The notes below the pieces were generated by a model that saw only the letters and a program-made list of their open reading frames with translations, was not told the origin of the DNA and made no database searches. A stretch of 64,000 bases of DNA from Methylotenera versatilis 7 (GTDB lineage Bacteria; Pseudomonadota; Gammaproteobacteria; Burkholderiales; Methylophilaceae): contig NZ_JUGF01000001.1 in assembly GCF_000799165.1 (NCBI RefSeq), forward strand, positions 1 to 64,000. Direction: 5' to 3'. This document shows positions 1 through 64,000 of the stretch, piece by piece (within the stretch, counting starts at the first letter, position 1; each line of letters starts with the position of its first letter). The position numbers and the translations under genes were made by a program.

Positions 1-3000
1 GCGGCCGTCATCACTGGCAGCAGTACCGCCGACCTGACCGAGACCAATGCCGTACAAAGCACTGGCGGCACACTCACGGCGACCGACGTGGACAGCGCCG
101 CGACCTTCGTGGCGCAGACCAACGTGGCCGGTTCCAACGGCTACGGCAAGTTCAGCATCAACGCCGCCGGCGTGTGGACCTACACCATGGATACCGCCCA
201 CAATGAATTCGTTGGCGGCACCAGCTACACCGACAGCATTACGGTGGCGACAGCCGACGGCACCACGCAAGTGATCACCGTCACCATCCTTGGCACCAAC
301 GATGCGGCGGTACTGGGCAGCGCCACGGTTAACCTCACCGAAACCAATGCCGTGCTCAGCACCAATGGCACACTCAGCATCAGCGACGTGGACAGCCCAG
401 CCACCTTTGTGGCCCAAACCGCCACTGCTGGCACCTACGGCAGCTTCAGCATCAACGCGGCAGGCGCCTGGACCTATGTTGCCAGCAGCGCGCACAATGA
501 ATTCGTCGCTGGCACCACCTATACGGACACCTTTACGGTGACCAGTAGCGACGGCACCACCACCAGCGTCACCGTCACCATCCTTGGCACCAATGATGCG
601 GCCGTCATCACTGGCAGCAGTACCGCCGACCTGACCGAGACCAATGCCGTACAAAGCACTGGCGGCACACTCACGGCGACCGACGTGGACAGCGCCGCGA
701 CCTTCGTGGCGCAGACCAACGTGGCCGGTTCCAACGGCTACGGCAAGTTCAGCATCAACGCCGCCGGCGTGTGGACCTACACCATGGATACCGCCCACAA
801 TGAATTCGTTGGCGGCACCAGCTACACCGACAGCATTACGGTGGCGACAGCCGACGGCACCACGCAAGTGATCACCGTCACCATCCTTGGCACCAACGAT
901 GCGGCGGTACTGGGCAGCGCCACGGTTAACCTCACCGAAACCAATGCCGTGCTCAGCACCAATGGCACACTCAGCATCAGCGACGTGGACAGCCCAGCCA
1001 CCTTTGTGGCCCAAACCGCCACTGCTGGCACCTACGGCAGCTTCAGCATCAACGCGGCAGGCGCCTGGACCTATGTTGCCAGCAGCGCGCACAATGAATT
1101 CGTCGCTGGCACCACCTATACGGACACCTTTACGGTGACCAGTAGCGACGGCACCACCACCAGCGTCACCGTCACCATCCTTGGCACCAATGATGCGGCC
1201 GTCATCACTGGCAGCAGTACCGCCGACCTGACCGAGACCAATGCCGTACAAAGCACTGGCGGCACACTCACGGCGACCGACGTGGACAGCGCCGCGACCT
1301 TCGTGGCGCAGACCAACGTGGCCGGTTCCAACGGCTACGGCAAGTTCAGCATCAACGCCGCCGGCGTGTGGACCTACACCATGGATACCGCCCACAATGA
1401 ATTCGTTGGCGGCACCAGCTACACCGACAGCATTACGGTGGCGACAGCCGACGGCACCACGCAAGTGATCACCGTCACCATCCTTGGCACCAACGATGCG
1501 GCGGTACTGGGCAGCGCCACGGTTAACCTCACCGAAACCAATGCCGTGCTCAGCACCAATGGCACACTCAGCATCAGCGACGTGGACAGCCCAGCCACCT
1601 TTGTGGCCCAAACCGCCACTGCTGGCACCTACGGCAGCTTCAGCATCAACGCGGCAGGCGCCTGGACCTATGTTGCCAGCAGCGCGCACAATGAATTCGT
1701 CGCTGGCACCACCTATACGGACACCTTTACGGTGACCAGTAGCGACGGCACCACCACCAGCGTCACCGTCACCATCCTTGGCACCAATGATGCGGCCGTC
1801 ATCACTGGCAGCAGTACCGCCGACCTGACCGAGACCAATGCCGTACAAAGCACTGGCGGCACACTCACGGCGACCGACGTGGACAGCGCCGCGACCTTCG
1901 TGGCGCAGACCAACGTGGCCGGTTCCAACGGCTACGGCAAGTTCAGCATCAACGCCGCCGGCGTGTGGACCTACACCATGGATACCGCCCACAATGAATT
2001 CGTTGGCGGCACCAGCTACACCGACAGCATTACGGTGGCGACAGCCGACGGCACCACGCAAGTGATCACCGTCACCATCCTTGGCACCAACGATGCGGCG
2101 GTACTGGGCAGCGCCACGGTTAACCTCACCGAAACCAATGCCGTGCTCAGCACCAATGGCACACTCAGCATCAGCGACGTGGACAGCCCAGCCACCTTTG
2201 TGGCCCAAACCGCCACTGCTGGCACCTACGGCAGCTTCAGCATCAACGCGGCAGGCGCCTGGACCTATGTTGCCAGCAGCGCGCACAATGAATTCGTCGC
2301 TGGCACCACCTATACGGACACCTTTACGGTGACCAGTAGCGACGGCACCACCACCAGCGTCACCGTCACCATCCTTGGCACCAATGATGCGGCCGTCATC
2401 ACTGGCAGCAGTACCGCCGACCTGACCGAGACCAATGCCGTACAAAGCACTGGCGGCACACTCACGGCGACCGACGTGGACAGCGCCGCGACCTTCGTGG
2501 CGCAGACCAACGTGGCCGGTTCCAACGGCTACGGCAAGTTCAGCATCAACGCCGCCGGCGTGTGGACCTACACCATGGATACCGCCCACAATGAATTCGT
2601 TGGCGGCACCAGCTACACCGACAGCATTACGGTGGCGACAGCCGACGGCACCACGCAAGTGATCACCGTCACCATCCTTGGCACCAACGATGCGGCGGTA
2701 CTGGGCAGCGCCACGGTTAACCTCACCGAAACCAATGCCGTGCTCAGCACCAATGGCACACTCAGCATCAGCGACGTGGACAGCCCAGCCACCTTTGTGG
2801 CCCAAACCGCCACTGCTGGCACCTACGGCAGCTTCAGCATCAACGCGGCAGGCGCCTGGACCTATGTTGCCAGCAGCGCGCACAATGAATTCGTCGCTGG
2901 CACCACCTATACGGACACCTTTACGGTGACCAGTAGCGACGGCACCACCACCAGCGTCACCGTCACCATCCTTGGCACCAATGATGCGGCCGTCATCACT

Positions 3001-4490
3001 GGCAGCAGTACCGCCGACCTGACCGAGACCAATGCCGTACAAAGCACTGGCGGCACACTCACGGCGACCGACGTGGACAGCGCCGCGACCTTCGTGGCGC
3101 AGACCAACGTGGCCGGTTCCAACGGCTACGGCAAGTTCAGCATCAACGCCGCCGGCGTGTGGACCTACACCATGGATACCGCCCACAATGAATTCGTTGG
3201 CGGCACCAGCTACACCGACAGCATTACGGTGGCGACAGCCGACGGCACCACGCAAGTGATCACCGTCACCATCCTTGGCACCAACGATGCGGCGGTACTG
3301 GGCAGCGCCACGGTTAACCTCACCGAAACCAATGCCGTGCTCAGCACCAATGGCACACTCAGCATCAGCGACGTGGACAGCCCAGCCACCTTTGTGGCCC
3401 AAACCGCCACTGCTGGCACCTACGGCAGCTTCAGCATCAACGCGGCAGGCGCCTGGACCTATGTTGCCAGCAGCGCGCACAATGAATTCGTCGCTGGCAC
3501 CACCTATACGGACACCTTTACGGTGACCAGTAGCGACGGCACCACCACCAGCGTCACCGTCACCATCCTTGGCACCAATGATGCGGCCGTCATCACTGGC
3601 AGCAGTACCGCCGACCTGACCGAGACCAATGCCGTACAAAGCACTGGCGGCACACTCACGGCGACCGACGTGGACAGCGCCGCGACCTTCGTGGCGCAGA
3701 CCAACGTGGCCGGTTCCAACGGCTACGGCAAGTTCAGCATCAACGCCGCCGGCGTGTGGACCTACACCATGGATACCGCCCACAATGAATTCGTTGGCGG
3801 CACCAGCTACACCGACAGCATTACGGTGGCGACAGCCGACGGCACCACGCAAGTGATCACCGTCACCATCCTTGGCACCAACGATGCGGCGGTACTGGGC
3901 AGCGCCACGGTTAACCTCACCGAAACCAATGCCGTGCTCAGCACCAATGGCACACTCAGCATCAGCGACGTGGACAGCCCAGCCACCTTTGTGGCCCAAA
4001 CCGCCACTGCTGGCACCTACGGCAGCTTCAGCATCAACGCGGCAGGCGCCTGGACCTATGTTGCCAGCAGCGCGCACAATGAATTCGTCGCTGGCACCAC
4101 CTATACGGACACCTTTACGGTGACCAGTAGCGACGGCACCACCACCAGCGTCACCGTCACCATCCTTGGCACCAATGATGCGGCCGTCATCACTGGCAGC
4201 AGTACCGCCGACCTGACCGAGACCAATGCCGTACAAAGCACTGGCGGCACACTCACGGCGACCGACGTGGACAGCGCCGCGACCTTCGTGGCGCAGACCA
4301 ACGTGGCCGGTTCCAACGGCTACGGCAAGTTCAGCATCAACGCCGCCGGCGTGTGGACCTACACCATGGATACCGCCCACAATGAATTCGTTGGCGGCAC
4401 CAGCTACACCGACAGCATTACGGTGGCGACAGCCGACGGCACCACGCAAGTGATCACCGTCACCATCCTTGGCACCAACGATGCGGCGGT
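1..4490 (+). repeat. 7.5 near-identical 597-bp tandem repeats
   Basis: The unit recurs at 1, 598, 1195, 1792, 2389, 2986, 3583 and 4180; the last copy stops half way, near 4490. Each unit encodes 199 residues, two non-identical VCBS domains. Translations in the alternative frames and on the other strand are identical from copy to copy, so the DNA, not just the protein, is essentially invariant. The segment is clearly more GC-rich than the rest of the gene. Recent amplification or ongoing gene conversion is the simplest reading; the true copy number may be larger because the array runs off the left edge. Confidence 0.97.
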
Positions 4491-7400
4491 GGGCATTGTA
4501 GATAGCTTCGTTGTAACAGAAGGCACCTCGGCTGTCTTGGGTAATGTGCTAGCAAATGACACGGACGTTGATAGCGGAGCCCTGACTGTTGGGCAATTCG
4601 CTACTGATGCTGCCGGCACTGGCGCAAAGGCAGCTAATGGGTCAAATTCCATTACTACCGCTCTTGGCGGTACAGTGGTCATGAATGCTGATGGTACGTT
4701 TAATTACACTGCACCTGCATCCAGAATTCATGACGATGCAACTTCTGATGTAGACAGCTTTACTTACAAAACATCGGATGGATCAGCACTTTCTGCTACT
4801 TGGACAACCGTTTCCATTAATCTTGCAGATACGGCTCCAGTAGCGAATGACGATGTTGACAGCCTAAGCGGCAGTGGCGGCTCTATCACCGGCAATGTGA
4901 TAACAGGCGCAGGCGGTACAGTTGCTGGCGGGGCGGATGTATTGGGTGCAGATGCTACCTCGATAACCAATGTAGGAGTAACGCAAGGTACCGTGATTTC
5001 CAACACTGTTGGCGCCGGCAACGTACGCACTATCGTCACTATCAACGGTACACTGGTTATCGACCAAGACGACGGCAGCTATACTTATACACAGGCAGCT
5101 ACCAAGACTATTGCCGCTGGTACTGCCGCGAGCCTGGCTACATGGAACGCTGCTTTCAAGGTTTACGGTTATGACACTACGGGAACTACCACTCCTTATG
5201 TCGGCAATGTTGCGGCCAATGGTATTGATTTTGCCAAGTTGACTGCCACGCAGGCTGGTTTTGTAAGGTTCTGGAATAATACCGGCACAAATGATGATGG
5301 CATCGGTGTAGAGAGCACTGCAGGAACCACTACCACAGGTAAGATCGAGACCAATGAAAATCTGCTGATCGACCTTGGCATGACGACCACTTCGGCCACG
5401 GTCAGGTTAACAGACCTTACTGCCGCGGAAACAGCCACCTGGCGCGCTTACGCGCTTGACGGCAGTTTTGTTGGTACGGGTACGATCACTGGTGCTGCTG
5501 GCAATATTGCAAATTCAACGATTACTACCGCATCGGCCTTTAGTTATCTGGTATTTACCTCGGGCAGTGCAACCTATCGCCTTGATGGATTGACTGCCAC
5601 ACCAGTAATTGTTAAGCCAGATATTTTTACTTATACGCTGACTGATGCTGATGGCAGCACTTCTTCCGCGACGTTGACAATCAATCCAGGCATAGCGCCG
5701 GTTCTCGATCTGGATGCCTCAGGCGCGGGCACAGGTTTTTCGACCGTCTTTGCCCAAGGCGGCGCTGCAGTATCGATCGCGGATACCGACATCAGCATTA
5801 CCGATGCCGATTCTACCAATATCACCAAGGCTACTATTACATTAACCAACTCCCAAGCAGGGGACGTATTAGCTGCAGGTACGCTGCCCGGAGGGATCAC
5901 AGCTTCCGTTGTCGGGAATGTAGTGACCTTGACCGGCTCTGCGACCCTGGCCAATTACCAAACAGCGATCCGGGCGATTACCTTTAGCACAACCAGTACA
6001 AATACTACGGCGCGTAGCATCGATGTGGTGGTGACAGATGGCGCAAACAATAGCAACACAGCAATTACTACTGTAGCGGTGTCCTTACTGAATGCACCGG
6101 TTCTCGACCTGGATGCATCCGCCGCTGGCACTGGTTTTGCGACGGCTTACACGGAGAATGGTGCAGCCGTCTCGATTGCCGATGCGGATATCAGTATCAC
6201 CGATGTTGATTCGACTAATATTACTGGTGCCACCATTACATTGACCAATGCGCAAGCTGGAGATGTGCTGACGGTCGGTGTACTGCCTGGCGGTATTAGC
6301 TCAAGCATTGTCGGCAATGTAGTGACTTTGAGCGGTGCCAGCTCGCTCGCAAACTATCAAGCTGCGATCCGGGCCATTACCTTTGCAAACTCTACCGAAA
6401 GCCCGGATACCACTCCGCGTATTATTAATGTGGTGGTGACCGATGGAACAAGCAATAGCAATACCGCTACCGCAACTATTGCGGTGATAGCAGTGAATGA
6501 TGCGCCAGTTAACACTGTTCCAGGCGCACAAACCACCGCTGAAGATATTAGTAAGGCCATTACTGGCCTCAGTATCAGTGATGTGGATGCGGGTAGTGGC
6601 AGCATGACTGTGACTCTGTCGGTTACCAACGGTACGCTGACTGTCACTGGCGGTAGTGCCACCATTATAGGTAGCGGTACGGGAACAGTTACCTTGACAG
6701 GAACTGTGGCAGCAATTAATGCGACTTTAGCGTCAAATGTGACTTATCTGTCAGCACTTAACTATTATGGTAGTGATATTCTCACCATGACTACCAGCGA
6801 CAATGGTAATACAGGCACTGGCGGCACACTCATCGATGTAGATACTGTCAATCTTACAATTACCTCAGTGACTGATGCACCGCAAATCATCATGCCTGCC
6901 TCTTTGTCGAGTGTCCACGCTGGCACACCAACTGCAGCCATTAATACAACTACTGCAATTACACAAGCGAATATAGAAACTGCATTGGGTTTACCAGCAG
7001 GCTCTCTGGATAATCGTTTTGATCCACCAACTGGAGGAGCGAATGACCCAGGGAACGTAGATGTATTTGATGGCGCCTATAGTAATTATGCAATTACCCT
7101 TGGTGCGGGTAGTCAGGTTGCATTCGATTGGAGCTTCTTCAACGGCGAGATTGTTCTTAGTGAAATCAACCAGGGATACAACGATATCGCGGTACTGGTC
7201 ATTACCGCCCCCAATGGCGTGGTTACCTATCAGCTTCTTTCTTCATCGGAGCAAACTGGTATCAATGTGAACGGCACTGCAGTAGATGCGACCGGCACCG
7301 TTAATTACACCGCAACAACTACGGGACAGTATCAATTTTCGTGGCTGGTACTTAATGCGATCGATGGAAATAATGACTCTCAGCTTTCAGTTGGGGCACC

Positions 7401-8358
7401 CAAAATTTACTATAACGGGAACAGTTATGCTACACCGATCACATTCCCAATCAATGTGCTACCGGTGGGTGACGAAACTATTGGCCTGATCACTATATCC
7501 GGTCTGCCATTGAGTGGTGTTGGATTCAGTTTCATTGGCTCAAATGGCGTTGCTGTTGGAACAAATCTGGGTGGTGGTTCGTGGAGCTTCACCGAGTCTC
7601 AGTTGAGTAGTCTGCAGTTATTAACACCACCAGATTATGTTGGAACCATGAATCTCACTGTTTCAGCGATTGGAACCGAGAATGGCATAGACGCTACTGC
7701 CACACAAAATATATCGATTGAAGTTGCTGCAACAACTGTAAATATTATGGGTACGCAGGCTGGGAATACCTTGACTGGTAGTGCGGCTAATGACCTGATA
7801 GACGGTCTGGGCGGCAATGATATTATAGATGGAGGAAGCGGAAACGACATACTGTCTGGTGGTGCCGGCAACGATAATTTGAGTGGGGGTATTGGCAATG
7901 ATTTCCTGATGGGCGGGTCAGGTAACGATACGCTAAATGGCGGTGCAGGCAACGATACGCTAATTGGGGGTGCTGGTAACGATACCATGACAGGTGGCTT
8001 AGGTGTGGATGTCTTCAAGTGGGAGTTGGCCGACAAAGGTGTGGTTGGTACCCCGGCAGCTGATATCGTGACTGATTTTGATGTGGCGTCTAGGGTTGCA
8101 GGTGGCGATGTGCTGGATCTGCGCGATCTCCTGACGGGTGAAAACCAGACAAATCTGACGAACTATCTACACTTTGAAAAATCCGGCGTCAATACCATCG
8201 TGCATATTAGCGACAGTGGGGCTTATGCCGGTGGCTTTAATAGTGCTAACGATGTTCAGGTAATCACGTTGCAGAATGTCGATCTGATCGGCTCATTTGC
8301 TAACGATCAGCAGGTTATCGCTGATTTGCTCACTAAGCAGAAACTTATTACGGATTAG
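1..8358 (+). CDS. Giant RTX/VCBS-repeat adhesin secreted by type I system (5' partial)
   Basis: The reading frame is open from the first base, so the start lies upstream; 2785 residues are visible. Residues 1 to about 1497 are alternating VCBS-type domains of about 101 and 98 residues, each ending in the motif TILGTND. A cadherin-like domain follows (about 1500-1620), then a unique region. Two homologous blocks of about 130 residues start APVLDLDAS (about 1900-2160). Glycine/aspartate RTX nonapeptides of the GGxGNDxL type lie at about 2595-2665. The C-terminus (DVFKWELAD, DVLDLRDLL) is typical of type I secretion substrates. The family forms very long cell-surface, calcium-stabilised adhesins for biofilm and surface attachment (LapA-like). 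A TolC-type gene follows, which fits type I export. Adhesin function is a confident family inference; the ligand is unknown. Confidence 0.93.
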   Translation, partial: AAVITGSSTADLTETNAVQSTGGTLTATDVDSAATFVAQTNVAGSNGYGKFSINAAGVWTYTMDTAHNEFVGGTSYTDSITVATADGTTQVITVTILGTNDAAVLGSATVNLTETNAVLSTNGTLSISDVDSPATFVAQTATAGTYGSFSINAAGAWTYVASSAHNEFVAGTTYTDTFTVTSSDGTTTSVTVTILGTNDAAVITGSSTADLTETNAVQSTGGTLTATDVDSAATFVAQTNVAGSNGYGKFSINAAGVWTYTMDTAHNEFVGGTSYTDSITVATADGTTQVITVTILGTNDAAVLGSATVNLTETNAVLSTNGTLSISDVDSPATFVAQTATAGTYGSFSINAAGAWTYVASSAHNEFVAGTTYTDTFTVTSSDGTTTSVTVTILGTNDAAVITGSSTADLTETNAVQSTGGTLTATDVDSAATFVAQTNVAGSNGYGKFSINAAGVWTYTMDTAHNEFVGGTSYTDSITVATADGTTQVITVTILGTNDAAVLGSATVNLTETNAVLSTNGTLSISDVDSPATFVAQTATAGTYGSFSINAAGAWTYVASSAHNEFVAGTTYTDTFTVTSSDGTTTSVTVTILGTNDAAVITGSSTADLTETNAVQSTGGTLTATDVDSAATFVAQTNVAGSNGYGKFSINAAGVWTYTMDTAHNEFVGGTSYTDSITVATADGTTQVITVTILGTNDAAVLGSATVNLTETNAVLSTNGTLSISDVDSPATFVAQTATAGTYGSFSINAAGAWTYVASSAHNEFVAGTTYTDTFTVTSSDGTTTSVTVTILGTNDAAVITGSSTADLTETNAVQSTGGTLTATDVDSAATFVAQTNVAGSNGYGKFSINAAGVWTYTMDTAHNEFVGGTSYTDSITVATADGTTQVITVTILGTNDAAVLGSATVNLTETNAVLSTNGTLSISDVDSPATFVAQTATAGTYGSFSINAAGAWTYVASSAHNEFVAGTTYTDTFTVTSSDGTTTSVTVTILGTNDAAVITGSSTADLTETNAVQSTGGTLTATDVDSAATFVAQTNVAGSNGYGKFSINAAGVWTYTMDTAHNEFVGGTSYTDSITVATADGTTQVITVTILGTNDAAVLGSATVNLTETNAVLSTNGTLSISDVDSPATFVAQTATAGTYGSFSINAAGAWTYVASSAHNEFVAGTTYTDTFTVTSSDGTTTSVTVTILGTNDAAVITGSSTADLTETNAVQSTGGTLTATDVDSAATFVAQTNVAGSNGYGKFSINAAGVWTYTMDTAHNEFVGGTSYTDSITVATADGTTQVITVTILGTNDAAVLGSATVNLTETNAVLSTNGTLSISDVDSPATFVAQTATAGTYGSFSINAAGAWTYVASSAHNEFVAGTTYTDTFTVTSSDGTTTSVTVTILGTNDAAVITGSSTADLTETNAVQSTGGTLTATDVDSAATFVAQTNVAGSNGYGKFSINAAGVWTYTMDTAHNEFVGGTSYTDSITVATADGTTQVITVTILGTNDAAVGIVDSFVVTEGTSAVLGNVLANDTDVDSGALTVGQFATDAAGTGAKAANGSNSITTALGGTVVMNADGTFNYTAPASRIHDDATSDVDSFTYKTSDGSALSATWTTVSINLADTAPVANDDVDSLSGSGGSITGNVITGAGGTVAGGADVLGADATSITNVGVTQGTVISNTVGAGNVRTIVTINGTLVIDQDDGSYTYTQAATKTIAAGTAASLATWNAAFKVYGYDTTGTTTPYVGNVAANGIDFAKLTATQAGFVRFWNNTGTNDDGIGVESTAGTTTTGKIETNENLLIDLGMTTTSATVRLTDLTAAETATWRAYALDGSFVGTGTITGAAGNIANSTITTASAFSYLVFTSGSATYRLDGLTATPVIVKPDIFTYTLTDADGSTSSATLTINPGIAPVLDLDASGAGTGFSTVFAQGGAAVSIADTDISITDADSTNITKATITLTNSQAGDVLAAGTLPGGITASVVGNVVTLTGSATLANYQTAIRAITFSTTSTNTTARSIDVVVTDGANNSNTAITTVAVSLLNAPVLDLDASAAGTGFATAYTENGAAVSIADADISITDVDSTNITGATITLTNAQAGDVLTVGVLPGGISSSIVGNVVTLSGASSLANYQAAIRAITFANSTESPDTTPRIINVVVTDGTSNSNTATATIAVIAVNDAPVNTVPGAQTTAEDISKAITGLSISDVDAGSGSMTVTLSVTNGTLTVTGGSATIIGSGTGTVTLTGTVAAINATLASNVTYLSALNYYGSDILTMTTSDNGNTGTGGTLIDVDTVNLTITSVTDAPQIIMPASLSSVHAGTPTAAINTTTAITQANIETALGLPAGSLDNRFDPPTGGANDPGNVDVFDGAYSNYAITLGAGSQVAFDWSFFNGEIVLSEINQGYNDIAVLVITAPNGVVTYQLLSSSEQTGINVNGTAVDATGTVNYTATTTGQYQFSWLVLNAIDGNNDSQLSVGAPKIYYNGNSYATPITFPINVLPVGDETIGLITISGLPLSGVGFSFIGSNGVAVGTNLGGGSWSFTESQLSSLQLLTPPDYVGTMNLTVSAIGTENGIDATATQNISIEVAATTVNIMGTQAGNTLTGSAANDLIDGLGGNDIIDGGSGNDILSGGAGNDNLSGGIGNDFLMGGSGNDTLNGGAGNDTLIGGAGNDTMTGGLGVDVFKWELADKGVVGTPAADIVTDFDVASRVAGGDVLDLRDLLTGENQTNLTNYLHFEKSGVNTIVHISDSGAYAGGFNSANDVQVITLQNVDLIGSFANDQQVIADLLTKQKLITD

Positions 8359-8415
8359 CAAAATGTTGCTTTGGAACCAATTGCTTTTGTAAACAAATGT
8401 AAATAGCAAGGCCTG

Positions 8416-8450
8416 AATAAGCCAAGTCTGCGGACTTGGCTTATTTTTTT
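8416..8450 (+). terminator. Rho-independent terminator after the adhesin gene
   Basis: A perfect 13-bp stem (AATAAGCCAAGTC with GACTTGGCTTATT, 4-base loop) is followed by a run of T. It separates the adhesin from the TolC-type gene, so the latter probably has its own promoter in the AT-rich 8450-8640 interval. Confidence 0.9.
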
Positions 8451-8642
8451 GCACGTAATTCCACACAAAGTCAATGGCTCTTGTGAAGCATAGTTTCACA
8501 GTTACAGTTCTGATAAACTTTTGTAACAATATGAAATAATTTATAAAACTAAAATAATAAAAAATTGATTTAAGGCTTAAATATTTTGAATATTATCAAT
8601 GCGTTAAATATCCAAGTGCGCTCAAATACAGGAAAAGAGTTA

Positions 8643-10109
8643 ATGGTGAAAAATAAGACATTTCTAAAAAGATTGTTAATTACCGCGGTCATGAATAGCT
8701 TGCTGATTTCTCCAGCTATCAATGCAGAACCAATTGTTACGTTAAAGCAAATGGTTGAAAAAACCATCTCATCTAATCCAGAAGTGCAAACCAGATACCA
8801 CGCTTATCTTGGTGCTGGCTATGAGCAGGATGTGGTAAAAGGCGGATATCTACCCAAAGTCGATATTCAATCGACTTATCGCAAGCAAGAAGATATTAAT
8901 GGTTTTCGTAATAGCACTGGCACAGAAATTCCTCGTTGGAACAATGAGTTAGTATTGCGTCAAATGATTTTTGATGGTTTTGCCACGCCTTCTGAAGTGA
9001 ATCGTTTGGGCCATGCAAAGCGTGTTCGCTATTATGAGTTGCAAGCTGCGATGCAAGATACGACGCTGGAATTTATGCGCGCTTATATTGATACTTTGCG
9101 TTATAGCCAGCTGGCTGAGTATGCTAAAACCAATTATGTTACGCATAAACAGCTGTTCGATAAAATCAAGGAACGTGTCGATGCAGGTGTTGCACGTCGC
9201 GTAGATTTAGAGCAAGCGACTGGTCGCTTGGCATTGGCGGAAGCCAATTTATTGACAGAAATGACGAACTTACATGATGTCACTGCCCGTGTACAACGTT
9301 TGCTGGGCGAATTACCGCCTGAAACTTTAGAGCAGCCAGATTTCATCAGTACAGGCAAGCAAGCAACACCAGTTGAGACGCTCCGTGTTGCTTATTTGCA
9401 AAACCCCAATTTACTTTCAACGATTGAAGATATTCAAGCAACTAAAGATGAAGTGAAGACAAAAGAAGCTAAATATTTACCGCGTCTAGATTTGCAGGCA
9501 CGTAAAAATTTAGGCACTAGTTCAGACGGTCGCAATAGTACCAATGCGGCAGATGTGCTTGAATTAACGATGAGTTTTAATTTATTTAACGGTTTCTCAG
9601 ATAAAGCTTCAGTAGGTCAAGCGGTTGAAAAGCTGAACACAGCGAATGATTTCCGTGATAAAGCCTGTGTTGATACGCGTCAATTAGTGACGATTGCTTA
9701 TAACGATATTAATCAATTAAAAGAGCAATTAACCTATCGTGATATCCATCAAAAGTCGATTGAAAATGCGCGCGAAGCTTATCGCAGGCAGTTTGACATT
9801 GGACAGCGTACGTTGCTGGATTTATTAGATACCGAAAATGAATACTTTCAAGCCAAACGTAGCTTTGCCAATACGAATTTTGATATACAAGCTGCTTATG
9901 CGCGACTTTATGCCAGTCAGGGTGAGTTACTGAATAAAATTGGTTCAGCGCGCCAAGGTTTGCCAGAGGTGACTCGCGAAACTTATATGGATGTTGCTAA
10001 TATATGTGAAGCCATCGCGCCAGCACAGGTAACTGTGGATAAAGAGGCATTGTTGGCGAACGCGAAACCTTTAGGGGTAAACCAACAGTTGATTAAGCCA
10101 GTTCGCTAG
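8643..10109 (+). CDS. TolC-family outer-membrane efflux/secretion channel (AggA/LapE-like)
   Basis: 488 residues. I place the start at ATG 8643 because AGGAAAAGAG lies just upstream and the product begins with a clean signal peptide (charged MVKNKTFLKR, hydrophobic core, cleavage near INA/EP). An upstream TTG at 8586 would add a non-signal extension. The body shows the TolC pattern: long alpha-helical repeats, SNPEVQTRYHAYLGAG near the N-terminus, and a second-half repeat with GQRTLLDLLDTENEYFQAKR. The family forms the outer-membrane duct of type I exporters. Its position directly after a giant RTX protein suggests it serves that adhesin; the ABC transporter and membrane-fusion partners are not in the window. 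Confidence 0.9.
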   Translation: MVKNKTFLKRLLITAVMNSLLISPAINAEPIVTLKQMVEKTISSNPEVQTRYHAYLGAGYEQDVVKGGYLPKVDIQSTYRKQEDINGFRNSTGTEIPRWNNELVLRQMIFDGFATPSEVNRLGHAKRVRYYELQAAMQDTTLEFMRAYIDTLRYSQLAEYAKTNYVTHKQLFDKIKERVDAGVARRVDLEQATGRLALAEANLLTEMTNLHDVTARVQRLLGELPPETLEQPDFISTGKQATPVETLRVAYLQNPNLLSTIEDIQATKDEVKTKEAKYLPRLDLQARKNLGTSSDGRNSTNAADVLELTMSFNLFNGFSDKASVGQAVEKLNTANDFRDKACVDTRQLVTIAYNDINQLKEQLTYRDIHQKSIENAREAYRRQFDIGQRTLLDLLDTENEYFQAKRSFANTNFDIQAAYARLYASQGELLNKIGSARQGLPEVTRETYMDVANICEAIAPAQVTVDKEALLANAKPLGVNQQLIKPVR

Positions 10110-10260
10110 TCTGCAGCCTAAAGGCGATTGCTAGGCGTGTTAAGGACCGAGCAAAATCCTGTCGTCAAAAGGACTGCGATATCAAATTGTACGAGAGCCT
10201 GTTAATAAATAAATTGCTGATGTTTTGCTTATAAGCACTAATCAGTATTAGTTTAAAGAG

Positions 10261-10294
10261 GCGCATTGTCTGTTAAGGTAATGCGCTTTTTTAT
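10261..10294 (+). terminator. Terminator after the TolC-type gene
   Basis: The stem GCGCATT / AATGCGC with a 12-base loop is followed by TTTTTTATT. It sits about 150 bp after the TolC-type stop and before the TpsA gene. The interval 10110-10414 otherwise shows no gene. Confidence 0.75.
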
Positions 10295-10414
10295 TGCCTA
10301 AAGCTGAATTGATGGCGGCATGTAATTTGCTGATGTGCTATTAGTGCGGCAGTTTTTATTCATTCACTGCCTGTTTTTTCTGATTGTTAAAAAGAATTTT
10401 ATTGGAACTTTGTG

Positions 10415-13400
10415 ATGAATCATTGCTACCGTTTGGTGTTTAATAAATCTTCTCAGATATGGCAAGTGGTGTCTGAAATTGCTAAATCACACAGCAAATC
10501 CGCTGCGCTTGTATTGTTGCCACTATTGAGCTTATTACCCAATATGGCTGCTTGGGCAGACCCAGCGTTAAACGCTTTGCCGACTGGCGGGCAAGTGGTT
10601 TCAGGGCAATCTGCCATTACGCAAAATAGCAATCAATTGAATATTTTGCAAAATACGCAAAAATCCATCATCAACTGGAACACTTATAACATTGGCGCCA
10701 ATGCGCAAGTGACTTATGTGCAGCCTAATGCCAATGCTATTTCACTTAATCGGGTGATTTCGGGTAATCCCAGTGAGATTTTCGGTAAGCTAAATTCAAA
10801 TGGTCAGGTGTGGCTGATTAACCCTAACGGCGTGCTGTTTGGCAAAAACGCACAAGTGAATGTGGGTGGTATTGTTGCTACCACTTTAAATATTGCCGAT
10901 GAAGATTTTTTAAATGGTAATTATCAGTTTACGGGTAATGCCGGCAGCGTTATCAATATGGGCAGTATTGTTGCTAACAGTGGCGGTTATGTTGCCCTAC
11001 TGGCGCCGGAAGTGCGCAATGAAGGTGTGATCTCAGCACTGCAAGGCACGGTTGCAATGTCAGCAGGTAATGCAATAACGCTGGATTTTAATGGTAATGG
11101 TTTAATTAATGTGCAAGTGGATAGCGCCAGCGTGAATACGCTGGTTGAGAATAAACATTTGATTCAAGTAGGCAATGGCCAAGTGCTGATGAGCACAAAA
11201 GCGGCGGATGGGCTAATCACTTCCGTGATTAACAATAGTGGCAAAATTGAAGCCAATAGTATGGTGAGTGATGGTGGTGTGGTTCGTTTAACGGGGGCTA
11301 AAACTGTTGTCAATAGTGGCGAAATTTCAGCAGTTTCATCCAGCCAAAAAGGTGGCACGGTACATTTGTTGGGCGACAATGTCGGCATGTTTAGCACGAG
11401 TAGCGTGAACGTATCAGGCAAAACAGGCGGCGGTACGATTTTGATCGGGGGTGATTATCAAGGTAAAAACGCCGATATTCAAAATGCGACTAAAACATTT
11501 GTTCATCAAGATGCACAGTTAATCGCAGATGCCACAGATAGCGGCGATGGCGGTAAGGTGATTGTTTGGGGAAATGATATTACCCGTTATTACGGAAGTG
11601 TTTCGGCAAAAGGCGGTGTGGTTTCAGGCAATGGAGGTTTTGTTGAAATTTCTGGCAAACGTTTGCTTAACTTCTTAGGCAATGTGGATTTAAGTGCTGC
11701 GAATGGTCGGGGCGGTAATTTGTTGCTGGATCCAACTAATATTACGATTGGTGTTGGCACAGATGCAAATACAATAGGATTTTCAGCTGTTGATAATGAA
11801 GAGGCATTTGCAGAGGACTTAAATCAGGACAGTTTTTTTGATGTCACTGCGCTTACTGGTAGTTTTGCTGGCATCACAGAGGGCAGCACGATTACCTTGC
11901 AAGCCACTAACGATATTACTGTTAAAGATGCTTTTAATGTCGCAACAGCTACTGGTTCAGCTAATAACAACTTGGTGTTAGAAGCTAATAACGATATTCA
12001 TGTAAAGGCAGCAATAGCTTTAGATGGCACAGGCGCATTAACTTTAAAAGCAGATGCTGATGACAATGGCGCAGGCAATGTGGCGATTGGTGCAAACATT
12101 ACCACTCAACGTGGTGGCTTAACATTAGAAGGTTACGATATTACCCACACGGCTGGCAATATTGCGACGACTGGCGCTACCAACACTAATGCGGGCAATA
12201 TTACTATTACGGCAAGTAACGCTGTTTTATTGGGTGGCGCTTTGATTACTGCCGATGGCGGTACAACATCTAGCGTAGGCCGGGCGGGAGGCATAGTCAA
12301 TATTACTGCAAACGCAGGAGTAGAGACGGGTGCGATTTCCGCTAATGCAAGCCATGCGGCTGTATCTGATGCTGATGGCGGTAATGCTGGTTTTATTACC
12401 ATCAATAATTTAGTAAGCGGCGATATAAAGGTTAATGGTAGTTTATTTGCACGTACTGGCACTTCAACAGGCACAGTTATTGGGGTTGGTGGAAATTTTG
12501 GTGAAGTCAAAATTATTAATCAAGCTAATGGCGGTAATGTAACGACAGGGGCAATAGATCTGAGAGCTAAGAACAAAGCGCATGGCGGTAATGTAGTTAT
12601 TAGCTCTAAGGCGGATGTGACAGTTAATGGTTATATTGATACCAGTATAAACGTCCCTGTACCTACTAATGACGTTGCTGGCCGTAATGCCGGCAATATT
12701 ACGATTACTGGCGTAAATCGCACTATTAATGGTGCAATAACAGCAAATGGCGGCGCAGGCGGAGCAAGTAATCAGGCTGGAGGTAATGCGGGGGTGATTT
12801 CTATTACAGGCGCAGGAGCGCTTACAACAGGCACAATCACTGCAAAAACAGGTAATGCAAATGGTACAGGAACTGGTGGTGCAGCAGGGAGTGTAACTTT
12901 AAGTGGTAGTCAAGTAACGTCCGCAGCCATTGATACTTCGCATGGCACAAATGGCACAGGTGGCAACGTAAATATCACCACGATAGGCGGCGGTACTTCT
13001 ACCGTTACATCTATTAATGCGGATAATTCCGGTGCGATTAATATTAACAATATGGACACATTGACCGTCAGTGGCGTGATTGCTGGTGATAATGCTACAG
13101 TGACTAAATCGGGTGCAGGATCACTTATCTACGCAGGAACGAATACTTATACTGGTGGAACAGTTGTTAATGCGGGTGTTTTACAGATAGGTAATGGTGC
13201 AACTAATGGGTCTATAGTAGGAAATATTACCAATAATGCAACTGTAGTATTTAATCGGTCTGACGCATATAGTTATGCCGATAGCATTAGCGGGTCTGGT
13301 GCTGTAGAAAAAGTCGGTAGTGGTGAATTAACATTCTCTGGTAACAATACCTACATAGGTGCTACTAATATTAAGGCGGATACATTAAAGCTCGGTAACG

Positions 13401-14869
13401 CTGGCGCTATCGGTGATTTAAGTGCAATGAATATTTCATCTGGCGCTACATTTGATTTAAATGGTTATGCTGAAACTGTGGGTTCAATTGCAGGCGCGGG
13501 TAATATTGTTATGGGTACTGCTGCCTTAACCTCTGGCGGTAATAATGCATCTACTACATTTTCCGGCGTAATAAGCGGTACGGCTGGCAATTTTAATAAA
13601 GCAGGTTCTGGCACATTAACCTTAAGCGGCAATAATACTTATACTGGCGTAACCAATGTGCAAGGTGGAACTTTGACTGCAGCACACGCAAATGCGCTGG
13701 GTGCTACAGCAGGCGGTACGAATGTTGCCAGTGGCGCAACACTTAATGTGAATAATGTGACTTTAGCAGCAGAAGCAATTACTTTAGCCAATGCCGCGGC
13801 GTTGACAGGTACTGATGCGGCAATAGTTACTGGTAATGTGTCTGCGGGCGATAATAGCCAGATAGGTACAACATCTGCTGCATCCACTTTAACCATCAAT
13901 GGCATATTAACTTCAGCCACTAATAGCACATTGGAAATTATTGGTGCAGGTAGTGTGATAGCAACTAATACAGACAATGATATCGATATTGTCAAAATCA
14001 CCAATGCAAAAGATGTGAGTTTGCGCGATATAAACAGTATCCGTTTTGCAAATGCGGCATCTAATTTAACTGGCACGTTAACCGTCAATGCGATTGACAA
14101 TATTACCTTGCAAACAGGCGGTACGATGACTAGCTCAGCGGGTGATATTTTATTAACCAGCAATGCGTTTATTAATAATGCAGGGGCGAATGCATTAACA
14201 GCCACAGCAGGCCGCTGGGTTGTGCATACGGATGCTCTAGCTGGTAATATTTACGGCGGACTTAATAGCGGCAACCAAGCGATTTATGGGCGCTCACTAG
14301 GTGTGGCGACGGCTGAAGCAGGTAATCGCTATGTATTTGTACAAAGCCCAACTTTAGATATTACCTCAACAGATCAAACCAAAACTTATGGGCAAGATGC
14401 AGCAACCTTAGTAGCTAATGCTTATATTGCAACGCCGTTTGTTAATGCAGCAACTTATGGCAATGTATTCACGCAAGATACTGTTGCTAACTCACTGACT
14501 GGTTCAGCTACTTCTACAGGTTCAGCAGTGGCAAGCAACGTAGGCAGTTATGCGATTGATGTGACTCCTGTTGCGGCAACAACAGGCTATACGCTGAATA
14601 AATCGAACGCAGGTAATTTAACTGTCACTGCGGCTATTTTACCAGTGAGCCCCGTCAATACCTCTGGCAATATCAGCGTGTTTAATAATGCCGTTACTCG
14701 ATCAGATCAAGAGTTAGCTTGCTCTCAGTTTAACGGCAATCAGCCGATAGTTAACGGGCTTGATGCGTTTGGTGCGGATAATGTAGACTACGAGCCATCA
14801 ATCAGCCAGCCTTTAGTGGGCGGCGTGGTGGCCAACGCCTTAGCGGCGACAACATGCTTAAAGCTATAA
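10415..14869 (+). CDS. TpsA-type filamentous haemagglutinin-like exoprotein
   Basis: 1484 residues from ATG 10415 (a GTG lies one codon earlier). Residues 1-48 form an extended signal peptide region (MNHCYRLVFNKSSQIWQVVSE) and hydrophobic core ending at AWA. Residues 49 to about 300 are the two-partner-secretion domain, with NPNGVLF at 136-142. The rest is beta-helical repeat: glycine/asparagine-rich blocks, then repeats of the GxLTLSGNNTYTG type (autotransporter-associated strand repeats) around 890-1090. A YGQD-containing MBG-like segment lies near 1330-1390. The product is exported through the TpsB pore 12 bp downstream and displayed or released as an adhesin. No enzymatic domain is seen. 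Confidence 0.92.
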   Translation: MNHCYRLVFNKSSQIWQVVSEIAKSHSKSAALVLLPLLSLLPNMAAWADPALNALPTGGQVVSGQSAITQNSNQLNILQNTQKSIINWNTYNIGANAQVTYVQPNANAISLNRVISGNPSEIFGKLNSNGQVWLINPNGVLFGKNAQVNVGGIVATTLNIADEDFLNGNYQFTGNAGSVINMGSIVANSGGYVALLAPEVRNEGVISALQGTVAMSAGNAITLDFNGNGLINVQVDSASVNTLVENKHLIQVGNGQVLMSTKAADGLITSVINNSGKIEANSMVSDGGVVRLTGAKTVVNSGEISAVSSSQKGGTVHLLGDNVGMFSTSSVNVSGKTGGGTILIGGDYQGKNADIQNATKTFVHQDAQLIADATDSGDGGKVIVWGNDITRYYGSVSAKGGVVSGNGGFVEISGKRLLNFLGNVDLSAANGRGGNLLLDPTNITIGVGTDANTIGFSAVDNEEAFAEDLNQDSFFDVTALTGSFAGITEGSTITLQATNDITVKDAFNVATATGSANNNLVLEANNDIHVKAAIALDGTGALTLKADADDNGAGNVAIGANITTQRGGLTLEGYDITHTAGNIATTGATNTNAGNITITASNAVLLGGALITADGGTTSSVGRAGGIVNITANAGVETGAISANASHAAVSDADGGNAGFITINNLVSGDIKVNGSLFARTGTSTGTVIGVGGNFGEVKIINQANGGNVTTGAIDLRAKNKAHGGNVVISSKADVTVNGYIDTSINVPVPTNDVAGRNAGNITITGVNRTINGAITANGGAGGASNQAGGNAGVISITGAGALTTGTITAKTGNANGTGTGGAAGSVTLSGSQVTSAAIDTSHGTNGTGGNVNITTIGGGTSTVTSINADNSGAININNMDTLTVSGVIAGDNATVTKSGAGSLIYAGTNTYTGGTVVNAGVLQIGNGATNGSIVGNITNNATVVFNRSDAYSYADSISGSGAVEKVGSGELTFSGNNTYIGATNIKADTLKLGNAGAIGDLSAMNISSGATFDLNGYAETVGSIAGAGNIVMGTAALTSGGNNASTTFSGVISGTAGNFNKAGSGTLTLSGNNTYTGVTNVQGGTLTAAHANALGATAGGTNVASGATLNVNNVTLAAEAITLANAAALTGTDAAIVTGNVSAGDNSQIGTTSAASTLTINGILTSATNSTLEIIGAGSVIATNTDNDIDIVKITNAKDVSLRDINSIRFANAASNLTGTLTVNAIDNITLQTGGTMTSSAGDILLTSNAFINNAGANALTATAGRWVVHTDALAGNIYGGLNSGNQAIYGRSLGVATAEAGNRYVFVQSPTLDITSTDQTKTYGQDAATLVANAYIATPFVNAATYGNVFTQDTVANSLTGSATSTGSAVASNVGSYAIDVTPVAATTGYTLNKSNAGNLTVTAAILPVSPVNTSGNISVFNNAVTRSDQELACSQFNGNQPIVNGLDAFGADNVDYEPSISQPLVGGVVANALAATTCLKL

Positions 14870-14881
14870 TAAATAAAAAAT

Positions 14882-16603
14882 ATGAAAAACTTCAATAAGT
14901 TACCAGTTAGCCCGTTTATATTAAGTGGCCTGTTATTCACGATTTTTCAAACAAATTATCTGTATGCCGCGCCAAATATTGATTCTGGTAGCATACAGCG
15001 TGATATTGAAAACTTGAATACGCCCAACTTGCCGCCACCCACACAGCCTGTTGAGCCAACACAAGCTACACCTAAATCAGACAATGCGATTTCAGTAAAG
15101 GTGACTAGCTTTCAGTTTGTTGGCGCTACGTTGCTGCCTGATAGCCTGTTGCAAGCCGAAGTACAATCTTATATTGGTCAAACCTTAGATTATGATGACT
15201 TAACTAAAGTCACTCAAAGAATTAGTCAGTTGTATCAACGCAATGGATGGCTGGCAAAAGTGTTTTTACCACCACAAGATATTCAAAATGGCTTGGTGAC
15301 AATTGAGATTAATGAAGCAAAGTTGGGTGAAGTGCGTACCAATAGCGACGCAAAAGCGCGTTTAAATCCAAAGCTAGCGACAAAAATGCTGGCAAGCACA
15401 CAACAAAAAGGCATGCCGCTAAGTAGCCAAGCGCTAGAGCGCGCTATGTTGTTGATTAACGATACCCCTGGTTTCAGTGGGCAAGCGACTTTGTCGCAAG
15501 GTGCTCAAACAGGTGAAACCGATGTCACCGTTAATTTGGCAGATACACCTTTATTTAATGCGCGCGTTTGGGCCGACAATTATGGTTCAAGATTATTAGG
15601 TAAAGCACGCCTAAATGGCTTGGCTAGTTTTAACAACTTAACAGGTTGGGGCGATCAACTTACTGTAAATGCTTTAATAAGCAAAGGTCTTGAATACGTA
15701 CAAGGCGCCTATGACTTTCCGGTTGGATATGCCGGCACGCGCATCCAGCTAGCGGGCTCGGTTTCTAATTATGAAGTGAATGGCGGTGATTTAAGTGTGC
15801 TTGACCCGGAAGGTGAATCCTATGCTTATCGGGCAAGTATTAAACATCCGTTGATTCGTAGTCGTTACAGTAACCTTGCTTTTCAAGGTAGTATTGAGTC
15901 GTTTAGCAGTAAAGATGACGTATTAGGGTTTGAGGTCTCTGATAAAGATTATCATGCGCTTACAGTTGGTTTAAAAGGTGATCATAGCGATGGTTTTGGC
16001 TTGGGTGGCACGTTTTGGGGCGGCGCAAGTTTAACCACTGGTGATCTAGACTTATCTGGAAATCGTGCTGAACAGGCATCGGACAGATTAACAAGGCGCT
16101 CTGACGGGCGTTATAACAAAATCAATTTTTATCTTGGGCGCCAACAAATACTGGGTGAAAAGCTCACTGCAAAAGCGCTGTTTTCTGGACAGTTAGCAGA
16201 TGCGAATTTGGGCGGATATGAAAAATTTTCGCTTGGCGGGCCGGTCGGCTTGACTGGATTTACAGTAGGCGAAGCAGCAGCAGATCAAGGCTGGATGCTA
16301 AATTTAGAAGCTAAGTACGCAATCACATCACAATTTAGCGCAAGCTTGTTGGGCGATGCTGGTGGCGTGTGCCAATTCAAAGATACTTGGGCAGATTGGA
16401 ATGCCGGCAATCCTAAATTAAAAAACTGCTATCAATTAGCAAGCGTCGGTTTTGGTTTAGGCTATACCAATCAATATTTAGATGCAAAATTAAGTTACGG
16501 GCGTCAGATTACGGGAAATCGTGGTTTGGATAGCAATGGAAACGACACTGAAGGCGAAGACAGCAAACATCAAGTTTGGCTACAAATAGGTAGTAATTTT
16601 TAA
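14882..16603 (+). CDS. TpsB outer-membrane transporter (ShlB/FhaC/HecB family)
   Basis: 573 residues with an N-terminal signal peptide ending near YAA. A proline-rich linker (PPPTQPVEPTQ) leads to a POTRA domain (about 65-140, with VTSFQFVGATLLPDSLL and GWLAKVFLPPQDIQNG). A second POTRA-like part and an Omp85-type 16-strand barrel follow (from about 215, NARVWADNYGSRLLG), ending in aromatic F. The conserved barrel segment LGGPVGLTGFTVGEAA is present near 450. It exports the preceding TpsA; gene order tpsA-tpsB with a 12-bp gap supports one operon. No strong Shine-Dalgarno site is visible. Confidence 0.93.
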   Translation: MKNFNKLPVSPFILSGLLFTIFQTNYLYAAPNIDSGSIQRDIENLNTPNLPPPTQPVEPTQATPKSDNAISVKVTSFQFVGATLLPDSLLQAEVQSYIGQTLDYDDLTKVTQRISQLYQRNGWLAKVFLPPQDIQNGLVTIEINEAKLGEVRTNSDAKARLNPKLATKMLASTQQKGMPLSSQALERAMLLINDTPGFSGQATLSQGAQTGETDVTVNLADTPLFNARVWADNYGSRLLGKARLNGLASFNNLTGWGDQLTVNALISKGLEYVQGAYDFPVGYAGTRIQLAGSVSNYEVNGGDLSVLDPEGESYAYRASIKHPLIRSRYSNLAFQGSIESFSSKDDVLGFEVSDKDYHALTVGLKGDHSDGFGLGGTFWGGASLTTGDLDLSGNRAEQASDRLTRRSDGRYNKINFYLGRQQILGEKLTAKALFSGQLADANLGGYEKFSLGGPVGLTGFTVGEAAADQGWMLNLEAKYAITSQFSASLLGDAGGVCQFKDTWADWNAGNPKLKNCYQLASVGFGLGYTNQYLDAKLSYGRQITGNRGLDSNGNDTEGEDSKHQVWLQIGSNF

Positions 16604-16732
16604 TCGGCCTAAACCAGTATGGTTTTAACTGGGTTTGAGACAATAATATTCAAATTATTTTCACAAACTTTAGTCATAATTGACCTAACGATGTTAGAAT
16701 ACGCTCCGCAACAAATTCAGTAGTAATCACCC

Positions 16733-16819
16733 GCCCGGGTGGTGAAATTGGTAGACACAAGAGACTTAAAATCTCTCGACTTTACGGTCGTGCCGGTTCG
16801 ATTCCGGCCCCGGGCACCA
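16733..16819 (+). tRNA. tRNA-Leu (anticodon UAA), CCA encoded
   Basis: 87 nt. The acceptor arms GCCCGGG and CCCGGGC pair perfectly, with discriminator A and a genomic CCA. The anticodon stem AGAGA/TCTCT encloses the loop CTTAAAA, giving UAA. A long variable arm (class II tRNA) and the T-arm GCCGG-TTCGATT-CCGGC are clear. Confidence 0.97.
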
Positions 16820-17199
16820 TAAAAAAATCAATGAGTTAGCTGGTTTTTATATCACACTGTATCATTAAACCAATTTCGGTTCTGATGCGTGTTGGATCAA
16901 AGCGACCATTAATTATTGTTTCAATATTGTCCACTTCAATCGCGAATTAGAAACCGTTTAGAGCGTGCGTATATCATACGTTGAAGGACGCTTAGGGAAA
17001 GTTGTATTCGTTTGATCTGGTGGTTAATAACAACCTAAAACAACCAACTTTTGGTTGTTTACAGCCAATTTATAAAGCGCTTAAAAATATATTTAATTAA
17101 CTTTATCTAATAAAACAAAGGCTTAATCGTTTTTATTTTTAGGCACGTTTTTCGCTATTAAATACAGCTAACCATCTAGCAGTATTTAAGGATAAGAAT
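16820..17199. other. Intergenic region with one strong hairpin
   Basis: 380 bp without a convincing gene. A 10-bp perfect stem with a 3-base loop lies at 17038-17060 (AAACAACCAA / TTGGTTGTTT), 140 bp before the sigma-factor gene and without a U-tract. It may end transcription from the tRNA side or be regulatory; nothing else is recognisable. Confidence 0.5.
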
Positions 17200-17703
17200 A
17201 TGGTAATGCAAAGTGCGTTGGTCGGAGAGTTTTATGTTGAGCATAACTCTTGGCTGCATAAATGGCTGTCAAAAAAGGTGGGCTCTACTTTTGACGCTGC
17301 TGATTTAACGCAAGATACATTTATGCGTTTGCTTTCTAAGGTAGAAACTGAGCAGATTGTTGAGCCGCGCGCATACTTAACAAAAATAGCACATGGGTTG
17401 ATGGCTAACTTTTTGCGCCGTCGCGATATTGAAACTGCTTATTTAAATGCCTTGGCGGCTCTTGGTGGAAGTCAAGATGCGTATAGTGGACAGTCTTTAG
17501 AAAATCAGCAAATTTTATTAGAAAGAATTATCGCGCTGGATTGTATGCTTAGTGGCCTTTCGCACAATGCGCGTGCCGCGTTTTTATTGCACCGTGTTGA
17601 CGGCATGTCTTATGCAGAAATTGCGTTAGAGCTTGGTGTTACAGTGAGCTCTATTAAAAAATATATTGCAAAAGCGTTGTTACATTGCGCTTCTGCAGCT
17701 TAG
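17200..17703 (+). CDS. FecI-like ECF sigma factor
   Basis: 167 residues. The N-terminal half has region 2 features (DAADLTQDTFMRLLSKV, then EPRAYLTKIAHGLMANFLRRRDIE). The C-terminal half is a region 4 helix-turn-helix (MSYAEIALELGVTVSSIKKYIAKAL). AAGGATAAG precedes ATG 17200; a second in-frame ATG is two codons later. It sits directly upstream of fecR-like and TonB-receptor genes, the usual cell-surface-signalling arrangement. There it should direct RNA polymerase to the receptor gene when the receptor binds its substrate. Iron-chelate specificity is assumed by analogy only. Confidence 0.93.
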   Translation: MVMQSALVGEFYVEHNSWLHKWLSKKVGSTFDAADLTQDTFMRLLSKVETEQIVEPRAYLTKIAHGLMANFLRRRDIETAYLNALAALGGSQDAYSGQSLENQQILLERIIALDCMLSGLSHNARAAFLLHRVDGMSYAEIALELGVTVSSIKKYIAKALLHCASAA

Positions 17704-17729
17704 CTGTCCACTATACTAATTATTTTAAA

Positions 17730-18689
17730 ATGTCAGACTCTTTAAAAGCTGCGACAAACTGGTATGCAAAACTGAATGCAGATAATGTAACCGAGACTGA
17801 TCGCCACGCTTTTCAAAATTGGCGGCAAGCATCTGAAGATAATGATCAGGCTTGGCAAAAAATACAATCTATTGCAGGTCAATTTGACGGCATTGCGCCT
17901 ACAATCAGCAAAGCCACGTTACTTACAGCAAATCAACCTAAGTCTTTAGAGCGCCGCCGCTTACTGAAAAATTTAGGGATTGTGGCTGCAGCAACCACTA
18001 CTGGCTGGCTAACTTATCAACATCAGCCATGGCAAACATTTACTGCTGATTACGCAACTCAAACGGGTGACCAGCGCGAAATTCAACTGGCAGATAATAC
18101 AAAAATAATTCTGAATACTAACTCAGCAATTAACATCGATTACACCGAAAAAAGTCGTACAGTCATACTAATTAAGGGTGAAATATTCATCGAAACTGGC
18201 CACGGTGCTAATAGCGATTTGTCATTTATTGTACAAACCAAACAGGGAGATGTACGTGCATTAGGCACAAAATTTACCGTGCGCAACAATGGTAATTATC
18301 ATACTGTGGCTGTGTTTGAAGGGGTCGTTGAAATTATACCAACTCCTACTGTCACATTAACACATGATCCTACTCTTAGAGTTAACCAAGGTGATATGGT
18401 CACTTTTGGGGAAGGCTATTTTTCTCAAACCAAGCCGCTAACTCCTAGCGCTGATTTATGGGTGAAAGGTATGTTTAATGTGGTGAATATGCCACTTAAA
18501 GACTTTGTTTTAGAGTTGCGTCGTTATCACAAAGGCATTTTACGGTGCGATTCTAATGCTGCAAAAATTCTCATCTCAGGCGCATTTCCCATTAAAGATA
18601 TGAATGCACTATTTGCCAGTTTAGAAAGAACCTATCCTGTTCGCGTAGATTCGGTCACCAAGTATTGGGTGACTGTAAAAGCAATCTAA
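17730..18689 (+). CDS. FecR-like anti-sigma/transmembrane signal transducer
   Basis: 319 residues from ATG 17730; an upstream in-frame ATG at 17685 would overlap the sigma gene and adds a non-conserved leader. The N-terminal cytoplasmic part (AATNWYAKLNADNVTETDRH) matches the sigma-binding domain of FecR regulators. One membrane helix follows RRRLLKN (about residues 75-95). The periplasmic FecR domain contains ATQTGDQREIQLADNTKI and the IVQTKQGDVRALGTKF segment. It would relay receptor occupancy to the sigma factor. The gap to the sigma stop is 26 bp, so the two genes are very likely co-transcribed. Confidence 0.92.
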   Translation: MSDSLKAATNWYAKLNADNVTETDRHAFQNWRQASEDNDQAWQKIQSIAGQFDGIAPTISKATLLTANQPKSLERRRLLKNLGIVAAATTTGWLTYQHQPWQTFTADYATQTGDQREIQLADNTKIILNTNSAINIDYTEKSRTVILIKGEIFIETGHGANSDLSFIVQTKQGDVRALGTKFTVRNNGNYHTVAVFEGVVEIIPTPTVTLTHDPTLRVNQGDMVTFGEGYFSQTKPLTPSADLWVKGMFNVVNMPLKDFVLELRRYHKGILRCDSNAAKILISGAFPIKDMNALFASLERTYPVRVDSVTKYWVTVKAI

Positions 18690-18780
18690 AAAAATTATTT
18701 AAAAATAATTAAAAAAGTATTGTCCCTTTTTGGTTTTCAAGTGGCATAGGCAGCATAAACCAAATTTTTAAAGAGACATT

Positions 18781-21700
18781 ATGCTTAATCTTTCTCATGC
18801 CTTTCAAAAAAATGTTCTAGCTGCAGCTATTTCAGCGTTTGCCATACATTCACCCGTTGCAAATGCAGAGCCGCTTAAAACGAACATTCCCGCACAGTCT
18901 TTTAACATACCAGCAGGCGATTTAACTAATGCACTATCACTTTATGCTGCTAATGCTGGTGTACTACTTCCTTTTGATTCTACGCTAACCGAGGGGAAAC
19001 ACACACAAGGCTTAAAAGGCCAATATACGGTTAAAGACGGTTTTACTACATTACTTAAAGATTCTGGGCTTGAAATCATTAACAATAAAAAAGGCGAACT
19101 GGAACTCAGAAAAGCACCAACAGTTAAAGTCAGTGAAAACAACCTCCCAATCGATGTCGAGTTAGACCAAGTCCAAGTTCGTGCCAAGCGCTTCTACGAA
19201 ATCGGCCCGTTGCCCGGTTTAGGACTCACCAAAGACCAGATCCCCGGCAACGTGCAAAGCATTACCGCCAAAGAGATCAAAGAATCCCATTCATTAAGTA
19301 TTACCGACTTAATGAATAAAAAACTGCAATCCGTCACCGTCAATGATTACCAAGGCAACCCCTTTCAAATGGACGTGCAATACAGAGGCTTTACAGCAGG
19401 TCCACAAATCGGTACTCCGCAGGGTCTATCAGTATTCTTTGACGGTATCCGTGTCAATGAACCGTTTGGTGATGTAGTGAACTGGGACATGATTCCCATG
19501 AACGCTATCGCAAATTTTGATGTTTTCCCAGGATCAAATCCGTTGTTTGGATTGGGCACATTAGGTGGCGCTATTTCTGTTAAAACCAAAGATGGCTTTA
19601 ACAATGAAGGCGTTGATGCAGAAGTGCTAACCGGTTCTTTTGGTCGTAAACAACTGCAAGTAGAAGGTGGCATTAACAATGGCACTTTTGCACTCTTTGG
19701 TGCAGGCAACTTTTTTATGGAAGATGGCTGGCGTGATAATTCACCTAGCAAGGTGAATCAGTTCTTTGGTAAAGCCAGCTACCGTGGCGATAAACTAGAT
19801 TTAAGTTTCAGCAGCTTGATTGTGGGTAATGATTTGGTAGGAAATGGAGTTGTGCCTACCAATTTTTATGAACAAGACCGTAATAGTGTATTTACCAGCC
19901 CAGATACCACTAAAAACCGCCTTGCGCAGTTTCAGTTATCTGGCAATTATTTTGTGAATGACAATTTTACGGTTACGGGTCAGGTGTATAGACGTAACAG
20001 CAAGCGTAAGCAAAAGAATGCAGATGTATATACCGATTATGATAATCAAACGGTAAGCCAAAACTTTAAAGAAGGTGACCAATTTACTTGTCAATTCAAT
20101 AGCACGAATAAATATGGCATCCCAGACTATGTAGTGATTGATCTTCCAGATCCGAATGACTTATCTTCAAGTGCTTTTCTAAATGAGTTGTTTAGTAATG
20201 GTGTTGCAGATTTTGATTTGTTAGGATCGGATGCATTTAATCGAGAGCTGCCTCAATATTATGCAGACTTACTTAAAGATCAGTTGGATTACTATGCAAA
20301 TCCGACCCAATATGTTTATACAAATAAATTTCCATCAAATCGAACATTTTTTGGAGAAGAAACATCTTTTTCTAATGGAGAAGTATCCTATATTGCAAGA
20401 GTTGATGGTTTTTCGAATGACTTTGCTGTTTCTAGTTTAGCGTCGCTTGGCGTTGATTTTGAAATATTTAGCGGGCTAGGGGCAACAAATTATTATACTG
20501 AAGATGGTGTAAAACATATTGTTGCTTTTCGCCAGGCAGCAAATGGTGAAGCTTGCCTAAACACTCAAACTAATTCCAATGCGAATGTTGGCTTAGGCTA
20601 CAACACATTGTTTGATCCAGTAACAAACCAGCCTAGGACGGTGGACGGTTTGTATGATGGGGGTGAAGGTTATGTAGAAGGTATCCCAACAGCTGTTATA
20701 ACTGACAATCGCATCAATCAAATTGTAGACGGCTTTTCTACTCAGCTTAACTGGAACTTAGATCATCATAAATTCATGATTGGAGCTTCAATTGATAGTG
20801 CCTATGCTGAATATAATAATTCGCAACGTTTAGGTTTCTTTGATGCGAAGCGAAATGGAAAAATTGATCCTGATCGCGCATTAGATATTTATGCGGCTGC
20901 TGACAGGGGAATCTCAAATAATAACTTTGACGGTACATCGCGCACTAAAAGTTTATATTTTAGTGAAACATGGAGCCCAGTAGAAACTTTTCACATGACT
21001 GGTGCTGTGCGGTACAACGAAACGCAAGTGAACAGTACTTTAGCGGCACGTGATTTCGGCGCGTCAGAAATTAGCCTTTCCGACATTCTTAACACTCCTA
21101 ACTTATTTGAAATATGTCCTAACGGTGTTTGTTCGGGCGAATTAGGTTATAGATTGGCGCCATTTAATCTGCAGTTTGGAGAGGCAGCAGAAAAATTCAG
21201 TTATTACTCACTAAATCCTTCACTAGGTGCCACCTGGCAAGCCAAGAAAAACTTGAATTTATATGCCAATTGGGCGCAGGGTGCACGTACCCCCAGTGTG
21301 GTAGAGCTTGGCTGTGCTTTAGATAAGACACCAACTGCGTTTGGATTAGATGCTAATGGCAATCAAGTTTTTGTTCCACGCAGTGTCGCCAATGGACGCT
21401 CTTGCCAACTACCCAGTGGCTTATCTGGCGACCCTTATTTACCACAAGTTAAAGCAGAAACGTTTGATTTAGGCATGCGTGGACATTGGGCAGATGCGAT
21501 TGAATGGAATTTAGGCTATTACCGCACTGAACTTAAGGATGATATTTACATGGTCACCTATTTTGGTAATCAAAACTTTTTTGACAGTATTGGCAAAACA
21601 CGTCGCCAGGGCATTGAAATGGGCATGAATGGTGATATAGGAAAAGCACGATTCAGCCTTAATTACGCACTGACAGATGCTAAATTCAGAAGTACATTCG

Positions 21701-22311
21701 TCACGGGTGGCGAAACAAATAGTAGCGCTAGCGCGCCAATTATACTTGCTGGCTCTGGTGAAACTGCTCCTGGTGAAATAACTGTAAAACCAGGCTCCCG
21801 CATACCGGGTGTGTCACTACATAATCTAAATGCTAATGTGAGTTATGACGTTACGCCGAACTGGACAGTAGGTTTAAGTGCGGTGATGCATTCCTGGTCT
21901 TACTTACGTGGTAATGAAAACAATGAGCATAGGAAGGGGGTTGCAAGGCCTGTATTCATTAAAGAGTTTGATGCGAATGGTGTACCAACTGGATTCAGAA
22001 CTGTCTATCGGCAACCAACTACCAACCCAGGAAAAATCCCTGGTTATACGGTATTTAATTTCCAAACCAGTTACAAGTTCAATCAAGAGTGGACGGCTAG
22101 CATGTTGGTGAATAACGTTTTTGATAGGGAGTATTTTAGTGCTGGTCGTTTAGGTGTTAATCCTTTTTCACCCAGCATTAATGGAGCTATTGGCCCGGAC
22201 GGCTACAACCATAATTCTGGCGATTGGCTCAGCACCAACTTTGTTGCACCTGGTGCACCGAGAGGTATTTGGTTTAGCTTGAATTGGCAGTTTGTACCGG
22301 ATAAGAAGTAA
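18781..22311 (+). CDS. TonB-dependent receptor with N-terminal STN signalling domain
   Basis: 1176 residues, long for the family. A signal peptide ends at ANA. An STN domain covers about 35-115 (FNIPAGDLTNALSLYAANAG). The plug domain (about 140-270) has PGNVQSITAKEIKES and the GTLGGAISVKTK segment; a 22-stranded barrel follows, ending in WQFVPDKK. The STN domain marks a transducer that contacts the FecR-like protein encoded upstream. A long insert at about 440-640 contains several unique loops, possibly extracellular. AAAGAGACATT precedes the ATG. Substrate unknown: a ferric siderophore is usual but not shown. Codon composition changes near 19130, at the STN/plug junction. Confidence 0.92.
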   Translation: MLNLSHAFQKNVLAAAISAFAIHSPVANAEPLKTNIPAQSFNIPAGDLTNALSLYAANAGVLLPFDSTLTEGKHTQGLKGQYTVKDGFTTLLKDSGLEIINNKKGELELRKAPTVKVSENNLPIDVELDQVQVRAKRFYEIGPLPGLGLTKDQIPGNVQSITAKEIKESHSLSITDLMNKKLQSVTVNDYQGNPFQMDVQYRGFTAGPQIGTPQGLSVFFDGIRVNEPFGDVVNWDMIPMNAIANFDVFPGSNPLFGLGTLGGAISVKTKDGFNNEGVDAEVLTGSFGRKQLQVEGGINNGTFALFGAGNFFMEDGWRDNSPSKVNQFFGKASYRGDKLDLSFSSLIVGNDLVGNGVVPTNFYEQDRNSVFTSPDTTKNRLAQFQLSGNYFVNDNFTVTGQVYRRNSKRKQKNADVYTDYDNQTVSQNFKEGDQFTCQFNSTNKYGIPDYVVIDLPDPNDLSSSAFLNELFSNGVADFDLLGSDAFNRELPQYYADLLKDQLDYYANPTQYVYTNKFPSNRTFFGEETSFSNGEVSYIARVDGFSNDFAVSSLASLGVDFEIFSGLGATNYYTEDGVKHIVAFRQAANGEACLNTQTNSNANVGLGYNTLFDPVTNQPRTVDGLYDGGEGYVEGIPTAVITDNRINQIVDGFSTQLNWNLDHHKFMIGASIDSAYAEYNNSQRLGFFDAKRNGKIDPDRALDIYAAADRGISNNNFDGTSRTKSLYFSETWSPVETFHMTGAVRYNETQVNSTLAARDFGASEISLSDILNTPNLFEICPNGVCSGELGYRLAPFNLQFGEAAEKFSYYSLNPSLGATWQAKKNLNLYANWAQGARTPSVVELGCALDKTPTAFGLDANGNQVFVPRSVANGRSCQLPSGLSGDPYLPQVKAETFDLGMRGHWADAIEWNLGYYRTELKDDIYMVTYFGNQNFFDSIGKTRRQGIEMGMNGDIGKARFSLNYALTDAKFRSTFVTGGETNSSASAPIILAGSGETAPGEITVKPGSRIPGVSLHNLNANVSYDVTPNWTVGLSAVMHSWSYLRGNENNEHRKGVARPVFIKEFDANGVPTGFRTVYRQPTTNPGKIPGYTVFNFQTSYKFNQEWTASMLVNNVFDREYFSAGRLGVNPFSPSINGAIGPDGYNHNSGDWLSTNFVAPGAPRGIWFSLNWQFVPDKK

Positions 22312-22614
22312 GGCTATAAAAACAGAACAAAAAGCAGGGCATTTGCAACTGCCCTATAAAGCATTCAATCGCAACCATATTAGTACTTTACGAGGCGCTA
22401 AATGAGTTGTGATGAATTGGAGTAGCAGGCAGCCACAAATACCTGCTTATCAAACAATAGGGGACGGACCACGATTAATTGCTAACTTTGGGCTTTTAAA
22501 CTGGATTCTCCCTTGTGGAGCATCCGTGCGGAATCTCTGCTACACCTTTCGCGGGAATAACGGATAAGACGTGAGCAATATCAATTGAGGCTCAATAATT
22601 TGAGTAATTAAAAC
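22312..22614. other. Intergenic region with a weak hairpin
   Basis: About 300 bp with no clear gene. AGGGCA / TGCCCT (22336-22341 and 22350-22355) could form a short hairpin after the receptor gene, but there is no U-tract, so terminator status is uncertain. Confidence 0.35.
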
Positions 22615-22854
22615 ATGTTAATAAAGTATACAAAAACATCAGCAGATTTAAACGATGTGGATGCTATTAACCTCGCTGAAATTGTGCGCGAGGTCAATCA
22701 ACATGGATTTTATTCAGCATATTGCGCTATTCTGATGCGCCATATTGATGACCATGATGTGCTTATAGGTGAGATCAAGAAAATGGCGATACGCGCTAAT
22801 TTGCAAGTAACATTTAATACAACTGAGACTATTTGTATTTTTGAGGCATTTTGA
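22615..22854 (+). CDS. Small hypothetical protein
   Basis: 79 residues, beginning MLIKYTKTSADLNDVDAIN. No signal peptide, membrane helix or known motif. The composition is protein-like (alternating hydrophobic and charged residues, HIDDHDVLIGEIKKMAI), but no good ribosome-binding site precedes the ATG. It could be a real small gene or chance; neighbours give no clue. Confidence 0.35.
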   Translation: MLIKYTKTSADLNDVDAINLAEIVREVNQHGFYSAYCAILMRHIDDHDVLIGEIKKMAIRANLQVTFNTTETICIFEAF

Positions 22855-23007
22855 TACTTGCCTCAATTATTCGCTAAGTAGAGGTTTTTTAACACCCACT
22901 ATGGTTGAGTTTCAATGAGTCGCACAAAGCGGGCCGTCATACGAATTTGAGCCAGAGTTTGAAACTGAACTCATTATGACCTAAGTGATGTGGTTGCCAA
23001 TAACGTA

Positions 23008-23259
23008 TCAAGATTTACATGCCACACTGACTTCACGGCGTTGAATGGTGTAGTTTTCCAATTGGTCTGATGTATAGAACCCATTTGGGCAAATGGATCG
23101 TGCCTGTTGCCAGCATTCGTTCCAAGTCAAAAATCCGCTGCAGGTAAGTGTTCTCCACTTATGTGAATCTAGGTTAGCAACTTTAGGGCTTTGCGCGCAG
23201 CCAGCTAGTAGTGCCAGTGACATGGCTATTAATCCAAGCTTTACCAAGTTCCTCATCAT
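23008..23259 (-). CDS. Small predicted lipoprotein
   Basis: 83 residues with a lipoprotein signal: positive MMRNLVK, hydrophobic core, lipobox LLAGC. The mature part is short and has four further cysteines (TCSGFLTWNECWQQARSICP and C81), suggesting disulfides. GAGGAGAG lies just upstream of the double ATG. It lies about 50 bp downstream of the divergence-free minus-strand peroxiredoxin gene, so the two may be co-transcribed. Function unknown. Confidence 0.8.
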   Translation of the reverse strand: MMRNLVKLGLIAMSLALLAGCAQSPKVANLDSHKWRTLTCSGFLTWNECWQQARSICPNGFYTSDQLENYTIQRREVSVACKS

Positions 23260-23307
23260 CTCTCCTCAATACGGGCTATATGCAGATAGATTTATATATG
23301 ACTTAAG

Positions 23308-23841
23308 CTATTTGAGTTTCGTTAAATCATCAATAATTTCTTGAGAGTGTTTTGATGTGTTCACGTTCAGATAGATTTTTTCTAGCTTGCCTGCAGGGTT
23401 AATTAAAAAAGTATAGCGTTTGGCAATTTTGATAAAGCCTAAATTGGTTAAGGCATTGTATTCTTTGGCTGCTCTGCCATCCTCATCGCTCAATAGCGGA
23501 AAAGGCAGATGATATTTTTTTGCAAATTCTGCATGACTGCGGCTATCGTCTACGCTGATTCCCACTACTTTTGCGCCTAGTTTTTCTAGTTTGTGCAAAT
23601 CATCTCTAAACTGGCAGGCTTCTTTCGTGCAACCGGGTGTGTCATCTTTGGGATAAAAATACAGCACTAAATATTGCCCTGCATAATCGGATAAGTAATG
23701 CGTTTGGCCTTCTGCATCATTTAATGTGAAGCTAGGTGCATTGTCGCCAACTTTTAAAATATTGGATGAGTTTGAATAATGGCGATAACCAAAAAATGCC
23801 AATATTAGAACGGCAATGTAAAATAATATTTTTAGCATCAT
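23308..23841 (-). CDS. Membrane-anchored peroxiredoxin (Bcp/PrxQ type)
   Basis: 177 residues. An N-terminal hydrophobic helix (about residues 4-19) should anchor it facing the periplasm. The thioredoxin-fold domain starts at VGDNAPSFTLNDAEG. The peroxidatic cysteine is Cys71 in DDTPGCTKEAC and Cys76 is the likely resolving cysteine, the CX4C spacing of PrxQ enzymes. These reduce hydroperoxides using thioredoxin-like donors. Cytosolic Bcp proteins lack the anchor, so this is a periplasmic variant by inference. It is the last chromosomal gene before the integrated element. Confidence 0.9.
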   Translation of the reverse strand: MMLKILFYIAVLILAFFGYRHYSNSSNILKVGDNAPSFTLNDAEGQTHYLSDYAGQYLVLYFYPKDDTPGCTKEACQFRDDLHKLEKLGAKVVGISVDDSRSHAEFAKKYHLPFPLLSDEDGRAAKEYNALTNLGFIKIAKRYTFLINPAGKLEKIYLNVNTSKHSQEIIDDLTKLK

Positions 23842-24037
23842 GGTCTTTGTTATGAGTCTTTGTAAGTATTGGTGTGCAAAATCGACAATAAGTTTATGTT
23901 AGTGCTGACAATTAATGCGCGCTAACACACACGATATGCTTTGAAATATGGATTTTGCAGACTAGTTTGCAAGCTGAAAATAATCATATTTTAAATATGC
24001 CCTGACAACTATATAATACAAGCCTTCTAAAGAAGTT

Positions 24038-24113
24038 GCCCCCGTAGCTCAGTGGATAGAGCATCCCCCTCCTAAGGGGAGGGTCACACGTTCGATTCGT
24101 GTCGGGGGTACCA
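24038..24113 (+). tRNA. tRNA-Arg (anticodon CCU), element integration site
   Basis: 76 nt with encoded CCA. Acceptor GCCCCCG pairs with CGGGGGT (one G-U pair). The anticodon stem TCCCC/GGGGA holds the loop CTCCTAA, giving CCU. The 3' two-thirds (from 24064) are duplicated exactly at 58923-58972. Integration at this end therefore leaves the tRNA intact here and a 50-bp tRNA fragment at the far end. Confidence 0.97.
24064..24113 (+). repeat. attL: 50-bp direct repeat within tRNA-Arg
   Basis: Identical over 50 bases to 58923-58972. It begins TCCCCCTCC in the anticodon arm and ends at the CCA. Flanks differ on both sides. Confidence 0.95.
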
Positions 24114-24213
24114 TTTATAAAGCATAGTACTTTGATTTTAAAGAAAATACTATGGTTTTATATCATTCCATATAATTCTATTTCACTATATATCATTATA
24201 TTTTTAATATATG

Positions 24214-24234
24214 ACTGTACCAAATTTGCACCAA
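24214..24234 (+). repeat. Left subterminal 21-bp direct repeat, candidate integrase arm site
   Basis: The core CTGTACCAAATTTGCACCAA, with one extra 5' A, recurs identically at 58844-58864 in the same orientation. This copy is 100 bp inside attL. The position suits an arm-type binding site for the integrase or excision factor; that role is inference. Confidence 0.6.
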
Positions 24235-24369
24235 GGTCATTTAAATGGTGTGCCTATTGGGTTTTAGAGACGTGGATAAGTATTTATCCATAAGTATATG
24301 TTTATAAAGAAATTATTTTTTATTTTATTATTTACATTTTATTATACTTAGGTATACTTTTATTTAAAT

Positions 24370-24762
24370 ATGAAGACAGACAATTCATTTAAAGCAATTC
24401 GGTACAGCCTAATCAACAGAAGAACTGATGGGCTGTTTAAATGCATTGAGCGGATCGAAAGTTTAATACGCTTTTCATTTAAACGAATTATGTTTAACTA
24501 TCGATTTCCAAGTTCAGAGAGTATTGCTTTCCGTAGATTTCATGAAAAACGCGATTCAGAAGTTTTTTGTAAATGGTTACTTACTGTTTTTTTAAAATCA
24601 TTAAAGGTATTAGTTGACGTGCTGATTGTAATTGAGCGCGTATTGATTAGTCAGCTAACAAAGCAGTTATTCGAGCGACCACCGCTTTTAAAATCGCGTC
24701 ACATTGTCGATATTAATTTAACGCAACGACTCCTACCCGCACCGATTTCACTGAGCGCATAG
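24370..24762 (+). CDS. Hypothetical basic helical protein
   Basis: 130 residues, rich in Arg/Lys and hydrophobic residues (FSFKRIMFNYRF, FLKSLKVLVDVLIVIERVLI). It probably forms amphipathic helices. No recognised domain and no clear ribosome-binding site. It is the first candidate gene inside the left end, upstream of the AlpA-like gene, where excision-control genes often lie; that is position only. Confidence 0.4.
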   Translation: MKTDNSFKAIRYSLINRRTDGLFKCIERIESLIRFSFKRIMFNYRFPSSESIAFRRFHEKRDSEVFCKWLLTVFLKSLKVLVDVLIVIERVLISQLTKQLFERPPLLKSRHIVDINLTQRLLPAPISLSA

Positions 24763-24851
24763 AAGCCTCTTTTCAAGCCCTCGGGGGCATTCGGGTGCGC
24801 CCACATAAAATCCCATAGTTCTGGGCTGTAACTTCGTTATTGGAGTACAGC

Positions 24852-25196
24852 ATGCAGTCAAATTTACAAACAACACAGTCAGAAAAGCAACAACAGCATT
24901 TAGAAATTCTTGATCCTAAAACCATATTTGTCGGCGTGGATTACGTTGCCGCGCTTCTAGGTGAAGAGCTTAGTACCATCTACAACAAATCTCATTCGGG
25001 GCGTCTTCCATTCCCTGTCTACAAGCCCACCAGTAGTTCTGTCAGATTCAAGTACAGTGAAATAATGGAGTGGGTTCAGAATTTAAAGCCGATTCAATCA
25101 CGAAATAATAAAAGTAAAACAGACGCCTCGGTAAAGCGCGGCCGTGGGAGGCCACCAAAAAGACTACCAGACTCTGTGGCGGGTGGTTCTTTATGA
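24852..25196 (+). CDS. AlpA/MerR-like helix-turn-helix protein with C-terminal AT-hook
   Basis: 114 residues from ATG 24852, preceded by TGGAG; a TTG at 24840 would add four residues. The central segment (VGVDYVAALLGEELSTIYNKSHSGRLPFPVYKPTS, residues about 25-60) has the winged-HTH pattern of AlpA/excisionase-type DNA-binding proteins. The tail KRGRGRPPKR is an AT-hook. It overlaps the following replication gene by 4 bp (ATGA), so the two are translationally coupled. It may regulate integrase/excision or the rep gene; which is not shown. Confidence 0.75.
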   Translation: MQSNLQTTQSEKQQQHLEILDPKTIFVGVDYVAALLGEELSTIYNKSHSGRLPFPVYKPTSSSVRFKYSEIMEWVQNLKPIQSRNNKSKTDASVKRGRGRPPKRLPDSVAGGSL

Positions 25197-26083
25197 GCAA
25201 ATTGAATAATTGTGAAATAGAGGCAATTAAACAACGAGCTGAGTTAGTAGCGTCTCATTTACCGTTCTGTCACAAAGGATATTCCACACTTCCAAACATA
25301 TTCTCAGGAAATAGCCTATTTGCAGCCACAGATGGGAAGTCAAAGTCTAAATCCCTTCAAATTTATGAAGAAGAAGTAAAGGTATATACACCTTCGAAGA
25401 GGTACGAAATATATTTCGTAGGTGAACCATTATCTCAATCTGACTTAACCACATATTTAAGAATTATTTCTCTGTATGGTATAGGTGGAACTAGGTTGGG
25501 TGAAAATATTTGGGTCAAATTACATGAGTTTCTAACTGAAGAAAAATCATCTGCGTCGTCACAAGCTTATGCTCGTTTTGAAGTTACGGTTCGAAGGCTC
25601 TACAACACAGAAGTAATTATTACTAGGCCAAATATGCCTCCGTTTTATTGTAGGTTAGTCTCTGGCCGCACGCCTGTTTTTATTGGTAATGGTAACAAGA
25701 AGATGCTCGAAATTTCTATCGAACGAACACTTCGTGATGCATTACAAATAGATGGATACTCATATATCAGTTTGAATGAAAGATTTAGCCTGGGGAATAA
25801 CCAACTCGCTTTATGGTTGCACACGTACTACACAAGGCACGCGGAACCATATCCGATCACAGCTAGGTTTGTGTTCGAAAATTCAGGGGCTCGCGCAAAG
25901 GATTTTACAAGATGGATACGTTGTACTTTGGTGCAGGCAGTTGAGAAATTTAAGCCGTTGAATGGATGGTATCTACACCTCGATTTTAAAAATGGGCTTG
26001 ATCAAGTTAAGCTACATTGCAAAAAGCCAGCCACGGCGAGCCAAGAAAAATACCTTAAAGATAGAGGTATTAATGTTGAATAA
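25193..26083 (+). CDS. TrfA-like plasmid replication initiator
   Basis: 296 residues. The segment YEIYFVGEPLSQSDLTTYLRIISLYG (about 75-100) resembles the GEeLsQxDxxvwL region of TrfA-type Rep proteins. The second half (SLGNNQLALWLHTYYTRHAEPYPI) fits the second winged helix of these initiators. Rep proteins bind iterons and open the origin; five iterons begin 5 bp after the stop codon. It is coupled to the upstream AlpA-like gene by a 4-bp overlap. The family assignment rests on these motifs plus the iterons. Confidence 0.75.
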   Translation: MSKLNNCEIEAIKQRAELVASHLPFCHKGYSTLPNIFSGNSLFAATDGKSKSKSLQIYEEEVKVYTPSKRYEIYFVGEPLSQSDLTTYLRIISLYGIGGTRLGENIWVKLHEFLTEEKSSASSQAYARFEVTVRRLYNTEVIITRPNMPPFYCRLVSGRTPVFIGNGNKKMLEISIERTLRDALQIDGYSYISLNERFSLGNNQLALWLHTYYTRHAEPYPITARFVFENSGARAKDFTRWIRCTLVQAVEKFKPLNGWYLHLDFKNGLDQVKLHCKKPATASQEKYLKDRGINVE

Positions 26084-26087
26084 TCAA

Positions 26088-26213
26088 AAGTCCGACGGCT
26101 ATGTCTTTTCACTTAAAAAAGTCCGACGACTATGTCTTAAAGTACCGACGACTATGTCTTAAAACTATGCTTAAAGTCCGACGACTATGTCCGAAAGTCC
26201 GACGACTATGTCC
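26088..26213 (+). repeat. Five iterons: putative oriV
   Basis: Five direct copies of AAGTCCGACGACTATGTC start at 26088, 26119, 26140, 26174 and 26195. The first has GGC for GAC and the third carries an extra A. Start-to-start distances of 31, 21, 34 and 21 bp place most copies on the same helix face. AT-rich DNA follows (26214-26300). Next to a TrfA-like gene this is a classic iteron replication origin. Confidence 0.9.
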
Positions 26214-27047
26214 CAAAAATCAAAATTTTAATTTTAATACATGAGGAAATAATCAATAAGAACAGTGGGTTAGATTGAATTTAAATATTCAATAAAATTG
26301 GGCTAATAAGTATTTAACAAGTCTTTTAATAAGACTTTAATAATTAGGATAATTTTGATTGTGGATATCTTTTTACGCAAAACAATGAATTCGCTAGCGC
26401 TCATGCTTTTTTTAAAAGCCCTCTGGCGGATGCGCTGAAGCGCAACCGTCCTCAACCCAATCGCGTTCCACGCTCTTGGGAGGATCCTTCCAGGGACCAC
26501 CCACCAGCTTTGCTGGTGGACGGGTAATTCAAAAGCGGTCTGCAGGAAAAGGAGCACGTGAGATCTGCAAATAAAAGTGGAGTTAAAAGTAAATAGAACG
26601 AAAAAGCAGTCAATAGCTTTACCACAGGCCACAGCGTAGCGGAGCCGAAGGCGAGCAACGAATGGGCGCGGATAAAGGCGTAGCGAACTATTGACGGCTT
26701 TGTAGTGATTTAAGCTTTGGCATTGGTTGGTGGTTGGTTTTAACCGCCAACCGTTGCCCATCGGCGAGATGGTTTTGATCTTGAATTTGTGTAAATTTAA
26801 CTTACCAATAATTTACTTTTATTTAGTCAAATTCCCTGCTTTTCTTAACAAGAAAACGACATGTTTTGCTTGTCCAAAACAGACAATAAATTTAACTGTA
26901 TTTTTGTTGAATAAAAACAGTAAATCAACAGTAAGTAATTGAAAATAAAGGATAAATAGCCTTGTTAGTGTTTGAGTTTAGGAGTAATATTTAAGTGTTG
27001 ATACAGCATTAATTTCATTATTATTTAATCTAAAAAAGGAGCAATTT
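26214..27047. other. Non-coding structured segment downstream of the iterons
   Basis: 834 bp without a convincing gene. 26214-26370 is AT-rich. 26400-26700 is more GC-rich and has short hairpins, for example CCACCAGC/GCTGGTGG near 26500-26520. 26719-26758 is an imperfect 17-bp inverted repeat (14 of 17 paired, 6-base loop). 26760-27040 is again very AT-rich. The layout could suit an origin accessory region, single-strand origin or oriT; none is proven. A 152-codon minus-strand frame through it reads as low-complexity artefact. Confidence 0.5.
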
Positions 27048-27512
27048 ATGCAAGTTACCCAAGATAATTTATTTGAGTATTTCGTACCTGTAAAGTCAGA
27101 ATTTAAAGAAAAATCTTTGATATTGCTGACGGAAGATTACATGTTTGGGAAACGACTAATAGCGGTTGTCCACTGGCTCAACAGAAAGGTGAGTCTTACC
27201 TTCGCGGATGGCGTTTACAACAGTTCTCAAGTTCAAAACGGGATGGAGGAAGTTTTCACTGTTGAGTCGTTATTTCCGTCATATTTAGATAAAGAATATT
27301 TCAAAACCATGGGCGATGGTCATTTTGATGTTTCAAACAACCGCGGGTGGTCAGGGTCGGGTTGGAGTCAAAAAGTTCTAAATGAGATGGACGAATATCA
27401 AAATTACATATTGAGAAAAGTACGAGAAGCGCAAAATTTGCTGGATGAAGTTGGAGAAAATAATCCCGTTAACGAACAAATTCGTTCTGAAGTCCGCTCA
27501 ATATTTAATTAA
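27048..27512 (+). CDS. Hypothetical cytoplasmic protein
   Basis: 154 residues with a strong AAAAGGAGCAATTT upstream of the ATG. No signal peptide or membrane helix. It contains HWLNRKVSLTFADGVYNSSQ, and its C-terminal third is helical and charged (VLNEMDEYQNYILRKVREAQ). It heads a run of same-strand genes up to 32635. Not recognised. Confidence 0.75.
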   Translation: MQVTQDNLFEYFVPVKSEFKEKSLILLTEDYMFGKRLIAVVHWLNRKVSLTFADGVYNSSQVQNGMEEVFTVESLFPSYLDKEYFKTMGDGHFDVSNNRGWSGSGWSQKVLNEMDEYQNYILRKVREAQNLLDEVGENNPVNEQIRSEVRSIFN

Positions 27513-27523
27513 ACCCTCCCCCG

Positions 27524-27544
27524 CGCGGATGGCCTCCATCCGCG
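27524..27544 (+). other. 9-bp perfect hairpin between genes
   Basis: CGCGGATGG / CCATCCGCG with a 3-base loop, 12 bp after a stop codon and 23 bp before the next start. No U-tract follows; it may be an mRNA processing or stability element. Confidence 0.55.
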
Positions 27545-27567
27545 AGGAAATAGGAATAGGAGTCGTT

Positions 27568-27798
27568 ATGTCTGTTTTGAAAACCATCACAAACAATCTT
27601 GAGTCACCAACTTTGCAAATTGGCCTTGAATGCATTAACAAAGCGGATAGCGCTGAAGACGCCATTCGTAAGTTCCCTATTCATTCTGGCGAAATTGCGC
27701 TGGCAGCGATGGCGCTGCTTCTAACAGATGACGCGGCGCAAAATGAAATTTTTGAATATGTATCAAATCTTATTTTAGTTCATGACGAACTCTATTAA
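27568..27798 (+). CDS. Small hypothetical protein
   Basis: 76 residues from ATG 27568, with TAGGAG upstream; the frame is open further upstream but runs into the previous gene. The sequence is helical and acidic (LECINKADSAEDAIRKFPIHSGEIALAAMALLLTDDAAQNEIFEYV). No known motif. It lies between the two neighbouring genes with short gaps, probably in the same operon. Confidence 0.7.
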   Translation: MSVLKTITNNLESPTLQIGLECINKADSAEDAIRKFPIHSGEIALAAMALLLTDDAAQNEIFEYVSNLILVHDELY

Positions 27799-27817
27799 TT
27801 TGAAAAAGGGGAACCTC

Positions 27818-29452
27818 ATGAATGATTTAAAAACACCAACCAGCCTATTTAAGCGGATTGTCTCAGCTGTGACGTTGATTTGTTTCTCATCGTCAATACT
27901 GGTTGTGCCAAGCGCACAAGCAGGTACAACAGTAGATATTGCCCCTTCGTCTGGAATCTCCTCGACTTGGGCAAACCTTTCTGCTCAACCTAATAACTGG
28001 GTGAGCATGCCTAATTCACGTGGTTATGGCCAGAACGTAAAGTGGCCAAAGCTAAACTACACCAAGATTGCAGAATCCACATGGTCGGCAGACCGCACCA
28101 ATGAAAACCAAGCTGCATTCGACTGGAAAATGATTGAAGGTGAGCGCTGGATTACCAATGGCCGTGAAGAGCTAGGACAAGCTGGCGTACCAAGTTCGCA
28201 GATTTCATCACGCATTAATGCTTTACCGAAAACCTCAGCTTATGTGTTCGCAGCCTATAGCCCAACCAACGCAGAACTTGTGATTGAGATTCAGAAAGTT
28301 GAAAAAACGCCAAATGGTCAGCTGATCGTCTATCGCGCAGATTACACCCCGCATCATGGTGAATATAATCGTTGGAAACGTGACTATTTAACGCCATCGG
28401 AAAATGCGGATCCAACTAAATTGGGATACAACCCATTCCAAAACTTCAAAGGTGCAACCAACGACAATGCTTTCCATAATATTTCATGGGAAGCGGTTGG
28501 TGTAGCCGTTGGTATGGCCATGCGTGCGAGTGATGCACACATTGGTTATATTGCGTCCGATAAATCGCGCTTTACTCAAAAAGTGAAAAAATCGGGGGGA
28601 ATGTTAAAGAAAAAAGTCAAAGTCACAGTGCAGGGCTTTGTTAAACCGCAATGGTTTATTGCCACGCCCCTGGAGGTTCAACCCGAAGGTGGAATGTCTT
28701 CAATTTGCGCGGTAAATAGCGGTGCCGCAACTGGCCACGGCAACACCAGTTCTTGTGACTCTCCTTATCATTTAGTGACAAGCGGCGTATCTATCATGTC
28801 GTGGGCAGGCGGAAATATGCCCGAAACGGAGGAGTTGTTGTACAACTATGTTTACAAAAAATCTAGCTTCACCGTGTTGGCGTTTACGATTTTAACTTTT
28901 GCGTTGACTTGGGGGTTGGCGAGTGCTTTTGCGGCTGTTGTTGGGCCTGCCTCGGCAGCTAGTACTGCGGCAATTGGCAGCGCGGCTGGTTCTGGCATTG
29001 GATCTGCAACAATTGGAGCAATCGGCGCTGGTATTTATGCGGGTACAGCCGTGCTTGCAGGTGCCGATATCGTTGACGCACAAGCGGGATGGGCTGGCAG
29101 TACGGGCAATGGTGTCATGAAACCAAACACGAGCGCCCAGAGCAGGCATGAGAGTGGGCTTAATCAAGGCATTAAAAATAAGCAGATTACGAGTCGAGTT
29201 GGGACAGGTTTGGCGGGCTACCAAAGCCTGTATAAAGGTGATTGCCCTGAAACCATGGCAGGTAAAGATTGTATTGCTGCGGGGCTTGATACTGGCAGTA
29301 TGCACAGAACTGACAGCTATTTGGAGTCCAACGTAGTGCGGCAGTTACGAGAGGCAGAAGTGCGTTGTAAAGCGAAAGGCTTAACGGGTAAGGCTTTAGC
29401 TATTTGTACAGCACCTAAAGCGGGGGCTTGGACAATTAGTACTGGTTTGTAA
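27818..29452 (+). CDS. Large exported protein of unknown function with membrane-like hydrophobic segment
   Basis: 544 residues from ATG 27818 (AAAGGGGAACCTC upstream). A signal peptide ends near AQA/GT. The mature N-terminal domain has many aromatic residues (SWADRTNENQAAFDWKMIEGERWI). A long hydrophobic, Ala/Gly-rich stretch follows at about 352-425 (VLAFTILTFALTWGLASAFAAVVG). The C-terminal tail has paired cysteines (GDCPETMAGKDC; VRCKAKGLTGKALAICTAPK). Neighbours encode lipoproteins and VirB5/VirB6-like proteins, so a role in an envelope complex is likely. A broken copy of its 3' end lies at 39784-39924. Not recognised. Confidence 0.8.
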   Translation: MNDLKTPTSLFKRIVSAVTLICFSSSILVVPSAQAGTTVDIAPSSGISSTWANLSAQPNNWVSMPNSRGYGQNVKWPKLNYTKIAESTWSADRTNENQAAFDWKMIEGERWITNGREELGQAGVPSSQISSRINALPKTSAYVFAAYSPTNAELVIEIQKVEKTPNGQLIVYRADYTPHHGEYNRWKRDYLTPSENADPTKLGYNPFQNFKGATNDNAFHNISWEAVGVAVGMAMRASDAHIGYIASDKSRFTQKVKKSGGMLKKKVKVTVQGFVKPQWFIATPLEVQPEGGMSSICAVNSGAATGHGNTSSCDSPYHLVTSGVSIMSWAGGNMPETEELLYNYVYKKSSFTVLAFTILTFALTWGLASAFAAVVGPASAASTAAIGSAAGSGIGSATIGAIGAGIYAGTAVLAGADIVDAQAGWAGSTGNGVMKPNTSAQSRHESGLNQGIKNKQITSRVGTGLAGYQSLYKGDCPETMAGKDCIAAGLDTGSMHRTDSYLESNVVRQLREAEVRCKAKGLTGKALAICTAPKAGAWTISTGL

Positions 29453-29475
29453 GTCAACTAAAAAATAACTAAAAC

Positions 29476-29507
29476 GTTATACTGTTATAACGTTATACTG
29501 TTATAAC
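29476..29507 (+). promoter_or_regulatory. Tandem 16-bp palindromes, candidate operator
   Basis: GTTATACTGTTATAAC occurs twice back to back (29476-29491, 29492-29507). Each copy is a palindrome with 6-bp arms (GTTATA/TATAAC). They end 14 bp before the start codon of the next lipoprotein gene, just ahead of its GGAGG site. Confidence 0.65.
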
Positions 29508-29521
29508 ATAATGGAGGATAT

Positions 29522-30058
29522 ATGAAGTGGTATCAAGTAATTAAGTTGCTGGGCGTGGGATTGATAATGCTAAATGCGGCAGGTTGTGCATCAACTGCAA
29601 ATACGTTCCATAATTCAATAAGCTCAAATAAAACTGGGTCAATTGTTGGTTTTGCTTTGAGCAGTGCTCCCAGTAGTACGCAAAAAGAAAAGCTGGAGTA
29701 TTGTGAAAAATTTAACCTGAATGATCCGCGTTGTTCAGATCACGATTACAGCATGGTAGCCGTTATGTCCGAATTCGGTTTCGCTAAGGCGTGGACTGGT
29801 GGTTTTGGCTTCGCCCACAAATCACTAAATCTGCCAGACAACTCAAAAAGCGGATGCGGAACAAATGGAAGTCAAGATCAAAAGTGCACCTATGTCAAAT
29901 TACAGGTAGTGCCGAACAGCGTTGGAACGGTCTCTGAAGTAGTTTCACGCCCTGGCGATGGTAAGTGTAAGTGGGGTGGACTTCCACGCGCTGGCGGCGT
30001 GGTATGTGCAGGTGTATTCGATTACAAAACCGATAACCAAGCAGCAGTTTCTCAATAA
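29522..30058 (+). CDS. Predicted lipoprotein, cysteine-rich family (copy 1)
   Basis: 178 residues. Lipoprotein signal with lipobox NAAGC (Cys22). The mature part has CEKFNLNDPRC followed by DHDY, then KCTYVKLQVVPNSVG and KCKWGGLPRAGGVVC. The protein at 39172-39735 shares all three blocks, and the small protein at 30088 shares the first. The cysteines probably form disulfides in the periplasm. It sits in the exported-protein/VirB cluster; possible roles include pore anchoring or entry exclusion, but none is shown. Confidence 0.82.
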   Translation: MKWYQVIKLLGVGLIMLNAAGCASTANTFHNSISSNKTGSIVGFALSSAPSSTQKEKLEYCEKFNLNDPRCSDHDYSMVAVMSEFGFAKAWTGGFGFAHKSLNLPDNSKSGCGTNGSQDQKCTYVKLQVVPNSVGTVSEVVSRPGDGKCKWGGLPRAGGVVCAGVFDYKTDNQAAVSQ

Positions 30059-30087
30059 TAACTAACAAACTTTTTAAAGGGTTAAGC

Positions 30088-30420
30088 ATGAAAAAACTAA
30101 CTTTAGCATTACTACTTTCATTAGCATCTGGTGCTGCATTTTCTGCCGAAATTACTGGCCAGCTTATCGGCAATGACACTTCGGTCGAAGAGGCCTGCAA
30201 AGGCATTTACAAGGCAGATGATCGCTGTGTCACTCCTAACGATTATTTACTGTCTGCAATTGTCGCTAATAAAACTGAATCCGAAACTCTTAATGATGGC
30301 GAGGAAGTAGAAGCGGTTATTGCACTAATTAAAAAGTCAGATTTTGAAAGTCTCGAAGGTAAAACGGTAACTGCAAAATATGAGCCAGGTCAATTCGCAG
30401 AAATTATCGAAACAAAATAA
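30088..30420 (+). CDS. Small exported protein sharing the Cx8RC motif
   Basis: 110 residues. Clear signal peptide (MKKLTLALLLSLASGAAFSA). The mature part carries CKGIYKADDRC followed by PNDYLLSAI, the same spacing as in the lipoproteins at 29522 and 39172. The C-terminal half is acidic with no known domain. RBS AAAGGGTTAAGC. It is followed directly by a strong terminator. Confidence 0.82.
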   Translation: MKKLTLALLLSLASGAAFSAEITGQLIGNDTSVEEACKGIYKADDRCVTPNDYLLSAIVANKTESETLNDGEEVEAVIALIKKSDFESLEGKTVTAKYEPGQFAEIIETK

Positions 30421-30425
30421 CCAAT

Positions 30426-30447
30426 CCTGCTTCGGCAGGTTTTTTTT
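30426..30447 (+). terminator. Rho-independent terminator (UUCG loop)
   Basis: CCTGC-TTCG-GCAGG followed by eight T, 5 bp after the stop codon of the preceding gene. It splits the exported-protein block from the VirB5-like gene. Confidence 0.92.
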
Positions 30448-30475
30448 GCTCGTTGTACAGAAAGGACAAGCGCAA

Positions 30476-31285
30476 GTGTTTAAACAAAAAATTATATTGA
30501 TCCCATTGTTAAGTGCATTTCTAAATACAAATGCAATGGCAGGCGGTGCAGCAGGCGGCGGAGCGTCTGAGGTTACTCAGGTTATGAATAATGGCGAGCT
30601 GATTGCGTCTGTTAGCAAGCAGTCTCAAATCGTGGCTGGTCAAATACGCGATTACACAGTTCAAATGAACCAACTGGCCAATGATCTGCAGAACTTAAAA
30701 AACGTACCAGTTGCCTTGGTTGCAAAAGCACTTAAGCCATACAAAAGTACCTTAAAAGCATTGGGCGAGTTGTATGTTGCGACCAACGAGGTGCATAAAT
30801 CAAGTACAGATGCGTTTGATGCCCTACAAAGACGTAGGGCTGAAATGCGCAATTTGAATATGACTCCGACAGAATATTTGAATGCCGAGGCCTTGCTAGC
30901 CCACTCAAAAGGTGGTGTCTATAAAGCGCAAGCAGATCGTGATATTTCCGCATTCAAAAAAGCCGAGGAAAAGTCAGTGGCATTGGCTGCCATGGAGTCT
31001 CAAATATCAGCGGTAGGTGGCAACGTAGAAGGCCTTCAGTTGTTAGCCCAACAAAACCAAATAATGGCAGGTGAGCTGATGGAAATGAACGCCCAGATTC
31101 GTGAAAAATCACTTCAAGACAACATTGCTAAACAGCAGCAACAGGCAATTGAGGAAGAGAACAAAAAACGCGAAATTGCGTTACGAGAAAAGGCTCAAAA
31201 ATCCTATACCGCAACACAAAATGCCATCAATAGTGGGAAATACGATGTTGAGGCCAACCGAAAAAGACTACTAAAGGACATGTAA
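30476..31285 (+). CDS. VirB5/TrbJ-like exported protein
   Basis: 269 residues from GTG 30476, preceded by AAAGGACAAGCGCAA. This start gives a signal peptide (hydrophobic KIILIPLLSAFL, cleavage near AMA/GG). An ATG at 30380 would lie inside the previous gene and terminator. The mature protein is almost wholly helical with heptad-like stretches (IAKQQQQAIEEENKKREIALREKAQ). The N-terminal part VMNNGELIASVSKQSQIVAGQIRDYTVQMNQLANDLQNLKN resembles TrbJ/VirB5 proteins, minor pilus or surface components of type IV secretion. A VirB6-like gene two genes on supports this; no secretion ATPase is nearby. Confidence 0.7.
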   Translation: MFKQKIILIPLLSAFLNTNAMAGGAAGGGASEVTQVMNNGELIASVSKQSQIVAGQIRDYTVQMNQLANDLQNLKNVPVALVAKALKPYKSTLKALGELYVATNEVHKSSTDAFDALQRRRAEMRNLNMTPTEYLNAEALLAHSKGGVYKAQADRDISAFKKAEEKSVALAAMESQISAVGGNVEGLQLLAQQNQIMAGELMEMNAQIREKSLQDNIAKQQQQAIEEENKKREIALREKAQKSYTATQNAINSGKYDVEANRKRLLKDM

Positions 31286-31288
31286 AAA

Positions 31289-31555
31289 ATGACAAAAATT
31301 AAACCAATTTACCGAGGAATACTGCATTTTTTCTGGGTACCTGAAGATGATGCTGCCAAGATTGTTGAGTCAATAAATAAATATGAAAAAGGTGTGACTG
31401 GCGACGATAGAAATGCACCAAAAATGGGGCTTAAGAGGTCATATGTAGCTTGGTCAGTAAGCATTACGTACTTCGAAACACCTTACCTCATTTATCTATT
31501 CATTTTTTGCTTTGGGTTTTTTATTCCAGCAAAATTCATTAGCTCATTTTTCTAA
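31289..31555 (+). CDS. Small membrane protein between VirB5- and VirB6-like genes
   Basis: 88 residues with one C-terminal hydrophobic segment (LIYLFIFCFGFFIPAKFI). The soluble N-terminal part is basic and contains FFWVPEDDAAKIVESINKY. It starts 3 bp after the preceding stop with GGACATG upstream. The location suggests a small inner-membrane partner of the secretion-like proteins. No family recognised. Confidence 0.72.
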   Translation: MTKIKPIYRGILHFFWVPEDDAAKIVESINKYEKGVTGDDRNAPKMGLKRSYVAWSVSITYFETPYLIYLFIFCFGFFIPAKFISSFF

Positions 31556-31567
31556 AGGCACATTTCA

Positions 31568-32635
31568 ATGGCAGATCTCACGGCAATAAAACCAGTTATA
31601 ACCAATGTGTTGCAGGCAATGGACAGCGTAGGAGTAGAGCTGTCGGCGAAACTTGGCGGTATGGATGGGGTAGGTTTTAAATTTTTAGGCATCGTATTTG
31701 CCCTAATGTTTCTCTATAACGTATTCATTTTTATGATCGACGGTAGTAACAAAGTAATGGTTGATGTAACCAAACTACTTTTAACATATGTGATATTGGC
31801 TTCGATGATCATTGGGTGGAGTAGTCCAATGGGCGGCAATGGCCCAACGTCATCTGTATCAGTGAGCGGATTTTTCCTAAAAGCGATTCCAGATATTGCC
31901 GAAGAATTTACCAATGGCAAAGATGCAACGGTTGAGATTGTCGATAAATATGCTACTTCGATTGGGCAAATGTACAAGGTTTTGTCACCACCAGAAAAGG
32001 AAACGCAAAGCATTTCTGACAAATTGATCAATGCTGTGCCAATTGCTGGCTTTGCTACGACTGTAAGCTTAATCTCAGGTGGCAATGCAATGCAAAATGC
32101 CAGTGGAATATCGCTTTTTATCAGCATTATAATTTTAGTTATTGCCGTATTTTTTCAGCTTTGGGCACTAGTTACTTTTATATTTATTTTGAACGCAGGC
32201 CAGCTAATGATGTATGTTGGCCTTGCGCTAGGACCTATCCTTATTCCATTTTTACTAATACCAAAACTGAGTTTCTTGTTTGATGGTTGGCTTAAATTCA
32301 TGATTTCAGCGAGTTTGTTTAAGGTCGTTGCTGTATTGGTTGGATTGTTGTCACTTGGCACAATCGATGCGATTGTTGTTTATAGCAACGCGGCATCAAC
32401 TGGCGATGAAAACATAATCTTTCTGTCACTAATGGTTCTTTTTTTTGCGATGCTCGGAAAACAGATGATGGGATTAGCTGACAATATTGCATCTTCAATT
32501 GCAACAGGTGGTGCTAATTCAGGTGGTGCGGGCGATAGTCATGCACTATTGGTTGGAGCTGCCAGGACAAATAATAGAGGCAGCAGTACGAAAGAAAAAG
32601 TGATAAAAGCCGAAAAGACTACAAAAGCTGCTTAG
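31568..32635 (+). CDS. VirB6/TrbL-like polytopic inner-membrane protein
   Basis: 355 residues with about six hydrophobic segments. They cluster near 38-80, then around 178-255 (SLFISIIILVIAVFFQLWALVTFIFILNAGQ and the conserved-looking MMYVGLALGPILIPFLLIPKLSFLFDGWLKFMI), and 280-300. A hydrophilic Gly/Ser-rich cytoplasmic tail ends in Lys-rich sequence. This layout, with the LGPIxIPFLL..FxxWLKFMI core, is typical of VirB6/TrbL channel proteins of type IV secretion. It ends the operon-like run; a strong terminator follows. A complete machine is not encoded in the window. Confidence 0.82.
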   Translation: MADLTAIKPVITNVLQAMDSVGVELSAKLGGMDGVGFKFLGIVFALMFLYNVFIFMIDGSNKVMVDVTKLLLTYVILASMIIGWSSPMGGNGPTSSVSVSGFFLKAIPDIAEEFTNGKDATVEIVDKYATSIGQMYKVLSPPEKETQSISDKLINAVPIAGFATTVSLISGGNAMQNASGISLFISIIILVIAVFFQLWALVTFIFILNAGQLMMYVGLALGPILIPFLLIPKLSFLFDGWLKFMISASLFKVVAVLVGLLSLGTIDAIVVYSNAASTGDENIIFLSLMVLFFAMLGKQMMGLADNIASSIATGGANSGGAGDSHALLVGAARTNNRGSSTKEKVIKAEKTTKAA

Positions 32636-32644
32636 TAACATTTC

Positions 32645-32683
32645 AACGTATATTAAACCTTTTAAAATGGTTTAATATACGTT
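32645..32683 (+). terminator. Long hairpin terminator after the VirB6-like gene
   Basis: 15-bp perfect stem AACGTATATTAAACC / GGTTTAATATACGTT with a 9-base loop, 10 bp after the stop codon. The U-tract is weak, but position and stability support termination. Confidence 0.75.
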
Positions 32684-32736
32684 GTTAATTGGGTTCAAAG
32701 CAGATGTAAGTAGTGAAAAGGATTTCGAAATAGAAG

Positions 32737-32904
32737 ATGGCCAGAGCGATTAAAAAACAAGAGTTGATACTAGATGCTAGGCTCACAATTAAATTGCCCG
32801 CAACGGAGCTTAAAGAGCTGAAAATGATTGCCTTGAAGAACGACACCACCTTGTCAGACTTTGTAAGGGCCGCAATCGAAGAACATAGAAAGAAATTGAA
32901 GTGA
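32737..32904 (+). CDS. Ribbon-helix-helix (CopG/Arc-like) DNA-binding protein
   Basis: 55 residues. The strand-helix-helix pattern LTIKLPATELKELKMIALK then TTLSDFVRAAIEEH is typical of RHH dimers. The beta strand (ARLTIKL) should contact DNA and the second helix holds the dimer. Such proteins act as antitoxins, plasmid copy-control or partition regulators. Its stop overlaps the GTG start of the next gene (GTGA), so they are coupled. The partner is not a recognised toxin. Confidence 0.8.
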   Translation: MARAIKKQELILDARLTIKLPATELKELKMIALKNDTTLSDFVRAAIEEHRKKLK

Positions 32905-33110
32905 AATCAGACGTTCAAAGCATTCGGCTGGATCATTTAAATGGTGAGGTTGCTTGTTATGTTGGGACAACCAAAATCTGCTCAGTCAATAAAGAATTAC
33001 TAAATCTGAATTCATCAGCTGATATTGAAGAGCTCATCAAAATCAACGGCTCAATTTCCATGGCCATAAAAACCATTCAAGAATCTTCTAGTGTTAAGCG
33101 CTCCTTCTAG
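32901..33110 (+). CDS. Hypothetical partner of the ribbon-helix-helix protein
   Basis: 69 residues starting at GTG 32901 inside the stop codon region of the RHH gene (4-bp overlap). Short strands then helix (VQSIRLDHLNGEVACYVGTTKI; ADIEELIKINGSISMAIKTI). No motif of a known toxin. The coupling suggests joint function with the RHH protein; a toxin-antitoxin role is possible but unsupported by sequence. Confidence 0.6.
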   Translation: MKSDVQSIRLDHLNGEVACYVGTTKICSVNKELLNLNSSADIEELIKINGSISMAIKTIQESSSVKRSF

Positions 33111-33225
33111 ATTGGTAACTCCCTTAATTTGCATGCTTTAAGTCAAGCTGTGCCTAATAAAGCATTGGAGCGGACAAGGCGCTGAATTCAGAGTTGGCGA
33201 TAAAATCCAATAAAAAGTCACGAGC

Positions 33226-34101
33226 ATGGATGAAATTCAAAAAATAATTAGTCGCTATGATGAGGTGTATATTTCAGAAAGCTTGAAATCCCTTGAAGAT
33301 ATTAATAAATTCACAGGGCTTTTCGTTAAAGATGTGGCTGAAATTTATGATTGCATAACACGGATAAGGAACGTTGATAGGAACCCTGTAGGCTTTTCAT
33401 TAGATGATGCACCGATTTTGGGATTGCTTACAAAAATATGGAAGTTACTCAAGGAAATCGTTACATATTACGATAAAAATAATGCTGAAATAATTAGCAT
33501 ATTAGAAAGACCTCTTCTGGAGGCATCAATTATTGCTCAATATTTACTAATGCAAGATTCCGCAGTAATGGAAGACTATCGAAAGTGCTCTTATAAAGAT
33601 CGACTAAGAATATTGAGGGAGTTAAAGGATGGTTCCCATTTTTTTGATACTAAAGCAGGTAAGAGATTGCTTGTGTCAATTCAAGAAAAAATGGATCTCG
33701 AAGGTTTTACTGAAGAAAGCTTTCAATCTCAGAAGAAAAATAGCTGGAAGTTACAAGGGAAAAATTTTTTTGAAATTTTTAAAGAAATCACGGATGAAGA
33801 TCTTTATAAATGTACCTACGGAATAATGTCAGAGTCAATTCATGGCTCATGGAATGAATCAATGGACTGGTGTCTTCAAAAAAATGAAGATTCAACATTT
33901 TCAGCTTTTCCTTTCTACCACGAAGCCGATGTAAGATACATCTGCCCAACTATCAAGTTTTGCAATGAACCTTATAGATTATGGTTAAAGAGGATAGACT
34001 GCGAAGATGAGTATTTAACGGCTGTTCTTGATTGGGTTGAGAGAGTAAATGCGAGAATATTTATGATTTATGATCAAAAGTATGATGGGCCAAATGGCTA
34101 A
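33226..34101 (+). CDS. DUF5677-like helical protein
   Basis: 291 residues, all-helical in appearance. Key segment: ISILERPLLEASIIAQYLL, then YRKCSYKDRLRILREL, and later YGIMSESIHGSWNESMDW. The pattern (R/E near the middle, late YxxxSxxxHGSW) resembles DUF5677 proteins, which have HEPN-like features and occur on mobile elements. Enzymatic activity is not established. A weak ribosome site precedes the ATG. The gene is AT-rich like its neighbours. Confidence 0.6.
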   Translation: MDEIQKIISRYDEVYISESLKSLEDINKFTGLFVKDVAEIYDCITRIRNVDRNPVGFSLDDAPILGLLTKIWKLLKEIVTYYDKNNAEIISILERPLLEASIIAQYLLMQDSAVMEDYRKCSYKDRLRILRELKDGSHFFDTKAGKRLLVSIQEKMDLEGFTEESFQSQKKNSWKLQGKNFFEIFKEITDEDLYKCTYGIMSESIHGSWNESMDWCLQKNEDSTFSAFPFYHEADVRYICPTIKFCNEPYRLWLKRIDCEDEYLTAVLDWVERVNARIFMIYDQKYDGPNG

Positions 34102-34138
34102 CAAAACGCGACTTTAGGCAAATACAAAAGGAAATTGA

Positions 34139-34423
34139 ATGAATTCCGAAAATGGAAAAATAGAAGGCAGCATGGAAATCTTAAAGGACTTCCAACTTAA
34201 CGGCACTATTACAGGTAATGCTACAGTTAAAAGCGGAGTGTACTTTAGGCTAAATGGAGTCGTTCTTGGCAATCTAACTATCGAGAATGGCGGTTCCTCT
34301 GATATCAATGGCGTAGTATGTGGCAATGTTATTAATGAGGGTGGCACAGTTAGCGTGACAGGTGTTGTTCAGGGCGCAATACATGGTGGGGCTAATATAA
34401 GTCCAAATGCAAAGATTGGTTGA
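34139..34423 (+). CDS. Short bactofilin-like beta-helical protein
   Basis: 94 residues with a repeating pattern of hydrophobic strands and NG/GN turns: ITGNATVKSG, LNGVVLGNLTIENGG, INGVVCGNVINEGG, VTGVVQGAIHGG. This is the right-handed beta-helix signature of bactofilins, polymer-forming cytoskeletal proteins. It is shorter than the usual 110-200 residues and lacks long disordered tails. AAGGAAATTGA precedes the ATG. A structural role is inferred; its use on a mobile element is unknown. Confidence 0.7.
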   Translation: MNSENGKIEGSMEILKDFQLNGTITGNATVKSGVYFRLNGVVLGNLTIENGGSSDINGVVCGNVINEGGTVSVTGVVQGAIHGGANISPNAKIG

Positions 34424-34558
34424 TCTTAATGCCTATCCACAAGTATTTTAGGGGATGGCAACACATAACTTGAATCTAAATCTCTATCAGGAATTCCAGA
34501 ATCTCTTGCAATAATCTTTGCTAAAGATAAGTTGTCGCATGATAGGCCTTGGTTATAC

Positions 34559-34591
34559 ATATAAAATCCACCACCCAATTAAGGGTGGTGG
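34559..34591 (-). terminator. Terminator at the 3' end of the candidate large RNA
   Basis: On the minus strand the stem CCACCACCC/GGGTGGTGG (34583-34591 with 34568-34576, 6-base loop) is followed by ATTTTATAT. A 9-bp GC-rich stem followed by a U-rich run supports leftward termination. Confidence 0.8.
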
Positions 34592-35901
34592 CGTGCCTAG
34601 TATTACCTAGTCGCGAGTTGTTTAGTCTCACGCTTGCCGCAATCGGCCAAATGCTACACAGTAGCCCGTAAATGAGTCGGTTCAATAGTCTGTTTATCAC
34701 GAGTTCAGACCAGTCGTTTAAAACACTTGCCAACAAAATATAAAAGGTCAGTTCATTAAGCTGTACCTAGTTTATTAAGTCTAAATCCACCACTTTTCGA
34801 GCAGTGTATCGCTATAGTCGCTCGAAAAACCCCGCCAAGGGTTTCTCGAGACTTCTGTTTGCCTGCCAAGGCAAAAGCACTTCTTTGTTACAACAACTTT
34901 TGGGATTCAACCCAACCGCACTGCGTACCCCTTTACTAACGGTGCCCTCGATGTTTTGAGGATTGCCAGACCTTTCGAGTCTGTTATTTATAGCCAATTA
35001 CTCAACTATAAAGCCAGGCTTGCGCCCAACAACAACTGTCTTTCAACAACACTTTCAGTAACCTTTCACCCTCCACGTACAAGCTGCGCATATTGCCTAT
35101 ATGCGCCGTGGGTAGGGCTTCAAGTAATTAGTCTCTTTTACATCTTCGTTATAGTACGTCGTAAGCTCACTGTATTAATCTACTAACATTGGCCTTTGCC
35201 AATCTTTCAGGGGACCGAGGTTCCATAGCATCTCCCTTACCGATTTCTAATACATTGTTTCCACTTATTCGCAGGCACTGGAGGCCCTAGCGACACTTTT
35301 AACGCGGCTTTGCAGCCTCTTTCCTACTTTGCTGTTTCCAGCTTATCAACCCGATTGACGCTCCTCCACGACTCCCTACAGCTTCCCAATTGACTGGTTC
35401 ACTATCTGGTAGCCACGATACTCACTTTTTCTAGAAGTGTTACCGTATGTGACCGTTTCGATCACTTTCATTGTGGGCCTCGGGTGAGGCACCAACCATG
35501 CAACATGTCTATCCCTAGATTTAGCTGCACAACTGGGCGGTGAGTTACACACCGTTTTATTACAAGACAGGGTTTAAGTCTTACTCGATATTTTGAGCTA
35601 TACACTTTCCCTCTTTCTTACTCGCACAATTTCTATAATTTAAAGCTTATTCAAGGGACAAGATAAAGTGGTGAGTTTAGTTTCAGAAAAAATTACTTTC
35701 TAAAGATTACCTCACCACCTCCCTTGATGCACCGCTGATGCGAATTTCTTGGCTGCGGCGCTAAGGTACTTCTCAGTTGGCTGACTGAGTATTGCGGTAA
35801 GTTGTTAGAGTTGGCGCTCCCCGAGAAGTCATCCTAAATGGCCTCTGGGGGAGCGCCAATCCTAGCGTCTTAAGTAGATTGTAGACTAGTTATTTTTGCT
35901 T
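34559..35901 (-). ncRNA. Candidate large structured non-coding RNA (~1.3 kb)
   Basis: About 1.3 kb with no plausible gene yet markedly different composition from the AT-rich flanks. Many short perfect helices: TTGGCGCTCCCC/GGGGAGCGCCAA (35811-35822, 35848-35859), CTCAGT/ACTGAG (about 35773-35790), GCGCATAT/ATATGCGC (35086-35093, 35099-35106), ATTGGC/GCCAAT near 35190, GCCTC/GAGGC near 35480, CGGTG/CACCG near 35545, TTTTCGAGC/GCTCGAAAA near 34800. Minus-strand orientation is indicated by a strong terminator at the left end and a promoter-like pair at the right end. Size and complexity recall giant bacterial RNAs such as GOLLD or ROOL, but I cannot match a family. No group II domain V or RNase P core was seen. 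Confidence 0.5.
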
Positions 35902-35907
35902 TTGTTA

Positions 35908-35935
35908 ATTTTATATAGGAACCTCTATATGTTAA
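35908..35935 (-). promoter_or_regulatory. Promoter-like -35/-10 pair for the candidate large RNA
   Basis: Reading the minus strand, TTAACA (35935-35930) and TAAAAT (35913-35908) are separated by 16 bp. This would start leftward transcription near 35901. Match to sigma-70 consensus is moderate. Confidence 0.45.
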
Positions 35936-36071
35936 CTAACAATAAATATGAACGCATATTAACAATCAAGAGCTTAACCATATTTGTTTATTTACAACAA
36001 AGACTTGCTTATTGATAATTAAAATCTTATTTTCTCAATACCTTAATTGCTTAAATTTGAAGAATTTAATT

Positions 36072-37412
36072 ATGCAAACTAAATATGTTCCACACTATTT
36101 CGGTGAATTAGTGATTCAAAAATTATCAGGTAGAGTTGGATGGTTAACTGCTGGTGTTGCATCATCTATTCCATGGCCGAAGCTAGATGTTTGGGTGCAG
36201 TATGGAGGAGATGATTATATTCTTAGGGGAACAGAACTTAACGGAAAACAGTCACCACCTTGCATCACAGTACCTTGTGATTCTCATCAAGTGGATGAAG
36301 TATTGGCTAAAGTTTATCGATTTACTTCAATACTAAGTTGGTATTTACATGGCTATGTAGATGTTTCTGGGTATGTTTCAGGATCACATCCTATGCTATA
36401 CGGTGACCCTATAAAGGTCTACTCCGAATTAGGTATTTACGGAAGTAAATCATTTAGTTGTAACCATATGCCAATAATAAAGAGTGAAAATGTGCGAAAA
36501 GCACTCGCATTTTGGCGCGAAGGTCAAAGGTTGCGGCGAGTGCACAGTAGTTATGCATTTCTAAGTTTTTATAAAGTCATAGAATCTCAATTTTCAAAAC
36601 CTGCCCTCAAAATAGCCTGGATTAATGAAAATTTAGATAAGTTAACTGCAAAAGCTGCTAGAAGAGTTTTAGACCTTCAAGGAGAAGGTATTGATGTAAG
36701 TAAGCATCTATTTGAAAGTGGAAGATGTGCAGTCGCACATGCAACCCTTGAAGGCGAGATCGTTGATCCAGATATACCAGCTGATAGGCGTAGACTAACA
36801 TCCGATATGGACATTATGGAACAGTTAGCTGAGCGTTACATTAGATGTGAATTAAAAGTCCCAAATGAAAGAACTTTGTATGAATCAAGAAATCGCTTAG
36901 AGCCATGGGAAATATTAATATCTCCTGAGAATTTAGCCATTCTAAAAAATGGCGAAACGCCATCGAACTTCACTGATTTAGATAATCTTTATGTTTCAGT
37001 AGGTTTATGGCCAGATGGACCAATCCTTGGATTGGAAAATATGATTATGCATGTTGACGTGATAGAAAGGGGTGTTGTAAAAATTGTACTATTCAATAAT
37101 CGAAAAACAGTATTTCTTGTGTTCTTTTTAGATTTCGTAAATGGCCGTTTACACGCCAATTTAGAAGATGGTGGTTTGTGTAAAGGTGACAATGATCCTA
37201 ATGAGGATGATGTTAGATCCTATTACTCTTTTTTCTATTATCTTCTATGGAATGGTATAGCGGAACTCACGTGTAATGACATTGAGCCAATTGATTGTGA
37301 AGTTATCATACCTGTGAATATTATTCCTCAAAATCCAATTGAGGCAATTGAAAAAACTATTTCAGCATTTCGCTTACAAGAAAATAAAAGCAAAGCATTA
37401 AAGTTGTATTAA
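36072..37412 (+). CDS. HEPN-motif-containing hypothetical protein
   Basis: 446 residues from ATG 36072; a TTG at 36012 would extend into AT-rich non-coding sequence. Region 145-235 is helical (FLSFYKVIES, KLTAKAARRVLDLQGEG) and ends with RCAVAHA, matching the HEPN RX4-6H motif (Arg218, His223) as found in ApeA-like domains. VDPDIPADRRRL follows. The C-terminal half is mixed alpha/beta with no known domain. HEPN domains are often RNA-cleaving parts of defence or stress systems. The gene is divergent from the candidate large RNA with about 170 bp between. The HEPN call rests on one motif. Confidence 0.55.
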   Translation: MQTKYVPHYFGELVIQKLSGRVGWLTAGVASSIPWPKLDVWVQYGGDDYILRGTELNGKQSPPCITVPCDSHQVDEVLAKVYRFTSILSWYLHGYVDVSGYVSGSHPMLYGDPIKVYSELGIYGSKSFSCNHMPIIKSENVRKALAFWREGQRLRRVHSSYAFLSFYKVIESQFSKPALKIAWINENLDKLTAKAARRVLDLQGEGIDVSKHLFESGRCAVAHATLEGEIVDPDIPADRRRLTSDMDIMEQLAERYIRCELKVPNERTLYESRNRLEPWEILISPENLAILKNGETPSNFTDLDNLYVSVGLWPDGPILGLENMIMHVDVIERGVVKIVLFNNRKTVFLVFFLDFVNGRLHANLEDGGLCKGDNDPNEDDVRSYYSFFYYLLWNGIAELTCNDIEPIDCEVIIPVNIIPQNPIEAIEKTISAFRLQENKSKALKLY

Positions 37413-37434
37413 ACTTTTAATGCTTCACTTTTTA
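37393..37434. terminator. Bidirectional terminator between convergent genes
   Basis: AAGCATTAAAGTT (37393-37405) pairs with AAACTTTTAATGCTT (37411-37425) with a one-base bulge. T-rich sequence lies to the right and A-rich to the left, so it can serve both the HEPN gene and the minus-strand gene. It overlaps the HEPN gene stop codon. Confidence 0.75.
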
Positions 37435-37435
37435 T

Positions 37436-38188
37436 TTAAATTAATTCTAATAATTCGTTTGCTTGGTCGGCAGCTTTTAATAGCCTTTCATTTTCAACAT
37501 TGTTCATTTGCTTAACTAAATCTTGAAGTGTTAAGTCCTTGAACACTTCAATTCGCGGCATGGTTGGTAGTTTCACAGGTAACACCTGCGGATATGCTGA
37601 CTTACGTTTTTTATTCCAAGTTTTACGACCGTAGTCATTAAGGTCTATAACCTGGTCACGTATCCCGCTAAACATCGGCATATGGCCAATACGACTAAAG
37701 TAATCTTTTAAAGCTTGCTCACCTGAGTCTGCTGCACCTTTAGACATGGCAAGTTGATCCTTAAAATACTCCTTTTGCATTTGCCATGTCCATGTGATTT
37801 TGCCACCTTGCTTTCTATCACGTTGAATTTGGGTTAAGTGGTATTGATCGCGCCAAGTCAGCGGCACTTTTAGTGCGTCTGACAGTTTTTCTCTTTCATG
37901 AGTTAATCCACTGCCTGGCGTAGCTAAAAGCCAATACATAACCTTAGTTTTGTCCTTATCGTGGGGAAAAATCACTAGTTTGGCTGCGGCTTTCCCCTTT
38001 TTCTTGAGAGTTTCTCGTTGAGATTGGGTGGCTTCCACACCGTAAAGGCTATTCATTTTAGATGCGAAGGCTTCTGCTTTAGAGAAGTGCATCACACCAC
38101 AGGTCCAGTTTCGATAGCCAGTGCTTACGAGTAATTGAAGGTAAGACATAGCGGCAGCTTTTGAGGTGGGAATATTGATTGATTGCAT
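37436..38188 (-). CDS. Hypothetical protein, likely mobile-element specific
   Basis: 250 residues. I choose ATG 38188, which has GATGGAGTTTGTC upstream; the frame extends to 38209 without a better start. Basic and soluble: AAAKLVIFPHDKDKTKVMYWLLATPGSGL, then RDQYHLTQIQRDRKQGGKITWTWQMQ. No catalytic motif recognised and no HUH pattern of a relaxase. Basic composition suggests nucleic acid contact, but that is weak. Confidence 0.72.
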   Translation of the reverse strand: MQSINIPTSKAAAMSYLQLLVSTGYRNWTCGVMHFSKAEAFASKMNSLYGVEATQSQRETLKKKGKAAAKLVIFPHDKDKTKVMYWLLATPGSGLTHEREKLSDALKVPLTWRDQYHLTQIQRDRKQGGKITWTWQMQKEYFKDQLAMSKGAADSGEQALKDYFSRIGHMPMFSGIRDQVIDLNDYGRKTWNKKRKSAYPQVLPVKLPTMPRIEVFKDLTLQDLVKQMNNVENERLLKAADQANELLELI

Positions 38189-38256
38189 GACAAACTCCAT
38201 CAGTAACAAATTTAGTGAATTGGTTACTGAAGTTTTGAGTTACATCACTTCTTGAA

Positions 38257-38274
38257 GCGCTAAGCAGCTACCTA
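38257..38274 (+). repeat. 18-bp direct repeat, copy 1
   Basis: GCGCTAAGCAGCTACCTA, matching 38460-38477 with one change (C to T at position 4). It lies 70 bp upstream of the minus-strand gene start. Together the two copies bracket the 390-bp divergent intergenic region; possibly regulator sites. Confidence 0.6.
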
Positions 38275-38459
38275 TTTCTACTTAGTTATGAAGATGTTTA
38301 ATGCATAAATATATTAGTTTAGATTAACTGAAAATGCAATATATCCTATTGATTTATAGTGATTAATTGATTTTTTGTAGATTTGTTTACTCAATTATTT
38401 TTATAGTCTGATGTTGCTCCTATAAAACTGGCTGAAGTTTGGGTTTATCCCTTTTTAAG

Positions 38460-38477
38460 GCGTTAAGCAGCTACCTA
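38460..38477 (+). repeat. 18-bp direct repeat, copy 2
   Basis: GCGTTAAGCAGCTACCTA, 203 bp from copy 1 and about 100 bp upstream of the next plus-strand gene. No gene was seen in 38189-38579. Confidence 0.6.
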
Positions 38478-38579
38478 ATATCCAGTATTTTGTATTAATT
38501 TTAATTCATTAAATTTTATGTTCATGTGTAATACCTATAGAGCTTAGAAAGTTAAATTTTAATAATTGAGGTATTCATA

Positions 38580-38795
38580 ATGAGTAATAAAAAATTAGAT
38601 GCAAAAAATGTTGTAACTATCGAAATAGACAATGAGTTTGCAGATATTTGTAAGCGTAACTGCACAAATCCAGTTGAAGTCTTAAATGGATTTATTGCTG
38701 ATTTATGTGAACTAAATAATAGCCATGGAAGCGACGAAAGGCGGTTAGCCAATGATTATTTTGACAGAGTAGGATATTCATGGAGAGCCCAATAA
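38580..38795 (+). CDS. Small hypothetical protein
   Basis: 71 residues with GAGGTATTCATA before the ATG. Basic N-terminus (MSNKKLDAKN), then VVTIEIDNEFADICKRNCTNPVEVLNGFIADLCEL, a strand-helix-helix pattern that could be a ribbon-helix-helix-like DNA-binding fold. The spacing is atypical, so this is only a suggestion. It is a single-gene unit with its own terminator. Confidence 0.7.
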   Translation: MSNKKLDAKNVVTIEIDNEFADICKRNCTNPVEVLNGFIADLCELNNSHGSDERRLANDYFDRVGYSWRAQ

Positions 38796-38822
38796 ATTGG
38801 GGCTAAGTAAATTCTAAAGTAA

Positions 38823-38854
38823 AAACCACACTCATTATAGAGTGTGGTTTTTTT
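38823..38854 (+). terminator. Rho-independent terminator
   Basis: AAACCACACTC / GAGTGTGGTTT with a 6-base loop followed by TTTTAC, 28 bp after the stop codon. Confidence 0.92.
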
Positions 38855-39016
38855 ACTTTTGAGATTTCATGCTCAATATTGTCACTCCTTAGCCAATTTT
38901 AAGTGCCTTTGAAGATCCTTCTAAGCCCCTTCAAAGGGTGGCTATACTCCGTTTAAGATAACTTTTTGAAACCCTTCCGAGGCCCTTCTTAGGGTACTAA
39001 AAATTATTTACTCACC

Positions 39017-39104
39017 GTTAAGAAACTCTTTTGAAACCGTTTCGAAACTGTTTCAAAACCCTTACATTAACCCAAGAAAAGTAAACCTGTTTTGGGCATA
39101 ATAC
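39017..39104 (+). promoter_or_regulatory. Duplicated promoter/operator segment, copy A
   Basis: Contains TTTTGAAAC (39029-39037) and GTTTCAAAA (39050-39058) around the perfect palindrome GTTTCGAAAC (39039-39048), together a nearly perfect 30-bp palindrome. AAAGTAAAC and TTTTGGGCATAATA follow, the latter with a -10-like CATAAT. A related segment lies at 39946-40043. It should control the lipoprotein gene at 39172. The 38855-39016 stretch before it has only short CCCTTC-rich repeats. Confidence 0.65.
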
Positions 39105-39171
39105 GTGTGCAAAGACGTGCTTGGATGTTTTCAAGACACAACACAAAAAATAAAAATAAGGAGTAGTAAAA

Positions 39172-39735
39172 ATGAATGTTTCAAAGAATAAAATATTAAA
39201 AGGATGGGCTTTAAGTGCATTGGTAGCAATGACTGTTGGATGCGCGAGTGTGGACAGCCAAGTTAAATCTAGAGTAGATAACTCTTATAAATTAGTTAAG
39301 TCAGCAGATGGAATAGCTTATGGCTCATTTTTCATCTTGGACGATCAATCAGTTAAAACCAAGCTTTGCGAAGCAGTCAATTATTCCGATGCCCGATGTC
39401 AAGATTTGGATAACTACAATGCTGTAAATGTATTTCACGGGTTTGGTTTTAAAGCCGCCGCAGCCAATTCTTTAGCGTTAGCACCAAAAGATTTCCCCGC
39501 TAAAAATACCTGTGGTCGTGTTGGAGATTCTAAATGCACTTACGTTTCAGTTAAAGTTGCACAGAATTCAATCACCTCAGTTATAGATATCGCATCTGCC
39601 AATAACGATAACAAGTGTTACTGGAAGGGTGGCGCTCGCTCTGGTGGCACCGTTTGTCCTGCTTATAACTGGGATTACCGCAAAGATTTAAACGACTGGG
39701 ATACTACTAACGGCGTATTGTCAGTAGATAAATAA
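39172..39735 (+). CDS. Predicted lipoprotein, cysteine-rich family (copy 2)
   Basis: 187 residues. Lipobox TVGC (Cys24) after a hydrophobic segment. The mature part shares three blocks with the lipoprotein at 29522: CEAVNYSDARC then NYNAVNVF, KCTYVSVKVAQNSITSV, and KCYWKGGARSGGTVC. Strong AAGGAGTAGTAAAA before the ATG. Its start is preceded by a palindrome-rich promoter. A broken copy of the other cluster's 544-residue gene lies just downstream in the opposite direction, so this locus arose by duplication and rearrangement. Function unknown. Confidence 0.82.
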   Translation: MNVSKNKILKGWALSALVAMTVGCASVDSQVKSRVDNSYKLVKSADGIAYGSFFILDDQSVKTKLCEAVNYSDARCQDLDNYNAVNVFHGFGFKAAAANSLALAPKDFPAKNTCGRVGDSKCTYVSVKVAQNSITSVIDIASANNDNKCYWKGGARSGGTVCPAYNWDYRKDLNDWDTTNGVLSVDK

Positions 39736-39759
39736 AAAAAGCCATACACGATGTATGGC
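39734..39759 (-). terminator. Minus-strand terminator after the gene remnant
   Basis: GCCATACA/TGTATGGC (39741-39748, 39752-39759, 3-base loop). On the minus strand the stem is followed by TTTTTTTATTT. It ends leftward transcription from the remnant at 39784-39924. Confidence 0.8.
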
Positions 39760-39783
39760 CTCCTCTTTGCTGCGAATTACAGA

Positions 39784-39924
39784 TTACAGGCCAGTGTTAA
39801 TTGTCCATGCCCCCGCTTTTGGGGCTGTACAAATCGCTAAAGCCTTACCCGTTAAACCTTTCGCTTTACAACGCACCTCTGCTTCACGCAATTGACGCAC
39901 CACGTTGGATTCAAGGTAACTATC
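39784..39924 (-). pseudogene. 3' remnant of the 544-residue exported-protein gene
   Basis: The minus strand encodes DSYLESNVVRQLREAEVRC and continues KAKGLTGKALAICTAPKAG to AWTINTGL and a stop. This matches the last 46 residues of the protein at 27818-29452 except for one Ser-to-Asn change; many silent DNA differences show it is not a very recent copy. Upstream of 39924 similarity ends, and no start codon lies in the open stretch. A truncated duplicate, inverted relative to its lipoprotein neighbour. Confidence 0.88.
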
Positions 39925-39945
39925 CAAGAAGTTGTTGAGTCTACT

Positions 39946-40043
39946 GTTAAGAAACCGTTTTGAAACAGTTCATTAAACCCTTTCGAAACCGTTTGGAAAC
40001 CCTTTCACTAACCCAATAAAAGTAAACACGTTTTGGGCATAAT
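39946..40043 (+). promoter_or_regulatory. Duplicated promoter/operator segment, copy B
   Basis: Begins GTTAAGAAAC and ends CGTTTTGGGCATAATA, like copy A at 39017-39104. It has several GAAAC/GTTTC half-sites (TTTCGAAACCGTTTGGAAAC) but a less regular palindrome and about 10 extra bases. It lies upstream of the tiny membrane-protein and YedK-like genes. Confidence 0.62.
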
Positions 40044-40059
40044 ATGGCAATATTGCAGA

Positions 40060-40096
40060 ATGCCGATTGGGTAGAAAAGCACTTCGATTGCGAATT
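40060..40096 (+). pseudogene. Fragment of a yedK-like gene 5' region
   Basis: 37 bp with 33 identical to 40425-40461 inside the YedK-like gene. In frame it reads ADWVEKHFDCEL against ADWVKKHFDCEL. No start or remaining domain is present, so it is a scar of duplication. Confidence 0.75.
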
Positions 40097-40114
40097 GAAT
40101 ATAGAGGATACATT

Positions 40115-40237
40115 ATGAATGCAGTCACTTTAACATTAGGTTTAGCCGTTTTAATGACTATTGGCAGCGTAATCATGGCGTATAAATTGCGCAAGATTAA
40201 TAACGCCCGTGAACAACAAGCTAAGTCAAAAACTTAG
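40115..40237 (+). CDS. Tiny single-pass membrane protein (40 aa)
   Basis: ATG 40115 follows AGAGGATACATT. One hydrophobic helix (VTLTLGLAVLMTIGSVIMAY), then a basic tail KLRKINNAREQQAKSKT. The tail matches that of the 70-residue protein at 44225 (KLKNINDKREQDKS). Located upstream of the YedK-like gene and separated from it by a hairpin and another tiny membrane protein. Unknown function; possibly a small regulatory membrane peptide. Confidence 0.65.
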   Translation: MNAVTLTLGLAVLMTIGSVIMAYKLRKINNAREQQAKSKT

Positions 40238-40243
40238 ATAAAA

Positions 40244-40271
40244 AGGACAGAATAACTTCTGTCCTAATTTT
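40244..40271 (+). terminator. Hairpin terminator or attenuator
   Basis: AGGACAGAA / TTCTGTCCT with a 4-base loop, then AATTTT. It lies 6 bp after the 40-codon gene. With a moderate U-tract it may only partly stop transcription into the YedK-like gene. Confidence 0.7.
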
Positions 40272-40283
40272 AGGATTTTTATT

Positions 40284-40391
40284 ATGTACGAATTAGCTAT
40301 GATTATTTTAACAATCGGCGTTATCTACATTGCTTTGGCGTGTTTTTTTGCAAATAAATTGCACAAGAAAAATCGACAATCCAGAGCGTAA
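40284..40391 (+). CDS. Tiny single-pass membrane protein (35 aa)
   Basis: Hydrophobic helix LAMIILTIGVIYIALACFFA followed by NKLHKKNRQSRA. Similar in design to the 40-residue protein just upstream. Its stop codon overlaps the YedK-like start in TAATG, indicating translational coupling. TAGGATTTTT precedes the ATG. Confidence 0.6.
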   Translation: MYELAMIILTIGVIYIALACFFANKLHKKNRQSRA

Positions 40392-41032
40392 TGTGCAGCA
40401 ATTTTCAACCAATTAAAAATCACCATGCCGACTGGGTAAAGAAGCACTTTGATTGCGAATTACCTAACGAGGAATGGCGCGATGAAACATACCCAACATA
40501 TTCCGCCCCATTTGTTTACCTTGATGATGGTAAGCCACGCTGCGAGCTAGCCCAGTTTGGCCTTGTTCCGCATTGGGCACCTGATAAAAAGAAATACGGC
40601 TTACGCACATACAACGCAAGATCAGAAACTGTTCACGAAAAACCTAGTTATCGAGAGGCTTGGAAGGAACGTAGATTCGGTTTGGTACTTATGGAAAGTT
40701 TCTATGAACCTAGTTGGGAAACTGGTAAGGCAGTACGTTGGCGTATCAGAAGATCTGACGGGCAACCATCAGCAGCCGCATCCATTTGGGAACGTATAAT
40801 CGATAAGGAAACAGGGGAGGTTATATTCTCTTTTTCAATGCTTACAATCAACGCAGATGGCCATGAAGTGATGAAACATTTCCATCGGCCAGAAGATGAA
40901 AAGCGTTCAATTGTGGTGCTGAATGATTCGGATTACATGGGTTGGTTGTTTTCAAGTAATCATAAAGCTAATAATTTACTAAAACTAACACCAAAACATT
41001 TTTTACTTTCAGAGCCAGCACCCCAAAAATGA
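40391..41032 (+). CDS. YedK/HMCES-type abasic-site DNA-protein crosslink protein (SRAP)
   Basis: 213 residues. The N-terminal MCSNFQ places the active Cys2 right after the initiator Met, as in SRAP proteins, which bind abasic sites in single-stranded DNA covalently. NARSETVHEKPSYREAWKERR, PAAASIWERI-like strands and HFHRPEDEKRSIVVL supply the family's conserved Asn/Glu/His region. It protects or processes abasic DNA during replication. It lies near umuDC and is likely damage-related. It is coupled to the preceding tiny gene. A fragment of its 5' region occurs upstream. Confidence 0.92.
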   Translation: MCSNFQPIKNHHADWVKKHFDCELPNEEWRDETYPTYSAPFVYLDDGKPRCELAQFGLVPHWAPDKKKYGLRTYNARSETVHEKPSYREAWKERRFGLVLMESFYEPSWETGKAVRWRIRRSDGQPSAAASIWERIIDKETGEVIFSFSMLTINADGHEVMKHFHRPEDEKRSIVVLNDSDYMGWLFSSNHKANNLLKLTPKHFLLSEPAPQK

Positions 41033-41068
41033 ATTAAAAACTGGCAATTTAAGTTAGGTCATTGACTT

Positions 41069-42055
41069 CTAGTAATTTGAACTTGAATCTTTGGTAAGGT
41101 TAACTTTCTTAAACTTACCTTCAAAGAGTTCAATGTGTATAGATGGTCGTGAAATTGTATAGCTACGAGATGCTTCAACTTCATCAATCGCAGAATTTAG
41201 AAATTGATATAGCATTTCTCCTGTCGAATTGCCTGCTTTTGTCGCGGCTTCAAATTTGGCTTGTGCAGAATCTTCAAATTTCTTCCGCATCCCTAATACT
41301 GCAACTTGATTTTGAAGCATTTCTTGTCGATTAAAATAAACTTCAATGACACCATTTACAGTTTTAGACTGCATTCTGTATGTATATAAATGATGCGTAT
41401 GTTTGCAGGGGCAGTAAATTCCAACTACAAAATCGGTGTGCATATTATTTAAATCTTGTTGGCTGATGCAATACTTTCGAACTGACGAAAGTGCAATATT
41501 AAGTGAATGTTCTATTGTATCGGCCAGAAAATCTGCTGTAACTATTCCCTTGAAGTCACTATCTAAAAAAGTATCTTCACCCCACGAGGTTGGGTCTTTA
41601 GGATCTTTTAGTAAATTATATTGACAATGCCTTTGTACAATGTAGTTTCCAGGGTTTGAAAAATTTTCATTTCTTTTGTAACTTATTTCTAATTTTTTTA
41701 AATGTTCTGTAACTGTATTAATAGCGTGTGAAGCAGCTAAAGTGCTCCCTGAAAAGGCTATAAAGCAATTAGACTCCAAAAATGTAGAAGAATAGCTTTT
41801 AAAGTATCTTCCGACGAAATATGGCTTCCATACTTTAATTGTTATTTCATGAATTTTACGATGGCCACTCAATATTGGAGTCGCTCCTTGTGAACCCATT
41901 GAAGTAATTACACTATCTGCTACCACAAATAATCCACTTGCTTTAAGTTTAGGAGCTTCTTGACCCTTTGAAGTAGTGCGTTTCTTTTCCTCATCACCCC
42001 AAACAGAATCCCAAGGATCTTTTGCTAACTCATGTCCTGCAATAACCAATGTCAT
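41069..42055 (-). CDS. Proteasome/HslV-like Ntn-hydrolase fold protein
   Basis: 328 residues. N-terminal MTLVIAG gives a potential Thr nucleophile after Met removal. LFVVADSVIT (Asp47) and GHRKIHEI (Lys67) occupy the places of the Asp and Lys of proteasome-type enzymes. FIAFSGSTLAASHAINTV (about 98-115) matches the SGS.A segment of HslV/proteasome beta folds. A charged insert (residues about 10-38) and a long C-terminal extension are unusual. No regulatory ATPase lies nearby. Catalysis is not proven; a self-processing or defence-related protease is possible. Confidence 0.55.
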   Translation of the reverse strand: MTLVIAGHELAKDPWDSVWGDEEKKRTTSKGQEAPKLKASGLFVVADSVITSMGSQGATPILSGHRKIHEITIKVWKPYFVGRYFKSYSSTFLESNCFIAFSGSTLAASHAINTVTEHLKKLEISYKRNENFSNPGNYIVQRHCQYNLLKDPKDPTSWGEDTFLDSDFKGIVTADFLADTIEHSLNIALSSVRKYCISQQDLNNMHTDFVVGIYCPCKHTHHLYTYRMQSKTVNGVIEVYFNRQEMLQNQVAVLGMRKKFEDSAQAKFEAATKAGNSTGEMLYQFLNSAIDEVEASRSYTISRPSIHIELFEGKFKKVNLTKDSSSNY

Positions 42056-42125
42056 AATTGTTTTTCTTAATTAATTTAATAGCTTACTTCAAATAAGTTG
42101 GAACCTTAATATTATAGAATGTTTA

Positions 42126-43400
42126 TTAATTTACTTCGGGTAAATCTTCCCACTTAGTCGTATAACTCGGACTCATGTTTTCCTGCTTCATCTTCCAAGG
42201 CCGCGTAAAACCCTCGCTGGCCAGCTTAACGGCTTCTTTACCCATTTTACGATTAATCTTATCCATAGCAGCCATCAAAGCATTTGATTTAGGTGAGACT
42301 TGCACCTGGCTGAATAAATCGGTTTGCACGCCAGCTGAAGGAACCAGTTCGGAGAGCATTACTCCTGCCTTCGCGTATTTAAAGTTTGGTTTGAATATCT
42401 GTTTTAAGCCCCATAGAGCGACGTTTGCCAGTTGTCTAGTGTCATCGGTGGGGGATGGCATTGGAAGTGTCATGCCGTTGCTGTAGTAAGGTTGATTAGG
42501 CTTGAATTCACTCGTTCTGATGAATACATATACCGAACCTGCAAATGACTGTTGTTTACGTAATTTCTCTGCAGCGCGACTCATGTACAACGTAATTGAT
42601 TCTGACAGGCTGTTGTAGTCGTACACTGCATGGCCGAAGCTCCTTGAGCTAACTATCTGCTTCTTAGGCGGAGCAATTTCCTCCATCTCAATGCAGACTA
42701 TGCCATTTAACTCATGAATCGTTTTCTGCATGACAACACTGAATTGCTGTCGCAACGCATTCGCATCAGCGCGTTTTAAATCCAGTACGGTGTTGTAACC
42801 AAGCGCTTGCAGCTTGGGGGCTAGTTTGCGGCCCACACCCCAAATCTCACCAACTCCAATTTGACCTAATAGATTATCCAGCTCAATAACTGGCATGGCA
42901 TTGAAATTACACACGCCATTAAATTCAGAACGCTTTTTAGCACAATGATTGGCCAGTTTGGATAGTGTTTTAGTTGAAGCAATGCCAACACATACGGGCA
43001 GCCCAGTCCACTTCAGAACACGCTTGCGCATCTGTTGGCCATAATTGATTAGATCCAGCGATTTAAATGCAGTGAGTTCGAGGAAGGATTCATCAATCGA
43101 ATAAACCTCTTGGTCTGGGCTAAATTCGCGCAAGATATTCATGACGCGATTGCTCATGTCAGCATAGAGGGCATAGTTGCTTGAGAGGGCTTTGATGCCA
43201 TGTTGCTTGGCCAAGTCTGCGAACTTAAACCAAGGCGCACCCATGCCGACACCTAGCGCTTTAACCTCATTGCTACGAGCTACGGCGCAGCCATCATTAT
43301 TTGATAAAACAACGACAGGAATATTAATTAGCTTGGGATTAAATACACGTTCACACGAAACGTAAAAGTTGTTTACGTCGATAAGGGCAATACTGCGCAT
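42126..43400 (-). CDS. umuC: UmuC-like Y-family DNA polymerase V catalytic subunit
   Basis: 424 residues. Family motifs: [19 protein letters not shown] at the N-terminus with the metal-binding Asp, [11 protein letters not shown] with the second acidic pair, [21 protein letters not shown], and the helix-hairpin-helix [20 protein letters not shown]. With UmuD' it forms Pol V for translesion synthesis. Located 6 bp after umuD, so an operon. Close to chromosomal length, no visible disruption. Confidence 0.96.
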
Positions 43401-43406
43401 ACAACA

Positions 43407-44039
43407 CTACTTTTGGAAACGTCTAAAGGAGCCTGTGCAAACTCCCCAGATTTCAAACTGCATTTCTTCAGTAATTTCTATGGGGGAATATGCGCCTGTG
43501 GAATTTGCTGGTAAAAGTCTTGGGGCTTTCGTCTTGCTATGACGACCAAGAATTTTAATAGTGAATTCACCATTCACAATAGCCAACACGATATCGCCAA
43601 CAGAAGCATCTTTAGAGCGATCAATTACGGCTTTATCACCTGGTAACAAGCCGACATCAATCATTGATTGACCTTGGATGGTTACGAAGAATGTAGCGTC
43701 TTTTTGATCAATCAAGAACTCACTTGGATCAAGGCGTGTTTCTACATGGTCGTCAGCTGGTGATGGAAAGCCTGCAGAGACTTTTGATGAATACAATGGA
43801 AGTGATACAGGCAACGCGCTAAGACTCGGTAACTCAAACTCTGCAATCACATCTAGATCAGTCAATAATTTTTTATGCTGGTAGGCTGCCAAAAAATCTT
43901 TAATGACAGGTTCTTGACTGACTGGAACACGGACTACAGATGTCGGCTCACCAAACTTGCCTGTACCTTCTCTGCGGCCAGCATTAGGCCGAGCACCACC
44001 ATGGGTTATTTCTAAAATATTTGATTTATTATCGTTCAT
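43407..44039 (-). CDS. umuD: UmuD-like S24 protease subunit of Pol V
   Basis: 210 residues. Cleavage site SAGFPSP (between Ala89 and Gly90), Ser125 in GQSMIDVGLLPGD and Lys162 in GEFTIKILG. Ser to Lys spacing is 37, the same as E. coli UmuD. A 70-residue N-terminal extension (HGGARPNAGRREGTGKFG) makes it longer than E. coli UmuD. RecA-stimulated self-cleavage yields the active form. The start codon has no Shine-Dalgarno site and abuts a palindrome. Confidence 0.95.
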   Translation of the reverse strand: MNDNKSNILEITHGGARPNAGRREGTGKFGEPTSVVRVPVSQEPVIKDFLAAYQHKKLLTDLDVIAEFELPSLSALPVSLPLYSSKVSAGFPSPADDHVETRLDPSEFLIDQKDATFFVTIQGQSMIDVGLLPGDKAVIDRSKDASVGDIVLAIVNGEFTIKILGRHSKTKAPRLLPANSTGAYSPIEITEEMQFEIWGVCTGSFRRFQK

Positions 44040-44062
44040 TTGATTATTGTAACAGTAATCAA
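44040..44062 (-). promoter_or_regulatory. Palindromic operator immediately upstream of umuD
   Basis: TTGATTA ... TAATCAA arms (44040-44046, 44056-44062) around TTGTAACAG; only one base pair plus the centre break symmetry. It ends at base -1 of the umuD start. It is not a canonical CTGT-N8-ACAG LexA box over its full length. A repressor here would cover the initiation region. Confidence 0.6.
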
Positions 44063-44070
44063 GTTTAAAA

Positions 44071-44190
44071 TTGCTATATTGCTATATTGCTATATTGCTA
44101 TATTGCTATATTGCTATATTGCTATATTGCTATATTGCTATATTGCTATATTGCTATATCGCTATATCGCTATATCGCTATATCGCTATA
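44071..44190. repeat. 8-bp microsatellite, 15 units
   Basis: Eleven TTGCTATA units (44071-44158) then four TCGCTATA units (44159-44190), without interruption. It lies between the divergent umuD and the small membrane-protein gene. Slippage here would alter spacing for both promoters. Confidence 0.97.
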
Positions 44191-44224
44191 ATTATAGATA
44201 ACCGATTCGTAATGGAGATTTGAT

Positions 44225-44437
44225 ATGTTTTTATATATTTTTGCGGCTGGATTGTTGGCTGATGCCCACCATCAATCAAATGAAGGTTTGTACTTTTTCG
44301 GTTATTTTCTTTGTGGCTTTGCATTCTTAATGTCTATTGCATCTTTTGTTGGTGCTATGAAGCTAAAAAATATTAATGATAAAAGGGAACAGGATAAAAG
44401 CATTGCAGCTCGATTAAAGTTAAGCGTGAAGCCATAA
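44225..44437 (+). CDS. Small membrane protein (70 aa)
   Basis: GGAGATTTGAT precedes the ATG. Two hydrophobic segments (FLYIFAAGLLA and FFGYFLCGFAFLMSIASFVGAM) and a basic tail KLKNINDKREQDKS resembling that of the 40-residue protein at 40115. Transcribed divergently from umuD with the 8-bp microsatellite between. Unknown function. Confidence 0.68.
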   Translation: MFLYIFAAGLLADAHHQSNEGLYFFGYFLCGFAFLMSIASFVGAMKLKNINDKREQDKSIAARLKLSVKP

Positions 44438-44587
44438 TCAGATAGTTTACAAATTCAGCTATTGATTCAGAGTTAAATTAAGGAAGTTAGATATTTCCTA
44501 ATTGAGCTTACTTTGACTAGAATATTTTCGAACAGACTCTCTGTCTCTATAATTACTGTTAAGTGTGTTTAATCTGGAGCCTGGTTA

Positions 44588-45262
44588 GTGTTTAGTGATT
44601 CTGATCGCAACTTTATGGCCAGCAACATGAAAATTGTTGTTGAATCTATTGAACACAAACTTAATGAATCGTTTTTTGCCGAATTCAAGCCAATTGCGAT
44701 TAGCACAATATCTACATACATTGAAGCCATTAAAAATTTCGAGGCGTCAGGAGTAAAACGGGACTTGGATTTTGGCCAAGACAACGAGGCTGAAGAGTTT
44801 ATACGTTCACATCACTGCGACCTTGTAGATGAAATCGACAATGAGGATGTTATTCAGGTGCTTGATACTTTACGGTACTCATTTTCGTGTTATGCATACA
44901 ACGGCCTTCACCAACTCTATACTCGCCAAGAAAACGAATGTTGGCATCCCAAAATAAAACTCACAGAGGTTCTAACGCCTAATGATATTGAATTACTTGA
45001 TCAAGTTCTAACCCTGTATCGAGGTTGCGATATTAGTGAGCTTGAAAATAACTCTTTCGGTCAGGCGTGGACTACTTCATTAGAGGCGGCCAAAGAGTTC
45101 GCATACATTCATTATCGAAACCAAGCTTGGTTCAATGAAAACAACAGAGTCGTGTTAGAAACAACATACTCCAAAGATCATGTATTATTTTCAGATCAAT
45201 CAGATGAGTATGAAGTGGTGGTTGATGTGGGAAAATTAGTTGATGTACGTAAACACTCCTAA
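44588..45262 (+). CDS. Putative mono-ADP-ribosyltransferase (R-S-E type)
   Basis: 224 residues from GTG 44588 with TGGAGCCTGG upstream. The C-terminal half has the ART pattern: LTLYRGC (Arg145), FGQAWTTSLEAAKEFA (161-164 as the STS-like motif) and SDEYEVVVD (Glu207/Glu209 as candidate catalytic glutamates), with VVLETTYSKDHVLFSD before it. The N-terminal 120 residues are helical and unique. Such enzymes transfer ADP-ribose from NAD to protein or nucleic acid; the target is unknown. No obvious antitoxin beside it. Its stop lies in the first arm of an attC-like site, so it resembles an integron cassette gene. Confidence 0.62.
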   Translation: MFSDSDRNFMASNMKIVVESIEHKLNESFFAEFKPIAISTISTYIEAIKNFEASGVKRDLDFGQDNEAEEFIRSHHCDLVDEIDNEDVIQVLDTLRYSFSCYAYNGLHQLYTRQENECWHPKIKLTEVLTPNDIELLDQVLTLYRGCDISELENNSFGQAWTTSLEAAKEFAYIHYRNQAWFNENNRVVLETTYSKDHVLFSDQSDEYEVVVDVGKLVDVRKHS

Positions 45263-45352
45263 CCTTTCAGTCAACCTGACCGCCCAAAGCTGCGCTTTGG
45301 GTTCCCTCCATCCCTCTGGCATTTCGGCGGCAGGTTGCTTCCAACGTTAAGC
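45257..45352 (+). repeat. attC-like integron recombination site
   Basis: 96 bp. R''-like TCCTAAC (45257-45263); 8-base spacer; L'' CAACCTGACCGCC (45272-45284). Its complement L' GGCGGCAGGTTG (45326-45337) lacks one base, leaving an extrahelical A; 8-base spacer; R' GTTAAGC (45346-45352) fits GTTRRRY. A CCCAAAGC/GCTTTGGG hairpin fills the centre. The stop codon of the ART gene overlaps R''. These are the marks of a cassette attC; no integron integrase is in the window. Confidence 0.72.
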
Positions 45353-45410
45353 TCTTAGTCGCCACATTCATGTTTTAATTCATCAGACACAGCCAATTGG
45401 AAGATTCGAA

Positions 45411-45617
45411 ATGGAAATCGGAAAAACATACGACATTGCCTTTTCAACAGGCCGCTATGAGATTGAATATGAAAAGTATGTGACATGCATTAAGAAAACA
45501 CCGAAGTCATATCGCGTAAAAAGAGTGAATGGAACTACTAGGCTCGTCGGCCATGACTCCATTTTGGAATTAAAAGAAGTTTCACCACTAACTGGAATGG
45601 AAACTCCGTTGAACTGA
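45411..45617 (+). CDS. Small hypothetical protein after the attC-like site
   Basis: 68 residues; GGAAGATTCGAA precedes the ATG. Begins MEIGKTYDIAFSTGRYEIEY and looks like a small beta-barrel (SRVKRVNGTTRLVGHDSILELKEV-like strands). It starts 58 bp after the attC core, where a second cassette gene would begin, but no clear second attC follows its stop. Function unknown. Confidence 0.55.
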   Translation: MEIGKTYDIAFSTGRYEIEYEKYVTCIKKTPKSYRVKRVNGTTRLVGHDSILELKEVSPLTGMETPLN

Positions 45618-45648
45618 ACATTTGGCCTACTCATCATTCAAGCAGAAT

Positions 45649-45667
45649 GTCCGAATTGGGCCGTTTT
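45649..45667 (+). repeat. 19-bp direct repeat left of the metal-resistance block
   Basis: GTCCGAATTGGGCCGTTTT, matched at 57565-57583 with two changes. It lies between the cassette-like genes and arsR. Confidence 0.5.
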
Positions 45668-45728
45668 CGACTACTTAGGATTGACGTTATCCGGCCCGAA
45701 GCAGCCATTCGCTAAATAAATATATCTC

Positions 45729-45758
45729 TTGACTGTATTTCTATATTTATGGAAATAT
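45729..45758 (+). promoter_or_regulatory. arsR promoter with ArsR operator
   Basis: TTGACT (45729) and a -10-like AAATAT (45753) with 18-bp spacing. The inverted repeat TATTTC / GAAATA (45736-45741, 45752-45757) overlaps the -10 region. ArsR-family repressors bind such imperfect palindromes and leave DNA on binding arsenite. Confidence 0.72.
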
Positions 45759-45764
45759 AGCTAC

Positions 45765-46088
45765 ATGGATATTAAATCAGCCGTATTACAACTTTCATCA
45801 ATTGCCCAAGAAGCGCGTCTGGAAATATTCAGACTACTGGTGCAGGCTGGACCAGAAGGCCTGCCTGCCGGAAGCATTGGCGAAACACTTCAAATCCCCG
45901 CCAGCACGCTTTCATTCCATCTTAAAGAATTAAGCCATGCTGGATTGATTCATTCACGCCAAGTGAGCCGTTTTATTTACTACTCAGCAAACTATGAGGC
46001 TATGAATGGCTTGCTAGCTTACCTCACTGAAAATTGCTGTGCAGGGGCAAAAGATTGCGCTCCTTCCTCTATATGCAAACCAAAATAG
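45765..46088 (+). CDS. arsR: ArsR-family arsenic-responsive repressor
   Basis: 107 residues from ATG 45765; an upstream ATG at 45729 falls on the -35 box and is rejected. Winged HTH: EARLEIFRLLVQAG, LQIPASTLSFHLKELSHAGLI, SRQVSRFIYYS. C-terminal cysteines (ENCCAGAKDC, SICKPK) form the likely As(III) site, as in ArsR proteins that sense through a C-terminal cysteine pair. It heads the ars operon and should repress it. Confidence 0.93.
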   Translation: MDIKSAVLQLSSIAQEARLEIFRLLVQAGPEGLPAGSIGETLQIPASTLSFHLKELSHAGLIHSRQVSRFIYYSANYEAMNGLLAYLTENCCAGAKDCAPSSICKPK

Positions 46089-46110
46089 AGAGTTCTAAGT
46101 AAGGATGGGT

Positions 46111-47178
46111 ATGGATAAAGTAACTGAATCAGGCGAATTGCAAATCACTAAACCAGCAATCGGAACTTTTGAACGCAATCTAACGTGGTGGGTGCTTGGC
46201 TGTATTGCTGTAGGTATCGCACTAGGCAAAGTCTTTCCAAGTTTCTTCCAATTAGTAGGAAGTCTAAAGGTTGCGGAAGTGAATTTTCCAGTAGCGGTGT
46301 TGATATGGCTGATGATTATTCCGATGTTGCTTAAAATTGACTTCAGTGCAATGAAAGAAGTGCTGACACATAGCAAAGGCATAGGAGTAACACTGTTTAT
46401 CAATTGGGTGGTGAAGCCCTTCTCAATGGCATTACTGGCTTGGATATTTATACGACACTTATTTGCTGGCTTGTTACCTGTAGAACAGATTGATAGCTAC
46501 ATCGCAGGATTGATTCTATTAGCCGCTGCGCCATGCACGGCAATGGTATTTGTATGGAGTGGCTTATGTGGTGGTGAGCCTAAGTTTACGCTCTCTCAAG
46601 TGGCAATTAATGATGCCATTATGTTGTTTGCATTCGCTCCACTTGTTGCTTTGTTACTCGGCCTATCAAGCATTACTGTGCCTTGGGCTACGCTATTTTT
46701 ATCTGTTTTGTTGTTTATCGTAGTGCCTGTGGTGATTAGTCAAATCTTACGTAAACTACTGCTATCAAAAGACGTTAATACTTTAGAAATCACGCTTAAA
46801 CGCTTACATCCAATCTCACTCTTAGCATTACTCATTACATTAGTACTCTTGTTTGCATTTCAAGGCGAGCAAATATTAGCTCAGCCTATCATTATTGGAC
46901 TTCTAGCCATTCCAATTACTATTCAGGTGTATTTCAATTCAATGTTGGCCTATTGGCTGAATAAGAAACTCAAAGTAGCACATTGCGTAGCTGGTCCATC
47001 TGCACTAATTGGTGCTTCAAATTTCTTTGAGCTAGCTGTGGCTACTGCAATTGCATTATTTGGGTTTAACTCAGGTGCAGCTCTTGCCACTGTTGTTGGT
47101 GTGTTGATTGAAGTGCCTGTGATGTTATCGGTGGTATCTATCGTTAATCGCAGTAAACATTGGTATGAAACTAATTAA
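46111..47178 (+). CDS. acr3: ACR3-family arsenite efflux transporter
   Basis: 355 residues from ATG 46111, spaced 5 bp from AAGGA; ATG 46105 overlaps that site. About ten membrane helices. Typical ACR3 segments: LTWWVLGCIAVGIALGKVFPSFF, AAPCTAMVFVWSGLCGGEP with the conserved cysteine, and SALIGASNFFELAVATAIALFG. It exports As(III) using the proton motive force. 22 bp after arsR. Confidence 0.95.
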   Translation: MDKVTESGELQITKPAIGTFERNLTWWVLGCIAVGIALGKVFPSFFQLVGSLKVAEVNFPVAVLIWLMIIPMLLKIDFSAMKEVLTHSKGIGVTLFINWVVKPFSMALLAWIFIRHLFAGLLPVEQIDSYIAGLILLAAAPCTAMVFVWSGLCGGEPKFTLSQVAINDAIMLFAFAPLVALLLGLSSITVPWATLFLSVLLFIVVPVVISQILRKLLLSKDVNTLEITLKRLHPISLLALLITLVLLFAFQGEQILAQPIIIGLLAIPITIQVYFNSMLAYWLNKKLKVAHCVAGPSALIGASNFFELAVATAIALFGFNSGAALATVVGVLIEVPVMLSVVSIVNRSKHWYETN

Positions 47179-47193
47179 TTTTAAGAGTAACGC

Positions 47194-47672
47194 ATGAACA
47201 TATTATTTTTATGTACGGGCAATTCTTGCCGTTCCATCTTAGCTGAAGCGACATTTAATGCATTAGCACCTAGTGGCATAAAACCATGAGTGCAGGTAGT
47301 CAGCCTGCTGGATATGTGCATCCGAAATCTATTGCTTTGTTAATATCTAAAGGCATTGCAACTGAAGGCTATTACAGTAAGTCTTGGGATAACCTACCAG
47401 TAACACCCGATATCGTAATTACTGTTTGTGGTAATGCTGCAGGTGAAACTTGTCCAGCTTATTTAGGCAAAGTGATTAGAGCGCATTGGGGTGTTGAAGA
47501 CCCTGCAAAAGCAACAGGAACCGATGCAGAGATTGATGCGGCTTTTGAATTGGCCTATTTAATACTGCGTAAACGTATTGAAGCATTTATAAAATTACCA
47601 GCATCACTATTTGAAGCTAAAAACGAAGCTCAACTTCAAGCTCAGCTCAATGCAATTGGTGAGATTAATTAA
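47194..47672 (+). pseudogene. arsC: arsC, thioredoxin-type arsenate reductase, interrupted by a frameshift
   Basis: The first part (47194-47289) reads NILFLCTGNSCRSILAEATF, the low-molecular-weight phosphatase P-loop with Cys7 and Arg13, then stops after 31 residues at TGA. The remainder (47286-47672) continues the family in another frame: MSAGSQPAGYVHPKS, DIVITVCGNAAGETCPAY with the redox cysteines. One base is missing near 47284. The stop and the downstream ATG overlap as ATGA, so two coupled polypeptides are conceivable; a sequencing error or a true mutation are the other options. It would reduce arsenate to arsenite for the adjacent transporter. Confidence 0.85.
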
Positions 47673-48392
47673 ATGGAAACAATTGATATTTTGCCAAACA
47701 TTGACAATACACTGCTCAGTAAAACTCACGTTTCTGAGTTAACCAATTACACGCCCTCTACACATGCACCTCGTTTTTTATTGCTATATGGCTCTTTACG
47801 GGAACGGTCTTACAGTAAATTACTGATACTTGAAGCGGCTAGATTGCTCGAAGCATTAGGAGGCGAAGTTAAGATATTCGACCCGCATGGTTTGCCATTA
47901 CCTGATGATGCGCCAGACACACATTCCAAAGTGCAGGAGTTACGAGAACTGGCGCTATGGTCTGAAGGCATGGTGTGGTGCTCACCTGAAAGACATGGCG
48001 CAATGACTGGCATCATGAAGGCACAAATTGATTGGATACCATTAACCATGGGCGCTGTTAGACCAACGCAGGGGAAAACACTTGCCGTCATGGAAGTATC
48101 GGGTGGTTCTCAATCATTCAACGCAGTCAATCAAATGAGAATATTGGGACGCTGGATGCGGATGATTACTATACCCAACCAATCATCTGTCGCTAAAGCT
48201 TTCCAAGAATTTAATGAGGATGGCAGAATGAAGCCATCTGCATACTATGACCGAGTGGTTGATGTGATGGAGGAACTGGTTAAATTCACGTTATTAACAC
48301 GTGATGTATCAGGGTTACTGGTAGATCGATACAGTGAACGTAAAGAATCAGTGGATGCACTCAGCAGTCGTGTTAATCAGCAAAAGATTTAA
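47673..48392 (+). CDS. arsH: ArsH, NADPH-dependent FMN oxidoreductase
   Basis: 239 residues. [21 protein letters not shown] is the flavodoxin-like FMN phosphate loop; [21 protein letters not shown] and [24 protein letters not shown] are ArsH hallmarks. Known members oxidise trivalent organoarsenicals or reduce quinones and metals. It starts immediately after the arsC stop, so the ars genes are one operon. Confidence 0.94.
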
Positions 48393-48409
48393 GAAAGTAA
48401 AACATCCTA

Positions 48410-48724
48410 ATGACGACCTCACCAATATCCGAACCTACACGCGAAGAAATCAATCAACTCACTGGTGCTGTGATGCTGGAGTTTGGTGCTGAGTGGTGTG
48501 AATATTGCCAAGTGGCACAAGACATTATTTCCTCTGAGCTTGTCCTACACCACAATATACGGCATATCAAGATTGAAGATGGCAAGGGTCGCGTTCTTGG
48601 TAGGACATTTACTGTTAAGCTTTGGCCGACTTTGATTTTTATGAAAAATGGAGTCGAGTTGAAACGATTAGTAAGGCAATTCAACCCCGAAGAGATTGAA
48701 TCAGCATTAAACTTGATTGATTAG
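48410..48724 (+). CDS. Thioredoxin-like protein
   Basis: 104 residues with active site EWCEYC, strand AVMLEFGAEW before it and the cis-proline region KLWPTLIFMKNG. No signal peptide, so cytoplasmic. As the last gene of the ars operon it is a plausible electron donor for ArsC. The CEYC motif differs from the usual CGPC. Confidence 0.9.
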   Translation: MTTSPISEPTREEINQLTGAVMLEFGAEWCEYCQVAQDIISSELVLHHNIRHIKIEDGKGRVLGRTFTVKLWPTLIFMKNGVELKRLVRQFNPEEIESALNLID

Positions 48725-48842
48725 TAATTATTATAGTTAATTACAATCGTCTACTTTGAGCCGCTTCATGTCTTTTTGCTGAGATGTAATAGTTCGGCCC
48801 TAAGCGGATTGTGAATTCAAGTTAAAATCATAAAACTACATT

Positions 48843-51173
48843 TTATGTGTGAGAATTTCTCAAACGTAATGCATTCGTAATCACAGAAACTGAACTCAAA
48901 CTCATCGCCAAAGCCGCAATCATGGGTGAGAGTAACCATCCAGTGAATGGATAAAGCACTCCCGCAGCTAGCGGCACACCTAATGCGTTATAAACAAAAG
49001 CAAAACCTAAGTTTTGTTTCATATTAGCGATGGTTTGCTCCGATATAGCACGAGCTTGCGCAATCCCGCGTAAGTCACCCTTAACGAGTGTTACCTGAGC
49101 GCTATTCATCGCTACATCAGTGCCAGTACCCATAGCGACACCAACGTCAGCTTTCGCAAGCGCAGGGGCATCGTTGATACCGTCTCCTGCCATTGCCACA
49201 ATACGACCTTCGCGCTGCAACTTATCTACGAGTGCTAATTTGTCTGCAGGTTTAACTTCTCCATATACTTCATCAATACCTAACTTGGAGGCCACGGACT
49301 TTGCTGTCATCAATCCATCGCCTGTCGCCATGATGACGCGCATGCCAGATGATTGTAAAGTAGCCAATGCTTCGGCTGTGCTTTCCTTAATTGGATCTGA
49401 CACGGAAAGCAACCCTGCTAGCTGACCATCAACGGCCAAATACATCACGCTGGCGCCTGTAGCACGTAATTCTTCTGCCTGTACTTTCAATGATTCGATA
49501 TGCACATTAAGTTGAGTCATCAGCGCAGTATTCCCTAGGGCCAGTTGTTTGCCGTTTACACGGCCACGCACACCAATACCCGTACTGGATTCAAAGTCTT
49601 CTACTTTATCAATAACCAAACCCTTTTCACGCGCGGCTTTCACAATAGCATCAGCTAATGGGTGTTCACTGCCTTGGTCAAGGCTGGCTGCTAGACCTAA
49701 TACTTCGTCTTCGGTATAACCTGATAATGCCAAAGCTTGATTAAAGCGCGGCTTTCCTTCTGTCAGCGTACCAGTCTTGTCTACGATTAAGGTATCTACT
49801 TTACGGAAGTTTTCGATAGCGGCTGCGTCGCGGAACAGAACACCCTGCGTTGCTGCCTTACCAGTAGCGACCATGATTGACATCGGAGTAGCTAATCCCA
49901 AAGCGCAAGGGCATGCAATGATAAGCACCGCCACTGCGTTGATCAAGCCATAAACCCAGCTAGGTTCTGGACCAAATAACCCCCAAACAACAAATGTCAG
50001 CAATGCGATTGCAACGACAGTGACTACAAAGTAGCCAGCCACTTGGTCTGCCATACGTTGCATCGGTGCTTTGGAGCGCTGGGCTTGGATAACCATCTGC
50101 ACGATACTGGCCAATACAGTTTGCGAACCTACTTTTTCTGAGCGCATGATTAGTGCGCCGTTAGTGTTTAGCGTTGCGCCAATGAGCTTATCGCCGACAC
50201 CTTTAGTCACGGGCATTGGTTCACCGGTGAGCATGGACTCATCTACAGCGCTGCCACCCTCAGTCACCACACCGTCGACAGGGATTTTTTCACCTGGACG
50301 TATCCGTAACATGTCACCAACATGTACATGCGTGAGAGGAACATCTTCTTCCACTCCATCAGCATTTATTCTGCGAGCTGTTTTAGGTGATAAACCAAGC
50401 AATGATTTTATTGCAGCAGACGTTTGTGAACGTGCTTTGAGCTCTAGAATTTGGCCGAGTAATGTTAACGATATAATCACTGCTGCCGCTTCAAAGTATA
50501 CGGATACACGACCCATTGCCATAAATGATGCAGGGAATACGTTTGGTGCAACCGTGGCCACAACGCTATAAATGAAAGCCGCTGCAGTACCCAATCCAAT
50601 CAACGTCCACATATTTGGACTACGATTGATTACTGATTGGATACCCCGCTCGAAGAAAGGCCAGCCTGCCCATAGCACTATAGGTAGCGTTAACACCAGT
50701 TCAATCCAACTTTGTGTGGTCATCTCAAACCACTGCAACCGATGACCAAGCATGGCTAAGAAAGTGACGATAATAGTGAGCGGAAGCGTCCAGATAAATC
50801 GTCTTTTAAAGTCGTGCAATTCTGGACTCTCAGCATCATCTAAAATAGGCATTTCTGGCTCTAATGCCATGCCACACTTTGGACAATCTCCAGCCTGATC
50901 TTGCCGAACCTCTGGGTGCATCGGACAAGTGTATATAGTCCCAGTGGGGATAGGTTCGGACAAAGTAGATTTTGTTTCTAAAACTTTGCTATCCGAGCTT
51001 GAGTTTTTATCTGAATACTTCGCTGGATCACCCACAAACTTAGCTCTGCAGCTAGCACTACAGAAATAAACTGGCTTGCCTTTGTAATTGAATACGTTAG
51101 GAGATTGATCTGTCACCGCCATGCCGCAGACGGGGTCTTTTAATGCTTGCAATACAGGACTATTTATAATCAT
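48843..51173 (-). CDS. copA: Copper-exporting P1B-type ATPase with YHS and HMBD domains
   Basis: 776 residues. N-terminal YHS-like domain DPVCGMAV ... [12 protein letters not shown], then heavy-metal-binding [24 protein letters not shown], both cysteine-rich. Eight membrane helices with CPC in IIACPCALG (about residue 422), phosphorylation motif DKTGTLTEG (about 466), HPLADAI and [10 protein letters not shown] (about 664). It pumps Cu(I) from the cytoplasm. No classical GMTCxxC domain is in the ATPase itself; that is supplied by the separate chaperone gene 29 bp upstream. GGAGTGAGACATC precedes the ATG. Confidence 0.95.
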
Positions 51174-51202
51174 GATGTCTCACTCCTGCTGTTATAAAGC
51201 AA

Positions 51203-51454
51203 TTATCCGCAACAGCCTTTACCTTGAGATTGCTGTGCAGTATTGGATGTATCTACCCCATAACCAGCTCCTATTACCGCTGATTTTAATTGTTCAGGAG
51301 AGGTTAATTTCTCGTCATATTGCACTGTTGCCTTCCCATCGGATAAAGAAACGGTGACATCATTAACTCCATTAACGGTTTTAAGCGCTTGTGTAACATT
51401 AGATGTACAACCGCCACAGGTCATTCCTGTTACTTGTATAATTTCAGCTTGCAT
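51203..51454 (-). CDS. copZ: CopZ-like copper chaperone
   Basis: 83 residues, HMA fold with GMTCGGCTSNV. The C-terminus ends GKGCCG, an extra metal-binding tail. AAGGAG lies 8 bp upstream of the ATG. It should deliver Cu(I) to the ATPase encoded next. Confidence 0.93.
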   Translation of the reverse strand: MQAEIIQVTGMTCGGCTSNVTQALKTVNGVNDVTVSLSDGKATVQYDEKLTSPEQLKSAVIGAGYGVDTSNTAQQSQGKGCCG

Positions 51455-51570
51455 GGTGAAACTCCTTTTTCATTGTATTCAAGCAAATATCTGCCAACTT
51501 GTCATCTATCAATTGATGTTCAAAGTCTGTTCGATAACACATCTTAGATGTAAAGACGCATTGAATTAAC

Positions 51571-51604
51571 AACACCAGCTATACTAACTTTTATAGCTGG
51601 TGTT
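51571..51604 (-). terminator. 13-bp hairpin between multicopper oxidase and CopZ genes
   Basis: AACACCAGCTATA / TATAGCTGGTGTT with an 8-base loop, just after the oxidase stop on the minus strand. The U-tract is poor; it may attenuate rather than stop transcription. Confidence 0.65.
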
Positions 51605-51612
51605 AAGTTAAA

Positions 51613-53007
51613 TCAATGCTCCATATGCTCCATCGGTTTTCGTACAGACATTTCCGTACCGCCTTCTGGAACAGTCATCTCTGATCGTTCAACAGGTGGT
51701 AAATCGTTAATCACTTCATGTGCAACTGTACCTTTAGGGTTTTTGTAAGGTCCTGGATCTTTATAATCGTTACGCGCTAAACCTTCACGCACTTTGAGCG
51801 TGGTGAACATGCCACCCATATCAATGGCACCGAATTGACCAGTGCCGGACATCATGGGCAGTGTATTCTCTGGCAGCGGCATATCCATCATGCCAGCCAT
51901 TTCACTCATCTCGGCCATACCAGTTGCGCCCATGGGCATGTAGTCAGGCACTAGATTACCAATTTTTTTCACCAAATCCCCTTGCTTTACACCGAGTAAT
52001 GTAGGTACGTCATGCCCCATCGGGTTCATAGTGTGGTGACTTTTATGGCAATGAAATGCCCAATCTCCAGGATTATTCGCCACAAATTCAATGGCGCGCA
52101 TCTGGCCTACCGCGATGTCTGTAGTAACCTCTGGCCAGCGTGCTGTTTTCGGCACCCAACCGCCATCGGTGCCAGTCACTTCAAATTCATGTCCGTGCAA
52201 GTGGATGGGGTGATTCGTCATGGTGAGGTTGCCAACACGAATGCGTACTCGGTCGTTTTTGCGCACTACCAATGGGTCTGTGCCTGGAAAAACGCGGCTA
52301 TTAAATGCCCACAAATTGAAGTTCAGCATTTCCGCTATCCGAGGTGTATAGCTACCAGGCTCTATATCGTAGGAACTGAGTAAAAATACAAAATCTCGGT
52401 CAACGGCCATGAATTTAGGATTTTTTGGATGCGTCACCCAACTACCCATCATGCCCATCGCCATTTGCACCATTTCATCGGCGTGTGGGTGGTACATGAA
52501 GGTACCTGGACGCTTAGCCTCAAACTCATAGACAAAAGTTTTCCCAGGTTGTATTGGTGGCTGTGTTAAACCACTCACGCCGTCCATTCCGTTTGGCAAT
52601 GGCTGTCCGTGCCAGTGAATGCTTGTATGTTCAGGTAGTCTATTCGTTACAAATATTCTTACTTTATCGCCTTCAACTACTTCAATAGTAGGCCCTGGGC
52701 TTTGGCCGTTATAACCCCATAAGTGCGCTTTCATACCAGGTGCAATTTCACGTAATACTGGTTCAGCCACTAAATGAAATTCTTTTACGCCTTTATTCAT
52801 ACGCCATGGCAAAGTCCAACCGTTAAGTGTTACTACTGGATTGTAAGGTCGGCCGGTATTGGGTTGCAACGGCGCTTGAGTATTAGCATGCTCTGTAGAA
52901 ACAATTTCTGGTAATGCGGCCATTGCTACTTTACTAACTGCGGATGCAGCAATACCTGCACCTGCTAATCTAAAAAAGTCACGTCTGTTAAATTTAGAAA
53001 AATCCAT
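51613..53007 (-). CDS. CopA/CueO-type multicopper oxidase, Tat-exported
   Basis: 464 residues from ATG 53007, with GAAGGAAATTAAC upstream. Tat signal with NRRDFFRLAG. Copper ligands: HWHGQPLPNGMDG, MYHPHADEMVQ, HPIHLHGHEFEV and WAFHCHKSHHTMNPM (type 1 Cys-His-Met). A Met-rich C-terminal part (MGATGMAEMSEMAGMMDMP) resembles copper-tolerance oxidases. It oxidises Cu(I) in the periplasm. One base separates it from the upstream TolC-like stop. The T1 axial Met is Met in HHTMNPM by analogy. Confidence 0.93.
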   Translation of the reverse strand: MDFSKFNRRDFFRLAGAGIAASAVSKVAMAALPEIVSTEHANTQAPLQPNTGRPYNPVVTLNGWTLPWRMNKGVKEFHLVAEPVLREIAPGMKAHLWGYNGQSPGPTIEVVEGDKVRIFVTNRLPEHTSIHWHGQPLPNGMDGVSGLTQPPIQPGKTFVYEFEAKRPGTFMYHPHADEMVQMAMGMMGSWVTHPKNPKFMAVDRDFVFLLSSYDIEPGSYTPRIAEMLNFNLWAFNSRVFPGTDPLVVRKNDRVRIRVGNLTMTNHPIHLHGHEFEVTGTDGGWVPKTARWPEVTTDIAVGQMRAIEFVANNPGDWAFHCHKSHHTMNPMGHDVPTLLGVKQGDLVKKIGNLVPDYMPMGATGMAEMSEMAGMMDMPLPENTLPMMSGTGQFGAIDMGGMFTTLKVREGLARNDYKDPGPYKNPKGTVAHEVINDLPPVERSEMTVPEGGTEMSVRKPMEHMEH

Positions 53008-53008
53008 G

Positions 53009-54397
53009 TTAATTTCCTTCAATCATATTTTCGTTACCAATAAGTGTCATTTGTAATGTGCTATCGGCCACCCAAAATTCACGTAAAGATTCGATATAAC
53101 TTTGCACACTTGTCACTTGCGCACGCGCATCTCCAAACAGTTCAAATGGACTGGTCAGCATGCCGTTATAGCGAAGTTGGTTTTCTTGCAGAATTTTTTT
53201 GCGAAGCGGCACAATTTCATCACGTATATGCTTTGTCACATCGTAATTGGTACGATAGGTGTTATAGGCCTCACGGATTTCAGACTGTGCATTGATTGCT
53301 ACTTGTGCGACCCGATTGACCGATTGCATGTAAATGGATTCAGCCCGTGCAACGCGCGCTGTACCCCAATCAAATATTGGCAATTCAAATGAAAGCTCTA
53401 CACCCTTTTTATAAGGATCGCCACGACGACCTTCTAACACTCTTGCTGGGCCAATTTCTAATACATTAATGAAGCGTGTCGTCTTGGTAAGCCCGAGTTG
53501 TTTAGCTAATGCATCCGTTTCTAGTCGCATAGCCTGTAAATCTAGTCGCTGTTCAAAAGCTGCTTTCTCAAATGGTTGCAACTCTGTGATTGACTTAGGT
53601 AAATCTGGCAAACGTTCTTCCAAACTAAACTGATCAACTGATACACCTAGCAAACGTGATAGCGCTTCATAGGCAGATACTTTCTTGTTTGTCGCACTTG
53701 CGTAATCTAGTGCTGCATCAGCATAAAAGCTCTGCTCACGTGCTTGCTGTAGCTTGTTAAAGTTACCTGCCTTGACCATCCGTCTTGCTAATTCAGCACT
53801 GGCTTCTGCAGATTCTTTTACTTGCTCGCTATAGCGTACTTGCTCTGTTGCAGCGACTGCATTGAAATAGGCAATACGTGTGTGATTTGCGATTTTAATC
53901 ACTTCAAAAGCAGTTTTCTTCTGAGTTTGCACAAATCTCTGGCGTTCTATCTCTTTCATTTTAGGCATGGTTATAAGCGAGAAAATATTAAACGTGAGCG
54001 CTTGTTCTATACTATATTCACCATTATTTCTCACATACAGCATAGAAAACTTAGGGTTAGGCAAACGACCAGCCTGCACCAAATCCGCTTCCGATATACC
54101 AAGGTTGTAAAAGTCTGCCTGCAACCCTTTATTATTGAATAGAGCAATTTGTACGGCTTGCTCTACATTTAAACGTTTCGATAATAATTCGTTTACACGT
54201 TCAGTGACTTTATTCTTTTCACCTTCTGTTTTTGGCCAAACCACCTCTTGCTTGATGTGTTTTTGAGTAGTATCTTGCACAGCGCCAAAACCACCATCTT
54301 TAGAAAAAGTAGCACAACCGCCGAGTGCAAAACTGGCACTGATAATGGCGATTAGAGTACGAGATTTGATTGCTGCATGTTGTGCATTAGTGTTCAT
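53009..54397 (-). CDS. TolC-family outer-membrane lipoprotein of the copper cluster
   Basis: 462 residues. ATG 54397 is preceded by AAAAAGGAGAATCGC; the frame is open to 54520 without a better start. Lipobox LGGC (Cys28). The body is TolC/CusC-like: helical, NEGLQADFYNLGISEADLVQAGRLPNP-type segment, GVELSFELPIFDWGTARVARAES. In copper systems these proteins either form the outer-membrane duct of a pump or act in tolerance with the oxidase. No CusA/CusB-type partners lie here, so its inner-membrane partner is uncertain. Confidence 0.9.
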   Translation of the reverse strand: MNTNAQHAAIKSRTLIAIISASFALGGCATFSKDGGFGAVQDTTQKHIKQEVVWPKTEGEKNKVTERVNELLSKRLNVEQAVQIALFNNKGLQADFYNLGISEADLVQAGRLPNPKFSMLYVRNNGEYSIEQALTFNIFSLITMPKMKEIERQRFVQTQKKTAFEVIKIANHTRIAYFNAVAATEQVRYSEQVKESAEASAELARRMVKAGNFNKLQQAREQSFYADAALDYASATNKKVSAYEALSRLLGVSVDQFSLEERLPDLPKSITELQPFEKAAFEQRLDLQAMRLETDALAKQLGLTKTTRFINVLEIGPARVLEGRRGDPYKKGVELSFELPIFDWGTARVARAESIYMQSVNRVAQVAINAQSEIREAYNTYRTNYDVTKHIRDEIVPLRKKILQENQLRYNGMLTSPFELFGDARAQVTSVQSYIESLREFWVADSTLQMTLIGNENMIEGN

Positions 54398-55640
54398 GCG
54401 ATTCTCCTTTTTCATCATCATGTTGCTCTGTAGGTTTATCAGACCTTGTGTTAGCGGTAGCATTAACATCACCGTGGTGACCATGGCCTGCACCCTCACT
54501 GGCGGGAATAGATAACACACCTATGCCGTGTCGATAAACTACTTCTCCTCCCAACCATGCTGTCACAGCAATCGCTTGAGAAAGCAGTAAAAGTAAAAAC
54601 AACATTGGTACTGATATCAGTTCATTGACACGATACTTCCATGCATCCCAGCTAGCCAGCAAGATTAAGCCTAAAGCCGATGGAATGGCCCAAGAACGGT
54701 GTAACAACATCGCTGCATGGCCAGCATCATCGTGGTTCACTGAATTAAAAGCGAGCCAGCCAAATAACACTGCTGTTGCAGCACCGATTGCAGCAAGCCA
54801 TAAGATAAAGTGACCAGCGGCGGCCAGCTGTGCCGAGATCGGATGGCTACGTCGTGCGTAAGCTGCGATACTCAATAGAAATGCGATGATGGTTAAAGCA
54901 ATTGGGAAATGCACAACAATCGGATGAAAGTTAGGAATTATCTGCCATTGTGTGGGTTGCACTTTAGATGCAGCCATTGAAGGCATTACCATACCTGCAT
55001 GCTCAGCCCCTTGTTTAGAGGCATGCTCGTGTGGTTGAGACTCATCTTGGGCGGCAGCGTCATGACTTGGTTGCATTTCATCCGGCTTTGATTCACTCAT
55101 CTTGGAGTGATCCATCGCTTTCATATCAGAACTAGCATGATCATGCTCGGCCATTTTGTCGTGGCTCATCTCTGGCATGTCGTCTTTTTTCATAGCCTGC
55201 ATCGGTGGTTTATTATCAGACTTGGACTTCATACTGCCATGATCCATCTCTGCCATTGGCGCCGCAGAATGGTCATGTTTCATTTGGCTATGATCCATAC
55301 CTTTGATACTACCTGAGTCCGTATTTTCCATGCCTTCCATCTTGCTATGGTCCATACCCTCCATTCCAGGCATATCCTTACTTTCAGAAGACATATTAGC
55401 CATCTGCTCTGGCGTCATTTTATGTTGCATGCCAGCCATGGAGTGTACGGCATGAACGCCACCGCTTGAAGGTACGTTTATAGATTGCCAATCTGATAAG
55501 TTGTCATCAGATAAGGGTTTGTAGTCATCAAAGGATGATTGATAGGTATTGTTCTCTTGAGGGGCATCCGCGGCAAAAGCTGGCGTAAATGCACCTATCG
55601 CAAGAGAAAGAATAAACAACGATAAGTTGAATAGTTTCAT
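54387..55640 (-). CDS. Met/His-rich periplasmic domain fused to DUF2231-like membrane domain
   Basis: 417 residues. Signal peptide ends AFA. Residues about 65-215 are packed with Met, His, Asp (MEGMDHSKMEGM, MDHSQMKHDHS), clearly a metal-binding low-complexity segment. From about 228 HPIVVHFPIALTIIAFLLSI begins four membrane helices of DUF2231 type, containing His, and a His-rich tail (HGHHGDVNA, HDDEKGESHEH). A periplasmic copper buffer or delivery protein is inferred. It overlaps the TolC-like gene by 11 bp, so translational coupling is likely. Confidence 0.8.
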   Translation of the reverse strand: MKLFNLSLFILSLAIGAFTPAFAADAPQENNTYQSSFDDYKPLSDDNLSDWQSINVPSSGGVHAVHSMAGMQHKMTPEQMANMSSESKDMPGMEGMDHSKMEGMENTDSGSIKGMDHSQMKHDHSAAPMAEMDHGSMKSKSDNKPPMQAMKKDDMPEMSHDKMAEHDHASSDMKAMDHSKMSESKPDEMQPSHDAAAQDESQPHEHASKQGAEHAGMVMPSMAASKVQPTQWQIIPNFHPIVVHFPIALTIIAFLLSIAAYARRSHPISAQLAAAGHFILWLAAIGAATAVLFGWLAFNSVNHDDAGHAAMLLHRSWAIPSALGLILLASWDAWKYRVNELISVPMLFLLLLLSQAIAVTAWLGGEVVYRHGIGVLSIPASEGAGHGHHGDVNATANTRSDKPTEQHDDEKGESHEH

Positions 55641-55722
55641 CGAAATCTCATTTCAAAAATAAATATGGCGAATCAGCAACAGGCCGAAATGGCCTAGAGC
55701 TGAGTTAAATCCATCGACTTAT

Positions 55723-56100
55723 TTAAGAAATGGGAGGTCTTTGAGGCTGTGCACTGATGTGCGAGTGGTAACTTGGCTCAAACAAGCTCACTTCGATTGC
55801 TTGAACCTGGGATTGCATATTGTCAAGTTGACGAGGTGGCAGAACGGTAAAGCAAGCCATGCAGTGACCGCATTTAGAGCAATTGTCATTGGCTGACTGT
55901 TTCTGATCTGCATCGTGCTGATGGTTTTCATGTTGATTCATGCCATGGTCATCATGATTATGGCTTTCAGTACTTGCTGCATGATTATCACAAAGTTGGT
56001 CAGCAACCATCATTCCGCTCGCGTAAACAGTATCTGTGAAGAATATTGTTAGCAGAAGGAAAATGAATACACGAAATGATCGCAGTTGCTTAAATTGCAT
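55723..56100 (-). CDS. His-rich exported protein of the copper cluster
   Basis: 125 residues from ATG 56100; a TTG at 56124 is the only earlier start. Hydrophobic N-terminal signal (FIFLLLTIFF, cleavage near YAS). Histidine stretch HNHDDHGMNQHENHQHD, then CSKCGHCMACF. It resembles DUF2946-like proteins of copper loci, though short. Probably binds copper in the periplasm. Confidence 0.78.
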   Translation of the reverse strand: MQFKQLRSFRVFIFLLLTIFFTDTVYASGMMVADQLCDNHAASTESHNHDDHGMNQHENHQHDADQKQSANDNCSKCGHCMACFTVLPPRQLDNMQSQVQAIEVSLFEPSYHSHISAQPQRPPIS

Positions 56101-56141
56101 AAGCGTTAGTTTACGCCAACTCAATAAAGTTTAATTAAAAA

Positions 56142-56357
56142 TTAATGGCAGTGATAAGGAACTGAGCCGTTGTGACAACCAGCGCTATTTGTACCACCAC
56201 TATGGGAAGGAGCACCATGAGTGCCTTCAGCATCATGAGTGTGACCACTATAAAATTCTACTGCGATTCTAGGGCTTATAACATTAGCGACTACAACTGT
56301 CGCTCCGACTACACCTACAGTTGCTAAAACAATTAAAAAACCCTTTTTAATATTCAT
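56142..56357 (-). CDS. Small membrane-anchored His-rich protein
   Basis: 71 residues with a hydrophobic N-terminal anchor (FLIVLATVGVVGATVVVANV). The short external part has HTHDAEGTHG and ends GCHNGSVPYHCH, a Cys/His cluster known from small YHCH-tail proteins. GGGAGACAATA precedes the ATG. Metal binding is likely; the job in copper handling is inferred from neighbours. Confidence 0.75.
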   Translation of the reverse strand: MNIKKGFLIVLATVGVVGATVVVANVISPRIAVEFYSGHTHDAEGTHGAPSHSGGTNSAGCHNGSVPYHCH

Positions 56358-56435
56358 TATTGTCTCCCAGTATTTTTAGAGTTGTGTATCAACTGCCAGC
56401 TAATACTGAGCTTTATCTAATTTCATGTCAAAGCT

Positions 56436-57482
56436 TTATTTCACGAGCTCATCATGATCATGTTGATGATGAACGTCTGGAAAATGTGAGTGGCTATGTT
56501 CTATAGGTTCGTGTGAATGTCTATGGGTATGCGTTAGGCTAACATCTCCCGATTTAGCATGGGTGTGCTGGTGATGTTCATCATGACTGTGTTCATGCTC
56601 ATGTTCTAAAGGCGTGTGTTCGTGTAAATGCTCATGGCACTCACTCAAATGTAGCCAGATTCCAGCAGCCATTAGAATTCCAGTGATGATCAATGGCAGA
56701 GTAATAGGGTCACCCAAAGCAATTGCAAGTAGCGCCCCAAAAAATGGTGCTACCGAGAAATACGCGCCAGTTCGTGCTGTACCCAAATGACGCAAGCCAA
56801 CCACGAATAAAGCCAGACTTACACCATAAGCAAAGAACCCCACAAACATTGAGCCTGCTACATTAAATAAAGAAGGCAAAGTAGCACCAACTGTAAATGC
56901 CAAAATTAAATTGACTGACCCAGCAATCAAGCCTTTAATAGAAGCAATCCAAGCAGCATCTGATAATGAAATTTTACGCGTTAGGTTGTTATCCAATCCC
57001 CAAGAAAAGCAAGCACCAAGCACTGCTAACGATGGCCATATCCCAGAAAACTTTATTTCACTTGGCCAACTTAAGGTTAGTGCACCTACAACTATTAATG
57101 CCATACCAAGCGCAATGCGGCGGTCAAAGTTTTCTTTAAATACAAACCATGCTAACAGAGTAGTAAATACACCTTCCATGTTGAGCAGTAAAGATGCGCC
57201 TGATGCCGGCATAGATGTCAAACCCAGCATTAAGAGTACAGGTGCTATTACTCCGCCAGCTAAGATTGCGGCTGCAAACCAAGCAATTTCTTCTCGCTCT
57301 AATTTGACTGATGGCGCACGAATAATAAAGCGATAAACCGTTAGGCCAATACCAGAGCCAAGATATAAAAGTCCAGCAAGCAGCCACGGACTAATATGAT
57401 TGAGTAAAAGCTTTGCAAGTGGAGTGCCAGCCCCAAATAACAAAGCAGAACCTAATGCAGCAAGAATACCTTTTTGTAACAT
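56436..57482 (-). CDS. EamA/DMT-family transporter with long His-rich tail
   Basis: 348 residues. Ten membrane helices in two EamA repeats (residues about 1-280). Then a hydrophilic tail of about 70 residues dominated by His (HEHLHEHTPLEHEHEHSHDEHHQHTH). DMT proteins move small metabolites or metals; the tail suggests metal sensing or binding. It would be first in the minus-strand copper cluster. Substrate unknown. Confidence 0.85.
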   Translation of the reverse strand: MLQKGILAALGSALLFGAGTPLAKLLLNHISPWLLAGLLYLGSGIGLTVYRFIIRAPSVKLEREEIAWFAAAILAGGVIAPVLLMLGLTSMPASGASLLLNMEGVFTTLLAWFVFKENFDRRIALGMALIVVGALTLSWPSEIKFSGIWPSLAVLGACFSWGLDNNLTRKISLSDAAWIASIKGLIAGSVNLILAFTVGATLPSLFNVAGSMFVGFFAYGVSLALFVVGLRHLGTARTGAYFSVAPFFGALLAIALGDPITLPLIITGILMAAGIWLHLSECHEHLHEHTPLEHEHEHSHDEHHQHTHAKSGDVSLTHTHRHSHEPIEHSHSHFPDVHHQHDHDELVK

Positions 57483-57564
57483 TTTTAAATTCTATATGTA
57501 TATTGGAGTAAATAAGTACCTTAATTTGCTTGGTCACTTTTCATTATACTTTCGGGTACTAGCA

Positions 57565-57583
57565 GTCCGCTTTGGGCCGTTTT
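57565..57583 (+). repeat. 19-bp direct repeat right of the metal-resistance block
   Basis: GTCCGCTTTGGGCCGTTTT, 17 of 19 identical to 45649-45667, same orientation. It lies between the EamA-type gene and the integrase gene. The rest of 57483-57732 is AT-rich with nothing recognisable. Confidence 0.5.
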
Positions 57584-57732
57584 TTGCCCTTTGACCTACA
57601 TAAAATCTTTCCGTAAAGCAGACAGTTAAAAGTACAATCAACATTATTTTATGAAGTTTATTTAGCTAGTAGCAATACCTATACTTTATAAGTAATGCTG
57701 ATGACTTGAAAGAAACAATTATCAAATTGAAA

Positions 57733-58833
57733 CTATAAAGAATTTACAGCCATTTTCTTAGCCAGGTCATCAACACTCACTTGATAATATCTATTAAGCA
57801 TTTTCAGATCAGAGTGGCCAGTAACGCGACTAAGCTCAATTACGTTCGGAAGAAGGGCAGCCAACCGACTCGTTGCTTCGTGCCGCAAATCGTGAAATCT
57901 TAGGTTAACCAAGAAGTTTTCATCAATCTTAACGCCATTCAACTCACATTCATTCAGATACTTGGCCAGTGCGCGATCTCTGGCGCGTTCAAAAGCTTGG
58001 CTTATATATTCACCCTTCAGCCCAAATACGAAACCATCTATGCGAGCTGGCAGGGCCTTTAACAGTTCAGCAGCAGTTGGTATCAATGGCGCTACTCTGT
58101 TTTTACCATTTTTGGTTTCCATCAGCTTTGCAGATGGAACAGTTAAATCAATATTTATTCGCATTAAATTCGATATTTCACCGCGCCGCATTGCAGTATA
58201 AAGCGCAAGTTTTACGATTGATGCTAACTCAATACTGCTTGTGTTGTTGCAAATGGCCTCAATCTCAGCATCGCTAACGCGTCTTTCACGAGCATCATCA
58301 ACAGATAGTTTTTTAACTTTAGGTATGCCGTGTGGCAATGTGATTTTGCAGTCGTCATGAGCATAAGACAATAATCGGTTTAAAGTCGTAATTTCTCGAT
58401 TGGCGGAGTTTGCCTGAATTGTTTCAAGTCTAGTGTTTCGGAATTGGATGATGACACTGGTTGTTATGGCACCAATAATTTTACTTCCCAAAGCTTTCTC
58501 AATGATATTGAGGCGTGAAACTTCCTGAGGCTGTGCTTTTATGGAAAGCTTGGTTTTATCTGTCTTTGTTTTTGGAGTTTTTTCATCTGCCTCTGACTCT
58601 GATTTCGGCTTAATGTTGAGTTTTTCTTTTTTGTATCGTTTGATTAGTTGGCTTAGTGTAGTGCGCTCGGCTTCATTTGTATTAATAAAGATTCCGCGAT
58701 CAATCTCACTTTCGGTTTTTCTTGCCCAGACATCAGCGTCTTTCTGATAAAAAAAGGTTTTACTGATTTGATGGCCTTTTCGCCTGATTGAAGCACGCCA
58801 CTGGAATTCACCGCGATATGTAATAGTAGCCAT
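57733..58833 (-). CDS. Tyrosine recombinase integrase of the element
   Basis: 366 residues. Catalytic residues of the family: Arg216 in YTAMRRGEI, His314 and Arg317 in FHDLRHEA, His340 in VTGHSDL, and Tyr349 in LNRYYQ nine residues later. N-terminal part contains an arm-binding-like segment (YRGEFQWRASIRRKGHQISKTFF) and a charged linker (about 70-105). Gene lies at the right end, transcribed inward, with GAAGG before its ATG. It should insert and excise the element at tRNA-Arg(CCU). Confidence 0.95.
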   Translation of the reverse strand: MATITYRGEFQWRASIRRKGHQISKTFFYQKDADVWARKTESEIDRGIFINTNEAERTTLSQLIKRYKKEKLNIKPKSESEADEKTPKTKTDKTKLSIKAQPQEVSRLNIIEKALGSKIIGAITTSVIIQFRNTRLETIQANSANREITTLNRLLSYAHDDCKITLPHGIPKVKKLSVDDARERRVSDAEIEAICNNTSSIELASIVKLALYTAMRRGEISNLMRINIDLTVPSAKLMETKNGKNRVAPLIPTAAELLKALPARIDGFVFGLKGEYISQAFERARDRALAKYLNECELNGVKIDENFLVNLRFHDLRHEATSRLAALLPNVIELSRVTGHSDLKMLNRYYQVSVDDLAKKMAVNSL

Positions 58834-58843
58834 TTAAGCCTTC

Positions 58844-58864
58844 ACTGTACCAAATTTGCACCAA
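58844..58864 (+). repeat. Right subterminal 21-bp direct repeat, in the integrase promoter region
   Basis: Identical to 24214-24234. It starts 11 bp upstream of the integrase start codon and ends 58 bp before attR. It could serve both as an integrase arm site and as an autoregulatory site. Confidence 0.6.
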
Positions 58865-58922
58865 TAAATAGCATTAAATCATCAGATGTTTTATTTTACA
58901 AGGGATGTAGCGTGTATTTAGT

Positions 58923-58972
58923 TCCCCCTCCTAAGGGGAGGGTCACACGTTCGATTCGTGTCGGGGGTACCA
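58923..58972 (+). repeat. attR: 50-bp tRNA-Arg fragment
   Basis: Exact duplicate of the tRNA-Arg 3' part from the anticodon arm to CCA. It lacks the 5' half, so it is not a functional tRNA. It lies 89 bp upstream of the integrase start and marks the right end of the element. Confidence 0.95.
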
Positions 58973-58990
58973 AATATAAAGGGTGAATAT

Positions 58991-59022
58991 AAAAAGGTTA
59001 GTTTTAATCACTAACCTTTTTT
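58991..59022. terminator. Bidirectional terminator right of attR
   Basis: AAGGTTAGT (58994-59002) pairs with ACTAACCTT (59010-59018), with A-run to the left and T-run to the right. It serves the minus-strand gene at 59053 and the former tRNA end. Confidence 0.85.
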
Positions 59023-59052
59023 GTTTTTAATCGATTGTATTTAATATACAGC

Positions 59053-59568
59053 TTAAACTGATTTAGGCTTTGCTTTTGGTTTTAGCATCACACAATTTTC
59101 TGTTCCATAATTCCCTGTATTTTTTGGCTCTGCTTTGGTTTCGCCAGTATTTGCAATCTGATTAGATTCATAATAGTGATTGATGTAGCTAAAGTGCTTG
59201 TTCTTGGCTTGCTTAAAGCGGGCGATACCCGTGCTAAAAATCACTGCGTTACCATCAACTATTTCAATCGTTAAAGCCATGTCGCTTCCGTTAACGATTG
59301 CTTGACCACCGTAGGTGGTTGAATTTTCTGTTTCTATGGTTAAATCATATCGACCCAGGTTGCGATGGCTATACACTTTATTTAACTCGAAAGTAATCAG
59401 CAAATTATAACTGCCTATTTTTGCATTATTTCCCGCGCATGAGTAGACTCCACTATAATCTGTGCCTGTGAATTTTGCTGCTGCTGGTTTGGATGCGGCA
59501 AGTGCACTTGTTGTACATAAGAGTTGTGTGGTGATAGCGACGAGTAGTGTTAAGAATATTTTGTTCAT
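59053..59568 (-). CDS. Small secreted protein of unknown function
   Basis: 171 residues with a signal peptide ending ALA/AS. Mature part: YSGVYSCAGNNAKIGSYNLLITFEL then beta-rich sequence; cysteines 44 and about 160 may form a disulfide. Lys/Pro-rich tail (LKPKAKPKSV). First chromosomal gene after the element. Not recognised. Confidence 0.78.
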   Translation of the reverse strand: MNKIFLTLLVAITTQLLCTTSALAASKPAAAKFTGTDYSGVYSCAGNNAKIGSYNLLITFELNKVYSHRNLGRYDLTIETENSTTYGGQAIVNGSDMALTIEIVDGNAVIFSTGIARFKQAKNKHFSYINHYYESNQIANTGETKAEPKNTGNYGTENCVMLKPKAKPKSV

Positions 59569-59758
59569 ATGAATGGGTGATATTTAGCCGAACTAGATTG
59601 TAACTTGATGCTTGCGGTTTTAGAAATAACTATTATATTTATTCTGAATCTATTTCGTTTTCAGCACACTTACTCTTTGCTTTGACGTTTTTTAGATTTG
59701 AAATAGATTAAACAAACACAAAGATTTTTTACTCATTATTTTGATAAACATGGATTGA

Positions 59759-62365
59759 ATGAATTTTTTTAACAAACGTATCTTTACACCATTATTGTTT
59801 GCGCTCGTTGTTGGAGCAGTCCATTTTGGCATTTGGGCATTATTCAATCAAACATTGCCTTTAATTAATGCGCCTCAAGTGGTCAATGGTTTTGCTTACA
59901 GTGGCTTTCAACAAAGCCAAAGTCCTTTGGAGCGGAATTATCCAAGCACGGCTGAATTGTTGGCCGATTTAAAGTTGCTTAAACCGTTAACTAATCATAT
60001 TCGCATCTACGGCGCGCTTGAGAACAGTGAAGTGACGCCGCTTGCCTCCAGCTTGGGCTTTAAGATTTCAGCAGGCGCGTGGCTTGGTGCCGATAAAGTA
60101 GCTAATGATCGTGAAATCTCTGCCTTAAAAGCGCAAATCAAAATTTACCCTAATATTGAGCGTGCAATAGTGGGTAATGAGGTTCTGTTACGAAAGGATA
60201 TGACTAACGAAGAGTTGTTTGCTTACCTTGACGAGGTGCGTGAATCCACAACTCTGCCGATTTCTACCGCTGAGCCGTGGCATGTCTGGTTAAGAAATCC
60301 AGATTTAGTTAAGCATGTGGATTACATTGCAGTGCATTTGCTGCCTTACCATGAGGGCTTGCATGTAGAACAAGCAGTTGACTATTCTTTATTAAAATAT
60401 CAAGAGCTTATGGCAGCTTTTCCTAGAAAAAAAATAGTGATTACCGAGGTTGGCTGGCCGAGTGAAGGCCCTGCGATTGGCTCTTCAGTTGCCTCAAAAA
60501 TTAACCAGGCTCATTTTGTGCGGGAATTCATCGCAAAAACCGCTTATAAAAATTATGACTATTACTTGATGGAAGCCTTTGACCAGCCGTGGAAGAAGAA
60601 TCTGGAAGGTTGGGCGGGTGCATATTGGGGCATGTTTAGTGCAGATCGTACTCTAAAGTACTCATTACAAGGCGCAGTGCCTAAAGACGTGCGATGGATT
60701 ACCAAGGCAACCTGGGCAACATTAATTGCTTTTTTACCTATTTTATTTATTGCGTATCGTTTTAGAAATTGGGGCTTAGGTGGACGAATCTCACTGGCAG
60801 TTTTATTGCAGGCATGTATCACAATCTTGGTCATCGCCTGGAATTTGCCGGGGGATTATTACTACACATTAATGGATTTCAGCATATTAATTGCCTTGAT
60901 TATGGGTATGTTCCTGACCTCTGCGGTATTAATGATCTATGGCGTAGAGTTTAGCGAGGTGATGTTTAAAAAGCTGGGATGGAAAATCTACGGGCGCGCA
61001 AAGCCATTACCTGCCGACGAAGAGTTATTTGTGTCAATCCATCTTGCTTGTTACAACGAGCCACCAGAAATGGTGATTCAAACCATTGAAAGTTTGCTCA
61101 AACTAAACTACACAAAATTTGAAGTGATTGTGGTGGATAACAACACCAAGGATGAGGCGAAGTGGAAGCCAATTGAAGCGTATATGGCCACAATGCCTAG
61201 TAATTTTCATTTCTATCACTTACCACAATGGCCCGGTTTCAAAGCGGGCGCTTTAAATTTTGCGCTGAGTAAAACCAATCCTGCGGCAGAAGTTGTTGGT
61301 GTGGTGGATGCGGATTATGTCGTCACTGCGGATTGGCTATCAGATTTGGTGCCACATTTTAAAGAGGCTGGGGTTGCCGTTGTGCAGGCTCCACAAGCGC
61401 ATAGAGAGTGGGAGAATAATTTTTTCCGTCGCATGAGCAATTGGGAGTTTGAAGGTTTTTTCCGTATTGGTATGCATCATCGGCATGAGCGCAACGCTTT
61501 GATTCAGCATGGCACGATGACATTGATTCGCCATGAATCGCTGCTGCAATGCGGTTCATGGTCGGAATGGTGTATTTGTGAAGATACGGAATTAGGCTTA
61601 AGGTTGCTTGAAGATGGTTATGAGCTGCGTTATGTTGATGACACCTTCGGACGCGGACTTACTCCTTCTGATTTTAAAGCACTTAAGTCGCAACGTTCCC
61701 GTTGGGCTTTTGGTGCGATGCAGATTTTAAAACATCATCTTCCAAAACTTCTCGGAAAATCCACATTAACTTTTGGTCAGCGTTATCACTTTTTGACCGG
61801 TTGGTTTGGTTGGCTGGGCGATGCCTTACAGCTTATTTTTACGATTGGCTCTATCGGCTGGAGTATCGCCATGATTGCCTTCCCTAAAGAATTTTCTCTG
61901 CCCGTGACAATTATGATTGCGCCTATTGTGTGCTTTTTGTTTATTAAAGCGGCATTAGGTCCTATTTTGTATCGCAAAACCATGAATTGCCAATGGAAAG
62001 ATATTCTTGGTGCATCTTTGGCTAGCTTGGGTTTATCTCACGCAATTGCTACTGGTATTATCGCTGGCATCATTCAAAAGAATGGTGTATTTAAAGTGAC
62101 TTCCAAAGGTAAGCTGAAAACTAAAAAGCTGGCGATTTTGAACCCGATTGTTGAGGAGGTCGTGCTACTGGCTGCTTTGGTGATTTGTGCCACGGCAATG
62201 ATAATAACTAGGGGCGTAGAGAATTTTGATGCTCAACTATGGGTGGGCTTGTTGGCACTGCAATCATTGCCTTACGTGAGTGCGCTAATTTGCCAGATTC
62301 TTGCACACACTTCTGAGGCAGAGAGTTCTGGTGCCAGTGAAAGTAAAGCGATATTAGACGTTTAA
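59759..62365 (+). CDS. GH17-GT2 fusion, probable beta-glucan synthase
   Basis: 868 residues. One N-terminal membrane helix, then a GH17-like domain (about 40-300) with IVGNEVLLRKD (acid Glu) and ITEVGWPSEG (nucleophile Glu). Two helices follow, then a GT2 domain: HLACYNEPPEMVIQTIESLL, VDADYVV (DxD-like), CEDTELGLRLLEDGY and QRSRW (QxxRW). More helices close the protein. Similar fusions make beta-1,3/1,6-type glucans, with the GH17 part remodelling the chain. Convergent with an OpgB-like gene, which points to a phosphoglycerol-decorated glucan. Confidence 0.85.
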   Translation: MNFFNKRIFTPLLFALVVGAVHFGIWALFNQTLPLINAPQVVNGFAYSGFQQSQSPLERNYPSTAELLADLKLLKPLTNHIRIYGALENSEVTPLASSLGFKISAGAWLGADKVANDREISALKAQIKIYPNIERAIVGNEVLLRKDMTNEELFAYLDEVRESTTLPISTAEPWHVWLRNPDLVKHVDYIAVHLLPYHEGLHVEQAVDYSLLKYQELMAAFPRKKIVITEVGWPSEGPAIGSSVASKINQAHFVREFIAKTAYKNYDYYLMEAFDQPWKKNLEGWAGAYWGMFSADRTLKYSLQGAVPKDVRWITKATWATLIAFLPILFIAYRFRNWGLGGRISLAVLLQACITILVIAWNLPGDYYYTLMDFSILIALIMGMFLTSAVLMIYGVEFSEVMFKKLGWKIYGRAKPLPADEELFVSIHLACYNEPPEMVIQTIESLLKLNYTKFEVIVVDNNTKDEAKWKPIEAYMATMPSNFHFYHLPQWPGFKAGALNFALSKTNPAAEVVGVVDADYVVTADWLSDLVPHFKEAGVAVVQAPQAHREWENNFFRRMSNWEFEGFFRIGMHHRHERNALIQHGTMTLIRHESLLQCGSWSEWCICEDTELGLRLLEDGYELRYVDDTFGRGLTPSDFKALKSQRSRWAFGAMQILKHHLPKLLGKSTLTFGQRYHFLTGWFGWLGDALQLIFTIGSIGWSIAMIAFPKEFSLPVTIMIAPIVCFLFIKAALGPILYRKTMNCQWKDILGASLASLGLSHAIATGIIAGIIQKNGVFKVTSKGKLKTKKLAILNPIVEEVVLLAALVICATAMIITRGVENFDAQLWVGLLALQSLPYVSALICQILAHTSEAESSGASESKAILDV

Positions 62366-62415
62366 GGTGCTTAATTAAAGCCGTTTATCTAACTTGGGTA
62401 GTTTCTAGTCTGTTT

Positions 62416-62452
62416 AAAAATAGGTTATTTAATCAGTAAATACCCTATTTTT
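62416..62452. terminator. Bidirectional terminator between convergent glucan genes
   Basis: AAAAATAGG (62416-62424) pairs with CCTATTTTT (62444-62452); A/U-rich ends suit either direction. Confidence 0.7.
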
Positions 62453-62453
62453 C

Positions 62454-63995
62454 TTATTGTTTTGCTACTTGTTTTTCTTGCCAAAGCTCTAGGTATTTTT
62501 CCGAGTTATTCAGTAAATCCTCCTTCATGTCTTCATAAATAGTAGCTGGCGGTAGCGGTGTGTTTTGTGAGATAGCACTAAAACCTAAACCGAGCTTGCC
62601 ACCTTCTACCTGAAGTCCGATGAATTCCAACATCGTCGGGAACAAATCAAAATGCAGAATGTATTCACGATTTTTTGTGATGGGTTTATTTGAAATAAAA
62701 CGATTGTAAATATAACGTTGCTTGATTTTATCTAGCTGTTTATGCGACGGGTTGTACATCGCTAAATGATCACCAATAATCACCACATTGGTATCTTTAA
62801 GGTAGCCATTTTTTTTCATAAATTTTATAAAATCAACCACTTGAGTTGCGGTGCACTCTACAATTCCCTTGAATTCTTTAACGCCGCGACTTTTGCAGTA
62901 TTTTGAAAAATGGCCATCTGGCCCGTGCGTATCAATGGTCGTAAATGTTAAGTTAAACGGTTGGGATTGAGCATGCAGTTCTTTAAGTTTGGCTTTAACT
63001 AATACCAATAAATCGTCGTCATACAGCCCCCAGTAATTCATTTCATTAACAGTCAGGTTTTTCTTAAGCTCTTCTCTACCATAGACCTCATCGTAATGAT
63101 GATCTTGAAAAAATTTGCCCTTGCCTGAGAAACTTAACGCATCGCCACCCATGTAAACGTTGTGGTAGCCAGCATCGTGCAGAACATCACCCAGGCAAAC
63201 TGCATTAGGTAAAAATGCTTTAATTCTTTCGCCTTGGTCATTGCCGCCGTACAAGCTGACAGTTTTCAGTGGAACACCACATTGTGTTGCGGTGATGCCA
63301 GCAATGGTCCAGTTTGTACCAGGTGCTTGTTTGTATTGACTAAAGCTGACACCCTTGAGTGCATCTAAACTGCTGAGCAGGTTTTTACCAAATTTTGTCT
63401 CATCTTTATAACTGTCTTCTAAAGACTCTACATAAATAAGCACTAAATTCTTAGGTTTTGCGTTGGCCTTTATTGGTTCAATTTTAACCGACCGCGGGTT
63501 AACGTAATGTTCGCCAAAGTAATCTGGACCTAATTGATTGTGTACAAAAGCGCTGATTGAAAATTGAAAAGCAAAGTAAATCGAGCAGGCGATCAATGTA
63601 TATAAAGGCGCACGATGGCTGATGAACCAATAAAACACCTTTAAACCTTGCACATTGAAGATTTGCATGGGTTTTGCAAACCAGTGTTTTGAGTTGTAAA
63701 TCAGATATAGGGCAATCGAATATTCAACAATCACCAACAGCAATGCGAAACTAATCGGTAATGCCAGGCAAGTTAGAATAAAACTTCTGACGATGCCGAC
63801 ATCTGTGGCTACCAAGCCATCCATGCCAAATTGCGCGTGATATAACACTTGCTCTAGCGAGGCTTGACCAAAGTTTGAAGTCACCCAATAAGCAATGCTT
63901 GCTAAAAAAAATGCGAATAAATAACTAAAAAACCTGACAGCGGCTCTTAAATAATGCCTTTGCTGGTTTTGGCTTATTTGTTCACTGGAAAGCAT
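62454..63995 (-). CDS. OpgB/LtaS-like phosphoglycerol transferase
   Basis: 513 residues; start ATG 63995 lies five bases from the window edge, so a longer upstream start cannot be excluded. Four or so membrane helices occupy the first 160 residues. The sulfatase-fold domain has LVLIYVESLEDSY (Glu metal ligand), PGTNWTIAGITATQCGVPL (catalytic Thr region), TIDTHGPDGHFSKYC and NVVIIGDHLAMYNP (metal ligands Asp/His). This matches OpgB, which moves phosphoglycerol from phosphatidylglycerol to periplasmic glucans. The neighbour glucan synthase supports the role. Confidence 0.88.
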   Translation of the reverse strand: MLSSEQISQNQQRHYLRAAVRFFSYLFAFFLASIAYWVTSNFGQASLEQVLYHAQFGMDGLVATDVGIVRSFILTCLALPISFALLLVIVEYSIALYLIYNSKHWFAKPMQIFNVQGLKVFYWFISHRAPLYTLIACSIYFAFQFSISAFVHNQLGPDYFGEHYVNPRSVKIEPIKANAKPKNLVLIYVESLEDSYKDETKFGKNLLSSLDALKGVSFSQYKQAPGTNWTIAGITATQCGVPLKTVSLYGGNDQGERIKAFLPNAVCLGDVLHDAGYHNVYMGGDALSFSGKGKFFQDHHYDEVYGREELKKNLTVNEMNYWGLYDDDLLVLVKAKLKELHAQSQPFNLTFTTIDTHGPDGHFSKYCKSRGVKEFKGIVECTATQVVDFIKFMKKNGYLKDTNVVIIGDHLAMYNPSHKQLDKIKQRYIYNRFISNKPITKNREYILHFDLFPTMLEFIGLQVEGGKLGLGFSAISQNTPLPPATIYEDMKEDLLNNSEKYLELWQEKQVAKQ

Positions 63996-64000
63996 GGATG

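Follow-up and report, generated by a model that had tools for sequence, protein, structure and literature searches.

Genomic setting of the block

The locus described here raises the question of what is encoded by a long block at 34559-35901 of the window, by which we mean the whole 64,000-nt stretch of Methylotenera versatilis 7 DNA that was analysed. A reading made from the letters alone (the sequence-only reading) had taken this block to be free of genes, different in composition from its surroundings and dense in helices, with a promoter-like pair at one end and a strong terminator at the other, and had proposed that it specifies a single giant structured RNA on the minus strand. The block lies within a 34.9-kb element integrated in a tRNA-Arg (CCT) gene and bounded by a 50-bp exact repeat, the left att-like copy of which (24064..24113, plus strand) is the 3' part of the tRNA gene, with the right copy at 58923..58972 (plus strand). 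An integrase of the Phage_integrase family is encoded just inside the right end of the element (57733..58833, minus strand), and a TrbL/VirB6-type protein of type IV secretion systems (T4SS) is encoded within it (31568..32635, plus strand).

No long ORF spans the block and the largest ORFs inside it, of 71 and 76 aa, are on opposite strands; a coding gene was thereby ruled out as its content, and the description of the block as gene-free was upheld. The difference in composition was also borne out, as the GC skew of the plus strand is negative over the block (down to -0.24) whereas both flanks are positive, and the AT skew drops to -0.16; the minus strand is G-rich. Folding was compared with that of shuffled sequence in 200-nt windows. 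On the minus strand z reached -4.8 to -7.8 at 35600-35999, -3.1 and -4.4 at 35300-35599, and -4.3 at 34500-34699. It stayed between -1.0 and +0.4 at 34600-34799 and across 34900-35399, so that the middle of the block is not proven by local folding. The minus strand is thus folded far better than shuffled sequence in the 5' part, near 35300-35599 and at the extreme 3' end, and not in the remaining windows. Since the plus strand is partly well folded as well (z of -3.8 at 34800-34999, and of -4.5 and -5.4 at 35700-35999), the strand is not fixed by folding alone.

The terminator noted at the far end is present, as an intrinsic-terminator-like hairpin of 9 pairs followed by ATTTTATATG (34568..34591, minus strand), and a long 5' hairpin with 35-nt arms that are 77% complementary occupies 35798..35872 (minus strand). 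The promoter-like hexamers TTAACA-16-TAAAAT can also be seen (35908..35935, minus strand), but they are weak and not above chance; with three promoter-like matches observed in the region against a chance mean of 5.5, the promoter argument is a weak one. The ends of the RNA, placed at 34559..35901 on the minus strand from the promoter-like site and the terminator, are approximate. Proof of the existence and strand of the RNA is provided by homology and covariation.

Comparison with known RNA classes

The sequence-only reading had recognised no RNA class, had suggested that the RNA could be new, and had proposed a covariance-model scan. A scan of the window against Rfam 15 at the gathering score returned two tRNAs only, with no family matched in the block; at E<=10 the block gave only snoR103 (4.1) and mir-731 (4.6), both far below their gathering scores. 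A scan of eight homologous loci gave 16 matches, every one below the gathering score. Known RNAs, including GOLLD, ROOL, OLE, group I and group II introns and RNase P, were rejected, as the Rfam matches were sub-threshold chance matches only. A degraded intron had been named in advance as a finding that would speak against a new RNA; neither the group I nor the group II intron models matched in the block or in the eight homologous loci, and a degraded intron of a known kind was discarded. It is close to certain that the minus strand of 34559-35901 encodes a giant structured RNA of a class absent from Rfam.

Relatives of the RNA

When the window RNA was used as a blastn query, no match was found in plasmids, phages or E. 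coli. Among 100 related genomes (its own included), 61 were matched at E<=1, and apart from the genome's own copy these matches were short, with a best other E of 0.0014; the one inspected (L004) appeared to be coding DNA and was rejected. Among 369 genomes of the class, two besides its own were matched at E<=0.002, both at the identical stretch of about 37 nt and both, by eye, within gene-free blocks of about 1.2 kb. This core of about 37 nt was turned into a pattern with 19 of 23 positions fixed and scanned on the genome_contigs, where it was found at 36 loci, 17 of which have a longer core; representatives of these 17 share long flanking similarity in those compared. They belong to gamma- and alphaproteobacteria, namely Vibrio, Photobacterium, Sedimenticola, Paraglaciecola, Pelagibius, Kiloniella, Pokkaliibacter, Thalassolituus and MAGs. 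The other 19 loci, being 17 terminator-like repeats of Peribacillus/Bacillus together with L055 and L061, were dropped by eye. Genomes of Peribacillus/Bacillus hold many copies of a repeat with TAAGGGAGTTGCTTTGGCAGCTCTTTTT, which by eye seems to form a family of terminator-like hairpins with no relation to the RNA (L026-L029, L032, L035, L036, L039, L041, L043-L045 and L047, and further L049, L051, L054 and L059).

A blastn search with the Vibrio lentus copy returned 36 plasmid records. A family profile detected the RNA at E<=1e-60 in 13 of 19 plasmid loci, and further in plasmids of Deinococcus (8e-34) and A. baumannii (3e-16) and marginally in one of Thermus (0.0075), with nothing in L074, L078 or L080. 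With a central-domain covariance model the corresponding values were 3.4e-19, 1.5e-17 and 6.6e-9, and nothing was found in the second Thermus plasmid (L074) or in four control plasmids; the core model found none of the Deinococcus, A. baumannii and Thermus copies. In the Thermus plasmid L073 (6911-7056, minus strand) and the Deinococcus plasmid L075 (53-220, minus strand), both outside the Proteobacteria, the RNA is located near a gene for the partner protein described below. These matches indicate an RNA family of about 1 kb that is present in Proteobacteria and Deinococcota.

Phages gave no such result. Two family members had no blastn match among 50,697 phage records, and in IMG/VR two core patterns gave one chance match and none, respectively, while a pseudo-translation scan of viral contigs gave none. 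The pattern match in the viral contig L025, which by eye is inside a protein gene, was set aside as chance.

Individual copies showed some further features. In Pandoraea pPO70-4 (L076, 11852-14051) the RNA is in two pieces that flank a transposase gene of the IS256 family, and in Halomonas pHaKG2_3 (L068, 1006-1830) a hypothetical protein of about 274 aa, probably a false ORF, is annotated antisense over the RNA. Downstream of the RNA at L024 (complement, ~914-334) is a coiled-coil, DNA-binding-like protein whose resemblance we take to be to KfrA.

Conserved structure and covariation

An alignment of homologues in search of compensatory changes, also proposed by the sequence-only reading, was made from 25 RNAs (A3), and its structure was predicted by RNAalifold. 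Left out of A3 were L052 (the 3' part of which is past the contig end), L063 (a near copy of L062), L064, L066, L073, L075, L076, L079, the later finds L090-L092 and the window RNA, so that the covariation count excludes the window copy; an alignment of 24 rows (A5) leaves out L040 too. The consensus of A3 comprises 199 pairs in 34 helices. The fraction of cells paired was 91.1%, compared with 68.7% for shuffled and at most 41.8% for slid versions, and although derivation of the structure from the same alignment favours it on this measure, the gap to the controls is still very large. Changes on both sides were found in 145 of the 199 pairs, and the covariation score was 0.569, while shuffles reached 0.177 and slid versions 0.078-0.115. 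All seven pairs of the core helix (columns 665-672 with 687-693) covary, one of them being seen as A-U, G-C, C-G and U-A. No pair changed on both sides in helices 6, 8 and 25, and helix 6 was paired in only 76% of cells. Hairpins with a KUGGYR hexaloop numbered 54 in 29 RNAs against 1.95 expected, with four of the 29 RNAs having none.

The window RNA is recognised as a member of this family by its conserved core domain (35156..35296, minus strand), which matches the core model R1 across all 138 positions on the predicted strand with 46.3 bits and an E of 4.7e-10 (nhmmer E 9.1e-13), the runner-up in the 4 kb searched having 12.9 bits. It carries the conserved core GUAAGGGAGNUGCUUUGGAANCUCGGNCCCCUGAAA with the covarying helix of the family, and the 36-nt core GTAAGGGAGATGCTATGGAACCTCGGTCCCCTGAAA (35205..35240, minus strand) has local matches of 36-43 nt with 86-98% identity in 17 homologues. 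Two hairpins of the family type are present on the minus strand, one with the KUGGYR hexaloop UUGGCG on a 12-pair stem (34821..34850) and one with UUGGCA on a 6-pair stem (34858..34875), where 0.07 would be expected by shuffling and about 0.25 by whole-window density. With homology, covariation and a core match on the predicted strand, the giant minus-strand RNA of the sequence-only reading has been substantiated.

Partner protein

A gene adjoining most copies of the RNA encodes a protein that is typically about 230 aa in length, and its homologue in the window is a 250-aa gene at 37436..38188 (minus strand). Here the partner gene is co-oriented with the RNA, and one gene, for a MauJ-domain protein (36078..37412, plus strand), is between them; elsewhere the order is divergent. 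Of the 17 true genome_contigs loci the partner gene was found at 15, in two cases cut by the contig end; at the remaining two (L046 and L050) the sequence covered upstream of the RNA match was just 545 and 302 bases long. Of 13 plasmid loci that matched the RNA strongly, it was found at 10, namely at all except L062, L070 and L079. A partner-profile search of the 100 related genomes matched the genome of the window copy and three others, in all three of which the RNA is divergently upstream (E 1.8e-63, 1.4e-60 and 1e-5). At the partner loci L074, L078 (part of the record searched) and L080 the RNA was not found. A longer version of the partner, of about 390 aa, was observed in L078 (6001-7167), L080 (6192-7358) and L066 (8605-9768), of which L078 and L080 are those where no RNA was found.

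Known protein families gave little indication of what the partner is. Seven members searched against Pfam gave nothing but one sub-threshold match in pMtBL, and 14 members had no match in NCBIfam and single-member matches only in PHROG (best E 0.001). No Pfam reverse transcriptase or maturase model was matched, and no nuclease motif was seen by eye. An AlphaFold model of the partner was confident (pLDDT 88.7, pTM 0.84), and Foldseek found no match to it in PDB and BFVD at E<=0.001. RNase P protein and Cas6 were rejected as identities, their sequence-profile matches (E 0.24-0.81) being no evidence.

Plasmids carrying the RNA

In E. coli the RNA was found in 21 of 5,426 genomes, at 23 places on 22 records, none of which is chromosomal. 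Seven of the plasmids are of 2.9-3.1 kb and 15 of 27-36 kb, with one strain having both. The RNA DNA is common to the ~3-kb and ~30-kb plasmids at about 96.6% over 90% of the query, as would be expected of a hitch-hiker copying a transfer tag.

The location of all 23 E. coli places on plasmids would also suit a replication RNA, that is, a primer or copy-number control RNA of a plasmid replicon, like ColE1 RNA II. A 3,082-bp E. coli plasmid points the same way, as the RNA is accompanied on it by just three short hypothetical genes and no Rep is annotated. However, many RNA plasmids have Rep genes of their own, and these are diverse (RepL, TrfA, RepAci21 and other initiators); to our knowledge, moreover, an RNA of about 1 kb with 34 helices is far larger than the primer RNAs that have been described. 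The replication origin of pMtBL is given as 1918-2759 in its published description (PMC10033558), and this origin replicates without the RNA region, matched at 3112-3875. Since the pMtBL origin excludes the RNA, the replication-primer reading is lowered, and we consider it unlikely. The RNA resembles ColE1-type RNA II and the pMtBL origin in being a plasmid non-coding RNA, and differs in being located, on pMtBL, outside the mapped origin.

An RNA gene with a protein gene next to it is reminiscent of RNA-protein addiction pairs, and the two might instead form a stability, partition or incompatibility module, serving the upkeep of low-copy plasmids or acting as a type III toxin-antitoxin-like pair. 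RNA antitoxins are short repeats, however, which counts against such a module, as do plasmids that have the RNA and in which no partner was found: the E. coli plasmids of about 3 kb (L062), Komagataeibacter pGE3 (L070) and Novacetimonas pKHC110_1 (L079), in the scan of which a partner gene spanning the record start would be missed. An addiction pair does not predict these plasmids, and type III toxin-antitoxin was rejected as RNA and protein are not always together. A copy number of about 1 and great stability are recorded for pMtBL in its description (PMC10033558), which fits a stability module, but the same text credits the stability to a separate partitioning system outside the origin; the partner gene and the RNA occupy much of what remains of pMtBL beyond these two. 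In six of the seven E. coli strains with small plasmids no second RNA plasmid was found, so for their maintenance the small plasmids are not dependent on a resident partner. On balance a stability module is rather unlikely.

Because the RNA is found on plasmids in which no partner was detected, the RNA locus is suggested to be cis-acting, with a partner able to act in trans; in Novacetimonas C110 the RNA is on one plasmid and the partner gene on a second. In PLSDB, 35 of 36 RNA records and all 30 partner records are typed as non-mobilizable, many of the E. coli records being near-identical. Such MOB-suite calls are weak evidence, since three VirB4-related plasmids (L081-L083) are also called non-mobilizable though a MOBC-like protein is present in them.

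Gene order and proposed function

On the Gluconacetobacter plasmid pGDIPal5I the gene order is coupling protein, RNA, partner and VirB11-type ATPase. The VirB4 of this plasmid matched 154 plasmids, 92 of them mobilizable, 53 non-mobilizable and 9 conjugative. Four RNA-less, VirB4-related controls were chosen from a spread listing of 60 of the 154 records, and neither the RNA nor the partner was found in the parts of them scanned (22.5-37.6 kb). Three of the four, from Pseudomonas, have a gene between those for the coupling protein and VirB11 that encodes a protein of 252-258 aa showing a PD..ExE..K pattern; one of the three is typed MOBC, and we infer that the protein in the slot is the typed MOBC relaxase. 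A MOBC-like profile built from the three Pseudomonas proteins matched all four RNA-less relatives in whole records, the Proteus plasmid being the only independent match (E 2.3e-36) and the other three matching by construction, and it matched none of 16 RNA/partner plasmids. The MOBP profile PF03432 matched none of 18 records and the MOBF profile PF08751 none of 20, and with the MOBC-like profile these make up the relaxase profiles run. Genes for a T4SS or a coupling protein were found in no more than about five (L063, L071, L072, L076 and L077) of the 16 RNA/partner plasmids, so that the exclusion of a relaxase rests on few lineages; a coupling-protein domain was found in three of the 16. Kinship of the partner with MOBC was not supported: the partner profile has no match in the MOBC-like proteins, nor has their profile any in the partner plasmids.

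Synteny with the relaxase slot, together with the plasmids that carry the RNA only, points to transfer initiation. Our preferred reading, put forward tentatively and at somewhat less than an even chance, is that the RNA and its partner form a transfer-initiation module that replaces the relaxase and oriT. The RNA of about 1.3 kb and the partner of about 250 aa would act together as a ribonucleoprotein whose genes are borne on plasmids and integrative elements, with the RNA locus as a cis-acting, oriT-like tag. The RNA may fold on or near its own template and recruit the partner, and the complex would then ready the DNA and, taking the role of a relaxase, dock it to a type IV coupling protein and secretion channel. 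The family of RNAs, its covarying structure, its frequent pairing with the partner and its presence on plasmids and integrated elements are observed; transcription of the RNA in one piece, its binding to the partner and its action in DNA transfer are predicted by the proposed mechanism. Several observations weigh against this reading: a coupling-protein domain in just three of the 16 RNA/partner plasmids, nine of the 16 with no T4SS gene listed in gene tables that are incomplete, no coupling-protein match in the genome of the window copy, three partner loci at which no RNA was found, a partner with neither a nuclease motif seen by eye nor a fold match, and, in the window, a co-oriented partner separated from the RNA by another gene. 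A stronger version, which is doubtful, has the RNA itself as the relaxase: with the partner as cofactor it would cut or open the plasmid DNA at or near its own gene and pilot the strand into the type IV secretion channel, such that a ribonucleoprotein would start conjugation instead of a protein relaxase. Such a system would be old, since related RNAs are found in Proteobacteria and also in plasmids of Deinococcus and Thermus.

Proximity of the RNA to coupling-protein and VirB11-type genes in some plasmids could also mean that the RNA or ribonucleoprotein is a cargo exported by the T4SS, or that it controls T4SS genes or entry exclusion. In one study (PMC3158045), VirB4 clusters lacking a relaxase were assigned to putative T4SS for protein export, which is in line with such a role. 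However, the PLSDB gene tables for the whole records, which are incomplete, list no T4SS gene for nine of the 16 RNA/partner plasmids, and a role as cargo or regulator seems improbable.

The proposed transfer-initiation module resembles a MOBC relaxase with its oriT in its position, since one RNA plasmid has it in the slot, flanked by the coupling-protein and VirB11 genes, that holds the MOBC-like protein in three relatives, and in having a cis element that is carried by small plasmids without the protein. It differs in that a covarying RNA gene stands instead of a short DNA site, and the partner and MOBC-like profiles do not cross-match. Like group II introns, including those that integrate by RNA-DNA steps, it would pair a large structured RNA with a protein potentially able to act on DNA; unlike them, the RNA matches no intron model, and the partner has no match to a Pfam reverse transcriptase or maturase model. 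Only a small number of giant RNAs are known from bacteria, and what most of them do is unsolved. Giant ornate RNAs are known as a kind: GOLLD, ROOL and OLE are likewise kilobase-scale non-coding RNAs with dense helices, and GOLLD and ROOL are also found on mobile elements. The present RNA differs from these three in having no Rfam match, a recurrent partner gene of about 230 aa, and a plasmid rather than a phage setting. An RNA of kilobase size that has a recurrent protein partner and sits with it in the relaxase slot is apparently new within the open-access literature searched, where no description of the RNA family or the partner protein was found. The role of this RNA is directly testable, as it has a partner, occurs on tractable plasmids (pMtBL and the 3-kb E. 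coli plasmids) and has a position that hints at its function. Should the RNA indeed replace the relaxase, a class of plasmids typed non-mobilizable would move by a route not yet known, and a further marker would have to be added to plasmid-mobility typing.

The copy in the window

Outside the core the window RNA resembles the family only weakly. The central-domain model R2 has its best match at 35321-35491 (minus strand), in the expected place and on the expected strand, with 7 bits and an E of 0.34. Since the core is recognised and the central domain is not, the window RNA is a very divergent member outside the core, with outer domains that have been rebuilt or are drifting. A decaying relic in which the core alone is still under selection would be in keeping with this weak match, with the additional gene between RNA and partner, and with the absence of any coupling-protein match in the genome of the window copy. 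Against a relic, the terminator, the long 5' hairpin, the two hexaloop hairpins and the partner ORF are all intact, the core is 98% identical to the Thalassolituus copy over 41 nt, and L092, from another genome of the same order (G063), can be aligned with the window RNA across 153 nt around the core, with an identity of 62% (E 2e-5). Decay of this kind is quite unlikely.

Although the element has a VirB6-like gene, no coupling protein was matched in its genome, and the window copy probably could not transfer by itself. In the same genome there was no match to PF03432 or to the MOBC-like profile, the latter having no positive control of its own there, and nothing exceeded the cut-off for VirB4 (PF19044), which is a poor check as a real E. 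coli VirB4 was also under the cut-off.

The element carries other genes besides. A DUF5677 gene (33226-34101) is near the RNA, and with the MauJ-domain gene it may possibly represent defence cargo; PADLOC defence-gene models matched none of 10 neighbouring proteins. UmuD/UmuC-like genes at 42126-44039 were named by eye only, and a P-type ATPase, a multicopper oxidase and an outer-membrane efflux protein are also encoded within the element.
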